NCBI GenBank assembly: GCA_006226685.1
Contig: SBGG01000056.1
Span: 1 to 64,000, forward strand
Direction: 5' to 3'
From: Sphingomonadales bacterium
GTDB lineage: Bacteria; Pseudomonadota; Alphaproteobacteria; Sphingomonadales; Sphingomonadaceae
DNA: 64,000 nucleotides
This document shows positions 1 through 64,000 of the stretch, one piece after another; the first letter of the stretch is position 1, and each line of letters opens with the position of its first letter. A model generated the notes under the pieces. That model was not told the DNA's origin. It did not search any database and worked only from the letters and a program-made list of their open reading frames with translations. A program made the translations under genes and the position numbers.

Positions 1-89
1 ATGCTTGAACTCTTCTGTATGCTTAATCATCGCGTCGGTCTCCTGTTGCGAGCTCTAATCGCTCAGGGAACCGGCGCAAATCCGGTACA
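1..89 (-). mobile_element. End of an IS3-type insertion sequence with the start of its orfA (partial, runs off the window)
   Basis: On the minus strand an ATG at 30-28 opens a frame that reads MIKHTEEFKH before the window ends. A good AGGAG ribosome binding site lies about 8 bases upstream (near 39-43). This opening closely resembles the start of IS3-family OrfA transposase proteins of the 'KHTEEF(K/R)' type, which bind the element ends through a helix-turn-helix. About 50 bases upstream of the ATG the minus strand reads TGTACCGGATTTGCGCCGG, beginning at position 89. The TG start and the spacing make this a plausible terminal inverted repeat, so the element probably ends near 89. Only ten codons are visible, so the family call is by resemblance, and the outer boundary is inferred. 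Confidence 0.5.
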
Positions 90-196
90 AGTCCAAGGCT
101 AGCCGAAGTGCGGACCCATGCGTTTCCGAAGCCTTGCCCGCTCGGAACGGGATCGGGCAACCTGCCTAACGCCACATAGCGCCACTGAGCGGTTGG

Positions 197-571
197 CTAA
201 CGAAACCAGCGTATCTTGTAGAGATGAATTCCGGTGACGTTGATACGCTCGCGAGCAGACCCGTCTCGCTTGGCAACCGTGAAGCCATAAGACCACCAAC
301 TATCCTCGGCCTGAACCCAGGCGACGCTGTCGCCGTTGAAATTGATCGCCTTGACTTGGCGAGCTGGGTTCAAGAACGGAATTGCCACATATTCTCCGCT
401 CTCTGGTGAGAAGCGCCAGCCACCATCTTCCGTCGTGACGGCGAACTCGTGCGTGCTGGGATCGAGCGACAGGTCGTGCCCATCGCGCTTACCCGGAAGT
501 TGCCAGCGCTGCGTCTCGATCAGCCGAGGCTTTCGTGTTGCCCAATCCTCAAGGAGAAATGCCTGAATCAT
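197..571 (-). pseudogene. Hypothetical protein fragment, probably missing its N-terminus
   Basis: A 124-residue reading frame that I do not recognise. It is rich in W, D, G and S (for example EDGGWRFSPESGEY and AEDSWWSYGF), a composition seen in beta-rich proteins with WD40- or PQQ-like repeats. The ATG at 571 is probably not the true start. The same frame stays open upstream to about 655 and reads FWDAQRQRLFALSHD directly before the methionine, which looks like coding sequence continuous with the rest. This upstream part overlaps the end of the primase-like fragment in another frame. The simplest reading is the C-terminal part of a larger gene fused by deletion or recombination to the neighbouring fragment. 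There is no signal peptide or membrane segment. It lies in a stretch of mobile-DNA debris, so expression is doubtful. Confidence 0.4.
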
Positions 572-1356
572 GTCGTGCGACAGCGCGAACAGCCGCTGGC
601 GTTGCGCATCCCAAAAGATTCCCAGACTCGCCGCTGGTCGCGAGTGTCATATTTCGGGCTGGCCTTGCTCCATTCATCCCAGAGCGCAAACCCGGCCTCG
701 CTGCCAGCGAACTCATGATGAAGGGCCATGCTGACAGGACGCCAGCAGGATTCCCTTTCGTCGCGCGCCTCCGCCGGTATCGCGGCCAGCGCCTGCCTGA
801 TCTTGCCGACTTGAGGGAGCGGCTGAAAGTCGGCCCAATCGCCGCCGTCCGGCTCAGCCAGTGCCCTGAGCAGTTCCGGCGGCACATACATGAGGTCATC
901 GGCGGAATCGCACTCTCCGGGCTTCTCCGGCGACTGCCCGGTCTTGCCCCCGTCGTAGGGCTTGCCCCGCTTATCGAGCGCCCCAGCATCAAGGCTGTCG
1001 AGCGTGTCGATGCCAGCGCCTTCGACTGTGATCGTCTCGACGGGATGCGCGCCGTCGACTCCGCCGTAATAGAAGCCCTGCGACAGGGTGAAGGATTCCG
1101 GCTGGAGCGCGCGTCCGAGAACACCGTTGAGCCGCGCCACCAGCCGTTCCCGTTCCGCCGGGGGCATGGACCGCGACAAGGGGGCCAGAACGCGCCAGCG
1201 GGGACGCTCGGGCGTATGGGACGGGCTGGTATGGATGAGGGCCGCAATGCCCGCCTGCTGGAGCCTATCCGCTGCTTCGTCGGGCTTGAGCGTGCCCCTG
1301 TCGTGGTCGCCCTCCACGCCGTCATGCCGGAGTGTGCCCCCTTGCTCTCGGCCTGA
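568..1356 (-). pseudogene. Phage/plasmid primase-type protein fragment (PriCT-2 region), truncated at both ends
   Basis: The frame is open from 1356 (just after an in-frame TAG) down to 568 and has a possible GTG start at 1317. It carries the middle of a DNA primase/helicase of the type found on phages, plasmids and islands. RPRWRVLAPLSR and SFTLSQGFYYGG belong to the primase-polymerase-like part. The stretch from about residue 175, IRQALAAIPAEARDERESCW to YDTRDQRRVWESF, matches the PriCT-2 domain that follows it. Intact family members have N-terminal sequence before the EQGGTLRHDGVEGDHD seen here, and a large C-terminal helicase domain after PriCT-2. Both are missing. The frame ends in a short unrelated tail (NASGCSRCRTT). 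No neighbouring gene completes it. The family assignment is from motif memory, not from a search. Confidence 0.6.
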
Positions 1357-1580
1357 CCTACGATCAGTATTCCGATGGTGTTCGCAATGCCGTCGTTACT
1401 GCATTTCCGAGAACCCCACATTTCAAGGAAGACATCATTCGAGCATTTTACGACGGAATCAAACACAAGCCTCACACAACGTTTGGAAACGTTAAGGCCG
1501 ATGTGATCGCCGACAAAAACCCGCATTTCTATCGCGGGAATTTCTGCTCGGTCATCCGTTGTCCTCACTGGGAAGCATAA
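1332..1580 (+). pseudogene. C-terminal remnant of an HD-domain (metal-dependent phosphohydrolase-like) protein
   Basis: The plus-strand frame ends at a TAA at 1578-1580. From about 1353 it looks like genuine coding sequence (LTYDQYSDGVRNAVV, FKEDIIRAFYDGIKHKP, TTFGNVKADVIAD). This resembles the C-terminal end of small HD-superfamily hydrolases, which typically finish with a 'DG(I/L)xHKPxTTFGNVKADVL' block. The HD metal-binding residues should lie further upstream, but the sequence switches abruptly at about 1347-1353 to the oppositely oriented primase fragment. The GTG at 1332 is therefore an accidental start. A protein with no active-site half is unlikely to be functional. The family call is moderate because only about 75 residues remain. 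Confidence 0.45.
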
Positions 1581-1673
1581 TCCATTGAGAGCAGTCGATG
1601 TATTGCGATGCGTGAAAATTTGGCAGCGCGCCAACCAAGAATCGGGCGCGCAGCCATTGAGGTAATGATGGAG

Positions 1674-1763
1674 TGGCGGACAGGGTGGGATTCGAACCCA
1701 CGGTGGGCGTGAACCCACGGCGGTTTTCAAGACCGCTGCCTTAAACCACTCGGCCACCTGTCC
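1674..1763 (-). tRNA. tRNA-Ser (anticodon TGA)
   Basis: Read on the minus strand, the gene begins GGACAGGTGGCCGAGTGG and ends with the matching acceptor strand CCTGTCC, a discriminator G and an encoded CCA. The anticodon loop reads CTTGAAA, so the anticodon is TGA, which decodes UCA serine codons. There is a long variable arm (CCGTGGGTTCACGCCCACC), as expected for a class II serine tRNA, and a standard TTCGAAT T-loop. Length is 90 nt including CCA. It lies beside fragments of mobile genes, and tRNA-Ser genes are common integration sites. Confidence 0.97.
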
Positions 1764-1942
1764 TTAGTTGATCGGTCGCGAAGGCGGGCCTTCATATCTA
1801 TGACCGTCACAAAACCCAAGCCCTGTTTTCGTGGCGAGTAAGAAAGGGAATGAGGGGGATGGCAGGGCGGTGGCGATGACCGGCCCCAAAAATCGGGTGG
1901 CCGGACATTCCCCGTCGTCGCTCGCTATGCCAGTATAAGGGG

Positions 1943-3025
1943 ATGACCCCGCCTATATCTCTGAAGAAAACCCTGTTTACCGCCTTTTCCGGCCTGTTCG
2001 TTTCGATCGGCCTGGCCCATGCTGATGTCCATGCGCAGGAAATGGTTCAGCCCCTGCCGGCCCAGAGCAGCGAGGAGGCGGGTTTTCATGCCTATCTCGA
2101 AGGGCTGCGCATCAAGGCGCGGGCCATGGGCATTTCCGATGCGACGATGAACGGCCTGTTTCCGACATTGACCGTCAACCCGCGGGTAATCCGTCTCGAC
2201 CAGTCTCAGCCCGGTGGATCGTTCGATGCCCCGATTCCTCCCTTCGAGCCCTATCGGGTCAAGCATGTCGACACGGCGCGCATTCGCGGCGGGAGGGTGG
2301 CCTGGCAGGACAACCGCGCGAAACTCTCGCGGATCGAACAGGAAACCGGCGTACCCGAATCGATCATGGTCGCGATCTTCGGTCATGAAACCAATTATGG
2401 CAGCTATACCGGTGATTTCGATCTGCTGCGGTCGCTTGCGACGCTGGCTTATGAGGGGCGGCGGCGCAGCCTGTTCGAACCGGAATTTCTGGCCGCGCTG
2501 AAGATGCTGGATGAAGGCATACCCCGGTCGCGACTGGTCGGAAGCTGGGCAGGCGCGACGGGCTATCCGCAATTTCTGCCGTCCGTCTATCTCCGCGTGG
2601 CGAGGGATGGCGATGGCGACGGGAAGGCCGATATCTGGAACAATCAGGCCGATGCGCTTGCTTCCATCGCCAATTATTTCGTCGATGCCGGATGGCGCAA
2701 GGGGCAGCCCTGGGGAATAAAGGTCAATGTACCGGCCTCGCTGGACCGCAGCGCTGTCGCCAACCGGACATCGCCGCCGCGTTGCCCGCGCGTGTTCGAA
2801 CGGCATAGCCGCTGGCTGACCATGGCGGAATGGCGCAGGCTGGGCGTTGCCCCGGCAAGCGGGAAAACATTGCCCGACACGGCGCTGGCAACCTTGCTGG
2901 AGCCGGATGGGCAGGGGAAGGTCGGCTATCTGCTGACAGGCAATTATCAGGTCATTCTCGATTATAACTGTTCCAACTTTTACGCGCTTTCGGTCGGGTT
3001 GCTGGCCGATGCGGTGGAAAACTGA
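1943..3025 (+). CDS. mltB: Lytic murein transglycosylase, MltB type (GH103)
   Basis: A 360-residue exported enzyme that cleaves the glycan strand of peptidoglycan between MurNAc and GlcNAc, leaving 1,6-anhydroMurNAc ends. Residues 1-32 form a signal peptide (KK, hydrophobic LFTAFSGLFVSIGLAHA). The catalytic glutamate is E149 in the motif FGHETNYG, followed by the family block GATGYPQFLPS and DGDGDGKADIWN. Length fits soluble members of family GH103; I see no lipobox, so it is probably periplasmic rather than a lipoprotein. The ATG at 1943 follows AAGGGG with almost no spacing, which is unusual, but no better start is visible. rlpA begins 1 base after the stop, and dacC follows, making a small cell-wall cluster. 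Confidence 0.9.
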   Translation: MTPPISLKKTLFTAFSGLFVSIGLAHADVHAQEMVQPLPAQSSEEAGFHAYLEGLRIKARAMGISDATMNGLFPTLTVNPRVIRLDQSQPGGSFDAPIPPFEPYRVKHVDTARIRGGRVAWQDNRAKLSRIEQETGVPESIMVAIFGHETNYGSYTGDFDLLRSLATLAYEGRRRSLFEPEFLAALKMLDEGIPRSRLVGSWAGATGYPQFLPSVYLRVARDGDGDGKADIWNNQADALASIANYFVDAGWRKGQPWGIKVNVPASLDRSAVANRTSPPRCPRVFERHSRWLTMAEWRRLGVAPASGKTLPDTALATLLEPDGQGKVGYLLTGNYQVILDYNCSNFYALSVGLLADAVEN

Positions 3026-3026
3026 C

Positions 3027-3986
3027 GTGAAGGGGGTGGCGCTTGGCCTGACGGCGATAGCCATCATCGCCAGCATCGGCCCGGCGGGGAGGATTTCGGC
3101 CCACCCGGCACTGAATGAAGTGCCCGTTGCCGATCCGTCCCCTGTTCTGGGCCCTTTGCTCAGGGATATGCCGGTGAAGATCGGCAAACCCTATACGGTG
3201 CGCGGGACCACCTATGCGCCCGACGATGATCGGGGATATGACCATGTCGGCTATGCAAGCTGGTATGGCGAGGAATTATCGGGCAGCCGCACCGCCAGCG
3301 GCGAGATTTTTGACCCGTCGGCTATTTCCGCCGCGCACCGCACCTTGCCGTTACCGAGCTATGTCGAGGTGACGGCGCTCAACACCGGACGGACGATCAT
3401 CGTACGCGTCAATGATCGCGGCCCCTTCACCAATCGTCACCTGATCGACCTGTCCCGGGGCGCCGCCGAACAGCTCGGGATCAGCGGCCATGGCGCGGTT
3501 CCGGTGCGGGTACGGCGTGTGGCCCCGCCCGAGGAAGAACGGAACCGGCTGCGTGCGGGATTGCCCGCAACAGAGCGCGTCAGGACGCCGGAGGACATAC
3601 TCCTTGCACTGCGGGACAATCTCGGCAAACCGTCGGGTTCCCCCGTTCGCCTGCCCGCGATCGAGGAAGTTGCCCCGATGATGGAACCGCCTCCGGCCTC
3701 TCCGGCACAGAAGAATAGCGGGTTGCTTTCCGCCCGGTTGCCGGGAACCGATCCCGCCATACCGGCCTTGCCGCAAGGTAAAGCCTATGTGGTGCAGATT
3801 GCGGCCTTCGCCTCGGAAAGCCGGGCGCGGGACGCCGCGCGGCGCGCCAATGCCTTTCTTTCCGGGGCGGACGGCGTCTGGCGGGTGCGTACCGGCCCCT
3901 ATGCCGATGCCACCTCGGCTCTCAATGCCGTCAAGAATGCGGCAGCATCGGGCTTTAACGGCGCGCGGATCATGATAAACGACTGA
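3027..3986 (+). CDS. rlpA: RlpA-like septal ring lytic transglycosylase with SPOR domain
   Basis: A secreted peptidoglycan enzyme of the RlpA family, which in known members cleaves glycan strands lacking stem peptides at the division septum. An N-terminal hydrophobic signal segment (VALGLTAIAIIASIG) is followed by a double-psi beta-barrel domain with ASWYGEE, RTASGE, AAHRTLP, VRVNDRGPF and IDLSRGAAEQL. A proline-rich linker leads to a C-terminal SPOR domain (from YVVQIAAFAS, about the last 70 residues), which binds denuded septal glycan. I chose the GTG at 3027 because it lies just after the mltB stop and follows GGTGGA; an ATG at 3009 in the same frame would overlap mltB by 17 bases. It is probably co-transcribed with mltB. 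Confidence 0.88.
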   Translation: MKGVALGLTAIAIIASIGPAGRISAHPALNEVPVADPSPVLGPLLRDMPVKIGKPYTVRGTTYAPDDDRGYDHVGYASWYGEELSGSRTASGEIFDPSAISAAHRTLPLPSYVEVTALNTGRTIIVRVNDRGPFTNRHLIDLSRGAAEQLGISGHGAVPVRVRRVAPPEEERNRLRAGLPATERVRTPEDILLALRDNLGKPSGSPVRLPAIEEVAPMMEPPPASPAQKNSGLLSARLPGTDPAIPALPQGKAYVVQIAAFASESRARDAARRANAFLSGADGVWRVRTGPYADATSALNAVKNAAASGFNGARIMIND

Positions 3987-4029
3987 GCGTCGAGCCCATT
4001 TCCGGATTCGTATCATTGTCGAGAGTTTG

Positions 4030-5193
4030 ATGAAGAAATTTTTCGCCGCCGCGCTGCTTCTGTCCGTTTCCGCCACGCCGCTTGTCGCGAGCGCGCCGTC
4101 GTTCGAAAGCAACGCGCCGATCGCTTATATGAAGGATCTTTCCTCGGGCGCGGTGCTGTTCGACAAGGGCGGGGAAACGCGCATGCCCCCTGCTTCGATG
4201 GCGAAGATGATGACGGCCCACGTCGCCTTCCTGCTCATCCAGAAGGGAGAGCTGTCGCTCGACAAGAAATTCACGGTCCGGCCTGAAACCTGGCAGAAAT
4301 GGCACGGGCCGCAGGCAGGCTCCACCATGTTCCTGTCGCCGGGCGAACAGGTGTCGGTCGAAAATCTGCTGCACGGAATCGTCACCCTGTCCGGGAATGA
4401 CGCCTGTGTGGTGCTGGCCGAAGGCATTGCCGGAACGGAAGAGGCCTTTACCGACCTCATGAACAAGGAGGCCGAGCGCCTCGGCATGACCGACAGCCAT
4501 TTCGGCACCAGCAACGGCTGGCCGGACGAGGGGCGCACCTATGTCACCGCGCGTGATCTGGTGACGCTGGCGGCGGCGACGATCGAGGAAACCCCCGATC
4601 TGTATAAGCGTTTCTATGCGACCGAGTCCTTCACATGGGGCAAGACCATGGGCGGTACGGCAATCAAGCAGGATAACCGCAACCCGATCCTGGGCAAGAT
4701 CGCGGGGGCGGACGGTCTCAAGACCGGGCATACGCAGGAAGCGGGCTATGGCTTTACCGGCTCGGCGATCCAGAACGGTCGCCGGCTGGTCATGGTCGTT
4801 GCCGGGCTCGATACCTATAATGGCCGCATTCAGGAATCCGTCCGCTTCATGGACTGGGGTTTCAAGGCATGGCGCGCCCAGCCGCTGTTCAAGCGGGGCC
4901 AGACGGTCGAAACCGCCGAGGTCCAGCTGGGCAGTGCGACGTCCGTACCGCTGGTCGCGCCGCGCGATCTTGCCGTCACCCTGCCGCGCACCGCATCGGG
5001 CAGCATCAGCGCCAAGGTCGTCTATACCGGGCCGATCAAGGCGCCGATCGCCAAGGGGCAGCAAATTGCCCAGCTCATCATTTCCACCAATGATACCGAC
5101 CCGCAGGTGATGCCGCTTGTCGCGGGAGAAGCGGTTTCGGAGGCAGGCTTTTTCGGGCGGTTGTGGAACGGCCTGAAATCCTTTTTCGGGTGA
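4030..5193 (+). CDS. dacC: Serine-type D-alanyl-D-alanine carboxypeptidase (penicillin-binding protein 5/6 family)
   Basis: A 387-residue periplasmic enzyme (peptidase S11) that removes the terminal D-alanine from peptidoglycan stem peptides and so limits cross-linking. A signal peptide (KKFFAAALLLSVSATPLVASA) comes first. The three active-site motifs are present: S56-M-A-K59, S121-G-N and K231-T-G. The C-terminal beta domain ends in an amphipathic segment (GFFGRLWNGLKSFFG) of the kind that anchors these proteins to the outer face of the inner membrane. A TTG codon sits directly before the chosen ATG. The stop overlaps the tmk start (GTGA), so the two are translationally coupled. The dacA/dacC distinction cannot be made from sequence alone. 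Confidence 0.92.
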   Translation: MKKFFAAALLLSVSATPLVASAPSFESNAPIAYMKDLSSGAVLFDKGGETRMPPASMAKMMTAHVAFLLIQKGELSLDKKFTVRPETWQKWHGPQAGSTMFLSPGEQVSVENLLHGIVTLSGNDACVVLAEGIAGTEEAFTDLMNKEAERLGMTDSHFGTSNGWPDEGRTYVTARDLVTLAAATIEETPDLYKRFYATESFTWGKTMGGTAIKQDNRNPILGKIAGADGLKTGHTQEAGYGFTGSAIQNGRRLVMVVAGLDTYNGRIQESVRFMDWGFKAWRAQPLFKRGQTVETAEVQLGSATSVPLVAPRDLAVTLPRTASGSISAKVVYTGPIKAPIAKGQQIAQLIISTNDTDPQVMPLVAGEAVSEAGFFGRLWNGLKSFFG

Positions 5194-5834
5194 GCGAGCC
5201 GCTGATCCGTCGGGGGAAGTTTATCACGCTGGAAGGCGGGGAAGGGGCCGGTAAGTCCACGCAACTCTCCTTGCTGGCGCGCGCCTTGCGGGACGGCGGG
5301 CAGGAAGTCGTTGAAACGCGGGAACCGGGCGGCACCGACGGGGCGGAGGCGATCCGTGCGCTGCTGCTCTCCGGCGAAGCCGATCGCTGGAACCCGCGTG
5401 CCGAGGCGCTGCTGTTCGCGGCTGCCCGGTCCGACCATGTAGCAAAGGTGATCCGCCCGGCGCTGGCACGCGGCGCATGGATATTGTGCGATCGCTATAT
5501 CGACAGCACCCGCGCCTATCAGTCGGGCGCAAGCGGCCTTGCTGATGCGGATATCATGGCGCTGCATCATATCGGTTCGGAAGGCCTGATGCCCGATCGC
5601 ACGCTGTTGCTAACGCTGCCGATGGAGCAGGCCGAGGCGCGGGCCGCCGCGCGGGATGACGGCAAGGCGGATCGCTTCGGCGCGCGAGGTCGCGTCTTTC
5701 ATGAGCGCGTGGCCAGGGCCTTTCTGGGTTATGCCGAGGCGGAGCCGGAGCGATTTCGGATTATCGACGCTGCCGGAGAGCCCGAGGCGGTTCACCATCA
5801 AATCATTGCCGCATTGACGGACATGATGCCGTGA
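5190..5834 (+). CDS. tmk: Thymidylate kinase
   Basis: Phosphorylates dTMP to dTDP with ATP, an essential step in dTTP synthesis. The P-loop is EGGEGAGKST (about residues 15-24). The dTMP-binding and LID elements include TREPGGT, LLFAAARSDHV and CDRYIDST, the DRY/H-type motif of the family. The protein is 214 residues from a GTG that overlaps the dacC stop by four bases, close to the usual 205-215. A longer in-frame GTG start at 5163 exists but would add nine residues and a deeper overlap. The stop codon overlaps the holB start (GTGA), so tmk and holB are probably co-translated, a common pairing in bacteria. Confidence 0.95.
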   Translation: MSEPLIRRGKFITLEGGEGAGKSTQLSLLARALRDGGQEVVETREPGGTDGAEAIRALLLSGEADRWNPRAEALLFAAARSDHVAKVIRPALARGAWILCDRYIDSTRAYQSGASGLADADIMALHHIGSEGLMPDRTLLLTLPMEQAEARAAARDDGKADRFGARGRVFHERVARAFLGYAEAEPERFRIIDAAGEPEAVHHQIIAALTDMMP

Positions 5835-6790
5835 ACCGGGTTTTCGGTCATGATGCGGTGCGCGCGGAAATGATGCGGGCCGCGACCAGTGGGCGTCTGC
5901 ACCATGGCTGGATCTTTGCTGGTCCTCCGGGCATCGGTAAGGCCAGCCTCGCGCGGGAGATGGCCCTTACCCTGCTGGCAGGGGAAGAAAAGGCCGCCAT
6001 GGTCGCGGACGACCATATGGCGACCCATCTTTTCCAGGCCGGAACGCATCCCGATTATGCGGAACTGCGCCGGCTGGAGAAAGATAATGGCGATCTCGCC
6101 CGCAATATCAGCGTGGACCAGATACGCGGGCTGGGCCGACTTTTATCTACCGCCCCTTCGGTATCGCAGCGGCGCGTCATCCTGATCGACAGCGCCGACG
6201 ATATGGAGCGGGGCGCGGCCAATGCGCTGCTCAAAAATCTGGAAGAGCCGCCGCGCAACGTTATTTTCCTGCTTGTCAGCCATGCCCCGTCGCGCCTGCT
6301 CCCCACTATCCGTTCCCGTTGCCGCCTGTTGCGCCTGTCGCCGCTGGAGCGGGGGGAAATGGAGGCTGCGTTGCGGCAGGCTGCTCCGGAACTGAGCGAG
6401 GCCGATCTTGCGGAGCTGATACGGATCGGGGAAGGTGCTCCCGGCAAGGCGCTATCCCTGTCGGGCCTCGCCATAAGCGAAATGCTCGATATTCTCGACA
6501 GGATCGCGATGACCGGAGATCCCGACAATGGCGAGCGGATAAAGCTGGCAAAGGCGCTGGCGGCGCGCAATGCCAAGCCGCGCTTCGAGGCTTTTCTGGC
6601 GCAGGTCCCGGCGTTCATCGCGTCGCGGGCGCGCGGGCTGGGCGGCCCGGCACTGGCCGGAGCGATCGGGGCATGGGAACAGGCCCGCGATCTGGCGGCC
6701 GGCGCGATCCCGCTATCGCTCGATCCTGCGGCCACGGTGTTTGAGCTATGCGGCCATGTCGCAGCTCTCGCGCCACCGGAGCCGCGCTGA
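5831..6790 (+). CDS. holB: DNA polymerase III subunit delta' (clamp loader)
   Basis: The delta' subunit of the clamp-loader complex, an AAA+ protein that helps load the beta sliding clamp during replication. Features are the early HHGWIFAGPPGIGKASLA with a Walker A at about 31-38, a sensor-like LKNLEEPP, and the SRC motif in TIRSRCRLL that supplies an arginine finger. The usual zinc-binding cysteines between Walker A and B are absent, as in many alphaproteobacterial delta' proteins. Length is 319 residues. The GTG start overlaps the tmk stop by four bases. metG follows after about 70 bases. Confidence 0.92.
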   Translation: MNRVFGHDAVRAEMMRAATSGRLHHGWIFAGPPGIGKASLAREMALTLLAGEEKAAMVADDHMATHLFQAGTHPDYAELRRLEKDNGDLARNISVDQIRGLGRLLSTAPSVSQRRVILIDSADDMERGAANALLKNLEEPPRNVIFLLVSHAPSRLLPTIRSRCRLLRLSPLERGEMEAALRQAAPELSEADLAELIRIGEGAPGKALSLSGLAISEMLDILDRIAMTGDPDNGERIKLAKALAARNAKPRFEAFLAQVPAFIASRARGLGGPALAGAIGAWEQARDLAAGAIPLSLDPAATVFELCGHVAALAPPEPR

Positions 6791-6862
6791 AGCACGCGCC
6801 CGCCTCACAAACGCCTTGGCCTCATGCTGCACTGCCGCTAGACAGGGCCAAAATCGCAGCAC

Positions 6863-8470
6863 ATGAAAGACTTTCGAACCGCCATGGGCAAACCCTATAC
6901 CATCACCACCGCCATCAGCTATCCCAATGGGCGGCCCCATATCGGCCATGCCTATGAGGCGATCGCGACCGACGCCTTCGCCCGCGCGCACCGGATGATG
7001 GGACGGGATGTGTTTTTCCAGACCGGTACGGATGAACATGGGCTCAAAATGGCCCAGACGGCCCGTAACCGGGGCATCGCCCCCATCGAGCTGGCTAATG
7101 AAATGTCGGGATATTTCAGAGAGATGTGCGATTCTCTTAATATATCCTATGATCGTTTCATCCGTACCACCGAGCCGGATCATCACCGTTCCAGCCAGGC
7201 GATCTGGCAGGCAATGGCTGATAATGGCGACCTTTATCTCGACCGTTATGAGGGCTGGTATTCGGTTCGTGACGAGGCCTTTTACGACGAAAAGGAACTG
7301 ACCGAGGGAGAGGGCGAGGTAAAATTGTCCCCTCAGGGTACACCGGTCGAATGGACGGTCGAGGAAAGCTGGTTCTTCCGCCTGTCGCGCTATCAGGAGC
7401 CGCTGCTGAAGCTCTATGCCGAAAACCTCGATTTCATTCAGCCCGAAAGCCGCCGCAATGAGGTGATGCGCTTCGTCGAAGGCGGATTGTCTGATCTCAG
7501 CGTCTCGCGCACCAGCTTCGACTGGGGGGTGCAGGTTCCGGGGAGTGAGGGCCATGTGATGTATGTGTGGGTGGATGCGCTCACCAACTATATCACCGGC
7601 TGCGGCTATCCTGACGACAAGGAGCGGATGGCGCGCTATTGGGCCGAGGGTGGCGACATCACCCATATCATCGGCAAAGATATTATTCGTTTTCATGCGG
7701 TTTACTGGCCGGCCTTCCTGATGAGTGCGAAGCTTGCGTTGCCGAAACGAGTCTTCGGTCACGGCTTCCTGCTCAACCGGGGCGAGAAAATGTCGAAATC
7801 GCTCGGCAATGTCGCCGATCCGCTGGAACTGGCGGATCGCTTCGGTGTCGATCAGCTGCGTTATTTCCTGCTGGCCGAGGTCACATTCGGGAACGATGGA
7901 AGCTATAGCCCAGAAGCTATTGTTCTTAAAAGCAATAGCGATCTTGCCAATAGCTTCGGCAACCTCGCTCAGCGCACGCTGAGCTTTATCGCCAAAAATC
8001 TCGATGGACGCCTGCCTGTCGCCACAGCCACCAAGGCCAGCGATGAAGATAAGGCGCTGCTGACCGAGGTGAAAATGGCTTGTGCCGAAACCGTGCCCGC
8101 TGCGTTGAAGGCGCTGGCTCCGTCGCAGGCGATCGAAGCCTGGATGCGCGCCGTATTCGCCTGCAACGCCTATATCGATGCGCAGGCTCCCTGGGCCCTG
8201 CGCAAGACCGATCCCGAGCGGATGGAAGCTGTGCTGGCAGTGCTTTATGAGACGATCGGCATGCTCGCCATCGCCATTCGCCCGATCATCCCGGCAAGCG
8301 CCGACGCCCTGCTCGATCAGATGGGCGTGCAAAATGCCGTGCGGTCCTATGAGGCGCTCTCCGGCAACTGGTATGCCGAAATTGCAGCGTCCGGTTTCAC
8401 CCTCTCGCCGCCCAAGCCGCTCTTTCCGCGACTTGAGCTGCCGACAGAGGAGGGGCAGGGGGCCGCATGA
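6863..8470 (+). CDS. metG: Methionyl-tRNA synthetase
   Basis: Charges tRNA-Met with methionine. Class I signature motifs are HIGH (about residues 26-29) and KMSKS (about 311-315), with the anticodon-binding helical domain after them. The knuckle region (WYSVRDEAFYDEKEL and following) lacks the cysteines that bind zinc in the Thermus and E. coli enzymes. The protein ends after about 535 residues with no C-terminal tRNA-binding/dimerisation domain. The family usually starts close to the PYTITTAISYPNG block, so an internal ATG at 6884 is a reasonable alternative start; neither has a clear ribosome binding site. The stop overlaps tatD by four bases. Confidence 0.95.
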   Translation: MKDFRTAMGKPYTITTAISYPNGRPHIGHAYEAIATDAFARAHRMMGRDVFFQTGTDEHGLKMAQTARNRGIAPIELANEMSGYFREMCDSLNISYDRFIRTTEPDHHRSSQAIWQAMADNGDLYLDRYEGWYSVRDEAFYDEKELTEGEGEVKLSPQGTPVEWTVEESWFFRLSRYQEPLLKLYAENLDFIQPESRRNEVMRFVEGGLSDLSVSRTSFDWGVQVPGSEGHVMYVWVDALTNYITGCGYPDDKERMARYWAEGGDITHIIGKDIIRFHAVYWPAFLMSAKLALPKRVFGHGFLLNRGEKMSKSLGNVADPLELADRFGVDQLRYFLLAEVTFGNDGSYSPEAIVLKSNSDLANSFGNLAQRTLSFIAKNLDGRLPVATATKASDEDKALLTEVKMACAETVPAALKALAPSQAIEAWMRAVFACNAYIDAQAPWALRKTDPERMEAVLAVLYETIGMLAIAIRPIIPASADALLDQMGVQNAVRSYEALSGNWYAEIAASGFTLSPPKPLFPRLELPTEEGQGAA

Positions 8471-9273
8471 TCGATAGCCATTGCCACCTCAATTATAAGG
8501 GACTGGTCGAGGAGCAGGATCGGGTAATCGACCGCGCCCATGCGGCAGGCATTACCGGCATGCTCAATATTTCGACGCGTGAGAGCGAATGGGCGGATAT
8601 CATCGCCACGGCTGAACGACACCCCGATATCTGGGCGAGCGTCGGCATCCACCCGCATGAAGCGGACGAGCATCCGGATATCGACGCGCAACGGTTGATT
8701 GCTGCGACGGTTCATCCCAAGGTGGTGGGCATTGGCGAAACCGGGCTGGACTATTTTTACGACCATAGCGACCGGGACCGGCAGAAAAAAAGCTTTCGTA
8801 GCCATATCAGCGCCGCGCGCGAAACGGGTCTGCCGCTCATCATCCACACTCGAGATGCGGAGGAAGATACGCTTTCGATCCTGCGCGAGGAAATGGGGAA
8901 GGGGGCTTTTCCGGCACTTATTCATTGCTTCACCGCGAGCGGCGCTTTTGCCGATGCGGCGTTGGATCTCGGCCTTTATATCAGCATTTCCGGCATCGTA
9001 ACCTTCCGAAACGCAACGGAATTACAGGAAACGGCGGCTCGTCTACCGCTCGAACGGCTGCTGATCGAGACGGACTCACCCTTTCTCGCGCCGGTGCCAC
9101 ATCGGGGCAAGACGTGCGAGCCGGCCTATGTTGCCGATACGGCGCGCTTTCTGGCGAAGCTGCGGGACGAACCTATTGAGATGCTGATTGCCGCAACGCA
9201 GGATAATTTCTTCACCCTGTTCGGAAAGGCAAAAAAAGTCGCCGCTGGGCGCAGCGGATCGCACGTCGGCTGA
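8467..9273 (+). CDS. tatD: TatD family metal-dependent hydrolase (putative DNase)
   Basis: An amidohydrolase-fold protein of the TatD/YcfH family. Metal ligands are visible: H5 and H7 in DSHCHLN, the glutamate in GIGETGLD, H in IIHTRDA, H in IHCFTAS and the aspartate in LIETDSPFLAP. Known homologues show metal-dependent 3'-5' DNase activity; the physiological substrate here is inferred. It overlaps metG by ATGA and is followed 2 bases later by the next gene, a widespread metG-tatD-MBL hydrolase arrangement. It is 268 residues, with a short basic C-terminal tail beyond the usual end. Confidence 0.93.
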   Translation: MIDSHCHLNYKGLVEEQDRVIDRAHAAGITGMLNISTRESEWADIIATAERHPDIWASVGIHPHEADEHPDIDAQRLIAATVHPKVVGIGETGLDYFYDHSDRDRQKKSFRSHISAARETGLPLIIHTRDAEEDTLSILREEMGKGAFPALIHCFTASGAFADAALDLGLYISISGIVTFRNATELQETAARLPLERLLIETDSPFLAPVPHRGKTCEPAYVADTARFLAKLRDEPIEMLIAATQDNFFTLFGKAKKVAAGRSGSHVG

Positions 9274-9275
9274 TC

Positions 9276-10067
9276 ATGGGGCTGCATGTCACTATATTGG
9301 GATGCGGCACCTCTTCCGGTGTCCCTCGCATCGGTAATGATTGGGGGCAATGCGACCCGGAAAACCCAAAAAACCGACGAACCCGTGTCTCCCTGCTGGT
9401 GCAAAGCGACACGACCACCATCCTCGTCGATACTTCCCCTGATATGCGGGAACAGTTGCTTGCCGCCAATGTCATCGCCATCGACGCCGTCCTGTGGACG
9501 CACGATCATGCCGACCACAGTCACGGCATCGACGATCTTCGACAGGTATATCATTATCGAAGCCGCGCATTGCAGCGGGCCGACCCCATTCCGGGTTATG
9601 CCCGCGCCGAAACGCTGAAAATGCTCCGTCGTCGCTTCTCCTATGCCTTCGATGGCAGGGAAGGCTATGTGCCGATCATCGCCGGGCAAAATCTTGCGAC
9701 GGACAGGCTGACGATCGGAGACATTGATATAGGCTGGGTGGACATGCCCCACGGGCCGATATGGTCGACCGGATTCCGCTTCGGAAATGATGGGAAATCT
9801 GTTGGATATGCCACTGATTTTCATGAAGTAACCCCGGCTATGAGTGCGCTGTTTTCGGGGCTTGACCTGTGGGTTGTCGATGCGCTGCGTGAAACGCCGC
9901 ATCCGACCCATTCGCATCTTTCCCAGACTCTCGAAGCGATCGAGCGATTGAAACCGGGCAGGGCCTATCTCACCCATATGGACCAGAGCATGGATTATGA
10001 CCAGCTCTGCGCTACTTTGCCCGCCCATGTTCGACCAGCTCATGACGGGTTGAAGCTGACCTTATGA
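9276..10067 (+). CDS. MBL-fold metallo-hydrolase (PhnP-like)
   Basis: A metallo-beta-lactamase-fold protein of 263 residues. The metal-binding signature is THDHADHSHGID, with further ligands expected at MPHGP, the aspartate of YATDF and a late histidine (THMDQ). It starts with the LGCGTSSGVPRIG loop characteristic of the PhnP/RNase Z-like subgroup, whose studied members hydrolyse cyclic phosphodiesters. No phosphonate genes are present, so a PhnP role is not implied. It is co-oriented and tightly spaced with metG and tatD, and its role may be general nucleotide or RNA processing. The substrate is unknown. Confidence 0.85.
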   Translation: MGLHVTILGCGTSSGVPRIGNDWGQCDPENPKNRRTRVSLLVQSDTTTILVDTSPDMREQLLAANVIAIDAVLWTHDHADHSHGIDDLRQVYHYRSRALQRADPIPGYARAETLKMLRRRFSYAFDGREGYVPIIAGQNLATDRLTIGDIDIGWVDMPHGPIWSTGFRFGNDGKSVGYATDFHEVTPAMSALFSGLDLWVVDALRETPHPTHSHLSQTLEAIERLKPGRAYLTHMDQSMDYDQLCATLPAHVRPAHDGLKLTL

Positions 10068-10107
10068 CCGGGCAGGCTATCTGCATCGGTATCGGAGGTA
10101 TCCTGCG

Positions 10108-10707
10108 ATGAACATATCCGATCAGGCCCATATTATATGGTATGTGCTGGCGCTTGTTCTCGTCGGGTCGGCCTTGATTTCGCGTCGTTTCTCCCTCCGG
10201 AGCAGCCTGGCGATGGTCCTTGGCTGGATTGCGATTTTCTTCATAGTTCTTGCTTTGTTCACATATCGTCAACATTTTGTCGATATAGCCCGTGATGTAG
10301 GTCAGGAACTTACAGGCGCTGCGCGCCAACGGGCGGATGGCGACACTCTTCACATCAGAATGGGGCCGGATGGCCATTTCTGGGTTGATGGAGAGATCAA
10401 CGGAACTTCGGCCAGATTTCTGATCGACAGCGGCGCAACGATCACGGCCTTGTCCGATGACGTAGCACGCAATGCGGGCCTTAATGTCGATCCAGACGGG
10501 CCGGGCATGGCGATGCAGACAGCCAACGGTACCGTGTTGGCAAGGCGATCGATGATTGCCGGGCTTGCGATCGGACCGATCCATACGGCCGATTTGCCGA
10601 TCGTGGTATCGGACAGATTCAATGGGGTGAACGTGCTGGGAATGAATTTTCTGTCTCGCCTGAAAGGCTGGCGGGTCGAGGATGGCGAAATGATATTGGA
10701 GCCATAG
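10108..10707 (+). CDS. TIGR02281-type membrane aspartic protease (retropepsin-like, clan AA)
   Basis: A 199-residue inner-membrane protein. Two hydrophobic helices near the N-terminus (IIWYVLALVLVGSALI and about residues 32-50, GWIAIFFIVLALF) are followed by a retropepsin-like domain with the catalytic LIDSGAT motif and a late VLGMNFLSRL segment that corresponds to the conserved ILGM...L of the family. A single DSG per chain means it should act as a homodimer. The family is common in alphaproteobacteria and mostly uncharacterised; the substrate cannot be inferred. The start at 10108 follows a GGAGGT-like ribosome binding site near 10095. Confidence 0.8.
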   Translation: MNISDQAHIIWYVLALVLVGSALISRRFSLRSSLAMVLGWIAIFFIVLALFTYRQHFVDIARDVGQELTGAARQRADGDTLHIRMGPDGHFWVDGEINGTSARFLIDSGATITALSDDVARNAGLNVDPDGPGMAMQTANGTVLARRSMIAGLAIGPIHTADLPIVVSDRFNGVNVLGMNFLSRLKGWRVEDGEMILEP

Positions 10708-10731
10708 AAGCCAGAAATGCTCGTTTCAATG

Positions 10732-10775
10732 CCCTTCTATATGCACATATTTAACATAATATATATTATCGGATT
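10732..10775 (+). promoter_or_regulatory. AT-rich probable promoter upstream of mazG
   Basis: The short gap before mazG is strikingly AT-rich for this genome (ATATATTATCGG and neighbours). No RNA-like structure or terminator is obvious. It most likely holds a promoter for mazG, but I cannot assign exact -35 and -10 boxes. Confidence 0.3.
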
Positions 10776-10780
10776 TATAG

Positions 10781-11557
10781 ATGCCCGATCATAAAAGCCC
10801 GGATATTACCCCCCTGATCAGGATCATGGCGCGCCTGCGCGATCCCGATGAAGGTTGCTCATGGGATATTCAGCAGAGCTTTTCCACCATCGCGCCCTAC
10901 ACCATCGAAGAAGCCTATGAGGTCGCCGATGCGATCGAGCGCGAGGACATCGAGGCCCTGCGCGACGAATTGGGCGATTTGCTGCTCCAGACGGTGTTTC
11001 ACGCCCGGATCGCCGAAGAAGCCGGCCATTTCGCCTTTCAAAATGTGGTCGAGGCGATTTGCGATAAAATGGTCCGGCGCCATCCTCATGTCTTTGGCAA
11101 TGACGAAGAGTCTCCGGGCTGGGAGGAAATCAAGGCTGCAGAGCGCAAGGCTGCTCCGGGCAAGGCTGATGACAGCGCACTGGCCGGAGTAGCAAACGCC
11201 CTGCCTGCGCTGTTGCGCGCGGAAAAGCTTCAGAAACGTGCTGCCCGCACCGGATTTGACTGGCCCGACAGCGAGGGCGTGATAGCCAAGATCGACGAAG
11301 AGCTGGATGAGGTTCGCTCGGCCCGGACCGATGCCGAGCGCGAAGAGGAAATAGGCGACCTGCTGTTTGCGGTCACCAACCTGGCCCGGCATATGAAGGT
11401 CGATCCCGAACAGGCGCTACGCCGCGCCAACCGCAAGTTCGAACGTCGCTTTCGGTCGATGGAGGATGAGGCCGGGGAAGACTTTTCGGCCCTCCCTCTC
11501 AAAGCCAAGGAGAAACTTTGGCAGAAAGCAAAAATGAAAGAAAAATCATCACCTTGA
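10781..11557 (+). CDS. mazG: Nucleoside triphosphate pyrophosphohydrolase MazG
   Basis: Hydrolyses NTPs to NMP and pyrophosphate, including damaged nucleotides, and in E. coli it modulates (p)ppGpp levels. Length is 258 residues with two MazG-type helical domains. The first carries the metal-binding set in TIEEAYEVADAIE and DELGDLLLQTVFHA (EExxE and ExxD type). The second has KIDEELDEVRSA and EEEIGDLLFAVTNLARH. It is convergent with hflX, with 27 bases between their ends. In many alphaproteobacteria mazG neighbours hfq-hflX, as here. Confidence 0.95.
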   Translation: MPDHKSPDITPLIRIMARLRDPDEGCSWDIQQSFSTIAPYTIEEAYEVADAIEREDIEALRDELGDLLLQTVFHARIAEEAGHFAFQNVVEAICDKMVRRHPHVFGNDEESPGWEEIKAAERKAAPGKADDSALAGVANALPALLRAEKLQKRAARTGFDWPDSEGVIAKIDEELDEVRSARTDAEREEEIGDLLFAVTNLARHMKVDPEQALRRANRKFERRFRSMEDEAGEDFSALPLKAKEKLWQKAKMKEKSSP

Positions 11558-11584
11558 GGAAATATCCTTACAAGGGTTGAAAGC

Positions 11585-12928
11585 TTATCCGCGCGCTTGA
11601 AACCGGGCATGAGCCGCATCGGAGAGACGCACCGATATATCGAGTATGTCCTCGCTCGGCCCTTCCCTCGTCTCGATCACCTCACCATATTCATGCAGCC
11701 ATGCCAGCGCCGCGCCATCCGAGGCCGGGACATGCAGGTGGTAAATCGCATTACCCGAAGTCATAAGGTCGCCGATCACACGGCGTAGCGTTTCCTGCCC
11801 CTCACCCGTCATCGCAGAAACCGCGACGACATCGTCCCGACGCGCGGCAATCGTTTCGATTTCCGTGCGCCGTTCGGGGGGCAGCAGATCGATCTTGTTC
11901 CACACTTCGAGATAGGCCGGACGGGAAGACACCTCTCCATCATCCCCCTGCCCGTTATCGGCTCCTTCACCGGCCACGCCCAGTTCCGCGAGAACATCCA
12001 TGACGTCCGCGCGCTGCGCCTCGCTGTCCGGATGGGAAATATCGCGTACATGGATGATGAGATCGGCGAAGATCACCTCTTCCAGCGTTGCCCGGAAAGC
12101 AGCGATGAGCTGCGTTGGCAGGTCCGACACGAAACCGACCGTGTCCGAAAGGATCGCCTTGTCGATCCCGGGGAGCGTGATCTGCCTCATAGTGGGATCG
12201 AGCGTCGCAAAAAGCATGTCCTGCGCCAGCACGCCGGCGCCGGTCAGGCGGTTGAACAGCGTTGATTTCCCTGCATTGGTATAGCCGACCAGCGCGATCA
12301 CCGGCCAGGGGGCTCGCTGCCTCCGGGCGCGATGCAGGCTGCGGGTCCGCGTGACCTGATCCAGCTCGCGCCGGATTTTCGCCATGCGGTCGCGGATCAT
12401 CCGCCGGTCGGCCTCGATCTGGGTTTCACCCGGACCGCCAAGAAAGCCAAAGCCGCCGCGCTGCCGTTCCAAATGGGTCCAGCTCCGCACCAGACGTCCG
12501 GCCTGATAATCGAGATGGGCGAGCTCGACCTGAAGGCGGCCTTCATTGGTCACTGCCCTCTCCCCGAATATCTCGAGGATCAGGCCGGTCCGGTCGATCA
12601 CCTTCGCGCCACAGGCCTTTTCGAGATTGCTTTGCTGAACCGGGGTCAATGCATTGTCGACGATGACCAGTTCAGCTTCATTTTCCTCGGCCAATGCGGC
12701 GATCTGTTCGACCTGACCGCTCCCGAACAAGGTCGCGGGTTTGACCTGACGCACGCGGAACGCAGCCCGCGCCCGCACATCGATCCCGATGGCGAGCGCC
12801 AGCCCTGCGGCCTCTTCCAGCCGGGCATCACTATCGCGATTGTCATGGCCCGGCACATCGGCGCGAGCAACCACTGCCCGCGCGCCACGCGCCACATCAT
12901 CCGCGCTTCCGCGCTCAAAAACACTCAA
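11585..12928 (-). CDS. hflX: Ribosome-associated GTPase HflX
   Basis: A GTPase that binds the 50S subunit and in characterised bacteria splits or rescues stalled ribosomes under stress. The N-terminal glycine-rich HflX domain (GSGQVEQIA and GGFGFLGGPGETQIE, about 68-172) precedes the G domain: G1 GYTNAGKST at 215-223, G3 DTVGF, G4 NKID. A short acidic insert (GEGADNGQGDDGEVSS) sits before G4. A TTG start at 12928 follows GATGAGG at a sensible distance. It lies 63 bases downstream of hfq, so the two probably form an operon, the usual hfq-hflX pairing. Confidence 0.95.
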   Translation of the reverse strand: MSVFERGSADDVARGARAVVARADVPGHDNRDSDARLEEAAGLALAIGIDVRARAAFRVRQVKPATLFGSGQVEQIAALAEENEAELVIVDNALTPVQQSNLEKACGAKVIDRTGLILEIFGERAVTNEGRLQVELAHLDYQAGRLVRSWTHLERQRGGFGFLGGPGETQIEADRRMIRDRMAKIRRELDQVTRTRSLHRARRQRAPWPVIALVGYTNAGKSTLFNRLTGAGVLAQDMLFATLDPTMRQITLPGIDKAILSDTVGFVSDLPTQLIAAFRATLEEVIFADLIIHVRDISHPDSEAQRADVMDVLAELGVAGEGADNGQGDDGEVSSRPAYLEVWNKIDLLPPERRTEIETIAARRDDVVAVSAMTGEGQETLRRVIGDLMTSGNAIYHLHVPASDGAALAWLHEYGEVIETREGPSEDILDISVRLSDAAHARFQARG

Positions 12929-12991
12929 GGCAAGACCTCATCCCGGCGATATAGGGAGCGATCGCCGGGATTCCAGCCACAGACGACAGGA

Positions 12992-13483
12992 TCACTCCTT
13001 GTCGCTGGGTTCGCCGCTGAGATCCAGCGGCCGCGACGGCTGCACGGTCGAGATCGCATGCTTGTAGACGAGCTGCGCCATGCCATCCCGTTCCAGCAAC
13101 ATGCAGAACAGATCGAATGCGGCAATCTCACCTTGAAGCATCACGCCGTTAACCAGGAACATGGTCACGGGGTCGCGCGTACGCTGAACCGCGTGCAGGA
13201 AGATTTCCTGAAGCAGCTTCGCCTTGCGCTCATTTTCCGCGAAGACCGCGCGAATATCGCTGAGGTCGAGCGGCTGAGAGGGCATGACGGTCGAGATCGC
13301 ATGCTTGTAAACCAGCTGGGATTGACCATCGCGGCGCAGCAACACCGAGAAATTGTCGAACCAGGTGATGATGCCCTGCAACTTCACTCCCTTCACCAGG
13401 AACATGGTGACGGGAATCTTCGATTTGCGGAGGTGGTTGAGGAAAATATCCTGTAGATTATTGGAAAGGGACTTTTCGGCCAT
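12992..13483 (-). CDS. hfq: RNA chaperone Hfq with two tandem Sm domains
   Basis: Hfq promotes sRNA-mRNA pairing. A normal subunit is 70-100 residues; this one has 163 because the Sm fold occurs twice. Domain 1 covers about 8-72 and domain 2 about 89-153, an offset of 81 residues. Both keep the lateral and proximal RNA-binding elements: LQ-IFL at the N-terminal helix, FDNF / FDLF, and the YKHAISTV Sm2 signature. They differ on other surfaces: K34 in repeat 1 is M115 in repeat 2, and the basic rim LRKSK becomes VQRTR. A fused chain could build a pseudo-hexamer from three copies. It sits between ntrX and hflX on the same strand. Confidence 0.95.
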
Positions 13484-13660
13484 CGCTTTCAGCCTTCCTT
13501 ATTGGCGGGACCGTTCCCCGCTCTTGCGCCCCTGCCGGGCGTCGTGCCTGTCCTGCGCGTATCGCAGGATGGGTGAAGTCATATCGCAACTGCGAAGACA
13601 TTTCCACCACGGGGCCGGAAAATATTTCCGGAACCCTGCTTCCATCCCCCTGCCCGGCTT

Positions 13661-15031
13661 TCAGTCCTTGTCTTCGGTCAGACCGAGCAGCTTCAGCTTA
13701 CGGTGGAGCGCCGAGCGCTCCATGCCGATAAAGCTCGCCGTTCGGGAAATATTGCCGGAGAAACGCCTGATTTGAACGCGCAGATATTCGCGTTCGAAAT
13801 TCTCCCGCGCCTCCCGTAAAGGGGAAGTCATGATCGAATTGGACATAAGCTGATCGTCGGCCTCTCCCGAGGTCGTTTCCGAGGGCAGCATATCCAGTTC
13901 GATTCGCGCGATTCGATCCGACGGCGCCAAAATCATCGTCCGCTCGATCACATTACGGAGCTGGCGAACATTGCCGGGCCATTCGACCGCCTGAAGCGCG
14001 GCCATCGCATCCGGGGCGACCTCGGGCGTTGGCACCCGTCTGTCGGCGGCAAAACGGGCGACATAATGTTGCACCAGCGCGGGTATATCCTCCCGCCGTT
14101 CGCTCAGCGGCGGGATCGCGAGCGGCACCACATTGAGGCGATAATAAAGATCCTCACGGAAATTCTTGTCCTCGATTTCGGCCGTCAAATTGGTCGCGGT
14201 CGAGGATATGAAACGCACATCGACCTTCACCTGCCGCTGCCCGGCGACACGGGTGAAACTCTGGTCGGTCAGCACCCGCAATATCTTTGCCTGCGTAGTG
14301 AGGGGCATGTCCGCAACCTCATCCAGATAGAGCGTGCCGCCATGCGCCTGTTCCAGAAAACCGGGGCGAACGAGGCCGCTGGGGTCTTCGACGCCGAACA
14401 GCTCTTCTTCCACCCGTTCCGGATCCATGCGCGCGGCGGTGACGATCACGAACGGTCCATCTGCGCGGTTGCTCCAGTTGTGAAGCATCCGGGCGGCGAT
14501 TTCCTTGCCGACCCCGGCAGGACCGGTAATCAGCACGCGGCTGCCGGTGGCGGCGACCTTCTTGATGGTTGCGCGCACAGAATTGATTGCGCTGCTGGTG
14601 CCGGTCAGTTCGTCATCCTGCCCGACTTTCTCACGCAGAACCTGATTTTCCCGGCGGAGCCGTTCCGTCTCGGTCGCGCGCGCCACCAGATGGAGTAGCC
14701 GATCAGCCTCGAACGGCTTTTCGATGAAATCGGTGGCGCCCTTTCGGATCGCTGCGACCGCCGTGTCGATATTGCCATGACCGGAAATCATCAGCACAGG
14801 GATGGTAGGGTCCCGTTTCTTGATCTCCTCCAGCACCTCGAGCCCATCCAGCCGCGACCCCTGCAACCAGACGTCCAGCAATACCAGCGACGGACGGCGC
14901 ACGGTCAGCGCATCCAGCGCGGCATCGGCTCCGGCGGCGGTGCGGGTTTCATAGCCCTCATCCTCAAGGACGCCGGCGACCAGTTCGCGAATATCCTCTT
15001 CGTCGTCGACGATCAGTATATCAAGCGCCAT
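13661..15031 (-). CDS. ntrX: Nitrogen assimilation response regulator NtrX
   Basis: Response regulator partnered with NtrY. An N-terminal receiver domain starts MALDILIVDDEED with phosphoacceptor D53 (LLLDVWLQG). It is followed by an AAA+ domain (Walker A GPAGVGKE, LYLDEVADMP, FREDLYYRLN, EWPGNVRQLRN) and a Fis-type DNA-binding helix at the end (NISRTASFIGMERSALHRK). The sigma-54 contact motif GAFTGA is missing; the equivalent region reads ELFGVEDPSGL. This is typical of NtrX and suggests it does not act as a classic sigma-54 activator. The ATG at 15031 gives the receiver domain its normal start; it overlaps the ntrY stop by 11 bases. Confidence 0.95.
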   Translation of the reverse strand: MALDILIVDDEEDIRELVAGVLEDEGYETRTAAGADAALDALTVRRPSLVLLDVWLQGSRLDGLEVLEEIKKRDPTIPVLMISGHGNIDTAVAAIRKGATDFIEKPFEADRLLHLVARATETERLRRENQVLREKVGQDDELTGTSSAINSVRATIKKVAATGSRVLITGPAGVGKEIAARMLHNWSNRADGPFVIVTAARMDPERVEEELFGVEDPSGLVRPGFLEQAHGGTLYLDEVADMPLTTQAKILRVLTDQSFTRVAGQRQVKVDVRFISSTATNLTAEIEDKNFREDLYYRLNVVPLAIPPLSERREDIPALVQHYVARFAADRRVPTPEVAPDAMAALQAVEWPGNVRQLRNVIERTMILAPSDRIARIELDMLPSETTSGEADDQLMSNSIMTSPLREARENFEREYLRVQIRRFSGNISRTASFIGMERSALHRKLKLLGLTEDKD

Positions 15032-17264
15032 GAGCCAAACTATCTCCCCTGATGGTGTCGGCCGAAACCGCGGGTTTTTCTTCGAGCCGGACCAGATGCG
15101 CAGGGTCCAGCAGGATACGGACAAGCGTTCCGCCGCCCTCCGCATCATGGAAAGTCATGGTGCCGCCATGTTCTTCGACAATCTTCTGCACGATAGCAAG
15201 GCCAAGGCCGGTGCCCTTGGTTCGCGTCGTCATATAGGGTTCGATGATGCGCTCCCGCTCGGCAGGAAGGCCGATACCATTGTCGCACAGCTCGATCGTA
15301 ATCTTCGCATCATGCTCCAGGATGGTCATCGCGACCTGCCCTTTGTAAGCGGGCTGCCCCTGATCGGTTTCGGCCGTGCTGCGCGCTTCGACCGCCTCGA
15401 CCGCATTTTTGACGATATTGGTCAGCGCCTGCCCGATCTGCCTGCGGTCACATACAATTTCCTGTTCACCAATGTCGGAAATGAACGAGAAGGCGATTGC
15501 CGGATGGGCAACCTCATGCAGGAACAAGGAATGACGGGCGATATCGGCCAGGCGTTCGGGCCGGAATACGGGCTTCGGCATCCGCGCAAAGGAGGAGAAT
15601 TCATCGACGATACGGCGAAGGTCGCCCACCTGCCGCACAATGGTTTCGGTGAGGCGGGTGAAGGTGCCCCGGTCGCTCGTCACTTCGCCGGCATAGCGCC
15701 GCTGCAGCCGTTCGGCGGCGAGCTGGATCGGGGTCAGCGGATTCTTGATTTCATGCGCAATACGACGCGCGACATCGGACCATGCGGCGCGGCGCTGATC
15801 GGCCAGTTGCTGCGTGATGTCGTCAAAGGTCAGTACCTGACCGCTATGATCCTGCGCGATCTTCACCGCCAATGTCCGCAGGTCGTTGCCGACGCGGATC
15901 TGGACGATGTCGGCGCTGACGCCCTCATCAAGCAGTTTGGCGAGATCGCGTGACACATCGCCAAGCGGCAGATCGGCCAGTTCATCATCGCTGTTGGTCA
16001 GGATGCGCCGGGCGGACTGGTTGATCATCCGGATGTGACGCTGGGGGTCGATTGCCAGCACACCTGCCGTCACGTTGGAAAGAATCGCCTCAATGAAGGC
16101 ACGGCGGTTTTCCAACTGGCTGTTGGCAGTCATCAGCGCGCTCGTCTGCCCTTCAAGGCGCTGCGTCATCCGGTTGAAAGCACTCGACAAAACGCCGATT
16201 TCATCGCGAGCGTGCGGACCGGGGACGCGGGTGGTAAGGTCGCCCGCGGTAATGCGGCGGGCGGCATCGACCAGATCATTGACCGGCTTGACCAGACGAT
16301 CGGCCACTGTGAGCGCGATCCACACCGCGATACCGACGAGCATCAGCGAACCGATGAAAAGGGCCGAGTTGAACTGAATCTGCAAGGCGCGCGACTGGCG
16401 GGCGAAGCTGTCATAATTGGCGAGCACGGCCTGCGCCCGCTTCACCTGACTGAAAGCCGGGGCATCGGAATCGCGCGTGGCATAGAGATAGATACGGCGA
16501 TCGGGATAGAGCAGCGTAAATGCCTCGATCTGGTCCGGTTCGGCCCGCACGACGACATTTTCACCCCGGTCCAGCCGCGTCACCACATCCTTGGTCAGCA
16601 TCTGCGCGGCGGCGCGCTGATCGGGATCGACGGTGGCGGCGGTGCGCGCGATCCCGTCCTTGCCAATTTCGATGATGGCCGAACGGTTGAGCTTTCGCGT
16701 AACCACCTGATAAATATAGCCTTCGGCGAATTCCGGGCTCGAAACCTTGGATTGCGTAAGATAATCGCGCAGGTCGCTCGCCATGGTCAGGGTTTCGTCG
16801 CCAACTTCGCGCAAATTCTGCTCATAATAGCCGCGCGCGAAGGTCCCTGCATTCTGGAGCATCGCCCGCGCGCTGTCCGAAAACCAGAATTGCACGCCAT
16901 ATTGGAACAGCAGCGAAGCGAAGATCACGACGAGCAACATCGGCACACTGGCGATCAGCGAGAAGATCGCGACCAGACGGACATGAAGCTGGCCGTCGCT
17001 GCCGATCGCCGACCGGGCCGCGCGGCGCATCGCCACCCTGCGGCCCAGCAGCACGAGCAGGGCGATCGCAGGCACAAGATTGGCAACCAGCAACAGCGCA
17101 ACGATGGGCGGCGAAAGCAAGGCCGTGCTGTCGTCCTGTGTCGACAACACCAGATAGGTAGCGCCGCTGGTAATCAGCAGCAAAATGACGGCAATGACTT
17201 CTGCGCCCGCAAAAAACCGGTCGCTACGCAGCCAGCTTCTCAAAGTGCGGGAAATTCGGGTCAA
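15021..17264 (-). CDS. ntrY: Nitrogen/redox sensor histidine kinase NtrY
   Basis: A 747-residue membrane histidine kinase. Three hydrophobic segments near the N-terminus (about residues 19-42, 50-72 and 95-125) and one near 290-310 bracket a periplasmic sensor region. A HAMP domain (DRLVKPVNDLVDAARRI), a PAS-like domain, the HisKA box [13 protein letters not shown] and an HATPase domain (NIVKNAVEAVEA, DNGIGLP, GTGLGLAI) follow. In Brucella and Azospirillum, NtrY with NtrX senses nitrogen and oxygen/redox state. The longest frame uses a TTG at 17264; the N-terminal start is not certain. It overlaps ntrX by 11 bases. Confidence 0.93.
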   Translation of the reverse strand: MTRISRTLRSWLRSDRFFAGAEVIAVILLLITSGATYLVLSTQDDSTALLSPPIVALLLVANLVPAIALLVLLGRRVAMRRAARSAIGSDGQLHVRLVAIFSLIASVPMLLVVIFASLLFQYGVQFWFSDSARAMLQNAGTFARGYYEQNLREVGDETLTMASDLRDYLTQSKVSSPEFAEGYIYQVVTRKLNRSAIIEIGKDGIARTAATVDPDQRAAAQMLTKDVVTRLDRGENVVVRAEPDQIEAFTLLYPDRRIYLYATRDSDAPAFSQVKRAQAVLANYDSFARQSRALQIQFNSALFIGSLMLVGIAVWIALTVADRLVKPVNDLVDAARRITAGDLTTRVPGPHARDEIGVLSSAFNRMTQRLEGQTSALMTANSQLENRRAFIEAILSNVTAGVLAIDPQRHIRMINQSARRILTNSDDELADLPLGDVSRDLAKLLDEGVSADIVQIRVGNDLRTLAVKIAQDHSGQVLTFDDITQQLADQRRAAWSDVARRIAHEIKNPLTPIQLAAERLQRRYAGEVTSDRGTFTRLTETIVRQVGDLRRIVDEFSSFARMPKPVFRPERLADIARHSLFLHEVAHPAIAFSFISDIGEQEIVCDRRQIGQALTNIVKNAVEAVEARSTAETDQGQPAYKGQVAMTILEHDAKITIELCDNGIGLPAERERIIEPYMTTRTKGTGLGLAIVQKIVEEHGGTMTFHDAEGGGTLVRILLDPAHLVRLEEKPAVSADTIRGDSLAHGA

Positions 17265-17336
17265 GGCGATAGTGATAGGATGAATCCGTTAGCGCGCGTT
17301 GCAGTCATACAACAAGACTGTGCCGAATAAAGCACA

Positions 17337-18821
17337 TCATTCGGCGGTGTCATAGCCCTTTTGACGCAAATCGACAGGATCTATCTCATAATCGGTGAGC
17401 TTCTTGCGCAGCGTATTGCGATTAATGCCGAGCAGGCTGGCCGCTCTGATCTGGTTGCCATCTACCGCCGCCAGCGTTTCGCGCAGCAATATCGGCTCGA
17501 CCAGCGCAAGCATGTCGTCATGGAGCGTCCCCGCGCCTTCGCCGGCGCTGACCGCCAGCCGCCGCCTGACCCATTCGCCCAGCAATTCGTGCAGTTCTCC
17601 ACCGCCCGGTCCCGTTTCGGTCGACAATCCGGCATCGATATTCTGGCGGACAATGTCGGCGGAAATCCTGTCTTCGCGGATCAGCACCGCCATACGCTGC
17701 ATCACATTCTGCAACTCGCGGACATTGCCTGGCCAACCGTAGAGCGAAAGCAACTGCGCGGCATCCGCATCCAAAATCTTGCGCGGGAGGCCTTCCTGCG
17801 CCGCCTGATCGAGGAAATGGCGTGCCAGCAACGGGATATCGTCCCGTCGCGCGCGCAACGGAGGCAGATCGATCGGCACGACATTGAGGCGATAATAAAG
17901 ATCCTGCCGGAACCGGTTTTCCGCGATCAGTTCGGGAAGATCCTTGTTCGTGGCCGCGATGATCCGCACATTGACGCGAACCGGAGTCGATCCCCCGACA
18001 GTGGTCACCTCCCCGCTTTGCAACACGCGTAGCAGGCGGGTTTGCGCCTCCATCGGCATGTCGCCGATTTCATCGAGAAACAGGGTGCCGCCATCGGCCT
18101 GTTCGAACTTGCCTGCGGTCCGCTGCAGCGCGCCGGTAAACGCACCCTTTTCATAACCGAACAGCTCGGCCTCGATCAGTTCGCGGGGGATGGCAGCCAT
18201 GTTCACCGCGACGAAGGGCTCATTCCGGCGACGGCCAAGGCGATGAATGGCCTGCGCCACCAGCTCCTTGCCTGTCCCCGATTCACCGAGGATGAGGATG
18301 GTGAGATCATTTTGCAGTACCCGCGCAATGGTCCGGTAGACTTCCTGCATCGCGGGCGAACGGCCGACCAGCGGCATGTCGTCGCTGATCTGATTGTCAT
18401 CCCCCGGCCCGACCGCCTCTCCGGCCCCGGCCGCAAGCCGCCGCGACGCGAGCGCATCCCCGACAGCACGCGTCAGTTCGTTGAGGTCGAAAGGCTTGGG
18501 CAGATATTCGAACACGCCCTTTTCCGTTGCTCGCACCGCCGTGTTGAGCGTATTCTGGGCCGAGAGAATGATGACCCGCATATCCGGCCAGCGTTCGATG
18601 ATCCGGTTGACGTCATCAAGGCCATCCCCATCCGGCAGCTTGACGTCGGTCACCAATATATCCGGGTGAAAACTTTCCAGTAACGCCGCCCGCTCGGCGA
18701 TGGTTCCGGCGATCTTCACGCTATAGCCGGCCCGGCGCAGTGCCTCGCTGACGACGACGCATATCGCGTTATCATCATCCACCACCAATATGCGGCCGCC
18801 GGCCCCCATATTCACCTTCAT
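17337..18821 (-). CDS. ntrC: Nitrogen regulation response regulator NtrC (sigma-54 activator)
   Basis: Activates nitrogen-scavenging genes with sigma-54 RNA polymerase when phosphorylated by NtrB. Receiver domain at about 10-125 with phosphoacceptor D59; AAA+ domain with Walker A GESGTGKE (179-186), the intact GAFTGA loop (226-231), Walker B FLDEIGDMP and the arginine-finger region FRQDLYYRLNV; a C-terminal Fis-type helix-turn-helix (IRAASLLGINRNTLRKKL). All key residues are present, in contrast to NtrX. It overlaps ntrB by four bases and lies 72 bases upstream of ntrY. Confidence 0.96.
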   Translation of the reverse strand: MKVNMGAGGRILVVDDDNAICVVVSEALRRAGYSVKIAGTIAERAALLESFHPDILVTDVKLPDGDGLDDVNRIIERWPDMRVIILSAQNTLNTAVRATEKGVFEYLPKPFDLNELTRAVGDALASRRLAAGAGEAVGPGDDNQISDDMPLVGRSPAMQEVYRTIARVLQNDLTILILGESGTGKELVAQAIHRLGRRRNEPFVAVNMAAIPRELIEAELFGYEKGAFTGALQRTAGKFEQADGGTLFLDEIGDMPMEAQTRLLRVLQSGEVTTVGGSTPVRVNVRIIAATNKDLPELIAENRFRQDLYYRLNVVPIDLPPLRARRDDIPLLARHFLDQAAQEGLPRKILDADAAQLLSLYGWPGNVRELQNVMQRMAVLIREDRISADIVRQNIDAGLSTETGPGGGELHELLGEWVRRRLAVSAGEGAGTLHDDMLALVEPILLRETLAAVDGNQIRAASLLGINRNTLRKKLTDYEIDPVDLRQKGYDTAE

Positions 18822-19921
18822 TCGATCATCCCCATCGGCAGCATGATACGGAAGATGCTCTCTCCGGCTTCCTGGTTCCGCGTATATTCGACAAATCCGT
18901 TCATGTCGCGAATCAGCTTGTCGACAAGGGCGAGGCCTAGCCCCTGTCCATCGCGTTTGCTGGAGATAAACGGACTGAACAGGTCTTCCTGAATGGCCGC
19001 GGGCACACCCGGACCGTTATCGATCACCAATATTTCTATGGGCAGGATCGCATTGCCCTTGCCTTCCCCCAGCATCACCGAAAAGCCGTGGCGAAACGCG
19101 GTTTCTATCCGGATCACCGGATGGGGCGCATCGGCCAGCGCCTCGCTCGCATTTTTGAGCAGGTTGATCATTACCTGCACCAGAGCATCGGGGTGACATA
19201 GTGCCGCCGGCAGCGAGGGATCATAATGGCGAATGATGCGGATCGTACTTGCAAAGCCGGTCGCGGCGATCTGGATCGCCTGATCGAGCAACGGGTAGAT
19301 ATTGGCCGAAACGCAATCGAGCTGCCGCTCGGTGGTAAAATCCTGCATCCGGTCGATCAGTGCGGCAATCCTATCCACTTCGTTGCAAATGAGCTGGGTC
19401 AGCGAATTATTGATCTCATTGGTGCGGTTTTCGAGCAGTTGCGCCGCCCCCCTGATTCCCGATAGCGGGTTCTTGATCTCATGAGCGAGGATCGCCGCGG
19501 CCCCCATTGCCGAACGGGCGCCGCCCGCTGTCCTCCTGCCGCCGATTTTCTGCGCCAGACTCTGGGTATGGATGGTCACGACCCGCCAGCCTTCATGCTC
19601 TCCTATGGGGGCGATCATGATGTCCGCTTTCACCGAAACCGTGCGTCCGGCATGAAGCAGGACGTCATAGGCCGCGATCGGTTTATCACCATGCCACAGG
19701 TCGAAGGCCGGATTAATCTGGTCGATGCGCAGGATGCGCGTCACCTCGCTGCCGATGATGGCGGACCGGGCCATGTTGAGCAGCACCTCGGCCCGTGCAT
19801 TGGCGTCCGCCACGAGGTTGTCGGGCGCCAGGACCAGAACCGCCACCGGCATCGCGGCGATCATCTCCGCTGCGCAGGGAACGCTCCGCGACAGGCCGGG
19901 CGATGGATCCTGCTGGATCAC
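18818..19921 (-). CDS. ntrB: Nitrogen regulation sensor histidine kinase NtrB
   Basis: A cytosolic two-component kinase/phosphatase that controls NtrC and is itself governed by PII protein. An N-terminal PAS domain (about 20-120) is followed by the dimerisation/phosphoacceptor box [16 protein letters not shown] with H147, then an HATPase domain ([31 protein letters not shown]). There are no membrane segments, as expected. The GTG start overlaps the dusB stop (GTGA), and its own stop overlaps ntrC, so dusB-ntrB-ntrC is one translationally coupled unit. This nifR3-ntrB-ntrC order is standard in alphaproteobacteria. Confidence 0.95.
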
Positions 19922-20916
19922 GCAGCGGCGCGCGAAAGAAGAGGGTCGTAAAAGCGCTCCAGCATGTCGAGCACCGTGCGGCTGTCCGGCACCTGATTGA
20001 CGGCATTGCGGAACTCGGCCGATCCCGGCAGCCCCTTGGTGTACCAGCCCAGATGCTTACGCGCCATATTGACGCCGGTCGTTTCGCCATAATGGTCGAG
20101 CATCGCGCGATAATGATCGACGATGACCCCATATTGCTCGTCAAGCGACGGGTCGGGCCGATTCTGCCCGGTGGCGAGGCCATGGATCACCTGCCCCAGC
20201 AGCCAGGGCCTGCCATAAGCCCCGCGACCGATCATCACGCCATCCGCGCCGCTCTGGTCGAGCGCGGTTGCCGCATCCTCGACCGTACAGATGTCGCCAT
20301 TGACGATGACCGGAATGGTCACCGCCTCCTTGACGGCACGGACAAACGCCCAGTCGGCCTGCCCTTTGTACATCTGACACCGGGTGCGGCCATGGACGGT
20401 AATCATTTTCGCGCCGATATCCTCAGCAATGCGGGCCAGTTCCGGCGCATTGAGGCTGGCATGGTCCCACCCCATCCGCATCTTTACCGTGACCGGCACC
20501 GAAACCGCCTTCACCGTCGCCTCGATCAGCGAAGCGGCCAGTTTCAGGTCGCGCATCAGGGCGCTGCCCGCCTCGCCGTTCACGACCTTGCGAACCGGGC
20601 ACCCCATATTAATGTCGATAATCGCCGCGCCGCGATCTTCGTTGAGCTTCGCCGCCTCCCCCATTTCATAGGGTGAGCAGCCGACAAGCTGCATCGAAAC
20701 AGGCTCCTCGACCGGATGCCAGGCCGCCTTTTGCAGCGACTGGCGCGTTTCGCGGATCATCGCCGGTGACGCGATCATCTCCGTCACGTTGAGACCGGAG
20801 CCATAACGACGCACCAGCGTGCGAAACGGCATGTCGGTCACACCCGTCATCGGGGCGAGAATGACCGGATTGTCGATCGTAACCGGGCCGATCCTGATGG
20901 GAGAAAGAGTGCGCAT
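19918..20916 (-). CDS. dusB: tRNA-dihydrouridine synthase DusB (NifR3)
   Basis: Reduces uridines in the tRNA D-loop using FMN and NADPH. The TIM-barrel motifs are [12 protein letters not shown] near the start, [12 protein letters not shown] with the catalytic C106, [12 protein letters not shown] and NGDI. Length is 332 residues. It is the first gene of the dusB-ntrBC cluster, formerly called nifR3. A large inverted repeat ends 5 bases upstream of its ATG and includes the putative ribosome binding site, so its translation may be structured (see the repeat entry). Confidence 0.95.
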
Positions 20917-20921
20917 CTACC

Positions 20922-20966
20922 GCCTGCCTAAAAAACAGGCAGCACATAACGATTTTTTAGGCAGGC
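20922..20966. repeat. 14-bp perfect inverted repeat in the dusB / ispDF divergent region
   Basis: The arms GCCTGCCTAAAAAA (20922-20935) and TTTTTTAGGCAGGC (20953-20966) are perfect inverted copies with 17 bases between them. A third, overlapping half-site AGGCAG (20937-20942) can pair with CTGCCT (20924-20929), so two mutually exclusive stems are possible. It lies between the divergently transcribed dusB and ispDF, so a terminator role is unlikely. In a dusB transcript the downstream arm contains the AGGCAGG that would serve as the ribosome binding site, only 5 bases from the AUG. It could be a protein operator, a translational control hairpin, or both. Confidence 0.7.
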
Positions 20967-21059
20967 CGCAAGCGAATGCAGATTCTCCTTCCCCTCGGTG
21001 CTTGCATTCCTGCGCCATATCTCTGGCCTAAACCGCCGCTCTGCGGTAAGCGCGCGATC

Positions 21060-22244
21060 ATGACGGAAACACCCCGCTCCGCCCCCACGCTTACCGCGAT
21101 CCTCGTTGCCGCCGGTACGGGTAGCCGGTCCGGTCAGCATGCCCCCAAGCAATATAGCCTGCTCGCGGGGCGGGCGGTAATTGCCCATAGCTGGGCTGCA
21201 CTTGCCGCGCATCCGGCCATCGGACGGATCATCGTGGTTATCGGCGCGGGGCAGGAAGATATGGCCCGCACCGCGCTGGCGTCGGTCACCGATACCCCGA
21301 TTCTCATCACCGGAGGCGCGACGCGACGGGATTCGGTAAGGGCCGCGCTGGAATTTCTGGAGCGTGACGCAGGAAATGGCGCCATATTGGTGCATGACGC
21401 GGCACGGCCGCTGCTGCCCGTGGGCGTGATAGACCGGTTGATTGCCGCGCTCGATCATCATGAGGGCGCGATTCCGGTGCTGCCCGTGGCGGACACGCTG
21501 GTGTGGGACGACGATGCGATGATGGGGGATGCGGTGGAGCGCGCGCCGCTGCGCCGTGTGCAAACGCCGCAGGCCTTCCGGTTCGAAACTTTATTGCGGG
21601 CGCATCTCAGCTGCCCCGCCGACATTCCAATAACGGACGATGCGGGATTATTGAGGGAAATCGGCATACCGGTCGCCCTGGTCGAGGGGGACGCGATGCT
21701 GGAAAAACTCACCTATCCCGATGATTTCGCGCGCATGCAGGCGTTGCTTTGCGCTGGCCGGACGGCGCGTACGGGCATGGGCTATGATGTACACCGGCTG
21801 GTCGAGGGCAAGCCGCTCTGGCTATGTGGCGTGGAGATCCCGCACAGCCATGGGCTTTCCGGGCATAGCGACGCGGATGTCGCCATCCACGCGCTGGTCG
21901 ATGCCCTGCTCGGCGCTTTGGCCGAAGGCGATATCGGCAGCCATTTTCCACCGTCCGATCCTCAGTGGAAGGGGGCCCCATCCCATCTGTTCCTGAGCTT
22001 CGCTCGGGAGAGAGTCGCGGCACGAAACGGCATCATCAGCCATGTCGATGTCACGCTGATCTGCGAGGCGCCGAAGGTCGGGCCGCACCGGGAGGCGATG
22101 CGGGTGCGGCTGGCGGAATTATTGGAAATTCCGCTGCCCGCCGTCTCGGTCAAGGCCACCACCACCGAAAGGCTGGGATTTGCGGGCCGCCGTGAAGGAA
22201 TCGCTGCACAGGCAGTTGCCACGCTCCTCGTCCCCGCATTATAG
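21060..22244 (+). CDS. ispDF: Bifunctional 2-C-methyl-D-erythritol 4-phosphate cytidylyltransferase / 2,4-cyclodiphosphate synthase
   Basis: Catalyses two non-consecutive steps of the MEP isoprenoid pathway in one chain. The IspD part (about residues 1-230) has the CTP-binding loop AILVAAGTGSRSG and VHDAARPL. The IspF part (from about 237) has the metal site in MGYDVHRL and SGHSDADVAIHALVDALLGA. Total length is about 394 residues. The ATG at 21060 is chosen because the IspD fold begins directly after it; an in-frame extension to 20976 is not family-like. The ispD-ispF fusion is frequent in alphaproteobacteria. cinA-like follows 7 bases downstream. Confidence 0.95.
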   Translation: MTETPRSAPTLTAILVAAGTGSRSGQHAPKQYSLLAGRAVIAHSWAALAAHPAIGRIIVVIGAGQEDMARTALASVTDTPILITGGATRRDSVRAALEFLERDAGNGAILVHDAARPLLPVGVIDRLIAALDHHEGAIPVLPVADTLVWDDDAMMGDAVERAPLRRVQTPQAFRFETLLRAHLSCPADIPITDDAGLLREIGIPVALVEGDAMLEKLTYPDDFARMQALLCAGRTARTGMGYDVHRLVEGKPLWLCGVEIPHSHGLSGHSDADVAIHALVDALLGALAEGDIGSHFPPSDPQWKGAPSHLFLSFARERVAARNGIISHVDVTLICEAPKVGPHREAMRVRLAELLEIPLPAVSVKATTTERLGFAGRREGIAAQAVATLLVPAL

Positions 22245-22251
22245 TCAGTTC

Positions 22252-22770
22252 ATGACCGAACCCCTGCTCCCCCCGGAACTGGTAGAGTTGGCCCAGCGCG
22301 TGGTGCAGGAAAACCGCCGTATCGGCCGCACCTTCGCGCTGGCGGAAAGCTGCACGGGCGGGCTGGTATCGGCTGCGATCACCGAAATTCCGGGCAGTTC
22401 CGAAGTGTTCGAGGCCAGCTTCGTCACCTATTCCAATGAGATAAAGCAGGAACTTCTCAAGGTTTCTCAGGATGTTCTGGAAACTTTCGGGGCGGTTTCC
22501 ATCGCCACCGCATGGGCCATGGCGCAGGGCGCGCTGGCGCGGACCCATGCCCATATCGCGGTTGCGATCACCGGCATTGCCGGCCCCGGCGGCGGGACAG
22601 AACAGAAGCCGGTCGGCACGGTGGTTTTCGCCCGGGCCGAGCGCGGGGGCAGCCCGGACAAGATCACCGCCGACCTCAAGAAGTTCGACAATGAAGGCCG
22701 CTCGGCAATCCGGCTTCAGGCCGCGTTATGCGCGCTCGAACTGTTGCTGCCGGAATCGGACGAACCGTAA
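22252..22770 (+). CDS. CinA C-terminal-domain protein (nicotinamide-nucleotide amidohydrolase, PncC-like)
   Basis: A 172-residue stand-alone version of the CinA C-terminal domain. Homologous PncC enzymes deamidate NMN to nicotinic acid mononucleotide in NAD recycling. Motifs are FALAESCTGGLVSAAI, TYSNEIKQELL and ITGIAGPGGGTEQKPVGTV. The ATG at 22252 is favoured because homologous sequence begins there; an upstream in-frame start would overlap ispDF. Its last 55 bases overlap, in antisense, the end of the COQ10-like gene. Confidence 0.88.
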   Translation: MTEPLLPPELVELAQRVVQENRRIGRTFALAESCTGGLVSAAITEIPGSSEVFEASFVTYSNEIKQELLKVSQDVLETFGAVSIATAWAMAQGALARTHAHIAVAITGIAGPGGGTEQKPVGTVVFARAERGGSPDKITADLKKFDNEGRSAIRLQAALCALELLLPESDEP

Positions 22771-23192
22771 AGCGCCTGCGCGCGGGTTTCGAACGCGCCG
22801 ATCATTTTACGCAACGCCTTGTCAAACATCTGGCCGGCGATCATTTCGAACAGCTTGTTCTTGAAGGCGAAATCGACCTCGAAATCGATCAGCACGCCGC
22901 CTTCGCCATCGGACCGGAACCGCCAGTCATTGGAAAGATGCTTTAGCGGCCCGTCGAGATAATCGACATGTACGCTGTTCGGCCTGTCCTTAAGAACGCG
23001 CGAGGTGAAGCTTTCGCTCAGCCCCTTGAAGCCGACGATCATGTCCGCGATCATCTCCGTTTCGCTGTCCGAACGCACCCGAATGGCGCTGACCCATGGC
23101 AGAAACTGCTCATAGGCCCGGACATCGGCGACCAGATCGAACATCTGTTCCGGGCTATACGGCAAATGCCGCGTTTCATTATGGCGAGGCAT
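22716..23192 (-). CDS. COQ10/RatA-like START-domain protein (type II toxin-antitoxin RatA family annotation)
   Basis: A 158-residue SRPBCC/START-fold protein. The N-terminal HNETRHLPYSPEQMFDLVADV and later FKGLSESFTSRV and LSNDWRFR are typical of the Coq10/YfjG (RatA) family. In eukaryotes and many bacteria this family binds ubiquinone; the ribosome-targeting RatA activity was reported for the E. coli member only, so a ubiquinone-linked role is the safer inference. The 3' end overlaps the cinA-like gene by 55 bases on the opposite strand. lipA lies 6 bases upstream on the same strand, so the two are likely co-transcribed. Confidence 0.85.
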   Translation of the reverse strand: MPRHNETRHLPYSPEQMFDLVADVRAYEQFLPWVSAIRVRSDSETEMIADMIVGFKGLSESFTSRVLKDRPNSVHVDYLDGPLKHLSNDWRFRSDGEGGVLIDFEVDFAFKNKLFEMIAGQMFDKALRKMIGAFETRAQALYGSSDSGSNSSSAHNAA

Positions 23193-23198
23193 TGCCGG

Positions 23199-24134
23199 TC
23201 ACCCCTTGGCGCGGGCGAGCTGCGCCTCCCGGGCCGCACGCATCTGCGCGAAATCCTCCCCGGCATGATAGCTCGACCGGGTCAGCGGGCTTGCTGCAAC
23301 CTGCAAAAAGCCCTTGGCCCGTGCGATCGCGGCATAGGCCGAAAAGGCCTGCGGCGTCACGAATTCCATGACTTTTGCATGTTTGGGCGTGGGCTGAAGA
23401 TATTGTCCCATGGTAAGGAAATCGATGTCAGCCGAGCGCATATCGTCCATCACCTGATGCACTTCCAGCCGCTGCTCCCCCAATCCCAGCATAATGCCGG
23501 ACTTGGTAAAGATCGAAGGGTCGAGTCGCTTCACCGTCTCCAGCAGGCGCAGTGAAGCATAATAGCGCGCGCCCGGACGGATCGTCGGATAGAGCCGGGG
23601 AACAGTTTCAAGATTATGATTATAGACATCCGGCCGCGCCGCGACGATCGCTTCGACCGCTGCCTGCATCTTGTTCCGGAAATCGGGCGTCAATATCTCA
23701 ATCGTGGTTTCCGGAGTCGTGCGCCGCAAGGCCTCGATCACCTTGACGAATTGCGAGGCGCCGCCATCGGGCAGGTCGTCGCGATCCACCGAAGTGATGA
23801 CGATATGCTCCAGCCCCATTTCCGCAGCGGCATCCGCCAAATTCTGGGGCTCATTGGGATCGACCTTGCGCGGCATCCCGGTCTTCACATTGCAAAATGC
23901 GCAGGCGCGGGTGCAGACATCACCCAAAATCATCACCGTCGCATGTTTTTTCGTCCAGCATTCACCGATGTTGGGACAGGCCGCTTCCTCGCACACTGTC
24001 GCCAACCCCTTGTCCCGCATCAATTTTCGGGTCGCGGCATAACCGGGGCTGGTCGGCGCTTTCACGCGAATCCAGTCGGGCTTGCGCTGAAGGGGGGCGG
24101 TTTCCGGTGAGGTAGGACTTGCAATCTTGCTCAT
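23199..24134 (-). CDS. lipA: Lipoyl synthase
   Basis: A radical-SAM enzyme that inserts two sulfurs into protein-bound octanoyl groups to make lipoyl cofactors. It has both iron-sulfur sites: the auxiliary cluster cysteines C48, C53 and C59 ([13 protein letters not shown]) and the radical-SAM CxxxCxxC at C74, C78 and C81 (CTRACAFC). The C-terminal RSSYHAGE serine that ligates the auxiliary cluster is also present. The ATG at 24134 gives the normal 311-residue length; the frame stays open upstream but without homologous sequence. It is followed by the COQ10-like gene, a common alphaproteobacterial arrangement. Confidence 0.96.
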
Positions 24135-24406
24135 TGCGTTCAGATAGCGACGGATCGACCGGGATACCAGTGCTGATATTCGGGATGTCGCGCCAAAATG
24201 AGGAGAAAGCGCGCAGCCGCATGGTGACGAGACAATAGTGAATCGGTCTGCGCCGTGGGTCGGGTTTCGCACTGTACTTCCGAACGATCGGAGAGAGGCC
24301 CCTCCCTAAAGGGCACCTTGAAAATCGTGAAGACGAGGAGATTACGAGCTGCTTTCGTCCCGACGGGGACGGAACACCGCTCGGACAGAAAAGGGACGCA
24401 ACGACC

Positions 24407-25039
24407 ATGTTTTCAGATATGTTGGAAGGCTATAAGCGGTTCCGTGCAACCGGCTGGACCAATCAGCGCGAGCGGTGGAATGAACTGCGCGACGGACAGA
24501 GACCCAAGGTCATGATCATCGCCTGTTCCGACAGTCGCGTCGATCCTTCCCAGATATTCGACACCAACCCCGGAGAGATTTTCGTCGTGCGGAACGTGGC
24601 CGCGCTGGTGCCGCCGTTTGAGACGAATCCGGGCTGGCATGGCGTTTCGGCCGCACTGGAATTCGCGGTGCAGGTACTGAAGGTGGATGAGATCGTCGTG
24701 ATGGGCCACGGACTGTGCGGCGGTTGCCATGCTGCGCTGACCCAGGAACTGAAGGATGCAGAGCCCGGTCAGGGCGGTTTCATCGCGCATTGGATCGATC
24801 TGCTCAATGACGCGCGCGAAAAGGTCGTTGCCGTCCATGGCGAGGATCGGAGCCGGGAGGCACTGCGCACGATGGAGAAGGAAGGCGTCAAGGTCAGCCT
24901 GGCCAATCTGCGCACCTTCCCCTGCATCCAGCAAAAGGAAGCCAAAGGCCGGTTGAAGCTGATCGGAGCCTATTTCGCTATCGCAGACGGCATGCTGCAT
25001 GTGCTGGACGAAGAAAGCGGGGAATTTTCTCCCGCCTGA
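24407..25039 (+). CDS. can: Beta-class carbonic anhydrase
   Basis: Interconverts CO2 and bicarbonate. Zinc ligands C40, H101 and C104 and the catalytic dyad D42/R44 lie in the signatures IIACSDSRVDPS and VMGHGLCGGC. Length is 210 residues, typical for the class, with no signal peptide, so it should be cytosolic. An AAGGGA ribosome binding site at 24391 supports the ATG at 24407. It is transcribed alone and divergently from lipA across about 270 bases that hold no gene I can support, only short GC-rich stems such as GTCCC...GGGAC at 24357-24370. Confidence 0.95.
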   Translation: MFSDMLEGYKRFRATGWTNQRERWNELRDGQRPKVMIIACSDSRVDPSQIFDTNPGEIFVVRNVAALVPPFETNPGWHGVSAALEFAVQVLKVDEIVVMGHGLCGGCHAALTQELKDAEPGQGGFIAHWIDLLNDAREKVVAVHGEDRSREALRTMEKEGVKVSLANLRTFPCIQQKEAKGRLKLIGAYFAIADGMLHVLDEESGEFSPA

Positions 25040-25090
25040 CGCGCTATACCCGGCCGACAGGCATGAGGCAGGCAGAATAAGATAAGCATG

Positions 25091-25125
25091 AAAAAGGCCA
25101 CCGGGATTATTCCGGCGGCCTTTTT
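25091..25125. terminator. Bidirectional intrinsic terminator between can and ndk
   Basis: A near-perfect hairpin, AAAAAGGCCaCCGG, loop, then CCGGcGGCCTTTTT, lies between the convergent genes can and ndk. The A-run on one side and T-run on the other let it stop transcription from both strands. Confidence 0.9.
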
Positions 25126-25151
25126 CTGTATTCCGTCCTGCCGGCGGATAA

Positions 25152-25574
25152 TCAGCCGACGATTTCTTCCGGCTTGAAGAAATAGGCGATTTCGATCGCC
25201 GCATTCTCATCGCTGTCCGAACCATGGACCGAATTTGCCTCGATCGATTCGGCGAATTCCTTGCGGATCGTACCGGCGTCGGCATTTTCCGGGTTGGTGG
25301 CGCCCATGATGTCACGGTTGCGCTTCACCGCATTCTCGCCTTCGAGCACCTGAACCACCACCGGGCCAGAGATCATGAAGGCAACCAGATCGGCGAAGAA
25401 GGGGCGATCCTTGTGCACAGCGTAGAAACCTTCCGCCTGCTCGCGGGTCATGCGGATGCGCTTGGAAGCGACGACGCGCAGGCCGGCTTCTTCCAGCTTC
25501 GCGGTAATCGCGCCGGTCAGATTGCGGCGCGTCGCGTCGGGCTTGATGATCGAAAAAGTGCGGTTCCCGGCCAT
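25152..25574 (-). CDS. ndk: Nucleoside diphosphate kinase
   Basis: Transfers the gamma phosphate from ATP to other NDPs through a phosphohistidine. The active-site H117 is in the signature NSVHGSDS; the start [14 protein letters not shown] and the R-rich nucleotide-binding residues ([28 protein letters not shown]) are canonical. Length of 140 residues is standard. It lies downstream of holC and pepA on the same strand but about 100 bases away, so it may have its own promoter. Confidence 0.97.
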
Positions 25575-25671
25575 GTCGGCGTTACTCCAGTTAATACGTC
25601 TGTTGATTTGGCGGGCGCTTTACTCGTGTCTCCTTGTCGCGGCAAGGGCTTAATGGCCCCCTTCCCGCTTC

Positions 25672-26112
25672 TCAAGGCCCCTGAACCCATCGCCGGCCTT
25701 CCTGCCGCCAGAAGCGCGGGTTCACATCCTCGCGCGCCTTCAGCATGCGCCAGCAGGCTCGGGCTGGCTCAAGCGTTTCATCATCGAAAAAATAAAAAGC
25801 CCTCTCGAAATCAAGGGCTTCATCGCGCCACACGCCATCGGTCAGCGCGACATGTCGTGCGCCGTTGGCGGCCTCGGTCATCATAGCCGCCAGCAATATA
25901 GGCTGTATTTCGGGATCGCCTTCTTCCTGCGTTCCATGGGCAAGGAACGTTTCCGGTTTCCAATCCCATAGCGCGCGGGAAAGACGCGCCAGCCCCCCTT
26001 CCCGCGCGTCGATGACCAGCAACCGATCCCCCTGATCCATCAGCCGTTGCGCGATTGCGGGAAGCACCTGCTCCACCGGATCGCGCTTCAGCTGATAGAA
26101 ATCGACCTGCAT
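25672..26112 (-). CDS. holC: DNA polymerase III subunit chi
   Basis: The chi subunit links the clamp loader to single-stranded DNA-binding protein. Recognisable features are the start MQVDFYQL, the segment VEQVLPAIAQRLMDQGDRLLVIDA, and the end RFWRQEGRRWVQGP. Length of 146 residues is usual for the family. It follows pepA by 9 bases, the common pepA-holC pairing of proteobacteria. Confidence 0.9.
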   Translation of the reverse strand: MQVDFYQLKRDPVEQVLPAIAQRLMDQGDRLLVIDAREGGLARLSRALWDWKPETFLAHGTQEEGDPEIQPILLAAMMTEAANGARHVALTDGVWRDEALDFERAFYFFDDETLEPARACWRMLKAREDVNPRFWRQEGRRWVQGP

Positions 26113-26121
26113 GATGCCGGA

Positions 26122-27573
26122 TCAGCCTTCGAAATGGCTGGCGACGAGGCGGTCGAGCAGGCGCACGCCATAGCCTGTCGCGCCCTTATCCCACGTCGCG
26201 CCCGGCTTATCTGCCCACACCATACCCGCAATATCGAGATGCGCCCACTGAACGCCGTCTTCAACAAAGCGCTTGATGAACTGCGCCGCTGTGATCGAGC
26301 CTGCCCACCGGCCGCCTATATTCTTCATGTCGGCGATCGGACTGTCGAGCAGCTTGTCATAGGCATCGCCCAGCGGGAAGCGCCAGAGCGGATCTCCGGC
26401 CTCTTTCCCAGCGACAAGCAACCGTTCGGCCAGCCCGTCATCATTGGAGAAAAGCCCCCCATGTTCATGCCCCAGCGCAACGATCATCGCCCCGGTCAGC
26501 GTGGCGAGATCGATCACGGTGGCGGGCTTGTAGGTCCGCTGCGCCCAGGTCAATGCGTCGCACAGGACCAGACGCCCCTCCGCATCGGTATTGAGAACCT
26601 CGATCGTCTGGCCGGACAGGGACGTCACGATGTCACCGGGGCGTTGCGCATTGCCGTCGGGCATATTTTCGACAAGGCCGCAAATGCCGACCACCCGCGC
26701 CTTGGCCTTGCGCCCTGCCAGCGCGCGAATAGTACCCGCGACGGCGCCCGCGCCGCCCATATCCCACTTCATATCCTCCATGCCCGCGGCAGGCTTGATA
26801 GAGATGCCGCCGGTATCGAAGGTCACCCCCTTGCCGACCAGCACCAGCGGCGTCGCATCACGATCACCGGTGCCGTTCCATTCCATCGCCAGCAGACGCG
26901 GCTTGCGCACCGAACCCTGCGCGACACCCAGCAATGCGCCCATGCCGAGTTCGGCCATTTTCGCTTCGTCCAGCACGGTTATCATGACGCCGAGCGGTTC
27001 GAGCGCGCGGCACCGCTCAACGAAGCTTTCAGGGTAGAGAATATTGGCAGGCTCCGCGACCAGTTCGCGCGTAAACAGCACGCCTTCGGCCACTTCGGAC
27101 AGCCTGTTCCAGTCCGCCGAGACATCGATGCCGGTCACCAGTTCGATGGTTTCGAGTGTACGCTTCTGCTTTTCCGGCATACGCGTACGATAGCGTTCCA
27201 TGCGCCAGCCGCGCAATCTGGCGCCGAAGGCGAGCCGGGCGATTCCGGTGGCGGTCATAACCCCTGCTGCCTCGAAAGAAAGCGAAACTGCTTTGGCGCC
27301 GGAAGCCAGCAGTTTTGCGGTCAGCGCCGCACCGGCCCGTTCCAGATCAGCCTCGCCACCATTGCCGATACCGAGCAGGAGAACCCTGCACCCTTTATCA
27401 TTCACGGTCGCAAAATTTTCGACAATGGTGCCACATTCCCCGTTAAACCGGGCCAGACCGGCCGCTATGGCCATGTCCGCCACAGCCGGAAGCTGCGATA
27501 GGCCATCGGTACGGACCGCATAGGCAATCGTATCGGCTTCGGGGGAACGGATCGGCGAAAAGCGGATGTCCAT
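26122..27573 (-). CDS. pepA: Leucyl aminopeptidase (M17, PepA)
   Basis: A dizinc/dimanganese cytosolic aminopeptidase of 483 residues. The C-terminal catalytic domain has VGKGVTFDTGGISIKP with the metal-binding lysine and aspartate, DMGGAGAV, and the family signature NTDAEGRLVL. An N-terminal macro-like domain precedes it. The ATG at 27573 is preceded by GAGAGAG; a GTG four codons upstream is in frame but less likely. It leads the pepA-holC unit and is divergent from lptD. Confidence 0.94.
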   Translation of the reverse strand: MDIRFSPIRSPEADTIAYAVRTDGLSQLPAVADMAIAAGLARFNGECGTIVENFATVNDKGCRVLLLGIGNGGEADLERAGAALTAKLLASGAKAVSLSFEAAGVMTATGIARLAFGARLRGWRMERYRTRMPEKQKRTLETIELVTGIDVSADWNRLSEVAEGVLFTRELVAEPANILYPESFVERCRALEPLGVMITVLDEAKMAELGMGALLGVAQGSVRKPRLLAMEWNGTGDRDATPLVLVGKGVTFDTGGISIKPAAGMEDMKWDMGGAGAVAGTIRALAGRKAKARVVGICGLVENMPDGNAQRPGDIVTSLSGQTIEVLNTDAEGRLVLCDALTWAQRTYKPATVIDLATLTGAMIVALGHEHGGLFSNDDGLAERLLVAGKEAGDPLWRFPLGDAYDKLLDSPIADMKNIGGRWAGSITAAQFIKRFVEDGVQWAHLDIAGMVWADKPGATWDKGATGYGVRLLDRLVASHFEG

Positions 27574-27623
27574 CAACTCTCTCACAAGTAAAAAGTAACG
27601 AGATCAGGCGATACACCAGCGGA

Positions 27624-30269
27624 ATGAAGATGGTAAAGCAGGCAATTCACCTTCTGATGCTTTGTGCCCGTAAGGGCCTTCTCCGGCTGCGTAGCGAATA
27701 TGTGGGCGTTTTGCGGGCAGCTTCGCACCGTCATGGGCCGGAACGGAAGGAGGAAGGGGCGGCTCCAGATGTCGCATTCGTGCAGCCTCGAATCGTTCAG
27801 GGGATTGCGGGAAATCCCGGGCAGTGCGATAGGCGAGCCGATCAGAAACACTGCCGGACCCAGATCGCCTTGCATCCACCTCTCGCCATCGTCCGCCCTC
27901 CGCTCCCGGTCATACGGGAAATCAGGGCCGCGCCGATACGAATCGCTCCGCTCGCGGGCAGCATGGCACTCGCACTGGCTTTGCTTTTTCCGAGCCATGC
28001 CGGGGCGACGGAAACCGCAGAACCGTCCACGCAGCAGGCAACGGACAGCTCGCAACAGACTCCACCTGTCGGAACTTCGGCGATCAAGGATGTCCGCCAG
28101 CCGACACAGGCTCAGGATAGCGCGGCCTCTACCGCTCCCGACACGCCGCTCCCCACCAGCGACGAAGAAATCGCCTTTTCCGCCGACACGCTGCTTTACG
28201 ACAGCGACAATGATGTGGTGACCGCGTCCGGGCAGGTGCAGATGCTGCGTCAGGGCAACCGGCTGCGCGCCGACGAGGTGATCTGGAACCGCAAGACCGG
28301 CGAGGTCCGGGCCAATGGCACTGTCTCCATCACCGATGCCGACGGCAATATCGGCTATGGCGACAGCGTTGAGGTGACCGACACTCTGAAAGACGGCATG
28401 GTCGAGAATCTGCTTCTTGTCATGGCGGAAGGCGGACGGCTGGTGGCCCGGCACGGGGAACGCAAGGACGGTCTCTACACGCTCAGCGAAGCGGCCTACT
28501 CCCCCTGCCCGGTCGAAAACGGGTCCGGTTGCCCCAAACAGCCGAGCTGGCAGATCAAGGCCGTGCGGGTCTTTTATGATCCGGTTGCGGAAAAAGTCAC
28601 CTACCACAGTGCCCGGCTCGAACTGTTCGGCGTTCCATTGATGGTGCTGCCCCGCTTTTCCCATCCGGTCGGCGACAAGGGTGGTTCGGGCCTGCTGGTG
28701 CCGGATATCCGCATCAGCGGCGTCAACGGCCTCGAACTGGCCCTGCCCTATTATCTGAAGCTCGCGCCCAATCGCGACCTGACGATCACGCCGCACGTCT
28801 TCACCGGCGAATTGCCGATGCTGGAGAGCAATTATCGGGCGTTCCTGGGACAGGGCGCCTACAGCATCACCGGCTATATCACCAATAGCCGCCGCAGCAC
28901 CTCGACTGATTCCGATGGAACTACCAGTAATTCGGAACGGGAGATTCGCGGTTATATCGATGCCAGCGGAACCTATCGGTTCGACGAGAACTGGAGCCTG
29001 ACCGGATCGCTGCGCCGCGTCACCGACCGAACCTTCCTGCGCCGCTATGACATCAGCCGCGACGACCGCCTGCGTTCGACCCTGAAGGCCGAACGGATCG
29101 GCGAGAACAGCTATTTGTCGATTGCCGGCTGGGCGGTGCAGACATTGCGCCTGTCCGATACGCAGGGCCAGATGCCGGTAGCCTTGCCGGTCATCGATTA
29201 TCGCCTGCGGCTGGCCGATCCTGTTTTGGGCGGGCGGGTGCAGCTTCAGGCCAACAGTCTCGCGCTGAGCCGGAGCGATGGGCAGGACACCCAGCGCGCC
29301 TTTGCTTCTGCGCAATGGACGCTGCGCCGGTTGACCCAGATGGGACAGGAACTAACCCTGACCGGCTATTTGCGGGGCGATGTCTATCACAGCACCAATA
29401 ATGATCTTGCCGATTATGCGGATTATAGCGGGCGTGGAGGATGGCAGACGCGCGGTATCGCGACGGTGGCGGTCGATATGCGCTGGCCCTTCATCGGCTC
29501 CTTCCTCGGCGGCACTCAACGCATCATCCCGCGCGTGCAGGTGGTTGCCTCGCCCCGGCTCAAGAACACTTCCTTGCCCAATGAGGACGCCCGCACCGTC
29601 GATCTGGAAGACAGCAATCTCTTCGCACTCAACCGCTTCCCCGGCTATGACCGGGTCGAGGATTCGACGCGCATTACCGTTGGTGTCGAATATGGGTTGG
29701 ACCTCAGGAATTTCACGCTGAGCAGCATTGTCGGGCAAAGCTATCGCGTCAGCCGACGCCCTACCCTCTTGCCCGATGGCACCGGTTTATCCGAACGGGT
29801 ATCGGATATCGTCGGCCGGACCACGCTGCGCTATCGTGACCGGATCAGCATCACGCATCGTTTCAGGCTCGATAAGGACAGCCTTGCCGTCCGCCGCAAC
29901 GAGATCGACGCAAGCTTCGGATCGCACCGCACCTATGCAATGGTCGGTTATCTGCGTCTCAACCGTAATGCCGTGAGCAATTTCGAAGGGTTGTCGGATC
30001 GCGAAGAAATCCGGCTGGGCGCCAGGCTGGCCTTTGCCCGTTACTGGTCGTTGTTCGGGTCGACTGTCATCGACCTCACCGGCAAGAAGGAAGATCCGTT
30101 GAGCGACGCCGACGGCTATGAACCTGTCCGCCACCGGCTCGGCATCGCCTATCAGGATGAGTGCATCGACATCGGCCTCACCTGGAAACGCAATTATCAG
30201 TCCACCGGCGACGCGCGGAACAACAATACGGTACAGCTTCGGCTGGCCTTTCGTAATCTGGGCATATAA
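27624..30269 (+). CDS. lptD: LPS-assembly protein LptD (start uncertain)
   Basis: The outer-membrane beta-barrel that inserts lipopolysaccharide into the outer leaflet with LptE. A signal peptide is visible at about residues 98-128 of the longest frame (IREIRAAPIRIAPLAG then MALALALLFPSHAGA). It is followed by an OstA/LptA-like periplasmic domain (FSADTLLYDSDNDVVTASG) and a long C-terminal barrel ending in aromatic-rich strands (VQLRLAFRNLGI). The first 80-odd residues of the longest frame look non-coding, so the true start is probably nearer the signal peptide, for example the TTG at 27870. surA, pdxA and rsmA follow, a widely conserved envelope operon. Confidence 0.88.
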   Translation: MKMVKQAIHLLMLCARKGLLRLRSEYVGVLRAASHRHGPERKEEGAAPDVAFVQPRIVQGIAGNPGQCDRRADQKHCRTQIALHPPLAIVRPPLPVIREIRAAPIRIAPLAGSMALALALLFPSHAGATETAEPSTQQATDSSQQTPPVGTSAIKDVRQPTQAQDSAASTAPDTPLPTSDEEIAFSADTLLYDSDNDVVTASGQVQMLRQGNRLRADEVIWNRKTGEVRANGTVSITDADGNIGYGDSVEVTDTLKDGMVENLLLVMAEGGRLVARHGERKDGLYTLSEAAYSPCPVENGSGCPKQPSWQIKAVRVFYDPVAEKVTYHSARLELFGVPLMVLPRFSHPVGDKGGSGLLVPDIRISGVNGLELALPYYLKLAPNRDLTITPHVFTGELPMLESNYRAFLGQGAYSITGYITNSRRSTSTDSDGTTSNSEREIRGYIDASGTYRFDENWSLTGSLRRVTDRTFLRRYDISRDDRLRSTLKAERIGENSYLSIAGWAVQTLRLSDTQGQMPVALPVIDYRLRLADPVLGGRVQLQANSLALSRSDGQDTQRAFASAQWTLRRLTQMGQELTLTGYLRGDVYHSTNNDLADYADYSGRGGWQTRGIATVAVDMRWPFIGSFLGGTQRIIPRVQVVASPRLKNTSLPNEDARTVDLEDSNLFALNRFPGYDRVEDSTRITVGVEYGLDLRNFTLSSIVGQSYRVSRRPTLLPDGTGLSERVSDIVGRTTLRYRDRISITHRFRLDKDSLAVRRNEIDASFGSHRTYAMVGYLRLNRNAVSNFEGLSDREEIRLGARLAFARYWSLFGSTVIDLTGKKEDPLSDADGYEPVRHRLGIAYQDECIDIGLTWKRNYQSTGDARNNNTVQLRLAFRNLGI

Positions 30270-30368
30270 GGATTGTTCGACAGCGCCGCGCTGCTCAGCG
30301 ATCATTCAGCGTCGCGGTGTCAGTGTCCGCTGAGCGGAACGGAATCGATTCGGAGAGTAAATCCCTCA

Positions 30369-31727
30369 ATGGCCATGCGGAAAATCTGCGCCGGTTCGCG
30401 CAAAACCCTTATTTTCATGACGATGAGCATCACAGCGGCGGCCTTTCCGGGCGTCGTAGCCGGACCGGCCATGGCCCAGGGAACGGCCGATTCGCTGAAT
30501 CTTCCTTCGGATCTGACGATCTTCGAGAACCGCGATCCCAATCTTCACAAACCGACCGCGGTGGTCAACGGACAGATCATCACGCAAACCGACGTGGATC
30601 AGCGGCTTGCCCTTATCGTTCTCGCGAACGGCGGCAAGGTTCCCGATGAAGAACTGGACCGGTTGCGGTTGCAGGTGTTGCGCAACCTGATCGATGAAAC
30701 GCTTCAGATTCAGGAAGCCAAGGCGAATGACATTGTCATCAGCCCGCAGGAACTGGATCAGAGCTTTGCCCGTGTGGCCGGGAACTTCCGGCAGACGCCC
30801 GAACAGTTCACCGAGTATCTCCGGTCCAAGGGCAGTTCCGCGGCAAGCATCAAACGGCAGATTGAAGGCGAAAGTGCATGGAGCCGCCTGTTGCGCCGCA
30901 ACGTTCAGCCGTTCGTCAATGTGAGCGAGGATGAGGTCAAGGCGGTGATCGACCGCATGAAGTCGCTCAAGGGTTCGGAAGAATATCGGGTCGGCGAGAT
31001 TTATCTTTCCGCCACGCCGGACAATGCCGAGCAGATCGTTGCCAATGCCCGCAACATTATAGACCAGATTCGTCAGGGCGGATCTTTCGCCGCCTATGCG
31101 CGCCAGTTTTCCGAAGCCTCGACCGCTGCGGTTGGCGGCGATCTCGGCTGGGTCCGCCCGGGACAGCTTCCCGAAGCACTGGGGCAGGCGTTGACCGAAA
31201 TTTCCGTCGGTCAGATTGTCGGTCCGATCCAGCGGCCAGGCGGTTTTTCGATCCTGTACCTGATGGACAAGCGGCAGGTTCTTACCGCCGATCCGCGTGA
31301 CGCTGTCCTCAGCCTGAAACAGATTTCCGTCAATTTTGCGGCCGGTACTACGCAGGCGCAGGCCAATGCGACCGTCCAGAAGTTCACGGAAAATCTCCAG
31401 AACCTTCAGGGTTGCGGTACGGTTGCCGATATCGCGCAGAAGCTGGGTGCGGACGTGATCGATAATGACAATGTGCGCATCCGCGATCTGCCTGCCCCGT
31501 TGCAGGAACTGATGATGAACCTGCAGGTTGGCCAGGCCACGCCGCCTTTCGGTTCGGTCGACAGCGGCGTGCGTGCGCTGGTGCTGTGCGGACGCGACGA
31601 TCCGCAGGATACGGGGGCCCCCTCCTTCGATCAGATCATGGCGCAGATCGAGGATGAACGGGTGAACAAGCGCGCGCGCATCTATCTGCGCGATCTGCGG
31701 CGCGACGCAATTATCGATTATAACTGA
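30369..31727 (+). CDS. surA: Periplasmic peptidyl-prolyl isomerase / outer-membrane protein chaperone SurA
   Basis: Escorts unfolded outer-membrane proteins, including LptD, across the periplasm. A signal peptide (TLIFMTMSITAAAFPGVVAGPAMA) precedes the SurA N-terminal helical domain (VVNGQIITQTDVDQRLALI), a parvulin-type PPIase domain (SFAAYARQFSEAS, GGDLGWVRPGQLPEAL) and a second, degenerate one with two cysteines. The ATG at 30369 has GGAGAG upstream; the longer frame from 30273 has no signal-peptide character. About 452 residues. It sits between lptD and pdxA, as in E. coli. Confidence 0.92.
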   Translation: MAMRKICAGSRKTLIFMTMSITAAAFPGVVAGPAMAQGTADSLNLPSDLTIFENRDPNLHKPTAVVNGQIITQTDVDQRLALIVLANGGKVPDEELDRLRLQVLRNLIDETLQIQEAKANDIVISPQELDQSFARVAGNFRQTPEQFTEYLRSKGSSAASIKRQIEGESAWSRLLRRNVQPFVNVSEDEVKAVIDRMKSLKGSEEYRVGEIYLSATPDNAEQIVANARNIIDQIRQGGSFAAYARQFSEASTAAVGGDLGWVRPGQLPEALGQALTEISVGQIVGPIQRPGGFSILYLMDKRQVLTADPRDAVLSLKQISVNFAAGTTQAQANATVQKFTENLQNLQGCGTVADIAQKLGADVIDNDNVRIRDLPAPLQELMMNLQVGQATPPFGSVDSGVRALVLCGRDDPQDTGAPSFDQIMAQIEDERVNKRARIYLRDLRRDAIIDYN

Positions 31728-31749
31728 AGGACAGGTTTCCACCGAAGCA

Positions 31750-32808
31750 ATGACCATAGAGCGAAGCCCGCATGATTTAGCTCCCTTTGCCGTTTCGATG
31801 GGTGATCCCGCCGGCGTCGGGCCGGAGATCGTTGCCAAGGCGTGGGCCGTTCGCGAAGCGCAGGGCCTGCCTCCCTTTTTCGTGATTGGAGAGCGCAGAG
31901 CGATCGAGCAGGTGTGGGATGGGCCGATCGCCACCATTTCCACTCCCGATGAGGCTGTCCTTCATTTCGGCTCCGCTCTGCCCTGCCTCCAGCTCGACAT
32001 GGGGGGAGAAGTAACGCCAGGAGAGCCGAGTGCGGATGGCGCACAATGTGCGCTGCATGCGCTGGAAATCGGTATCGGCCTCGCCAAATCCTGCGCCGCC
32101 GCCGGGCTGGTGACGGCCCCGGTCGGCAAGACCCAACTTTATTCGGTCGGTTTCACCCATCCCGGGCAAACGGAATTTATTGCCGAACGGTGCGGAATCG
32201 CGCGCAACAATGCGGTGATGATGCTGGCAGGGCCGACATTGCGGGTTGTTCCGGTAACCGTGCACATCCCGCTGAAGGATGTACCCACGACATTGTCCAT
32301 CGAGTTGATTCGCGCCCGCGCGAAAGTGACTGCCAAGGGGTTACGACGTAATTTCGGCATCGAACATCCACGGATCGCGGTTGCCGGCCTGAACCCACAT
32401 GGCGGAGAAAGCGGCAATCTGGGGCGCGAGGAAATCGACATCATCGCTCCTGCCGTCCGTTCCCTGAGGGACGAAGGTCTCGACATCACCGGTCCTCATT
32501 CCCCCGACGCCATGTTCCATGGCCCGGCGCGGGAAAATTATGACGCGGCCTTGTGCATGTATCATGATCAGGCGCTGATCCCGCTAAAGGCCCTGCATTT
32601 CGATGATGGCGTCAACATGACGCTGGGTCTGCCGATCGTACGCACATCGCCCGACCACGGCACCGCCTTCGGTATCGCAGGCCAGAATATCGCCAGCCCG
32701 GGCGCGATGATCGCCGCCATCCGCATGGCCGAAAAGGCCGCGCGCTATCGCGCGTTGATGGAAACGGACGGCTGCTCTGACATCAGGACGGGGACCGGCG
32801 TCGAATGA
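31750..32808 (+). CDS. pdxA: 4-hydroxythreonine-4-phosphate dehydrogenase
   Basis: Oxidises 4-phosphohydroxy-L-threonine in the DXP-dependent pyridoxal phosphate pathway. Signature elements are [33 protein letters not shown], the metal-ligand histidines ([29 protein letters not shown]) and TSPDHGTAF. Length is 352 residues. The stop overlaps the rsmA start by four bases (ATGA). Confidence 0.96.
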
Positions 32809-33713
32809 GCGATGTTCCGGACGGGCCGGAAACCGATACGCCTGTGCCGCCTTCCCCTCATCTGCCTCCGTTGCAGCCCAGTCTGCCTCCGTTACGGCCC
32901 AGTCTGCCTCCGTTACGGGACGTGATTGCCCGCCATGGTCTGGCCGCCAGCAAGGCGCTGGGGCAGAATTTCCTGCTCGACGAGCAATTGCTTGCCCGCA
33001 TCGCCGCCATTCCGGGGCCGCTCGAAGGTAAGCGGGTATTCGAGGTCGGCCCCGGCCCCGGCGGCCTGACCCGGGCCGCGCTGCGTGCAGGTGCCTATGT
33101 GACGGCGGTGGAACGCGATGCGCGATGCCTTCCCGCGCTCGAGGAGCTGGGGGCGGCCTTTCCCGGAAGGCTGACTGTTATCGAAGGCGATGCGATGGAG
33201 GTCGATGCCTGTCCGCTCGTCGGGGATGGAGCTCATATCCTCGCCAACCTGCCCTATAATGTCGGCACGGCGCTGCTTGTCGGCTGGCTTTCTGCGTCAT
33301 GGAAACCCTGGTGGGCTTCTCTGACGCTGATGTTCCAGCAGGAAGTCGCCCAGCGCATCGTGGCCCCGGCGGGAAGCGATCATTATGGGCGGCTGGCCGT
33401 TCTGGCGCAGTGGCGCTCCACGGCCCATATCGCGATGAAAGTGCATCGAAGTGCGTTTACGCCGGCGCCCAAGGTCATGTCGGCGGTTGTCCACATCGTT
33501 CCGAAAGAGGAACCGGAGGGCGTGAAACTGCCCGTTCTCGAACGGATTACCGCCGCCGCCTTTGGTCAGCGCCGCAAAATGCTGCGTCAAAGCCTGAAGG
33601 GCGTACCGGGCGCGCTGGAAGCACTCGCCGCGCTGGGCATCGATCCACAGCGTCGGGCCGAAACGGTGAGCGTCGTCGATTATGTCGCTATTGCCCGGAT
33701 ACTCAGCGCCTGA
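32805..33713 (+). CDS. rsmA: 16S rRNA (adenine1518-N6/adenine1519-N6)-dimethyltransferase
   Basis: Dimethylates two adjacent adenosines near the 3' end of 16S rRNA (KsgA). The SAM-binding motif is [13 protein letters not shown], the catalytic motif NLPYNV, and the opening [11 protein letters not shown] is typical. The first 38 residues are unusual: a proline-rich leader with a repeated SLPPLRP unit encoded by a 21-bp tandem repeat (see repeat entry). Without it the enzyme has the normal length of about 265. It overlaps pdxA by four bases and ends the lptD-surA-pdxA-rsmA operon. Confidence 0.94.
32861..32918 (+). repeat. 21-bp in-frame tandem repeat at the start of rsmA
   Basis: The unit TCTGCCTCCGTTACGGCCCAG occurs nearly three times: copy 1 at 32861-32881 (three changes), copy 2 at 32882-32902, and a partial copy 3 from 32903. 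It is in frame and encodes LPPL(Q/R)PS heptads before the conserved methyltransferase. Exact 21-bp units can expand or contract by slippage without breaking the frame. Confidence 0.9.
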
Positions 33714-33738
33714 GTGCTTGCACTGGCTGAGCGTTGGC

Positions 33739-33762
33739 CCTGAATGTCAGCCTGAATGTCAG
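33739..33762. repeat. 12-bp direct repeat between rsmA and the TPR gene
   Basis: CCTGAATGTCAG occurs twice head to tail in the 67-base gap between the convergent ends of rsmA and the TPR gene. I see no terminator hairpin with a T-run here. It may be a slippage duplication. Confidence 0.7.
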
Positions 33763-33780
33763 GAAGTCGGCAAACCGAAA

Positions 33781-34305
33781 TCAGGGCTGCTGCGCGATCC
33801 GATCGGAACCGGGCACTGGCGCCGTGTCTTTCGCCCCAAGGGCGGCCTGCGCGGTCGCCTTGCTCTCGATCAGCGTATCGAGTTTCGCGACCTGCGGGCA
33901 ATCGCCACGACACAGGGTCTTCATGCGAGAGAGGGTTTCCCGGGCATTGGCGAAGGCACCCCGATCCACAAGCGCATTCACCGTGCCAGCAAGGGCGGTC
34001 ATATCGGCAGGTTCCAGCGCCAGCGCACTGCGGTAAAAGCGGACGGCCTTGCCCTGCAGCCCCTGTTCGCGCGCAACATCCCCCAGCGCGATGAACGCGC
34101 CGCGATTGCGCGGGTCCACCGTCAACGCGGTTTCATAGGCGTCATTGGCCTTTTCCAGATCGCCTGCTGCTTTCGCGCCATCCCCCTTGGCTTTCCACTG
34201 GATGGAAAGCGGGTTGATCTTGTCATCGGGGCGCTGGCTGATCCCGACACTCGACACCATCGTCAAAACTGCGGCCAGGGCCAGGGTCGCCGGGGTAAAT
34301 CGCAT
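33781..34305 (-). CDS. TPR-repeat protein, exported
   Basis: About 174 residues. A signal peptide (RFTPATLALAAVLTMVSSVG) is followed by two or three tetratricopeptide-like repeats, including GDLEKANDAYETALTVDPRNRGAFIALGDVA split across helices and KAVRFYRSALALEP. These helical repeats mediate protein-protein contacts. A GGAGACGATC ribosome binding site directly upstream favours the ATG at 34305 over longer in-frame starts up to 34389. It follows rsmB and probably shares its transcript. The function is unknown. Confidence 0.75.
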   Translation of the reverse strand: MRFTPATLALAAVLTMVSSVGISQRPDDKINPLSIQWKAKGDGAKAAGDLEKANDAYETALTVDPRNRGAFIALGDVAREQGLQGKAVRFYRSALALEPADMTALAGTVNALVDRGAFANARETLSRMKTLCRGDCPQVAKLDTLIESKATAQAALGAKDTAPVPGSDRIAQQP

Positions 34306-34385
34306 GATCGTCTCCGCAATGCCGCGCATGCCGCCAAGGTTCTCTGTATTTGCCGTATCAGGTATCATCCTGAGGCCCGTATCCA

Positions 34386-35567
34386 TCAAGACCTTCGCAG
34401 CGCGGCGATGAAGAATCCATCCGTGCCATCATGCGCGGGCGTTAGCAAGCGTCCATCGCCATGAATCCGCCCCGCGGGCAGATTACTGTCCTCGCTTCGC
34501 CAACCCTCATGACGGTGCAAAAAGGCAGCTACCTGCATCGCGCCTTCCTCCTCCGTCAGGGAGCATACCGCATAAACGAGACGCCCGCCCGGCTTCACCA
34601 GCGGCGCGGCAAAATCCAATATACGGGCCTGTTCCTGCCGCAGCCGTTCCAGCCGGACCGGGGTGAGCCGCCAGCGTGCCTCCGGGTTGCGGCGCCATGT
34701 TCCCGTGCCGGAACAAGGCGCATCGACCAGCACTATATCGGCCTGCCCATCGAGGGCGGCCAGCGCCCTTTCCTCCCGGCTACCATCGAGCAGAAGCGTT
34801 TCCACGAAGGAGGCTCCCGCCCGTTCCGCCCGCGCCGGAAGGCGAGCAATCCGGTCGCGATTGACATCGGCCGCGATCAGCCTGCCCTCGCTCCCCATTG
34901 CGGCCGCGAGCGCCAGCGTCTTGCCGCCTGCTCCCGCGCACAGGTCGATTACGGTCATGCCCGGCCCGGCACCGCAGGTTCGCGCGATGAGCTGGCTGCC
35001 GATATCCTGAATTTCGACCAGCCCCTGCTGCCAGGCATCGGATTGTTCGACCGGGCTGCCTTCGGGCAGGCGCAGCGCGTCAGGAAAGATCTCCAGCCGC
35101 TCGGCTTCGGGAAATGCCGCAAGGGCTTGCTCCGGGCTGGCTTTCAACCGATTGACGCGCAGGTCCAGCGGCGCCCGGTCCAGCAATGCAGCCTGTTCCC
35201 GCTCATCCAGAAAATCGGGAAGATGCGAAAGAAGCCATGACGGCACGGCAGAGGCGGACGAAGCTTCTTCCCCCGGTTCGAGTGGCGCAGGTCCATGGGG
35301 AGAACCATCAAACAGATCGACCAGCAGGGGATCGTCCCCCGCAAGTCCCACCATCGCCACCCGTCCACTGGCCGGGCATTCGGCGCTACGGCGGATCGCC
35401 CGATAGACAAGATCGCGAACAGCGCGCCTGTCCTTCGACCCAGCATAGCGGCGCGTCTTGAAATAACGGGCAATCATCGTATCAGCCGCCGCGCCACCTT
35501 CCCGCGCGGCATGAATGATTTCGTCAAGCAGCTCTATCGCGGCTTGCAGGCGGGCTGCAGGCGTCAT
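34386..35567 (-). CDS. rsmB: RsmB-type 16S rRNA (cytosine-C5) methyltransferase
   Basis: An m5C RNA methyltransferase of the NOL1/NOP2/Sun family. An N-terminal NusB-like RNA-binding domain (about 1-130) is followed by the Rossmann fold: SAM motif VIDLCAGAGGKTLALAA, the cysteine motif DAPCSGTGTWRRNPEARW that releases product, and the catalytic-cysteine motif YAVCSLTEEE. The target C967 is inferred from family only. The ATG at 35567 is preferred to an in-frame TTG four codons earlier. Confidence 0.88.
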   Translation of the reverse strand: MTPAARLQAAIELLDEIIHAAREGGAAADTMIARYFKTRRYAGSKDRRAVRDLVYRAIRRSAECPASGRVAMVGLAGDDPLLVDLFDGSPHGPAPLEPGEEASSASAVPSWLLSHLPDFLDEREQAALLDRAPLDLRVNRLKASPEQALAAFPEAERLEIFPDALRLPEGSPVEQSDAWQQGLVEIQDIGSQLIARTCGAGPGMTVIDLCAGAGGKTLALAAAMGSEGRLIAADVNRDRIARLPARAERAGASFVETLLLDGSREERALAALDGQADIVLVDAPCSGTGTWRRNPEARWRLTPVRLERLRQEQARILDFAAPLVKPGGRLVYAVCSLTEEEGAMQVAAFLHRHEGWRSEDSNLPAGRIHGDGRLLTPAHDGTDGFFIAALRRS

Positions 35568-35782
35568 GGTTGCGGCCAACGGTTCAGGACGGAAGGAGTG
35601 AGGCGGTCCTGCGCCTCTCCATCCAGATACAGGCCGCGCATCACCATTTCCTTACCATAGTAGCCAGTTACCTCGGCTTTGGGACGCCCTGTCTCGCTCT
35701 GACAGGGCGCGGCATCACCGACCCGGACAAAATGATGCTTCATCCCGCCGTCCGGCTGCCCCGGATGTGAACAGATCAGCAT
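35564..35782 (-). CDS. Possible small hypothetical protein between guaB and rsmB
   Basis: A 72-residue frame that fills the gap between guaB and rsmB on the same strand, with its last bases overlapping the rsmB start by four. Third-base GC preference is moderate, not as strong as in neighbours. The segment EVTGYYGKEMVMRGLYLDGE looks protein-like, but I recognise no family. There is no good ribosome binding site, signal peptide or membrane helix. It may be a real small protein or a chance frame in the guaB-rsmB spacer. Confidence 0.35.
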   Translation of the reverse strand: MLICSHPGQPDGGMKHHFVRVGDAAPCQSETGRPKAEVTGYYGKEMVMRGLYLDGEAQDRLTPSVLNRWPQP

Positions 35783-35808
35783 TAGCAGAAATGTTTCACC
35801 ATCGACCG

Positions 35809-37347
<1,539 letters not shown>

Positions 37348-37368
37348 CTAGTGCGCGATCGCACAAAA

Positions 37369-38178
37369 TTACACTTCCCCCGCGCGGGCCAGCATCATGC
37401 GGGCCTGATCGACATGCATCGCCTCGATCATCTTGCCCTCATAACGCTCTGCGCCGCCCGTAGCCGCAGCGATCAGCGCACGCGCTTCGGCCAGTTGTTC
37501 CGCGGTCGGGCCGAATATCGCATTGGCGTCCGCAATCTGGTTCGGATGGATCACTGTTTTCCCGTCAAAACCGAAAGTCCGTCCTTCCCGGCATTCGGCG
37601 CGAAAGCCCTCGGGATCGTCCAGCCGATTATAAACACCGTCGAACACGGCCTTACCGGCGAGGCGAGCGCCCAATATGACCTGCTGCATCGCCAGCGTCA
37701 GCCCCGAACGATCCGCGTCGAGGGGAATGTGCAGATCGTGGCGCAGGTCGTTATTGCCCATGAACAATCCGATAACCCCGTTCACGGCGGCGATTGCCGC
37801 TGCATTGACGACCCCCAAAGGGGATTCGATCATGGCGATCACCGGTTTCCCGGTTGCACGATGGAGCGTCTCAGCCTCTGAAGCGGCCTCTACTTTGGGC
37901 AATATGACCATATCGGCGGCGACGCCCGCCAGCGCGGCGACATCCGCCTCATAATGCACATTATCGGTCGCGTTTACCCGAACCGCGCCGATACGGTCTC
38001 CAAACCCTGCTTCAAAGGCGCCTCGCAATGCCCCACGCGCTTCCGCCTTGCGATCATCGGCCACGGCATCTTCGAGATCGAGGATTACCGCGTCGCAGAG
38101 CAATCCGCGCGCCTTCTCGATCGCGCGCACGTTGGAAGCGGGCAGAAACAACAGGGAGCGGGCATGATGAAGCTGCAT
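37369..38178 (-). CDS. CitE-like CoA ester lyase (HpcH/HpaI aldolase superfamily)
   Basis: A TIM-barrel lyase of 269 residues. Typical features are HHARSLLFLPASN at the start, DAVILDLEDAVAD, the metal/substrate residues in VILPKVEAASEA and AMIESPLGVV, and GKTVIHPNQI. Relatives include citrate lyase beta, L-malyl-CoA lyase and citramalyl-CoA lyase. No citrate lyase alpha or gamma subunits are nearby, so a malyl- or citramalyl-CoA type activity is more likely. It starts about 100 bases from the divergent SPFH gene. Confidence 0.8.
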   Translation of the reverse strand: MQLHHARSLLFLPASNVRAIEKARGLLCDAVILDLEDAVADDRKAEARGALRGAFEAGFGDRIGAVRVNATDNVHYEADVAALAGVAADMVILPKVEAASEAETLHRATGKPVIAMIESPLGVVNAAAIAAVNGVIGLFMGNNDLRHDLHIPLDADRSGLTLAMQQVILGARLAGKAVFDGVYNRLDDPEGFRAECREGRTFGFDGKTVIHPNQIADANAIFGPTAEQLAEARALIAAATGGAERYEGKMIEAMHVDQARMMLARAGEV

Positions 38179-38276
38179 CGGGCATTATCCTTAGCGTAAA
38201 CGGGCGAAACGCCTTTCCCCCTCCACCATTTACCGGCATAGTGAAAGGAGATTTTTCGCCGTTCCGGGAGTGGGTA

Positions 38277-39254
38277 ATGGGCTTGAGCGTTGCGTTTCTG
38301 CTGGTAATATTGGTGCTCGTCTATCTTGCGGCCAGTATAAAAATCGTCCGACAGGGCTATCAATATACGATAGAAAGATTCGGCCGTTTCACCGAGGTGG
38401 CGAAGCCCGGCCTTAATTTCTATCCGGCCTTTTTTTATGCTGTCGGCCGCAAGATCAACATGATGGAGCAGGTGGTCGATATTCCCGGGCAGGAAATCAT
38501 CACCAAGGACAATGCGATGGTCGCGGTCGACGGCGTCGTCTTCTTTCAGGTGCTCGACGCTGCGAAGGCCGCCTATGAGGTGTCCGAACTTTATGTCGCC
38601 ATCATGCAGCTTGCCACCACCAATTTGCGCACGGTGATGGGGGCGATGGACCTCGACGAGACGCTGTCCAAGCGCGACGAGATCAACGCCCGTCTTTTAT
38701 CGGTGGTCGATCACGCGACCAATAGCTGGGGCATCAAGATCACCCGTGTCGAAATCAAGGATATCCGTCCGCCCACCGATATCGTCAATGCGATGGCCCG
38801 CCAGATGAAAGCGGAGCGCGAAAAGCGCGCCAATATTCTCGAGGCAGAGGGTCTGAAAAGCGCGGAAATTCTGAAGGCAGAAGGCCAGAAACAGTCCCAG
38901 ATCCTTGAGGCGGAAGGTCGTCGCGAAGCCGCTTTCCGCGATGCGGAGGCGCGCGAACGCGAGGCCGAAGCCGAAGCACGGGCCACCCAGATGGTGTCGG
39001 AAGCGATCGCCAACGGCAATGCACAAGCGATCAACTATTTCGTTGCCCAAAAATATGTCGAGGCCGTGCAGCAGTTCGCCACCTCGCCCAACGCCAAGAC
39101 CATATTGTTCCCGGTCGAAGCAACGCAGCTTATCGGAACATTGGGTGGTATCGGCGAACTGGCCAGGGAAGCCTTGTCGGGCAGCGGATCGGGCACTTCT
39201 CCCGCCACGCCCTCACCGACGGCACCGCGCCGGGGACCGTTTGAGAGGCCATGA
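38277..39254 (+). CDS. SPFH/Band 7 domain membrane protein (stomatin/QmcA-like)
   Basis: A 325-residue inner-membrane protein. One N-terminal transmembrane helix (VAFLLVILVLVYLAASI) is followed by the SPFH domain (VRQGYQYTIERFGRFTEVAKPGLNFYPAF, DIPGQEIITKDNA in separate parts) and a long coiled coil rich in A, E and R with repeated ILEAEG/ILKAEG units (about 190-240). Such proteins form large rings that scaffold membrane microdomains and proteases. The ATG at 38277 has GGGAG upstream. It overlaps nfeD by four bases; the SPFH-NfeD pair is conserved widely. Confidence 0.9.
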   Translation: MGLSVAFLLVILVLVYLAASIKIVRQGYQYTIERFGRFTEVAKPGLNFYPAFFYAVGRKINMMEQVVDIPGQEIITKDNAMVAVDGVVFFQVLDAAKAAYEVSELYVAIMQLATTNLRTVMGAMDLDETLSKRDEINARLLSVVDHATNSWGIKITRVEIKDIRPPTDIVNAMARQMKAEREKRANILEAEGLKSAEILKAEGQKQSQILEAEGRREAAFRDAEAREREAEAEARATQMVSEAIANGNAQAINYFVAQKYVEAVQQFATSPNAKTILFPVEATQLIGTLGGIGELAREALSGSGSGTSPATPSPTAPRRGPFERP

Positions 39255-39694
39255 TGATCGAACATATGATCGCCAACCCGTGGTGGTGGCTCGCGGCTGC
39301 GGTATTGCTGGGCATCGGCGAAATCGTGACGCCGGGCGTATTCCTGATCTGGGTGGCAATGGCTGCGGCGATTACCGGTGTCATCGCGATGCTGACCGGC
39401 ATTGCGATACCGTTCCAATTCCTGCTGTTCGCCCTGCTATGCCTCCTGTCCGTATGGGCCGGGCGGCGATGGTATGTGGATAATCCGGTTGCGTCTCAGG
39501 ACCCGTTGCTCAATGACCGGACGGCACGGCTTATCGGTGAAATCGTGATCGTGACCGAGCCGATCCGGCATGGCAAAGGCCGGGTTCGCGTTGGCGACAG
39601 CATATGGGATTGCAGCGGCGCCGACGCCGATATCGGGGCTGCCGTGCGGATTACCGGCGCTCAGGGATCACTGCTGCTGGTGGAGCCGACCTGA
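39251..39694 (+). CDS. NfeD-like membrane protein
   Basis: A 147-residue partner of the SPFH protein. Two to three transmembrane helices (WWWLAAAVLLGIGEIVTPGVFLIW begins them, then AAAITGVIAMLTGIAIPF and FLLFALLCLLSVWAG) precede a C-terminal OB-fold domain (LIGEIVIVTEPIRHGKGRVRV). In characterised pairs the OB domain interacts with the SPFH ring. The start ATGATG overlaps the SPFH stop, giving translational coupling. Confidence 0.85.
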   Translation: MMIEHMIANPWWWLAAAVLLGIGEIVTPGVFLIWVAMAAAITGVIAMLTGIAIPFQFLLFALLCLLSVWAGRRWYVDNPVASQDPLLNDRTARLIGEIVIVTEPIRHGKGRVRVGDSIWDCSGADADIGAAVRITGAQGSLLLVEPT

Positions 39695-39783
39695 AGGCCG
39701 GGGCCAAACAAAAGAACCGGGGGTTATAGATGGCAGCGTACGGCTGTGTCCGGCCGCTTTGTCCGGTTGACCGATAGCGTCGC

Positions 39784-39824
39784 CGCGACAGCCTCCATCC
39801 GCGGGAGGGATGGAGGCTGTCGCG
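39784..39824. terminator. Probable bidirectional terminator: 17-bp perfect hairpin
   Basis: The arms CGCGACAGCCTCCATCC (39784-39800) and its exact complement (39808-39824) enclose a 7-base loop between the convergent nfeD and the small helical protein gene. Only a short ATATTT follows, so it is a strong stem with a weak T-tract. Confidence 0.65.
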
Positions 39825-39834
39825 ATATTTCCGA

Positions 39835-40134
39835 CTATTCCTTGCTGCCGAAAAGGCCCTTGGCCAGCATTCCAGCCAGATCCTCAACCGGGTTTTCGGT
39901 ATCGCCCTTGCCGAAATTCTGGAAGACATCCTTCAGCGTATCGATCGAAATACCATGTTCCTTTGCCGCGTCCATCAGCGCGGACATCTGGTCGCCACCC
40001 TGCCCCAATTTGCTGGTTAGGGATTCGATGAGCGGCTGGACATTTTCCGCCGGGATACCGAATTTTTCGGCGATTTCATTGGCATTGCCCAGCAGGCTGC
40101 CAAGATCCAGATTTCCCAAAAGCTTGTCGAACAT
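39835..40134 (-). CDS. Small helical conserved-type hypothetical protein
   Basis: A 99-residue acidic protein. I do not recognise a named family with confidence. It has repeated short amphipathic helices (MFDKLLGNLDLGSLLGN, VQPLIESLTSKLGQ, LAGMLAKGLFGSKE) and glycine-rich turns, without signal peptide or membrane segment. The composition resembles small YidB/DUF937-like proteins, but that is only an impression. GC and codon use match the neighbours. It is monocistronic with terminators on both sides. Confidence 0.7.
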   Translation of the reverse strand: MFDKLLGNLDLGSLLGNANEIAEKFGIPAENVQPLIESLTSKLGQGGDQMSALMDAAKEHGISIDTLKDVFQNFGKGDTENPVEDLAGMLAKGLFGSKE

Positions 40135-40211
40135 CGATCATCTCCCAAAAAAACACCATGGCAGCATAGCATGCGCCCCGGGGCTTCGCGACCGGGCAAT
40201 AGGCCGGAAAT

Positions 40212-40251
40212 GTAAAAAAGCGTGGGAAAGACAGTGCTGCCTCCCACGCTT
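40212..40251 (-). terminator. Intrinsic terminator of pckA
   Basis: On the minus strand AAGCGTGGGA ... TCCCACGCTT forms a 10-bp stem and is followed by TTTT, downstream of the pckA stop. A second stem (GAAGCGGTTG at 40324-40333 with its complement at 40351-40360) lies closer to the gene but has no T-run on this strand. Confidence 0.8.
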
Positions 40252-40370
40252 CTGCTTTTACCGGAGTGAAACAGCCAGATCATGACGATTGGCGATCCGG
40301 AAATAGTTTCAAACCGGAAACAGGAAGCGGTTGATCCGGCTAAATCGGACCAACCGCTTCAAAAACCGCT

Positions 40371-41978
40371 TTATTCGGCTGCTTCAGCCATCTTTGGCGC
40401 GGAAGCGAGCACCGATGCATCGACGTGATCGGCGAACTGGGCGAAATTGTCCACGAACTGCTGTGCGAGCTTTGCCGCCGTCACATCATAGGCGCCCTTG
40501 TCGGCCCAGGTCGCGCGCGGGTCGAGAATCTGATCGTTGACGCCCGGAACCGCGACCGGCACCTCAAACCCGAAATTGGGGTCGATGCGGAACTCGACAT
40601 TATTGAGGCTGCCATCAAGGGCGGCATTGAGCAACGCGCGTGTGACCTTGATCGGCATCCGGCTGCCGACGCCATATTTCCCGCCGGTCCAGCCGGTATT
40701 GACCAGCCAGCAGGTAACGCCGCCCTTATTGATCCGCTGTTTCAGCAGATTACCGTAGACCGACGGATGACGTGGCATGAACGGCGCCCCGAAACAGGTC
40801 GAGAAGGTCGCCGACGGTTCCGTCACACCAATCTCTGTGCCAGCGACACGGGCGGTATAGCCGGAAAGGAAGTGATACATCGCCTGCTCCGGCGTGAGAC
40901 GCGCGATCGGCGGCAACACGCCATAAGCGTCCGCAGTGAGGAAAATGATATTCTGCGGTACCGGCCCCAGATTGTCTTCGCTGGCATTGGGAATGAAGTC
41001 GATGGGGTAAGAGCCACGGCTGTTCTCGGCCAGCGTCGCGTCATCCAGATCGATTTCGCGGGTTTCCGGGTCGATCACGACATTTTCGAGCACCGTACCG
41101 AAGCGCTTGGTGGTGGCAAAGATTTCCGGTTCGGCATCGGCCGACAGGCGGATCATCTTCGCATAGCATCCACCTTCGAAATTGAAGACGGCGGTATCCG
41201 ACCATCCATGTTCGTCATCACCGATCAGCGTGCGGCTGGCGTCGGCGCTCAGTGTGGTCTTGCCGGTACCGGACAGGCCGAAGAAAACGGCGGTATCGCC
41301 CCTGGAGCCGATATTGGCCGAGCAGTGCATCGGCATCACACCCTTGACCGGCAGCAGATAGTTGAGAATGCCGAAGACCGACTTCTTCATCTCGCCCGCA
41401 TAAGCGGTACCGCCGATCAGGATCAGCTTTTCGGTAAAATTGACAGCGATGACTGTTTCGCTGCGGCAACCATGGCGTTCAGGGTCGGCACGGAAGGTCG
41501 GCAGGTCGATAATCGTATATTCGGGCGCGAAATCGCCCAGAACTTCGGCGTCAGGCCGCACAAGAAGCGTCCGGATGAACAGGTTGTGCCACGCATATTC
41601 ATTGATGACCCGCACATTGACGCGATATTCGGGCTGAGAACCGCCATAAAGATCGGCAACGAACAGTTCGTTCTTTTCCTTAAGTGCGGCCTGGAAATCG
41701 GCCTTCAGCGCGGCGAAATGCTCCGGGCTCATCGGCACATTGGTCTTGCCCCACCAGACCGTATTCTCGGTCTCGGCATCCCTGACGATGAACTTGTCCG
41801 TGGCTGAACGCCCGGTATGCTTGCCGGTGGCGACAACCAGCGGGCCATCCTTGGCCAGCATGCCTTCACCCTTGCGGATGGCCGCCTCGACCAGTGGACC
41901 AGTGCCCAGATTCCAATGCTGTTTTGCTTCGGTAACGAAACCCTGATCGGCCAGGGAAACTGCGGAATACGCCTGCAC
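40371..41978 (-). CDS. pckA: Phosphoenolpyruvate carboxykinase (ATP)
   Basis: Converts oxaloacetate and ATP to phosphoenolpyruvate, the entry to gluconeogenesis. Signature elements are [29 protein letters not shown], the P-loop [13 protein letters not shown], and the kinase-2 aspartate in LIGDDEHGW. The GTG at 41978 is chosen because a strong AAGGAGAGG lies just upstream; this gives 535 residues, the family norm. It is divergent from chvI. In several alphaproteobacteria pckA is next to chvIG and is controlled by it, which fits the layout here. Confidence 0.96.
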
Positions 41979-42284
41979 GCGCCTCTCCTTGATAGCAACC
42001 GCTTCTGCCAGCCAGAAACGGCGAACCAAATAATGGGCGATGCCTTTGTCCGGGGTTCCCTTTTTAGGGGAATTCCCCCGGCGACCGGCTTTCGGGCCGG
42101 GCCGGCACCTGCCTCATCTTGTCATTTTGCGCATAAGCCCATGGCCTGCGCTCGTCAAATCCTGTTATGCATGTCTGCGTCCGGTCCGTCTCCGATATGT
42201 GACCGGCGTTGCGATATGGCACAGATTGCGATAGTCCGCCTTGCTGAACGCATATGATCCACGAAAACGGTCCATTCAGACTTC
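41979..42284. promoter_or_regulatory. pckA / chvI divergent regulatory region with a 12-bp palindrome
   Basis: This 306-base gap holds no gene I can support. It contains a perfect palindrome, GGGGAATTCCCC, at 42067-42078, followed by a GC-rich CCGGC...GCCGG stem at about 42085-42100. Both lie in the likely pckA leader or promoter. The half nearer chvI is less structured and probably carries the promoter for the chvI operon. Binding of ChvI here is plausible from conserved synteny but not shown by the sequence. Confidence 0.5.
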
Positions 42285-43001
42285 ATGAACGACAGCGCTG
42301 CCCCGACAATCGCCCTGATCGACGATGATCGCAACATCCTGACTTCGCTTTCGATCGCGTTGCAGGCAGAAGGTTTCGTCACACGCGTCTATTCCGACCC
42401 GGAAGCAGCTTTGAAAGCCTTGCTGGACAATCCGGCCGACATCGCCGTCTGCGACATCAAGATGCCGCGTCTCGACGGCATAGAATTATTGCGGCGCCTG
42501 CGGGAAAAGACGGTGATGCCGCTGATCTTCCTGACGTCCAAGACGGACGAGCTGGATGAAGCGCTCGGGCTGGCAATGGGGGCCGATGATTATATCGCCA
42601 AACCCTTTTCGCAGCGTCTGCTCATCGCCCGGATCAAGGCGATCCTGCGCCGCAGCGACATGAACCGGCTGGGCGAACCCTCCGACGAACCGTCGCGGGA
42701 GGTGCTTGTGCGCGGGCGGCTGGAAATGGACCCGGCTCGTCACCGCGTGAAATGGGACGGCAAGGATGTGACGTTGACCGTCACCGAATTTCTCATTCTC
42801 GAGGCGCTCGCCCACCGCCCCGGCGTGGTAAAAAGCCGCAATCAGCTCATGGATGCCGCCTATCAGGACGATGTCTATGTCGATGACCGGACGATCGACA
42901 GCCATATCAAGCGACTGCGCCGGAAATTCCGTGAGGTCGACAATAATTTCAACGCGATAGATACATTATATGGCGCCGGATACAGATTTTCAGAGGAATA
43001 A
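42285..43001 (+). CDS. chvI: ChvI-type response regulator
   Basis: OmpR-family response regulator of 238 residues. The receiver domain (1-120) has [10 protein letters not shown], phosphoacceptor D57 in AVCDIKMP and the lysine in DDYIAKPF; the C-terminal winged helix ends [10 protein letters not shown]. ChvI with ChvG controls envelope stress, acid response, and in rhizobia central carbon metabolism. It overlaps chvG by 32 bases. Confidence 0.93.
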
Positions 43002-44562
43002 GCGGGATATCCGCTGGCCCTGGGACGGCAGAGTCAGTCTGACCTGGCGCATATTGGCGGTCAATATCCTTGCGCTCGCGTTTTTGGCGGGCGGTTTTTT
43101 CTATATCGACAGCTATCGCGCGCGCGTCATCGACGAACGTCTGGCGCAGTCGGTCAAGCGAATGGAGATGGTGCGGGACCTGATGGCGTTCACGCCGTCC
43201 GCCAGCCGCGACAATGTCGTTCTGACCCTCGCCCGTCGTGGCGGCGAAAGGATCAGGGTTTACTCACCCAAGGGCGCGCTTTCGTTCGACAGTGCGGTTG
43301 CGGGAGGCCCCGGCTATACGCTGGTCGATCCGGCGGAAGAGCCTCTCAAGCGTCACATTGCCCGCTTTCTGGACGAGATGATCGACGGTATTGTCGGTGC
43401 CGATCCCCTGCCCACCTTTACCGAACCTGTTCGCGATGTTGCCGACCACTGGGAAGAAATCAGCCATGTGGCAGCCGACGGCCACGCCTATGCAAGCGCA
43501 CGCTATGCCCCGGACCGCACGCCTATGATAACCTCGGCAGTGGTTCTCCATAACGGAGATCGGCTGCTCTCCATCACCAATGCACGGGATATCACCCGTG
43601 ATGTCCGTGCGGAGCGGTTGCGGCTTGCGCTGGTTCTGCTGGTGGCGATAGTGAGTTCGATATTGCTGTCCCTGTTCCTTGCCCGCACCATCGTCACGCC
43701 CTTGCGGCGGCTTGCCCGCGCGACTGCCCGGGTACGGCTTGGCCGCGCGCGACAGGTCAACGTGCCTCGTCTTCCTGCGCGACGCGACGAGATCGGCGCG
43801 CTGGCCCGCTCCGTCGCCGATATGACGGAGGCTCTGCGCCACAGGATCGACGCCACGGACAGCTTCGCCGCCGATGTCAGTCATGAACTGAAAAACCCGA
43901 TCGCATCGCTACGTTCGGCGCTGGATGGTCTTGCCACGGTCCAGCAGCCCGATTTGCGACAGCAACTGCTCGCCATCGCCCAGGATGATGTGCAACGGCT
44001 CGACCGGCTCGTCACCGACATTGCGGAAGCCTCGCGCATTGACGCCCAGCTTTCCCGAACCCGCTTCGAACCGATCGACCTCGGCCAGATGATCGACCAC
44101 ATGATCGAGGCCCGCGAAGCCCGGGGCATCAGCAATCATGTCAGGCTTGCCTTTGCCCGCCCCCGCAAGGATGTTGCCGTGGTGATGGGGGAGGAAACCC
44201 GGCTTGCGCTGGTGATCGACAATTTGCTCGATAACGCCATTTCCTTCTCGCCGGCAGGAGGCCTTGTCCAGATCACCGCGACCGTGGCCGATGACGAGGT
44301 ATTGCTGAGCGTGGAAGATGAAGGCCCCGGCGTTCCGCCCGAGGAGCGGGAAACCGTGTTCCGCCGGTTTCACAGCGTCCGGCCGGAAGGGGAGAGCTTC
44401 GGCAAACATAGCGGCCTTGGCCTTGCCATAGCACGCAGCATCGTCGAAGGGCATCAGGGACGGATCACCATAGCGGATCGCGACAATGAGGCACGCGGCG
44501 CGCGTTTCGATGTCCATCTGCCGCTTGCCCATCTCGGCGATCCGGGGATCGGTTCGGAATGA
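42970..44562 (+). CDS. chvG: ChvG-type sensor histidine kinase
   Basis: A 530-residue membrane kinase. The N-terminal transmembrane helix ([19 protein letters not shown]), a periplasmic sensor domain of about 190 residues, and a second helix ([20 protein letters not shown]) are followed by HAMP ([14 protein letters not shown]), the HisKA box [16 protein letters not shown] with the histidine near residue 305, and an HATPase domain ([31 protein letters not shown]). The ATG at 42970 lies within the end of chvI and the stop overlaps hprK by four bases. Confidence 0.93.
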
Positions 44563-45044
44563 CCGATAACCCCGCCCCCGCCGTCGAGGAACTGATCCAC
44601 GCCAATTGCGTCGTGATCGGCGACTATGCTGCGCTCCTCATCGGGCCGAGCGGATCGGGCAAGTCAGACCTGTCCTTGCGTCTGATCGACAGGGGGGCGA
44701 TATTGGTGAGTGACGATTATACCCGGTTGCATCTGGACGAAGCGACAGGATCGGTTATCGCCCGGCCACCCGAAACCATTGCCGGACGGATGGAAGTGCG
44801 CGGCCTCGGCATTCTCGCCATGCCCTATCGCGAACAGGCGCCGGTTGCGCTGGTCGTGGCGCTTGTCGCCGAAGGAGAGCCCGCCGTTGAACGCCTGCCC
44901 ATGGCGCAACGGAGCCACTCCCTTTGCGGACGGACGATCCCGCTGGTGCGCTTGAATGCGATGGAAGCCAGTGTACCGATCAAGCTCGAATATGCTCTTC
45001 GCGCCAGCATCGGCCTTTACCCCGCAACGGAAATGCAGCCATGA
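44559..45044 (+). CDS. hprK: HPr kinase/phosphorylase, short (C-terminal domain only)
   Basis: 161 residues containing only the catalytic P-loop domain: Walker A LIGPSGSGKSDLSLRL (about 28-43), the aspartates in ILVSDDYTRL, and the conserved EVRGLGI segment. Alphaproteobacterial HprK proteins usually lack the N-terminal half found in Firmicutes. It phosphorylates HPr on its regulatory serine. It overlaps both neighbours by ATGA, chvG upstream and rapZ downstream. Confidence 0.9.
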   Translation: MTDNPAPAVEELIHANCVVIGDYAALLIGPSGSGKSDLSLRLIDRGAILVSDDYTRLHLDEATGSVIARPPETIAGRMEVRGLGILAMPYREQAPVALVVALVAEGEPAVERLPMAQRSHSLCGRTIPLVRLNAMEASVPIKLEYALRASIGLYPATEMQP

Positions 45045-46003
45045 CTGATCATCGGACAACCACCCCTCTGTTGCTGGTTTCCGGCATGTCGGGCGCAGGG
45101 AAAAGCACCGCGCTCAGGACATTGGAGGATCTGGGCTGGGAGGTGGTGGACAATCTGCCGTTGACCTTGCTGGATCATCTGATGGCCGTACCATCGGACG
45201 AGGCTGGCGACGAGACAGCAGACACGCGGGAGCGCCCGCTCGCCATCGGCATTGATGCCCGCACCCGCGGTTTCGATGCCGGAGCGATCGTCAGGCGTAT
45301 CCGGCATTTGCGGGATCATGCGGGCCGGAACATAGAAATATTATATCTCGATTGCGCCGGAACCGAGCTGGAACGGCGCTATGCCGAAACCCGCCGCCGC
45401 CATCCGCTGGCGCAGGATCGCCCGGCCGTGGACGGGATAGCCCGGGAACGCGAACTGACCGAGCCGTTGCGTCGCTGGGCGGATCAGGTTCTCGACACGA
45501 CGGCGATGACGGTGAACGACCTGCAAAGGGAAGTTCGTCACCGCTATGGGCGCGACCTTAACGAGCAGACGGTCCTCACCATTTTGTCCTTCGGCTACTC
45601 CCGCGGCATGCCCCGCAATGCCGATCTGGTGTTCGACATGCGCTATCTTCGCAATCCGCACTGGGACAGTGATTTGCGTCCCAAAACAGGACAATCGTCG
45701 GATGTCGCAGCCTATATCGCCGAGGATCCGGCCTATGAAGACTCCCTCACCCGGATCGAGGAATTGCTCGCAACCCTGCTGCCCCGGTATCAGGTGCATG
45801 GTAAGTCCTATGTAACCATCGCCTTTGGCTGTACAGGCGGACGGCACAGATCGGTACATGTCGCAGAACGGGTCGCGAGCTACTTGCGTCGCGAAGGATT
45901 TTCGCCCACGGTCCTGCACCGCAACATGGAATCGGTACCGCATAATGTCGCAGAAGAAGGCAGCGGGACATATACGCAGGATAATCGGGACGTAATCTCA
46001 TAA
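45041..46003 (+). CDS. rapZ: RapZ-type nucleotide-binding protein / RNase adapter
   Basis: 320 residues. N-terminal P-loop GMSGAGKSTALRTL (Walker A about 15-22), Walker B-like LYLDC, and the C-terminal RNA-binding domain IAFGCTGGRHRSVHVAE. In E. coli RapZ guides RNase E to the sRNA GlmZ to control glucosamine-6-phosphate synthesis; in alphaproteobacteria the target is unknown. The ATG at 45041 is the family start (an open extension upstream runs inside hprK). Its stop and the EIIA start share a base (TAATG). Confidence 0.92.
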   Translation: MTDHRTTTPLLLVSGMSGAGKSTALRTLEDLGWEVVDNLPLTLLDHLMAVPSDEAGDETADTRERPLAIGIDARTRGFDAGAIVRRIRHLRDHAGRNIEILYLDCAGTELERRYAETRRRHPLAQDRPAVDGIARERELTEPLRRWADQVLDTTAMTVNDLQREVRHRYGRDLNEQTVLTILSFGYSRGMPRNADLVFDMRYLRNPHWDSDLRPKTGQSSDVAAYIAEDPAYEDSLTRIEELLATLLPRYQVHGKSYVTIAFGCTGGRHRSVHVAERVASYLRREGFSPTVLHRNMESVPHNVAEEGSGTYTQDNRDVIS

Positions 46004-46407
46004 TGATAGGTCTGGTCTTGGTCACACATGGGCAACTGGCGAAGGAGTTTCTCGTCGCCATGGAGCATGTCGTCGGCCCGCAAAAGGCAATCGAGCCGAT
46101 TTGTATCGGGCCCGATGATGATATGGAAACCCGCAGGGCGGATATCGCTGCGGCGGTGGAACGGGTGAATGACGGTTCGGGCGTGATCCTGCTGACGGAT
46201 CTGTTCGGCGGCACGCCGTCCAACCTGGCCATTTCTCTGCTGAAATCCGGTGAGATCGAGGTGATTGCCGGGGTCAACCTGCCGATGCTGATCCGCCTTG
46301 AAAGCGCGCGCAAGTCGATGAAGATCGTCGATGCGGTGGCCGCCGCCCGCGAGGCAGGGCAGAAATATATCAGCGTGGCGTCGGAATTGCTGGGGAGCAG
46401 CCGTTGA
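46003..46407 (+). CDS. PTS system EIIA component, mannose (fructose subfamily) type
   Basis: 134 residues with the mannose-class EIIA fold. The phosphorylated histidine is H9 in LVLVTHGQLAKEF, and VILLTDLFGGTPSN is the second conserved loop. No membrane EIIB/C/D transport subunits are present, so this is a regulatory EIIA as in other alphaproteobacterial incomplete PTS systems. It overlaps both rapZ and the HPr gene. Confidence 0.92.
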   Translation: MIGLVLVTHGQLAKEFLVAMEHVVGPQKAIEPICIGPDDDMETRRADIAAAVERVNDGSGVILLTDLFGGTPSNLAISLLKSGEIEVIAGVNLPMLIRLESARKSMKIVDAVAAAREAGQKYISVASELLGSSR

Positions 46408-46676
46408 GCGTCGCGAGCCGTGAGGTCCGTATTCTCAATCGCCGGGGGCTTCATGCCCGCGCCAGTGCCAAATTCGTCACGCTCGCCAGCGGATTTTCCG
46501 CCAGCGTCACCGTATCGAAGGATGGCACCGAAGTTGCCGGCACGTCGATTATGGGCCTGATGATGCTGGGCGCGGCGATGGGAGACATGGTCGTCATTTC
46601 GACACAGGGCGCCAATCATGAGGAGGCGCTGGCCCAACTCGTCACTCTTGTCGAAGACAAGTTCGGCGAAGATTGA
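46404..46676 (+). CDS. Phosphocarrier protein HPr
   Basis: 90 residues with both phosphorylation sites: H17 in NRRGLHARASAKF (accepts phosphate from enzyme I) and S48 in GTSIMGLMMLG (target of HprK). The start codon is TTG, overlapping the EIIA stop as TTGA. It closes the operon chvI-chvG-hprK-rapZ-EIIA-HPr. Enzyme I is not in the window. Confidence 0.94.
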   Translation: MSVASREVRILNRRGLHARASAKFVTLASGFSASVTVSKDGTEVAGTSIMGLMMLGAAMGDMVVISTQGANHEEALAQLVTLVEDKFGED

Positions 46677-46803
46677 ACCACCGCCGGAGCGCAACCGATT
46701 TTGACGGGATCGAAAATGCTGCTCAATGCCTCTGTTTTACCGCATTTTTCTAATCGTCGGATGGCTTCGTCTGACATGAAAATATTCTGATCGAGGGACG
46801 AGG

Positions 46804-47610
46804 GTGCGACGCGAGATTACCGGTTTTTCGAACCCGCTCGTCAAAAGAGTGCGGTCGCTGCGCGAGAAAAAGCATCGCAAGCGCGAGGGACTGTTTCTGG
46901 CCGAAGGGCTGCGTATCCTGACCGAAGCGCGGGAAGAAGGCGTTCTTCCAGACATGCTGTTTTACGCACAGGAAGCCCCTCCCCATCCGCTCGCAGCCGA
47001 ATTGATCGATACCGTGGATGCTGCCGGCGGCGAAGTCATCGTCACCAGCGCCGATATTCTCTCCAAAATCTCCGGCAAGGATAATCCTCAGGCCATTGTC
47101 GGCGTTTACCCCGACCGGACGACGGCTTTAACGGATCTCGACCGGTCTGCCGCCGACATTTGGATCGTCGCCCAGTCACTGCGCGATCCGGGCAATCTCG
47201 GCACCATCCTGCGTACCGGCGATGCCGTGGGCGCGGGCGGGCTCATCCTTGTCGATGATTGCGTCGACCCTTTTTCGGTGGAGGCCGTCCGCGCCAGCAT
47301 GGGCGCTCTCTTCACTCAGAAAATCGTCCAGTGCCGTTGGAGCGATTTTCTGGGCTGGCTCCGGGCCGGACCGGGCCAGCTGATCGGCACCAGCCTCAAG
47401 ACCGACAAGGATTACCAGCAACCCGATTATACCTCACCCGCCTTTCTTCTGGTCGGCAATGAGGCACAGGGCCTGCCCTCCGATTATGAGGCGCAGTGCG
47501 ACCTGCTGGTGAAGATCCCGATGCTCGGAAAGGCCGACAGCCTGAACGCGGCGGTGGCGACTGCCGTCATGGCCTATGAAATCCGCAACCAGTTTCGAAA
47601 GACCATCTGA
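46804..47610 (+). CDS. SpoU/TrmH-family RNA 2'-O-methyltransferase
   Basis: 268 residues. The N-terminal L30e-like substrate-binding domain (SNPLVKRVRSLREKKHRKREGLFLAEG is its start, shown here in part: REKKHRKREGLFLAEG) is followed by the SPOUT knot domain with motif 1 SLRDPGNLGTILRTGDAVGA, motif 2 FLLVGNEAQGL and motif 3 KIPMLGKADSLNAAVATAV. It methylates a ribose in rRNA or tRNA; the exact target cannot be read. A GTG start is used. It abuts the MFS gene with a one-base overlap. Confidence 0.88.
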   Translation: MRREITGFSNPLVKRVRSLREKKHRKREGLFLAEGLRILTEAREEGVLPDMLFYAQEAPPHPLAAELIDTVDAAGGEVIVTSADILSKISGKDNPQAIVGVYPDRTTALTDLDRSAADIWIVAQSLRDPGNLGTILRTGDAVGAGGLILVDDCVDPFSVEAVRASMGALFTQKIVQCRWSDFLGWLRAGPGQLIGTSLKTDKDYQQPDYTSPAFLLVGNEAQGLPSDYEAQCDLLVKIPMLGKADSLNAAVATAVMAYEIRNQFRKTI

Positions 47611-48926
47611 TGGGTAGCGCCGCTTCCAATGTACCGCTCACCGGCACCACAGAGGCCGGGGGGCTGTCCACCATGTGGAAGCACAAGCGCGTGCTGGCCG
47701 CCAGCCTTGTGGGCACTTCGGTCGAATTTTACGATTTCTATATCTATGCGACCGCCGCCTCGCTGGTATTCGGGCCGATTTTCTTTCCGGCGTCCTCCCC
47801 TTCGGTTCAGCTCATTGCCGCTTATGCGAGCTTTGCCGTTGCCTTTTTCGCACGGCCGCTCGGCGCCGCAATATTCGGCCATTATGGCGACAGGATCGGG
47901 CGCAAATCGACACTTGTCGCGTCGTTGATGCTGATGGGCGGCTCTACCCTCGCCATCGCCTTTCTTCCGACTTATGAGATGATGGGTTGGTGGGCCCCGC
48001 TGTTGCTATGTGTGATGCGCTTTGGTCAGGGCTTCGGCCTTGGCGGTGAATGGGGCGGCGCGGCCTTGCTGGCGGTTGAAAATGCGCCGCCGGGATGGCG
48101 CGCGCGCTTCGGCATGTTTCCGCAACTGGGCGCGCCGGTCGGCTTCATCTTCGCCAATGGCCTGTTCCTGCTGCTCGGCCAGATGCTGACCGACGCGCAG
48201 TTCATGGCATGGGGCTGGCGCTTACCGTTCCTTGCCAGCGCCATCCTGGTCATTCTCGGCCTGTGGATCAGATTGAAGCTCACCGAAACGGCGGAGTTTG
48301 CGACGGCCTCCGCACAAGGGCAAGCCGTCCGCCTTCCTCTGGGCGAAGTGATGCGCCATCACCTCGTCCCGGTGATCGCGGGGACCTTCGCGACCGTCGC
48401 CTGCTATGCGATCTTCTACATCACCACGGCTTTCGCGCTGGGGTACGGCACGGTCAATCTCGGCATCGGGCGCGAGCATTTCCTGCTGATCCAGCTCGGC
48501 GCCATTCTGTTCATGGCGGCGGGTATCATCCTTGCCGGATGGTGGGCGGATGTTTCGACCGCGCGCCTCGTGCTGATTGCCGGATGCTCCGCCACTATTC
48601 CCATGGGCGTGGTTTTCGGCCCGTTGCTCGGCACGGCCACCGATCTTTCCATCTATACGGCGCTGGCACTTGGCCTGTTCGTCATGGGTTTCGTCTATGG
48701 TCCGCTCGGCGCCTGGCTACCGTCGCTCTTCCCTGTGCGCCTGCGCTATTCGGGTGTCTCCTTCGCGTTCAACGTCGGCGGCATATTGGGCGGGGCGCTT
48801 GCCCCGATCGTGGCCCAGTCGCTGGTCAGCCTTTACGGCGTGGGTACTTCGGGGCTTTACATGTCGGCCGCCGCCGCGATCAGCCTCATTGCGTTGGTCG
48901 TCGCAGGGAACAGTCGGCACGGTTGA
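47610..48926 (+). CDS. MFS transporter, metabolite:H+ symporter (MHS) family
   Basis: 438 residues with 12 predicted transmembrane helices. Family marks are GTSVEFYDFYIYATAA in helix 1, GHYGDRIGRKSTL in the 2-3 loop, and RFGQGFGLGGEWGGAA in helix 4. This places it with the MHS group that moves organic acids such as alpha-ketoglutarate, shikimate or proline/betaine. The substrate cannot be told from sequence. It shares one base with the methyltransferase gene. Confidence 0.85.
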   Translation: MGSAASNVPLTGTTEAGGLSTMWKHKRVLAASLVGTSVEFYDFYIYATAASLVFGPIFFPASSPSVQLIAAYASFAVAFFARPLGAAIFGHYGDRIGRKSTLVASLMLMGGSTLAIAFLPTYEMMGWWAPLLLCVMRFGQGFGLGGEWGGAALLAVENAPPGWRARFGMFPQLGAPVGFIFANGLFLLLGQMLTDAQFMAWGWRLPFLASAILVILGLWIRLKLTETAEFATASAQGQAVRLPLGEVMRHHLVPVIAGTFATVACYAIFYITTAFALGYGTVNLGIGREHFLLIQLGAILFMAAGIILAGWWADVSTARLVLIAGCSATIPMGVVFGPLLGTATDLSIYTALALGLFVMGFVYGPLGAWLPSLFPVRLRYSGVSFAFNVGGILGGALAPIVAQSLVSLYGVGTSGLYMSAAAAISLIALVVAGNSRHG

Positions 48927-48998
48927 TGCATTGACCGCATGAGGGCCCTATGTTTGATAGGGTGCCAATGCCATAGAACAGACAGCGCCGAGACAATC

Positions 48999-50171
48999 AT
49001 GCCAGCCGAACAAGCCGAAAATCAATCGCAGATCCTTGCGGGAATGCTCGATCAGCCGGGGCAGATTCACGACCTTGTCGAAGGCTCCATCGGCTGGCTT
49101 TCGAGCCATGCCCTGCAGATCGTGGTCGCGATTGCCGTTGCCTCCGTCGTTTACCTGATCCTGACGCTGGTCAAGCATGGCTTTACCCGGCTGCGCGACC
49201 ATGCCCGATCCCCAACCGACCTTACCGCCCTTATCGGTCGCACCGCCTCGCGCACCACTCATTTCTTCATGACCATGGCGGCCGCGCGGCTGGTCGTGGG
49301 CTATGCCAACCCGCCGGACCTGATCTACCGGACCATTGCCTTCCTCTTCACGGTCGCCGCTGTATTGCAGGGGGCGATCTGGGCGCGGGAGTTCATCCTC
49401 GGTCTGATCGAGCGCCGTGCCGGCGAGGATAATGACCGCAGCCAAACCCTCGCCAACGCGATGGGCCTGATCCGCATATTGGTGACCTTCGCACTGTTTG
49501 CGATCGCTGCGGTGATGGTGCTGGACAATCTCGGCGTCAATGTGACCGGTCTGGTCGCCGGTCTCGGCATAGGCGGCATCGCCATCGGCCTTGCCGCACA
49601 GGGTATATTTTCCGACCTGTTCGCGGCGCTGTCGATCATTTTCGATCGCCCCTTTCGGCAGGGCGATGCGATCCAATATGATCAGACAGTCGCAATCGTC
49701 GAGCATATCGGCCTGAAAAGTACGCGTTTGCGATCGGTCGATGGCGAGGCGAAGGTCATTTCCAACGCCAATTTGCTGCAGAAAGAGATCACCAACTATG
49801 CCGATATTGCCCGCCGGCGTTATGCGATGCCGGTGGGGGTCATTTATCAGACGCCGCCGGAAAAGGCCGAACGCATCCCCGCCATATTGCGCGAAGTGGT
49901 GGAATCCTGCGGTGGCGAGTTCCAGCGCGCCGGCTTTGCCGGGTTCGGGGCAAGCAGCCTCGATTTCGAAGTATATTTCTATGCCAATGGGCCGGATATC
50001 GATACGGCGATTGCCCTGCGGCACAAGATCGGCATCGGCATATTGAAGCGCTTTGCCGAGGAGGGGCTGGAATTCGCCTATCCGACGCAGACAACCTTCA
50101 CTGCGGCGCCGGATGGTACGATGATCTATCCGTTCACCCGTCCGCAGGATGCCGGCGTCACCACCGGCTGA
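48999..50171 (+). CDS. MscS-family small-conductance mechanosensitive channel
   Basis: 390 residues. Several N-terminal membrane helices precede the pore helix TGLVAGLGIGGIAIGLAAQG (glycine/alanine ridges typical of TM3) and the MscS beta domain with IIFDRPFRQGDAI. The C-terminal alpha/beta domain ends in YPTQTTF. It opens under membrane tension to release solutes during osmotic down-shock. The ATG at 48999 follows an upstream open stretch without homologous sequence. No partner gene is evident. Confidence 0.9.
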   Translation: MPAEQAENQSQILAGMLDQPGQIHDLVEGSIGWLSSHALQIVVAIAVASVVYLILTLVKHGFTRLRDHARSPTDLTALIGRTASRTTHFFMTMAAARLVVGYANPPDLIYRTIAFLFTVAAVLQGAIWAREFILGLIERRAGEDNDRSQTLANAMGLIRILVTFALFAIAAVMVLDNLGVNVTGLVAGLGIGGIAIGLAAQGIFSDLFAALSIIFDRPFRQGDAIQYDQTVAIVEHIGLKSTRLRSVDGEAKVISNANLLQKEITNYADIARRRYAMPVGVIYQTPPEKAERIPAILREVVESCGGEFQRAGFAGFGASSLDFEVYFYANGPDIDTAIALRHKIGIGILKRFAEEGLEFAYPTQTTFTAAPDGTMIYPFTRPQDAGVTTG

Positions 50172-50210
50172 TAATGTTGCTCTGCCAATCAGGCGGAGCT
50201 GGCAGCGGGA

Positions 50211-51200
50211 TCAGGGCAGACCCCAGAGCATGCCGGGATGCAACAGACCATCCCGCAACGGGAGGCCGCCCTCCCGATCCCGCTCCAGCAACAGCGCGCC
50301 GTCTAAATCGATCCATTCGGCCTGCTGCGCGAGCAGAAAAGCCGGAGCAATGCCGAGCGAGGTCGACAACATACACCCGACCATCAGGCGTTTGCCCATC
50401 TGCTCCGCCTGCTGCGCAAGATGGAGCGCCTCGGTCAGCCCGCCTGCCTTGTCGAGCTTGATGTTGATCGCAGGAAAATCGCCAAGACGGGGCAGATCCG
50501 CGCTGTCCTGACAGCTTTCGTCCGCACAGAAAGGGAGCGAGGGCGACAAACCGGCCAGCCGCACCTCCTCGCCATGGCGAACAGGCTGCTCGATCATCTC
50601 TACCCCAAGAGCAGCCAGGCACTCGGTTTCGGCAATCAGATCCGCCTCGTGCCAGCTTTCATTGGCATCGACAATCAACCGAACATCGGGCGCGCCCTGC
50701 CGCACGGCCGCGATACGGGCGGCATCCCCTTCCCCGGTCAGCTTGCACTTGAGCAGTGAAAAGCCCCGAGCGACCGCTTTGCGGGCACCTTCCTCCATCT
50801 TTGCGGGCGTATCGACGCTGATCGTAAAGGCCGTGGCCAGCGGGCGAGGTTCAGCCAGGCCCGCACATTTCCATACCGGCTGCCCGGTCCGCCGCGCCTC
50901 TATGTCCCACAGCGCGCAATCCAGTGCATTACGGGCCGCCCCACGTGGCATTCCGGCATGGACAGCCTCACGCGTGAGTGGTGCGCCGGCTCTGCGGGTG
51001 CAATAATGGCGAATTGCTTCCGCGCATCCTTCCGCCGTCTCGCCATGATAATAAATGGCGGTTGCCTCGCCCCTGCCCCGAAAACCCCGGTCCTCAACCG
51101 TGCAGACCACCACATCGACGAAAGTCTTGGCACCGCGGCTGATCGTGAAGGCGCCTGCGACAGGCCAGCGCTCGACGTCTACCGAGACAAGCTGTGTCAT
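50211..51200 (-). CDS. Enolase-superfamily dipeptide (L-Ala-D/L-Glu type) epimerase
   Basis: 329 residues with the muconate lactonising/MR subgroup barrel. Catalytic lysines are in LLKCKLTG (KxK motif) and NIKLDKAGG; metal ligands are in VDANESW, IEQPV and CADESC. This pattern fits L-Ala-D/L-Glu epimerases (YcjG type), which recycle murein peptides, although other dipeptide specificities occur. It fits with the cell-wall recycling theme but sits apart from those genes. Confidence 0.82.
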   Translation of the reverse strand: MTQLVSVDVERWPVAGAFTISRGAKTFVDVVVCTVEDRGFRGRGEATAIYYHGETAEGCAEAIRHYCTRRAGAPLTREAVHAGMPRGAARNALDCALWDIEARRTGQPVWKCAGLAEPRPLATAFTISVDTPAKMEEGARKAVARGFSLLKCKLTGEGDAARIAAVRQGAPDVRLIVDANESWHEADLIAETECLAALGVEMIEQPVRHGEEVRLAGLSPSLPFCADESCQDSADLPRLGDFPAINIKLDKAGGLTEALHLAQQAEQMGKRLMVGCMLSTSLGIAPAFLLAQQAEWIDLDGALLLERDREGGLPLRDGLLHPGMLWGLP

Positions 51201-51265
51201 GCCGATTTCCTCAGAACGGAACCAGACCCGGCAAGGACGATCGCTTTACCACTCACCCTAGCCGT

Positions 51266-52489
51266 TCATCCTTGGTGATCGGCAATCCATTTTTCCATGA
51301 CCGGAGCGATCTTGGTGCGCCACTTATTGCCGTTGAAGATACCATAATGGCCGACACCAACAGCCATATAATATTTCTTCATCTCATCGGGCAGATTGGT
51401 CGAAATCTTGAGCGCGGCTTTTGTCTGACCGAGGCCGGAAATATCATCCCGCTCTCCCTCGACCGCCAGCAACGCGACATCTTTCAGCGCGCCCGGATCA
51501 ATGCGCTTGCCCCGATGCATGAACTCACCCTTGGGCAGGCTGTGCTTCTGGAACACTTCGCGCACCGTCTGGAGATAGAAATCCGCTGTCATGTCGCAAA
51601 CAGAGCGATATTCATCGTAGAATTTCTTGGTTGCCTCGGCGCTTTCCTCGTCGCCGTCGACCAGATGTTTGAACATCTCCCAATGGCTGACCATGTGGTT
51701 GCCGAGATTCATGGACATGAAGCCCGCAAGCTGCATGAAGCCAGGGTATACCTTACGCCCGGCGCCCGCATATTGGAACGGTACGGTTGCAACCACATTC
51801 TGCTCGAACCAGGCGATCGGCCGTTCGGTGGCAAGCTGGTTGACCACAGTGGGCGCTTCCCGCGTATCGATCGGCCCGCCCATCATCGTGAGCGTGCGCG
51901 GACGGTTGGGATCATTCCGTTCGGCCATGACGCAGGCCGCCGCATAACTCGGCACGGACGGCTGACACACCGCCAGCATATGGGCGCCGGGACCGATATG
52001 ATCCAGCCATTCGATCAGATAATCGATATAATCATCAAGATCGAAGCCGCCATCGCTCATCGGGACATTACGTGCGTCCCGCCAGTCGGTGATCCAGACA
52101 TCATGGCCCGGCAGCATCCGTTCCACCGTACCGCGCAACAAGGTCGCGAAATGCCCCGACATCGGCGCGACGATGAGGAGCTTCGGCTGGCCCTTGGGCG
52201 CACCCTTGCGCACGAAATGACGCAATTGCGCGAAATTCTTGCGTTGCTCGATCACTTCGGTGACCGGAACTTCCTTGCCGTTGACAACTGTGCTCTTAAG
52301 GCCGAATTCGGGCTTACCACGCGGCGCCGCAGCATGGGCAAATACCTCCAGCGCCGAAGCGAGAATGGGGCCGCCACCGAAATATGCCAGCGGATTGGCG
52401 GGATTGCTCAGCAACTCCGCGCCGACATTGGCCATGGCGCTGGCGCCGGCCAGAAAGCTGCGATGCAGTTCATATGCGTCATACAACAT
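51266..52489 (-). CDS. phaZ: Intracellular polyhydroxyalkanoate depolymerase
   Basis: 407 residues, alpha/beta-hydrolase fold. The nucleophile is the cysteine in AVCQPSVPS, which replaces the serine of the lipase box, as in intracellular PHB depolymerases. The other triad residues are expected in the ERDDISG aspartate and the GVGHYGIFNG histidine. The opening MLYDAYELHRSF and the segment VWITDWRDARNVP are characteristic. It degrades stored polyhydroxybutyrate. No phaC or phasin gene is nearby. There is no signal peptide. Confidence 0.92.
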   Translation of the reverse strand: MLYDAYELHRSFLAGASAMANVGAELLSNPANPLAYFGGGPILASALEVFAHAAAPRGKPEFGLKSTVVNGKEVPVTEVIEQRKNFAQLRHFVRKGAPKGQPKLLIVAPMSGHFATLLRGTVERMLPGHDVWITDWRDARNVPMSDGGFDLDDYIDYLIEWLDHIGPGAHMLAVCQPSVPSYAAACVMAERNDPNRPRTLTMMGGPIDTREAPTVVNQLATERPIAWFEQNVVATVPFQYAGAGRKVYPGFMQLAGFMSMNLGNHMVSHWEMFKHLVDGDEESAEATKKFYDEYRSVCDMTADFYLQTVREVFQKHSLPKGEFMHRGKRIDPGALKDVALLAVEGERDDISGLGQTKAALKISTNLPDEMKKYYMAVGVGHYGIFNGNKWRTKIAPVMEKWIADHQG

Positions 52490-52655
52490 CTAATCTTGTC
52501 CTTCGTCAGAATCGACTGATAGCACAAGTGGGTGGTGATGTGATCTCTTTATCGCGGCGCACAACGATGAAGTGCCTGCTCCCGATGATACCCGACAGAC
52601 GGCAAAATTACCTACGCCATTGAGGCCGAAGCGACGCCCTGCTAAGCGCCGTTGC

Positions 52656-54458
52656 ATGTCTGCTCATGACCAAGATAATGCCGCCGGAAAGGGCAGACCG
52701 TCTCTTTCCAGTCTCAAAAGCGTGTTCGCTATGGCCGCCCGATATCCGGGCCATCTGGCGCTGGCCGGGCTGTCGCTTATCATCGCATCGATGGCCACAC
52801 TCGCCATCCCGAGCGGTTTCAAGCTCATCATCGACCGAGGCTTTACCGGCGACGGCAATCCTGCCGATATTGGGCGCTGGTTCGAATATCTGTTACTCAT
52901 CGTCATCATCCTCGCCATTGCGAGTGCTTCCCGCTTCTATTTCGTCTCCTGGCTAGGCGAGCGCGTGGTAGCGGATATGAGGACGGCCGTGCAGCGCAAC
53001 CTGCTGCGCCAGTCACCCAGCTATTTCGAGGAAAACCGCCCTTCGGAAATCGCCGCGCGCATGACCGCCGACACCGCGATTATCGATCAGGTCGTCGGAT
53101 CGACCATATCGATCGCGCTCCGCAATCTGGTCACCGGTTTTGGCGGGATCGCCTATCTGTTCACCATCGCTCCCAAGCTGACCGCCTATCTGTTGCTGGG
53201 CATCCCGATAATATTGCTGCCGATACTGATTTTCGGACGCAGGGTCAGACGGTTATCGCGGCTCAGCCAGGACCGGCTGGCAGACATTGGCAGCAATACC
53301 AGCGAAGTGATGGGCGCAATGCGGATCGTTCAGGCCTTCGGTCAGGAAGAACGTGAGGCGGAGCGCTTCGCCTCCACCGTCGGGAACGGCTTTGCCACTG
53401 CTCTGCGACGCATTTCGATGCGCGCAATCATGACGGCCATCGCTATCTTCCTGATTTTCGGGTCGATAACCCTTGTCATGTGGCAGGGCGCTATCGATGT
53501 CGCGGCAGGCAAGATGACAGGAGGCAGCATCGCCGCTTTCGTACTGACAGGCGGGCTTGTCGCGGGCGCTTTCGGCGCGCTTTCGGAAAGCTGGGGGGAT
53601 CTGTTGCGCGGCGCGGGCGCCGCCAGCCGCCTTGATGAACTGATGCGGGTCGAACCGGTCATCGCCGCCCGCCCCGGCGCGACGCCGATTCCCGCACAGG
53701 CAGACGGCCTACGCCTCGCTTTCGATCATGTCGAATTCCACTACCCAACCCGCCCGGAACAAGCCGCGCTTCGTGATTTCACCCTGGACGTTCGCCCCGG
53801 CGAGCGCCTTGCTCTTGTCGGACCTTCTGGCGCAGGCAAGAGTACCGTCCTCCAGCTCATTTTGCGATTTTATGATCCGGACAAGGGCTCCATTTGTCTC
53901 AACGGCGTGGCTCTGACGGATGCTGATCCGGCTGAGGCCCGAAGCCTCATGGCTCTCGTTCCACAGGAAACCGTGATATTCGCCGCCTCGGCACGCGATA
54001 ATTTGCGATATGGCCGCTGGTCGGCAAGCGATGATGAAATATGGCAGGCCGCGCGCGCTGCCAATGCCGAAAGTTTCCTGCGCGAATTGCCGCAAGGGCT
54101 TGATACATTTCTTGGCGAAAATGGCGCGCGTTTGTCCGGCGGTCAGCGCCAACGGATCGCAATCGCCCGCGCCTTGTTACGTGATGCCCCGATATTGTTG
54201 CTGGATGAGGCGACCTCCGCTCTCGATACCCAGTCAGAGCATCTGGTTCAGCAGGCGCTCGACCGGCTGATGCAGGATCGCACGACGATCGTGATCGCCC
54301 ACCGGCTGTCAACTATCCGCGCGGCGGATCGCATTGTCGTGATGGATGGCGGCACCATTGTCGAACAGGGTAAGCATGAGGAATTGATGCAAAAGTCCGG
54401 CCTTTATGCCCGGCTTGCCGATATGAACATCTCAGGAAGCAAAAGCGAGAAAGCGTGA
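52656..54458 (+). CDS. ABC transporter, fused permease/ATPase (exporter, MsbA/BmrA-like)
   Basis: 600 residues, a half-transporter. Six transmembrane helices (about 20-320) are followed by an ATPase domain with Walker A GPSGAGKSTVL, Q-loop LVPQETVIF, signature LSGGQRQRIAIARAL, Walker B ILLLDEATSALD and H-loop IVIAHRLSTI. Such proteins work as homodimers to export lipids or drugs. An in-frame GTG at 52572 would add 28 residues of basic, low-complexity sequence; the ATG at 52656 is preferred. The substrate is unknown. Confidence 0.88.
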   Translation: MSAHDQDNAAGKGRPSLSSLKSVFAMAARYPGHLALAGLSLIIASMATLAIPSGFKLIIDRGFTGDGNPADIGRWFEYLLLIVIILAIASASRFYFVSWLGERVVADMRTAVQRNLLRQSPSYFEENRPSEIAARMTADTAIIDQVVGSTISIALRNLVTGFGGIAYLFTIAPKLTAYLLLGIPIILLPILIFGRRVRRLSRLSQDRLADIGSNTSEVMGAMRIVQAFGQEEREAERFASTVGNGFATALRRISMRAIMTAIAIFLIFGSITLVMWQGAIDVAAGKMTGGSIAAFVLTGGLVAGAFGALSESWGDLLRGAGAASRLDELMRVEPVIAARPGATPIPAQADGLRLAFDHVEFHYPTRPEQAALRDFTLDVRPGERLALVGPSGAGKSTVLQLILRFYDPDKGSICLNGVALTDADPAEARSLMALVPQETVIFAASARDNLRYGRWSASDDEIWQAARAANAESFLRELPQGLDTFLGENGARLSGGQRQRIAIARALLRDAPILLLDEATSALDTQSEHLVQQALDRLMQDRTTIVIAHRLSTIRAADRIVVMDGGTIVEQGKHEELMQKSGLYARLADMNISGSKSEKA

Positions 54459-54592
54459 ATGATAAGCTGAAGAGGCCATAAGCCCGGCTTTTCATTTCCC
54501 GTGGAACTGCCCTTCCCCGCCAAAATATTGTGCTTTCGACATCAATCGCCTGATTTCTTCGAATGAAAGGAAAGCATCGATGTCAGATGATA

Positions 54593-54916
54593 TCAATCCT
54601 GATCGCTGACACGGACGATATGCTCAAAAATGGCCCGATGCAGCGGTGTTTCGAACATGCATCCAGCCTCATGCCCCTTAGTCCAGACCACGGTGGCGCG
54701 GCGCCCCTCGAACCCTGAGAACATGATCCAGAGCGTCATACCAGGTTTTAACGTGACAAAACTTTGCAGGCAAAATCCGGTTTCAGAAAGGTTGGCGACG
54801 CGACTGGTAAACCAGGTTTCTCCGGGACGCCGCAACTTGACGCCAATCAACGCAGTCCTTCGACCACAACCACGGTCAAGAGAAGCAGGAACAGGTTTTT
54901 TATCGACAAATGTCAT
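54593..54916 (-). CDS. PilZ-domain protein (possible cyclic-di-GMP binder)
   Basis: 107 residues, essentially one PilZ domain. An arginine-rich start (RGCGRRTALIGVKLRR) and the later NLSETGFCL correspond to the RxxxR and (D/N)xSxxG motifs that bind cyclic-di-GMP, though the first motif is not perfectly spaced. It has no partner domain. The 260 bases between it and the ExbD terminator hold nothing I can assign as a gene. Confidence 0.75.
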   Translation of the reverse strand: MTFVDKKPVPASLDRGCGRRTALIGVKLRRPGETWFTSRVANLSETGFCLQSFVTLKPGMTLWIMFSGFEGRRATVVWTKGHEAGCMFETPLHRAIFEHIVRVSDQD

Positions 54917-55111
54917 ACGATAGCGCGTCCCTCTTGCGAGCAGGACTAAGCAAATATCGTAAATATCCGGTTAAATCGGATTTTGTATCGCTTATCCTAT
55001 TCCCCTCTCCAGGAAAAGCAAAGACAGACTTCATCATCGAACCGGTCTGGCGCCCGCTCCAAGACCAAATCGGGCCAGATCGCCCGTCTGGGACGGCGGG
55101 ATCAGGGCAAT

Positions 55112-55138
55112 AAAAAAGGGAGCTCAAGGCCCCCTTTT
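55112..55138 (-). terminator. Intrinsic terminator of the tonB-exb operon
   Basis: Minus strand: AAAAGGG, a GC-rich centre and CCCTTTTTT form a hairpin with a T-tract about 40 bases after the last exbD stop. Confidence 0.75.
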
Positions 55139-55177
55139 CCATCCAACATCTTCCATTCGCCTCAAGGACGGTTTGGA

Positions 55178-55603
55178 TCAGAAATTGGCGTACTGATCGT
55201 TACCAACAAAACCAAGCTTGGTCACTTTGGACTGCTTGATGATGGCCAGCACCTCATCGACCACGACATAGCGGGTCTGACGATCGGGCTGGAACTGCAA
55301 CTCAGGTTCAACCGGAAGTGCCATAGAGGCCTTCAGATATTGACGCAGAGTCAGCTTGTCGATCGGTGAGCCATTCCAGGTGATGGTTCCGGCTGCATCG
55401 ATCGCAACCTTGTTCTTCACCGGATCCACCGCGTCTGGCGGAGGATTATTGGCATTGTTGGGAAGGTCGATCTTGACCGCGTGGGTCTGGATCGGAATGG
55501 TGATAATGAACATGATGAGGAGAACGAGCATGACGTCGATAAGCGGCGTCGTGTTCATTTCCATCATCGGTTCACCATCGTCTCTACCGCCACTCATGGC
55601 CAT
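55178..55603 (-). CDS. exbD: ExbD/TolR-family biopolymer transport protein (second copy)
   Basis: 141 residues. One transmembrane helix (LIDVMLVLLIMFIITIPI) contains the conserved aspartate that carries protons, followed by a periplasmic domain. It works with ExbB to energise TonB. It is the last gene of tonB-exbB-exbD-exbD and differs from the first copy in length and periplasmic sequence, with no cysteine. Confidence 0.9.
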   Translation of the reverse strand: MAMSGGRDDGEPMMEMNTTPLIDVMLVLLIMFIITIPIQTHAVKIDLPNNANNPPPDAVDPVKNKVAIDAAGTITWNGSPIDKLTLRQYLKASMALPVEPELQFQPDRQTRYVVVDEVLAIIKQSKVTKLGFVGNDQYANF

Positions 55604-55625
55604 GGTCTAAACTCCTGCGAAACGC

Positions 55626-56117
55626 TTACAGACGCTGAACTTTGATGTCGCCCGGATCCGGCTGGGAAATAAAGCCGACTTTCGGGAAACCAGCCATCTG
55701 CATGGTGTAAATCGTGCCGCCAATGCAGCGGTAAGGCGTGTTGACATCACCCCGAATGTGCACTTCGGGCAAATCCTCTGGCGCCATATTTTCAACGCCG
55801 CCAGCCTTTTCGATGTCGGCCTTCAGCTTGGCAACCGCACGATCGAGCAATTCGCTCGAGTTGACGCGCGTAAGGTTCCAATAAACCATGCACGTCCCGT
55901 CTTTATCGGCGGTGACGGAAAGCGAGACATTCTCCGGCTTCGTCGTTGTTGGTTCAAACGCCACCTTGGGAAGCTGCAGATCGATCGTCTGGACCACGAC
56001 AGGAACCGCGATCAAGAAGATGATGAGGAGCACCAGCATGACGTCGACGAGCGGAGTCGTGTTGATGTCGGACATCGGCTTTTCATCGCCGCCGTCGGAT
56101 CCAACGCTCATTGCCAT
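55626..56117 (-). CDS. exbD: ExbD/TolR-family biopolymer transport protein (first copy)
   Basis: 163 residues with the same layout: MSDINTTPLVDVMLVLLIIF carries the proton-path aspartate, then a longer periplasmic domain with two cysteines (GTCMVYWN, YRCIGGTIY) that could form a disulfide. It lies 95 bases after exbB and 22 bases before the second exbD. Two unequal ExbD proteins after one ExbB is a pattern seen in Xanthomonas and sphingomonads. Confidence 0.9.
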   Translation of the reverse strand: MAMSVGSDGGDEKPMSDINTTPLVDVMLVLLIIFLIAVPVVVQTIDLQLPKVAFEPTTTKPENVSLSVTADKDGTCMVYWNLTRVNSSELLDRAVAKLKADIEKAGGVENMAPEDLPEVHIRGDVNTPYRCIGGTIYTMQMAGFPKVGFISQPDPGDIKVQRL

Positions 56118-56212
56118 CGATCAGTATCCTAACTCTTGCATAATATCTCGGGCACCATGCCCTTCGAGCTATGGCCGCGCCCGGGAGGCGCGGCCTCACT
56201 CCATGCCGGTAA

Positions 56213-56974
56213 TCAGGCTTTGGCGGCAGTCGCAGCCGGACGTGCGGCGGCTGTCGGGGCAGCGGCGACCGTCGGACGGACCTGACCGCCGGAAACCAGA
56301 TAGCCCAGAACATCGACCGAGAAGCTGGCCAGATCTTCAGCGATCGACTTGTTGCGGCGCTGCAGCCAGTTATAGGCCAGAACCGCGGGAACGGCGACGG
56401 CCAGACCCAGAGCGGTCATGATGAGCGCTTCACCGACCGGACCGGCGACGGTATCGATCGAGGCCTGACCCGACGCGCCGATCTTGATGAGCGCGCGATA
56501 GATGCCGATAACCGTACCGAACAGACCGATGAACGGAGCGGTTGCGCCGACGGTCGCGAGGAAAGCGAGGCCACCGCCCAGCTTCGAGTTGATAGCGGCT
56601 TCCGAACGAGCCAGCGAACCGTGCAACCACTCATGGGCTTCAACCGGATCGGTCAGCTTGCCGTGCTGCTCCTGAGCGGCCAGGCCGTCATCGACGAGCT
56701 GCTTATAGGCAGTGTTCTTTTCCAGCTTGGCGCCACCTTCCTTCAGCGATGCAGAGCGCCAGAAGGTCTGATGAACCTTCTTGCCCTGACCGATGATCTT
56801 CTGCTGCTCGATGAGCTTGGTGAAGAGGATGTAGAAGGAGAAAATCGACATAAGGCAAAGAATGCCGAACACGGTCTGCGAGATGAGGCCGCCTTCACGA
56901 AGCGCGGCGGCGAGACCGTACGGGTTCGCCTCAGCAGCGGCAGGCGCAGCAGCCGCAAGAACGGAGATCAACAT
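56213..56974 (-). CDS. exbB: ExbB/TolQ/MotA-family proton channel protein
   Basis: 253 residues with three transmembrane helices: one near residues 30-50 (FGILCLMSIFSFYILF) and two that frame the pore (LAFLATVGATAPFIGLFGTVIGI and ALIMTALGLAVAVPAVLAY, each broken up in the fold). It forms the pentameric channel with ExbD that uses the proton gradient to drive TonB. The tail is Ala/Pro/Thr-rich (about 25 residues). AGAGGGA upstream supports the ATG. Confidence 0.93.
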   Translation of the reverse strand: MLISVLAAAAPAAAEANPYGLAAALREGGLISQTVFGILCLMSIFSFYILFTKLIEQQKIIGQGKKVHQTFWRSASLKEGGAKLEKNTAYKQLVDDGLAAQEQHGKLTDPVEAHEWLHGSLARSEAAINSKLGGGLAFLATVGATAPFIGLFGTVIGIYRALIKIGASGQASIDTVAGPVGEALIMTALGLAVAVPAVLAYNWLQRRNKSIAEDLASFSVDVLGYLVSGGQVRPTVAAAPTAAARPAATAAKA

Positions 56975-57025
56975 GGTAAAACTTCCCTCTCAAAACAAGA
57001 ATTGCAATGACAAAAAGACAAAGGA

Positions 57026-57685
57026 CTATTGCACAATCTTCCAGACGATACCCGGAGAGTTCCAGGTGGTCGCAATCTTGTTGCCATTTGAGTCCTCAGC
57101 CGGCCTGAAGCGTCCACGGCGCGAGAAAATCTCGCAGGTCTTCTGATCGAGATCATCCGATCCGCTCGACCTTGTAACCGAGCAATTGGACACACGGCCA
57201 TTTTCATCAATCGACAATCGCACAGCGACGGTACCCTCGCGTTCCTCACGCAATGCGCGGGAAGGATAGTCCCTGTCATTATCGAACCATCCGCCCGGAT
57301 TACCACGAGGCTCAACAGCCTTTGCGGGCTTGGGCGGAGCCGGCGGCGGCGGGGCCGGCGTCGGCGGCAGAACCGGAGGCAGAGGAACCGGCCTCGGCGC
57401 GGTCTGGATCACCGGAGCAACCGCCTGTGTCTGCACGATTGGCGGCGGAGCGACAACCGGCGGCGGCGGCATTTCGGCCGGCTTGGGAGGCGGCGGCGGC
57501 GGCGGTTCGTCCGGCGGCGGCGGCTCTTCCTTCACATCGATAACATTCAGCTGTTCAGCGGCTTTCTTTACATATTTCATGCCGAGACCGGTCACAAAAG
57601 CATAGCCGAGAACAACGTGAATAAGGGCGACGACGACTATCGAGATCGTACGACTCGATGTCTCCGAGTGGTCAGCGTAGGCCAT
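57026..57685 (-). CDS. tonB: TonB energy-transducer protein
   Basis: 219 residues. An N-terminal membrane anchor (ISIVVVALIHVVLGYAFVTGL, with the conserved histidine that couples to ExbB/D) is followed by a proline-rich spacer of about 75 residues that spans the periplasm and a C-terminal domain (YPSRALREEREGTVAVRLSI, then FRPAEDSNG) that contacts the TonB box of outer-membrane receptors. AAGGAG sits 12 bases before the ATG. No TonB-dependent receptor is within the window. Confidence 0.93.
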   Translation of the reverse strand: MAYADHSETSSRTISIVVVALIHVVLGYAFVTGLGMKYVKKAAEQLNVIDVKEEPPPPDEPPPPPPPKPAEMPPPPVVAPPPIVQTQAVAPVIQTAPRPVPLPPVLPPTPAPPPPAPPKPAKAVEPRGNPGGWFDNDRDYPSRALREEREGTVAVRLSIDENGRVSNCSVTRSSGSDDLDQKTCEIFSRRGRFRPAEDSNGNKIATTWNSPGIVWKIVQ

Positions 57686-57932
57686 CCAGCAACGACACTC
57701 CTTAACTCAGCTGCAGATTAACAAAAAAGACGACACCCGTTTTTAAGGGCCAAAAGGCAAGCGGATAACCGCGAACCCCAAGGCCCCCTGTACGTTCTAT
57801 GTATATTTACAATCTTCCTATCGCGCCCAACGGTTGGACGCAAACGCTTTATGACGTATTGCCTCACGGGAAACCGCAAAAATACGAAAAAGTTTGCGTG
57901 TGGCATGGAAAACACATGTGGAAAGTGGACAA

Positions 57933-58814
57933 ATGATGATTTCCCTACCGGTCGGGCGGATGCGCCGCAAAATACCATTCATATCTTTGATAGTATTGGC
58001 TATTTTGTCAACCCAAAGCGCAATCGCCACAGCGGCTCCGCCCACCCTCTCAGGCGAATCGAAATCGTCCGCTCTCGCCTCCTACGCTGATTCTGCAGAC
58101 CTCATCATCGCCTCCCCCCTTGTCATCAAGGCCCGGATCGAAGGGCGGAAGAAGGTTAACGTCGCAGCAGCAGAAGGTGGGGCATCGCCAATTTCCTATT
58201 ATCTGACAACCGCCCGGGTGGAGGCTCTGATTCGAGGAGACAGTGGCGTTGCCCCCACGCTGACCTTTCTTGTCCGGGATGTACCAAAGGGGCAGGTTCG
58301 GCCCGATTATCTCCGCAAGAAGGTCACCGTTATGCTGTTCGCCCGACCCGGCCGAAAACCCGGAGAAATACAGCTTACCTCTCGTAACGCGATCCAGCCC
58401 TGGACCGAGGATCTGGAACAAAAGGCTCGCTCCATCACGTCCGAGTTACTGCGCGCCGATTCGCCTCCGGCCATTATCGGCGTGGGCGATGCGTTCCACA
58501 TAGCGGGCACGATTGCCGGGGAGAGCGAAACCCAGATTTTCCTGAAAACGGAAAATGGTGCACCGGTTTCGCTTTCCATCCTGAGACGGCCCGGCGAAGT
58601 GCCGCATTGGGGCGTCTCACTGGGGGAAATTGTGGATGAATCGGCAGTCCCCCCTCCCACCGATACGCTGCTCTGGTACCGGCTGGCCTGTGCCCTGCCC
58701 CCCAAGCTGCCCAGCGAATCCACCCGCTCCCTGCCCCTGCTGGATGCTGAGGCGGCGAGGCGGGACTATAAACTGGTGCTGGAAAGCCTTGGCAGTTGCG
58801 GTCGCACATTGTAG
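57933..58814 (+). CDS. Unrecognised exported protein between tonB and hom
   Basis: About 293 residues. I do not recognise the family. A basic N-terminus with a hydrophobic stretch (RRKIPFISLIVLAILSTQSAIATAA) looks like a signal peptide. The remainder seems globular and beta-rich (YYLTTARVEALIRGDSG, LTFLVRDVPKGQ, KVTVMLFARPGR), and it ends with a conserved-looking helix ARRDYKLVLESLGSCGRTL (a C-terminal cysteine). Codon use and GC are native. The ATG at 57933 has a GGA-rich upstream region. It is divergent from tonB across about 250 bases. Confidence 0.75.
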   Translation: MMISLPVGRMRRKIPFISLIVLAILSTQSAIATAAPPTLSGESKSSALASYADSADLIIASPLVIKARIEGRKKVNVAAAEGGASPISYYLTTARVEALIRGDSGVAPTLTFLVRDVPKGQVRPDYLRKKVTVMLFARPGRKPGEIQLTSRNAIQPWTEDLEQKARSITSELLRADSPPAIIGVGDAFHIAGTIAGESETQIFLKTENGAPVSLSILRRPGEVPHWGVSLGEIVDESAVPPPTDTLLWYRLACALPPKLPSESTRSLPLLDAEAARRDYKLVLESLGSCGRTL

Positions 58815-58881
58815 CGGAGCCAAAACCCCGCGCCATTTGAGCGGGACCATTGATAGTCTGATCAGGTAACAGGACATAAAA

Positions 58882-60177
58882 ATGAAATATCAGCGCCCGA
58901 TGCGGGTCGGCCTCGTTGGTCTGGGAACAGTAGGCACGGGAGTCGTGCGCCTTCTCGAAACCAACCGGGAACTGATTAGCCGCCGCGCGGGCCGCCCGAT
59001 CGAGATCAGCGCCATATCGGCGCGTGATCGCACAAAGGATCGCGGCATCGATATTTCGGGTTTTCAATGGTTCGACAATATGAACGATCTCGCGCGCAGC
59101 GATGCGGTCGACATTGTCGTCGAACTGATCGGCGGGTCGGATGGACCGGCCCTCTCCCTGGCGCAGACGGCCCTGGGTGCGGGCAAGCCTCTTGTCACCG
59201 CCAATAAGGCGATGCTGGCCCATCACGGCATGGATCTCGCCCGGCTCGCCGAACAGGCCGCGATCCCGCTCAAATATGAAGCCGCTGTCGCGGGGGGAAT
59301 TCCGGTCATCAAGGGGCTGCGCGAAGGCGCCGCCGCCAATGAGATCGCCCATGTTTACGGAATCCTCAACGGCACCTGCAATTATATCCTCACGACGATG
59401 GAAAAGGCAGGCCGCGATTTTGGCGACGTGCTGAAGGAGGCGCAGGCGCTCGGGTTTGCCGAAGCCGACCCGACCTTCGACATTGATGGCATCGATGCCG
59501 CCCACAAGCTTTCTATCCTCGCCAGCCTCGCCTTTGGCACGCAGATCGATTTCGACAGCATCGACATCACCGGCATTCGCGACGTCACGGCGGACGACAT
59601 CAGGGAGGCCGCCGGGCTGGGGTATAAGATCCGGCTCGTCGGTGTCGCTGAAAATGGCGAGGACGGGTTGTTTCAGCGTGTTCACCCGATGTTGGTTCCG
59701 GTCGGCCATCCGCTCGCCCATGTCGATGGTTCGCTCAACGCCGTCGTGGCCAAAGGCAATTTTGTCGGCAGCCTCTTCTTCCAGGGGGCCGGAGCCGGAG
59801 AAGGCCCCACCGCCTCTGCCGTGGTCGCCGACCTTATCGATGTCGCGCGGGACGAATATGGCGATCCGTTTGCCATGCAGGTCGCCCAGCTGGCGCAGCA
59901 GCCCAAGGCCGACAGCGGCAAACGCGCCGGTCGCACCTATTTGCGTTTCATCGTGCAGGATCGCCGGGGCGTGCTGGCCGAGATTGCGGCCGCGATGCGC
60001 GATGCCGGTGTGTCGATCGAAAGCGTGATACAGCGGGGCGCCCAGCAGGACGGCTCCGTGCTGCTCATCATCGTCACCCATCACAGCGCGGAAAGCGCGA
60101 TTCGCCAGACACTTGATGCGCTTTCGGGGTCGGATGCCCTGATCGCCGCGCCGATGGTGATGCATATATTGGACTGA
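58882..60177 (+). CDS. hom: Homoserine dehydrogenase
   Basis: Reduces aspartate semialdehyde to homoserine in threonine, methionine and isoleucine synthesis. An N-terminal Rossmann domain (VGLVGLGTVGTGVV, about 8-21), TANKAMLA, the catalytic/substrate part (GGIPVIKGLRE, NGTCNYILTTME, GFAEADPTFDIDGIDAAHK) and a C-terminal ACT domain (RFIVQDRRGVLAEIAAAM) that allows threonine feedback. Length is 431 residues. AGGACA precedes the ATG. glpX follows about 100 bases on. Confidence 0.96.
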   Translation: MKYQRPMRVGLVGLGTVGTGVVRLLETNRELISRRAGRPIEISAISARDRTKDRGIDISGFQWFDNMNDLARSDAVDIVVELIGGSDGPALSLAQTALGAGKPLVTANKAMLAHHGMDLARLAEQAAIPLKYEAAVAGGIPVIKGLREGAAANEIAHVYGILNGTCNYILTTMEKAGRDFGDVLKEAQALGFAEADPTFDIDGIDAAHKLSILASLAFGTQIDFDSIDITGIRDVTADDIREAAGLGYKIRLVGVAENGEDGLFQRVHPMLVPVGHPLAHVDGSLNAVVAKGNFVGSLFFQGAGAGEGPTASAVVADLIDVARDEYGDPFAMQVAQLAQQPKADSGKRAGRTYLRFIVQDRRGVLAEIAAAMRDAGVSIESVIQRGAQQDGSVLLIIVTHHSAESAIRQTLDALSGSDALIAAPMVMHILD

Positions 60178-60281
60178 AACGGCTCTTGAACCGAATCGGG
60201 CGGAAGGCGCAAAGCCACTCTCGACAATCTGCTCCCCGCTCCCTATCGGGCAGGCCGAAACATATTAAGAGGACAGAAAAG

Positions 60282-61268
60282 ATGGTAGTGAAGGCTAGTT
60301 CGGTTCTCGACCGCGTGCTGGTGCTGGAAATGGTACGTGTTACCGAAGCCGCAGCAATCGCAGCCTCCCGGCTGATCGGGCGCGGTGACGAGAAAGCAGC
60401 CGATGCCGCCGCAGTCGAAGCCATGCGCATGGCCTTCAACGATCTGTACATGGATGGCACCGTCGTTATCGGCGAAGGCGAGCGCGATGAGGCGCCGATG
60501 CTCTATATCGGTGAGAAAGTCGGCTGCGCCATCGGTACGGGGCCGAAGATCGACATTGCTCTCGATCCGCTCGAAGGTACGACAATCACCGCCAAGGCGG
60601 GCCCCAACGCGCTCGCGGTGCTCGCCATTTCCGAGGAAGGCGGCCTGCTCAATGCGCCCGACGTCTATATGGACAAGCTGGCGGTTGGCCCGGGCTATCC
60701 CGATGACATCATCGACCTCAACAAGTCGGTGAAGGAAAATGTCGAGGCGGTTGCCAGGGCAAAGGGCGTGCAGCCCAATGAAATCATCGTTTGCGTCCTC
60801 GATCGTCCCCGTCATGAAAAACTGATCGCGGAATTGCGCGCCATCGGTTGCGGCATCATGCTGATCCCGGACGGCGACGTGGCCGGGGTGATTGCGACCA
60901 CCAATCCCGAAACCAACATCGACATCTATATGGGGTCGGGCGGCGCTCCCGAAGGCGTTCTGGCCTGTGCCGCGCTGCGCTGCGTCGGCGGTCAGTTCAA
61001 GGGTCGCCTGCTGTTCCGCAACGACGATGAGAAGGCACGTGCCCGCAAATGGGGCATCACCGATCTCGATAAGGTCTATGACCTCAAGGAACTGGCGAAG
61101 GGCGACTGCATCTTCGCCGCAACCGGCGTCACCGACGGATCTCTGCTGCGCGGTGTCAAGCGTTTGCCCGGCGGCCTGATGACAACCGACAGCGTGGTGA
61201 TGCGCGCCTCGTCCGGCACCGTTCGCTGGGTCAAGGGCGAGCATCGCAGCGAAAACAAGGATAAGTAA
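60282..61268 (+). CDS. glpX: Class II fructose-1,6-bisphosphatase (GlpX)
   Basis: Dephosphorylates fructose-1,6-bisphosphate in gluconeogenesis. Signature segments are DGTVVIGEGERDEAPML, the metal-binding IDIALDPLEGTT, LDRPRH and NIDIYMGSGGAPEGVL. Length from the ATG at 60282 is 328 residues, typical of class II. A clear AAGAGGAC ribosome binding site supports this start; a longer frame from 60186 is not family-like. It complements pckA elsewhere in the window as a gluconeogenic enzyme. Confidence 0.95.
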   Translation: MVVKASSVLDRVLVLEMVRVTEAAAIAASRLIGRGDEKAADAAAVEAMRMAFNDLYMDGTVVIGEGERDEAPMLYIGEKVGCAIGTGPKIDIALDPLEGTTITAKAGPNALAVLAISEEGGLLNAPDVYMDKLAVGPGYPDDIIDLNKSVKENVEAVARAKGVQPNEIIVCVLDRPRHEKLIAELRAIGCGIMLIPDGDVAGVIATTNPETNIDIYMGSGGAPEGVLACAALRCVGGQFKGRLLFRNDDEKARARKWGITDLDKVYDLKELAKGDCIFAATGVTDGSLLRGVKRLPGGLMTTDSVVMRASSGTVRWVKGEHRSENKDK

Positions 61269-61277
61269 GAATCGGCA

Positions 61278-61306
61278 GCCGGAGCATGGGAAACCATCGC
61301 TCCGGC
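61278..61306. terminator. Probable terminator hairpin after glpX
   Basis: GCCGGAGC (61278-61285) pairs with GCTCCGGC (61299-61306) in the gap between convergent glpX and the SDR gene. There is no T-run, so the hairpin is clear but the terminator role is inferred. Confidence 0.5.
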
Positions 61307-61329
61307 CCTGCCCGGCGTGAAATCCCCCC

Positions 61330-62097
61330 TTAGAGGCTGTAGCCGCCATCACTTGTCAGGGTCGTTCCGGTAATCGTGGCGGCCAGATCCGATAGCAGAA
61401 ACACTATCTGGCCTGCGATCTCGTCAGGCCGGGCATAGCGGCCCAGAGGCGTCGCCATTTCGGCTATTGCCCGGAATGCGGCCGCTTCGCCGCCTTTCTC
61501 CCGCACCAGATCCGCGAAGAAAGGCATCTCTCTCCAGACCGGCGTTTCAACCCCGCCCGGGGCGATTGCATTGACGCGGATAGCATCGGGTGCGCCTTCC
61601 TTCGCCGCCACTTTAGCAAGATGGATCATCGCCGCCTTCGACGCGCCATAAGCCGCGACGCCCGGCTCCGCCTTCACTCCGGAAGCGGAGGATGTGAGCA
61701 CGATGGCGCCTCCCCTCGCCTCCTGCTTCATCGCGCGCATCGCCGCCTTCAGCGTCAGAAATGCCCCATCGAGATTGACGGAGACGATCCGCCGCCATTC
61801 AGCGAAAGGCAGATCGACAATTGCTCCGGCACCGGCAATGCCCGCATTGACGACCGCGCAATCCAGTCCGGCCAGATCCGCCGCGATTGAATCCCACAAT
61901 GCTTCATCGGCAACATCGCCTGTTTGTTTCAGGCGCACGGCGTCGCCCAGACGATCGCACAGCGCATCGAGAGCAGGCCCATTGCAATCGACCAGCGCCA
62001 GCGCTGCGCCCCGTGCCGCCAGCGCCTCCGCCACGGCTTCGCCGATCCCGGAGGCCGCCCCGGTTATCAGGGCGTAACGCCCATCAAAAAATTCCAT
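61330..62097 (-). CDS. Short-chain dehydrogenase/reductase (classical SDR)
   Basis: 255 residues with the NAD(P) motif TGAASGIG (about 12-19), NAGIAGAG, the serine of VLTSSASG and the YxxxK motif YGASK, and the end TSDGGYSL typical of classical SDRs. The acidic VDCN after strand 2 suggests NAD rather than NADP. The substrate is unknown. The ATG at 62097 lies 8 bases from the permease stop, so it probably closes a three-gene operon with the ABC exporter. Confidence 0.85.
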   Translation of the reverse strand: MEFFDGRYALITGAASGIGEAVAEALAARGAALALVDCNGPALDALCDRLGDAVRLKQTGDVADEALWDSIAADLAGLDCAVVNAGIAGAGAIVDLPFAEWRRIVSVNLDGAFLTLKAAMRAMKQEARGGAIVLTSSASGVKAEPGVAAYGASKAAMIHLAKVAAKEGAPDAIRVNAIAPGGVETPVWREMPFFADLVREKGGEAAAFRAIAEMATPLGRYARPDEIAGQIVFLLSDLAATITGTTLTSDGGYSL

Positions 62098-62105
62098 CAA
62101 CAATC

Positions 62106-62882
62106 CTATTTCTTGAGACGATAGCCGGTCCGGAACACCCAGATCACCATCCCCGTACAGGCCAGCAGCATCGCGGCGATGACCGACAGGCTGATCCCGA
62201 TGGCGACATCGCCCTGACCGAAGAAGGTCCAGCGAAACCCGCTGATGAGATAGATAACCGGGTTGAACAGCGTAATCGTCCGCCAAGGATCCGGCAGCAT
62301 CGTGATGGTATAGAACGCCCCGCCGAGAAAGGTCATCGGCATGATGACCAGCAGCGGCACGAACTGAAGCTGTTCGAAACTTTGCGCCCAGATACCGAGA
62401 ATGAAACCAAACAGGCAGAAACTGATAGCGATCACCGCCATGAAGGCCAGCATCATCAGCGGGTGCAGCACCTCGACATCGACGAACAAATGGGCGGTCG
62501 CGAAAATCACCAGCCCGACGATCATCGATTTGCTCGCCGCCGCACCGACATAGGCGATGACGGTTTCAAGCGGGGAAAGCGGTGCCGAAAGTATCTCGTA
62601 GATGGTGCCGGTCCACTTGGGCATGTAGATACCGAAACTGGCGTTGAAGATGCTCTCCTGCAACATCGACAGCATGATGAGGCCGGGCACGATGAACGCG
62701 CCATAGGGAATGCCGTCTATCTCCGCCATGCGCGACCCGATGGCCGAACCGAATACGATGAAATAGAGCGAGGTGGTAATCACCGGCGTCATCAGGCTGG
62801 TCCAGAAAGTCCGGCCGAAGCGATGCAGTTCGAAACGGTATATGGCGGCAATGCCCCGCCAGTTGACGGCTGCTCCGCTCAT
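62106..62882 (-). CDS. ABC-2 type transporter permease
   Basis: 258 residues with six predicted transmembrane helices in the ABC-2 (NodJ/DrrB-like) arrangement: an N-terminal [12 protein letters not shown]-like stretch, [13 protein letters not shown], and [14 protein letters not shown] near the end. It forms a homodimer driven by the adjacent ATPase. Start overlaps the ATPase stop (ATGA). Substrates of this class include polysaccharides, lipids and drugs. Confidence 0.85.
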
Positions 62883-63847
62883 GCCTTTTCCCCTTCCACC
62901 CCTTCGGTTCCCGCGGGGACATCCCCAGCGTGGACAAGGCCGACGAAAATATCCTCCAGCGAACTCTGCCTGGTGCTGAGATCGGTATAACCGATTCCGA
63001 GCGTATCAACCTCTCGCAACAATGCCGAAACGCCGCTCCCCTCCCCGGATCGGGCATCGAACAGATATTCGAGATCGCCTCCTTCCGATTTGAGGTTGAG
63101 GTTCCAGCGAGACAGCTCTGCGGGAATGGTGGCCAGCGGCGTTTCAAGATGAATGGTCAGCGTCTTGCTACCCAGCTTGTGCATCAGCGCATCCTTGTCC
63201 TCGACCAGCATCAGCCTCCCCTTGCTGATGACGCCGACGCGATCGGCCATCTCCTCGGCTTCCTCGATATAATGGGTGGTAAGGATGATGGTGACGCCGG
63301 TTTCGCGCAGTCTTCGCACCAGACGCCACATATCCTTGCGCAACTCGACATCGACCCCGGCTGTGGGTTCGTCGAGAAACAGGATGCGCGGTTCGTGTGC
63401 CAGCGCCTTGGCGATCATCACCCGTCGCTTCATGCCGCCGGACAATTCCATGATCTTAGCATCGCGCTTGTCCCATAATGTCAGGTCGCGCAGGATTTTC
63501 TCGATATAGGCATCGTCGCGCGGTTTGCCGAACAGTCCCCGGCTGAAACGCACGGTGGAGATCACTTTTTCGAAAGAATCGGTGTGCAGTTCCTGCGGCA
63601 CCAGTCCGATTGCCTCCCGCGTCGCACGATAATCGTGAATGATGTCGTGTCCGCCGACCAGCACCTGCCCGGAGGACGATGTGACCAGCCCGCAGATGAT
63701 GCTGATAAGTGTGGTTTTGCCCGCGCCATTGGGCCCGAGCAGGGCGAAAATCTCTCCCTCTTCTATATCAAGGTCGACGGAATGAAGCGCGACGTGGCCG
63801 GAAGCATAGGATTTGCCAAGGCCACGCACAGAAATGACGGACGACAT
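62879..63847 (-). CDS. ABC transporter ATP-binding protein (ABC-2 exporter, DrrA-like)
   Basis: 322 residues. The nucleotide-binding domain has Walker [13 protein letters not shown] (about 37-48), the Q-loop VPQE, signature [15 protein letters not shown], Walker [13 protein letters not shown] and the H-loop [12 protein letters not shown]-terminal extension of about 90 residues ([17 protein letters not shown] and later) is common in DrrA/NodI-type ATPases. The ATG at 63847 matches the family start; a longer in-frame start at 63913 does not. It overlaps the permease by four bases. Confidence 0.9.
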
Positions 63848-64000
63848 AAGGGAAGATTCTCTCGGCGCTGGATTTATGTCAGCAGAAGATAGGGCGATTG
63901 AAGGCACTGGCAAGCGCCTGACCGTGAGAAAGAAGAAAAGAGTCCGATTATCAGGCTGCCGCTTGCGCGGCCGCCATAGCGGCTTAGGACAGAGGAATGC

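Follow-up and report, generated by a model that had tools for sequence, protein, structure and literature searches.

Hfq proteins with two Sm-like domains in one chain have been described in the Sphingomonadales. The accessible text of Yang et al. (2010) reports such a protein in Zymomonas mobilis and in six other species of the order, and raises the question of whether three double-domain chains build a ring (PMC2877685), so that neither the fusion nor the idea of a trimer is new. As far as that text goes, the Zymomonas study concerned domain count and stress tolerance and held no comparison of residues between the repeats. In the available portions of two other papers on Zymomonas hfq, no wording on domains or oligomers was found (PMC7546472, PMC9797736); hfq appears only in the reference list in what is available of PMC10725011, and residues 28 and 31 are unnamed in the accessible part of PMC5575007. 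The open-access literature, among the matches listed and to the extent of their available text, yielded no account of a split between the repeats, which does not establish its absence from print. Double Hfq itself is known; its halves are consistently specialized, in a manner not found described.

A search of solved structures matched 35 distinct PDB sequences, none longer than 114 residues and none a double Hfq. The best solved match is Caulobacter crescentus Hfq (PDB 6gwk), which aligns with the first repeat of the protein studied here and shares its rim residues and a short acidic tail, but has one Sm fold per chain and a ring of six like subunits, each with a rim and a tail. Hfq from Escherichia coli and Pseudomonas likewise differs in having a single repeat, with Asn28 and Lys31 on every subunit. 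The residues that we take to define the proximal, distal, and rim surfaces, and by which the repeats were judged, come from these two proteins.

The window analyzed here is a stretch of 64,000 nucleotides from a member of the Sphingomonadaceae, and its hfq reading frame (12992–13483, minus strand; ATG start, 163 amino acids) is the single Hfq match in the genome. The gene lies between ntrX, upstream, and hflX, downstream on the same strand. No promoter-like or terminator-like sites were found within 12900–13700. An open frame of 374 codons (12332–13456, plus strand) overlaps hfq and part of hflX in antisense and is most likely a by-product of composition, no gene. Up to position 47, chain numbers exceed E. 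coli numbers by 3 in repeat 1 and by 84 in repeat 2, and beyond a single-residue insertion they do so by one more; positions are given in E. coli numbering unless the chain is named. The mapped features are as follows.

12992..13483, minus strand: hfq, a 163-residue tandem (double-Sm) RNA chaperone (reading frame; PF17209 twice; NF010691.0)
13268..13456, minus strand: repeat 1, residues 10–72, with the full rim and the Lys28 plus Lys31 distal state (Pfam stretch; residue counts)
13391..13393, minus strand: codon for chain residue Lys31 (E. coli position 28, repeat 1), gained after the fusion (residue counts)
13382..13384, minus strand: codon for chain residue Lys34 (E. coli position 31, repeat 1), kept (residue counts)
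13214..13267, minus strand: linker, residues 73–90, with a predicted helix at 75–82 (AlphaFold2; linker measurements)
13025..13213, minus strand: repeat 2, residues 91–153, with an incomplete rim set, the Asn28 plus Met31 distal state, and the proximal pocket kept (second Pfam stretch, bounds from the 81-residue offset; residue counts)
13148..13150, minus strand: codon for chain residue Asn112 (E. coli position 28, repeat 2), kept (residue counts)
13139..13141, minus strand: codon for chain residue Met115 (E. coli position 31, repeat 2), where the lysine was lost (residue counts)
12995..13024, minus strand: C-terminal tail, residues 154–163, short and acidic (translation; charge counts)
11585..12928, minus strand: hflX (TIGR03156), the downstream neighbor of hfq, which gave the species-proxy tree (reading frame; profile match)

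The preliminary description had proposed two Sm repeats offset by 81 residues within one Hfq chain, and this was borne out by two stretches matching PF17209, the Pfam Hfq family, and by the spacing of Q11 and Q92. The window protein scores 191 bits against a PF17209 cut-off of 27 (whole-protein E of 2.1e-57) and 184.2 against a TIGR02383 cut-off of 61.7, placing it within Hfq, while a score of 296.2 bits against a cut-off of 270 for NF010691.0 (PRK14091.1; profile positions 20–173 of 176) places it within double-domain Hfq. The two repeats are 66% identical to one another over aligned columns, which far exceeds chance. The motifs claimed for both halves are present in the window translation (LQDIFL/LQEIFL, FDNF/FDLF, and YKHAISTV in each), as are K34 opposite M115 and LRKSK opposite VQRTR. 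A further swap, absent from the preliminary description, lies three residues before the K34/M115 pair: repeat 1 has K31 (chain numbering) where repeat 2 has N112 (E. coli position 28), and this swap is as invariant across the family as the first. The mention of double Hfq as already noted in Novosphingobium was right as to the fusion being known but too narrow, given the Zymomonas protein, ZMO0347, and the six other Sphingomonadales species of Yang et al. (PMC2877685); the likeness of the window protein to ZMO0347, a double-domain Hfq of the same order, rests on the description in the accessible text of that paper.

To describe the distribution of the tandem form, an order sample of 247 genomes was searched, and 246 contained an Hfq match. 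Query coverage divided the 186 genomes of the window's own family (f1) into 176 with tandem and 10 with single Hfq; 150 of these tandems were fetched and read, and 26 were counted as tandem from query coverage alone. Elsewhere in the order, outside f1, all 30 fetched loci were single. By domain counting, 209 of 270 fetched loci encode two Hfq domains and 61 encode one. Of 397 genomes sampled across the phylum, 19 exceed the NF010691 cut-off, all from f1; this cut-off misses some tandems, since the f1 tandem of genome G063 scores 261 bits, just under it. Among the matches listed for a class sample (387 genomes, 333 with a match), only six rows span both repeats without a stop, all from f1, and a few others run past the stop into the neighboring frame.

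Residue counts refer, unless noted, to 200 ordinary tandem ("main") loci, consisting of 141 of the 150 fetched loci and 59 named loci picked as nearest to the window protein; they comprise 179 distinct repeat pairs, and at most 194 are independent because six named loci are identical to a fetched genome over a stretch of 200 bases. One main locus (L148) ends at a contig edge, so that repeat 2 is short one count in several columns and its tail is missing. Nine loci of a fast-evolving clade were tallied apart. The 61 single Hfqs comprise the 10 from f1, the 30 from the remaining families, and 21 named loci (L150–L170).

A tree of the repeats themselves, with columns 28 and 31 omitted, had 63 usable columns and good support on 3 of 89 inner branches, with repeat 1 and repeat 2 needing two changes each. 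Because the domain alone thus leaves the order of events unresolved, the neighboring gene was used instead. The hflX gene lies on the hfq strand in 266 of 270 loci examined; no hflX was found in the other four, three of which are short fetched stretches. L192 (genome G122) is the sole tandem locus on a full-length fetched stretch without an hflX match beside hfq. An HflX tree of 89 rows, built by quick search, groups the 56 tandem loci included (of 209) in one clade (SH-aLRT 99), to which the single-Hfq members of f1 do not belong. A single change of state accounts for the tandem form. A single origin is supported but not proven by this tree, as 22 of its 86 inner branches fall under 80 and seven rows have branches flagged as long (L150, L070, L061, L152, L080, L049, and the tandem L172); in addition, the outgroup is not one side of any branch. 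The HflX tree suggests that Hfq duplicated and fused once, early in the Sphingomonadaceae in the GTDB sense. The single Hfqs of f1 carry Asn28 and Lys31, as do those of other families, and so look like lineages that split before the fusion, not one-repeat remnants.

The clearest repeat-specific difference is on the distal face. Repeat 1 has Lys28 and Lys31 in 200/200 ordinary tandems and repeat 2 has Asn28 and Met31 in 200/200; this combined pattern is found at 200 of 209 tandem loci, with the other nine forming the one fast-evolving clade. All 61 single Hfqs have Asn28 and Lys31, indicating that a distal lysine was added to repeat 1 and another removed from repeat 2, which leaves the total at these positions at two per repeat pair. 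Thus, when the repeats are aligned across sphingomonads, as the preliminary description had suggested, their divergence is both repeat-specific and conserved, and a lack of repeat-specific conservation, the outcome that would have spoken against its proposed split, is not what is seen. The residues that read the distal bases (F/Y25, G29, Q33, Q52, and T61) are retained in both repeats (199/200 in repeat 1, 198/200 in repeat 2). According to the accessible text of a molecular dynamics study of Pseudomonas Hfq, the backbone of residue 28 sits in what may be the pocket of the third (N) nucleotide, and that of residue 31 meets the A nucleotide at its phosphate and ribose (PMC8121710). Lys28 would then add charge near the N nucleotide at repeat-1 sites and Met31 would remove charge at repeat-2 sites, and the K28/M31 pair may alter RNA binding. 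However, the contacts reported in that text for residues 28 and 31 are backbone contacts, which is a point against a functional split at these positions. As reported in the available part of PMC12262471, K31A in E. coli has mild regulatory effects yet gives approximately fourfold fewer RIL-seq chimeras.

The rim also differs between the repeats. The lateral pocket consists of Asn13, Arg16, Arg17, Ser38, and Phe39 in the account available from PMC5379935. From the accessible text of two further studies, E. coli R16A nearly abolishes sRNA–mRNA chimeras while regulation is partly kept (PMC12262471), and arginine patches are required for RNA compaction and transfer (PMC10920880). The full rim set examined here (N13, R/K16, R/K17, R/K19, F39, and R/K47) is present in 200/200 repeats 1 and in 61/61 singles but in 0/200 repeats 2, the window included, which sets tandem Hfq apart from canonical homohexameric Hfq, where each Sm unit has the basic annealing rim. 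Rim charge, summed over positions 16, 17, 19, and 47 and the inserted residue, is +5 in every repeat 1 (200/200) and every single (61/61); in repeat 2 it is at most +2 in 177/200 and negative in 51/200. Position 19 of repeat 2 is Gly, Glu, Asp, Gln, or Asn in 171/200, and position 47 is Glu or Gln in 189/200. The loss is graded, as a smaller lateral pocket set (N13, R/K16, R/K17, and F39) is retained in 40/200 repeats 2 and R16 in 136/200. The rim difference first noticed between LRKSK and VQRTR is real in the window, but this pair understates the family-wide split: the window repeat 2 (H13, Q16, R17, T18, R19, and E47; charge +2) is basic at 17 and 19, whereas Arg19 occurs in only 9/200 repeats 2, and among 14 loci from the window's genus or Sphingobium the window alone is basic at position 19.

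In contrast to the rim, the proximal uridine pocket, which we take to be Q8, F42, Y55, K56, and H57, is kept in both repeats when position 42 is scored as F/Y (200/200 in repeat 1, 199/200 in repeat 2), and both pockets are present in the window. The remaining repeat-specific positions, given as the repeat 1 and repeat 2 majorities with counts of 200, are 15 (Leu/Val; 182/162), 37 (Thr/Ala; 200/164), 38 (Trp/Ala; 200/171), 41 (Asn/Leu; 188/178), 43 (Ser/Cys; 200/179), 47 (Arg/Glu; 200/154), and 63 (Met/Gln; 194/199).

These patterns could reflect selection for specialized halves or, within the same alternating trimer, drift. On the latter account three rims suffice and the second set decayed, and K28/M31 is a single compensated swap that was locked in ancestrally and gives the ring no functional asymmetry, by constructive neutral evolution. 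Both repeats are under purifying selection by dN/dS, and the median dN of repeat 2 is nearly twice that of repeat 1, as drift would have it: 0.057 versus 0.031 in the window's genus (50 pairs, dS approximately 0.9) and 0.216 versus 0.128 among main loci (150 sampled pairs), for pairs filtered to a dS of 0.05–1.5, where dS is near saturation. The repeat 2 rim positions are also variable instead of fixed to a new state, and decay of repeat 2 goes further in the fast-evolving clade, where Gln33 is kept in 0/9. However, the two repeats hold different residues at positions 28, 31, and 63, each with little or no variation, and at positions 37, 38, 41, 43, and 47 a new residue clearly predominates in repeat 2, which would be unexpected under pure decay. 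Drift as the whole explanation is judged unlikely.

The linker and tail provide evidence on how the repeats may be arranged. Counted from position 64 in the first repeat to position 7 in the second, the linker measures 22–24 residues in 180/200 loci (17–26 across tandem loci) and is about neutral (mean charge of +0.1 over the 200 main loci), while the C-terminal tail has a charge of −3 or lower in 194/200; tails of single Hfqs average −3.6. The accessible text on Caulobacter Hfq describes the acidic tip touching the rim of the neighboring protomer, with a tail glutamate bonding R49 and S39 there (PMC6561178). By alignment to repeat 1 (offset of +2), these residues are positions 47 and 37, which are Arg and Thr in 200/200 repeats 1; in repeats 2, position 47 is Glu or Gln in 189/200 and position 37 is Ala in 164/200. 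With docking residues on repeat 1 and the acidic tail on repeat 2, each tail in an alternating ring would adjoin a repeat-1 rim. This pattern is circumstantial, and it forms the main sequence argument for alternation.

An AlphaFold2 prediction for the window protein with 65 relatives (mean pLDDT of 90.1, pTM of 0.85) contains a helix and five strands twice, as expected of the Sm fold, and a short linker helix at residues 75–82; a member of the fast-evolving clade was predicted with a pLDDT of 93.8 and a pTM of 0.89. In a Foldseek search of the predicted structure, the best matches were Caulobacter Hfq chains and all 50 listed rows were Hfq chains; the VIA-align rows cover repeat 1 only. The high pTM values indicate at most a fixed mutual placement of the repeats in the model, not their placement in a ring.

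Two arrangements other than an alternating trimer bear on these observations. Six chains might form two stacked homotypic rings, one of repeats 1 with active distal, rim, and proximal sites and one of rimless repeats 2; the Hfq core is kept in both repeats, the linker, at 17–26 residues, could bridge the rings, and homotypic rings would also permit repeat-specific conservation. The fixed placement of the repeats within one predicted chain is at odds with stacking, as is an acidic tail that would sit on the rimless ring with its docking residues 37 and 47 on repeat 1, and although neither point is decisive, stacked rings appear highly improbable. Alternatively, repeat 2 might be a regulatory appendage outside a hexamer of repeats 1, since repeat 1 alone is near an ordinary single Hfq (mean identity to single Hfqs of 77%, compared with 60% for repeat 2). 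A domain outside the ring would have no need for the proximal pocket and distal readers that repeat 2 retains almost throughout, nor for the Gln8, Lys56, and His57 that persist in repeat 2 of the fast-evolving clade (9/9), and an appendage is thought a shade more improbable still than stacked rings.

The nine loci of the fast-evolving clade belong to genus g13 (L055, L059, L060, and L231–L236) and form one clade (SH-aLRT 99), with tandem Hfqs 41 to 49% identical to that of the window. These are small-genome sphingomonads of 2.1–2.6 Mb. Their repeat 1 keeps Lys28, Gln33, and Phe39 in 9/9, has Arg31 in 9/9 (a K28 plus R31 state), and retains His57 in 5/9; its rim is weakened, with a charge of +2 to +5 and a basic position 19 in 3/9. 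Beyond the loss of Gln33, their repeat 2 has His39 in 9/9 and a helix 1 short by two residues, with Arg at position 31 in 2/9, Arg16 in 9/9, and Phe55 in 7/9. The linker has 17–18 residues and the acidic tail is absent. In part, the clade appears to extend the trend seen in ordinary tandems, with distal reading passing to repeat 1 and the pore held by repeat 2. However, Arg16 and Phe55 in repeat 2, the weak repeat-1 rim, and the missing acidic tail speak against a simple story.

From these data we infer a trimeric ring with alternating repeats and docked tails. It is rather probable that the ring is a pseudo-hexamer built from three chains, with repeats 1 and 2 taking turns around it; all six Sm units would have a proximal and a distal pocket, the distal charge alternating from one unit to the next, and three of the units would have an annealing rim. 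In such a ring, both repeats would supply proximal uridine pockets, allowing sRNA 3′ ends to bind all round the pore, and both would supply the distal adenine and purine pockets for ARN repeats, with distal positive charge redistributed to two lysines (28 and 31) on each repeat 1 and none on repeat 2, compared with one per subunit in ordinary Hfq. A complete lateral pocket and basic patch for sRNA–mRNA annealing would be found on repeat 1 only, placing three annealing rims 120 degrees apart. The former repeat-1 tail would have become the linker and lost its acidity, and the autoinhibitory acidic tail would survive solely at the end of repeat 2, whose ring neighbor would always be a repeat-1 rim. 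The residue patterns suggest that the ring probably runs on three active edges instead of six. A tentative extension, held as somewhat short of probable, is that a built-in asymmetric ring of this three-of-six kind is fixed across most of the family, with repeat-1 units annealing RNA and holding the distal charge, repeat-2 units only holding sRNA tails and reading ARN motifs, and each active rim policed by the acidic tail of its repeat-2 neighbor. Hfq-dependent sRNA control is reported for Sphingopyxis granuli TFA in the accessible text of PMC6563040 (SuhB), and the Sphingopyxis loci L120, L122, L123, and L126 are tandem.

The arrangement bears on two questions about Hfq: how many of its six rims, tails, and distal pockets annealing needs, and whether RNA passes from rim patch to rim patch round the ring, a "spooling" raised as a possibility in the available text of PMC10920880. 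Both questions are hard to test in a homohexamer, where any substitution is present in all six subunits. A family whose evolution has taken away every other rim and spared both binding faces would allow ordinary point mutants to test them directly.
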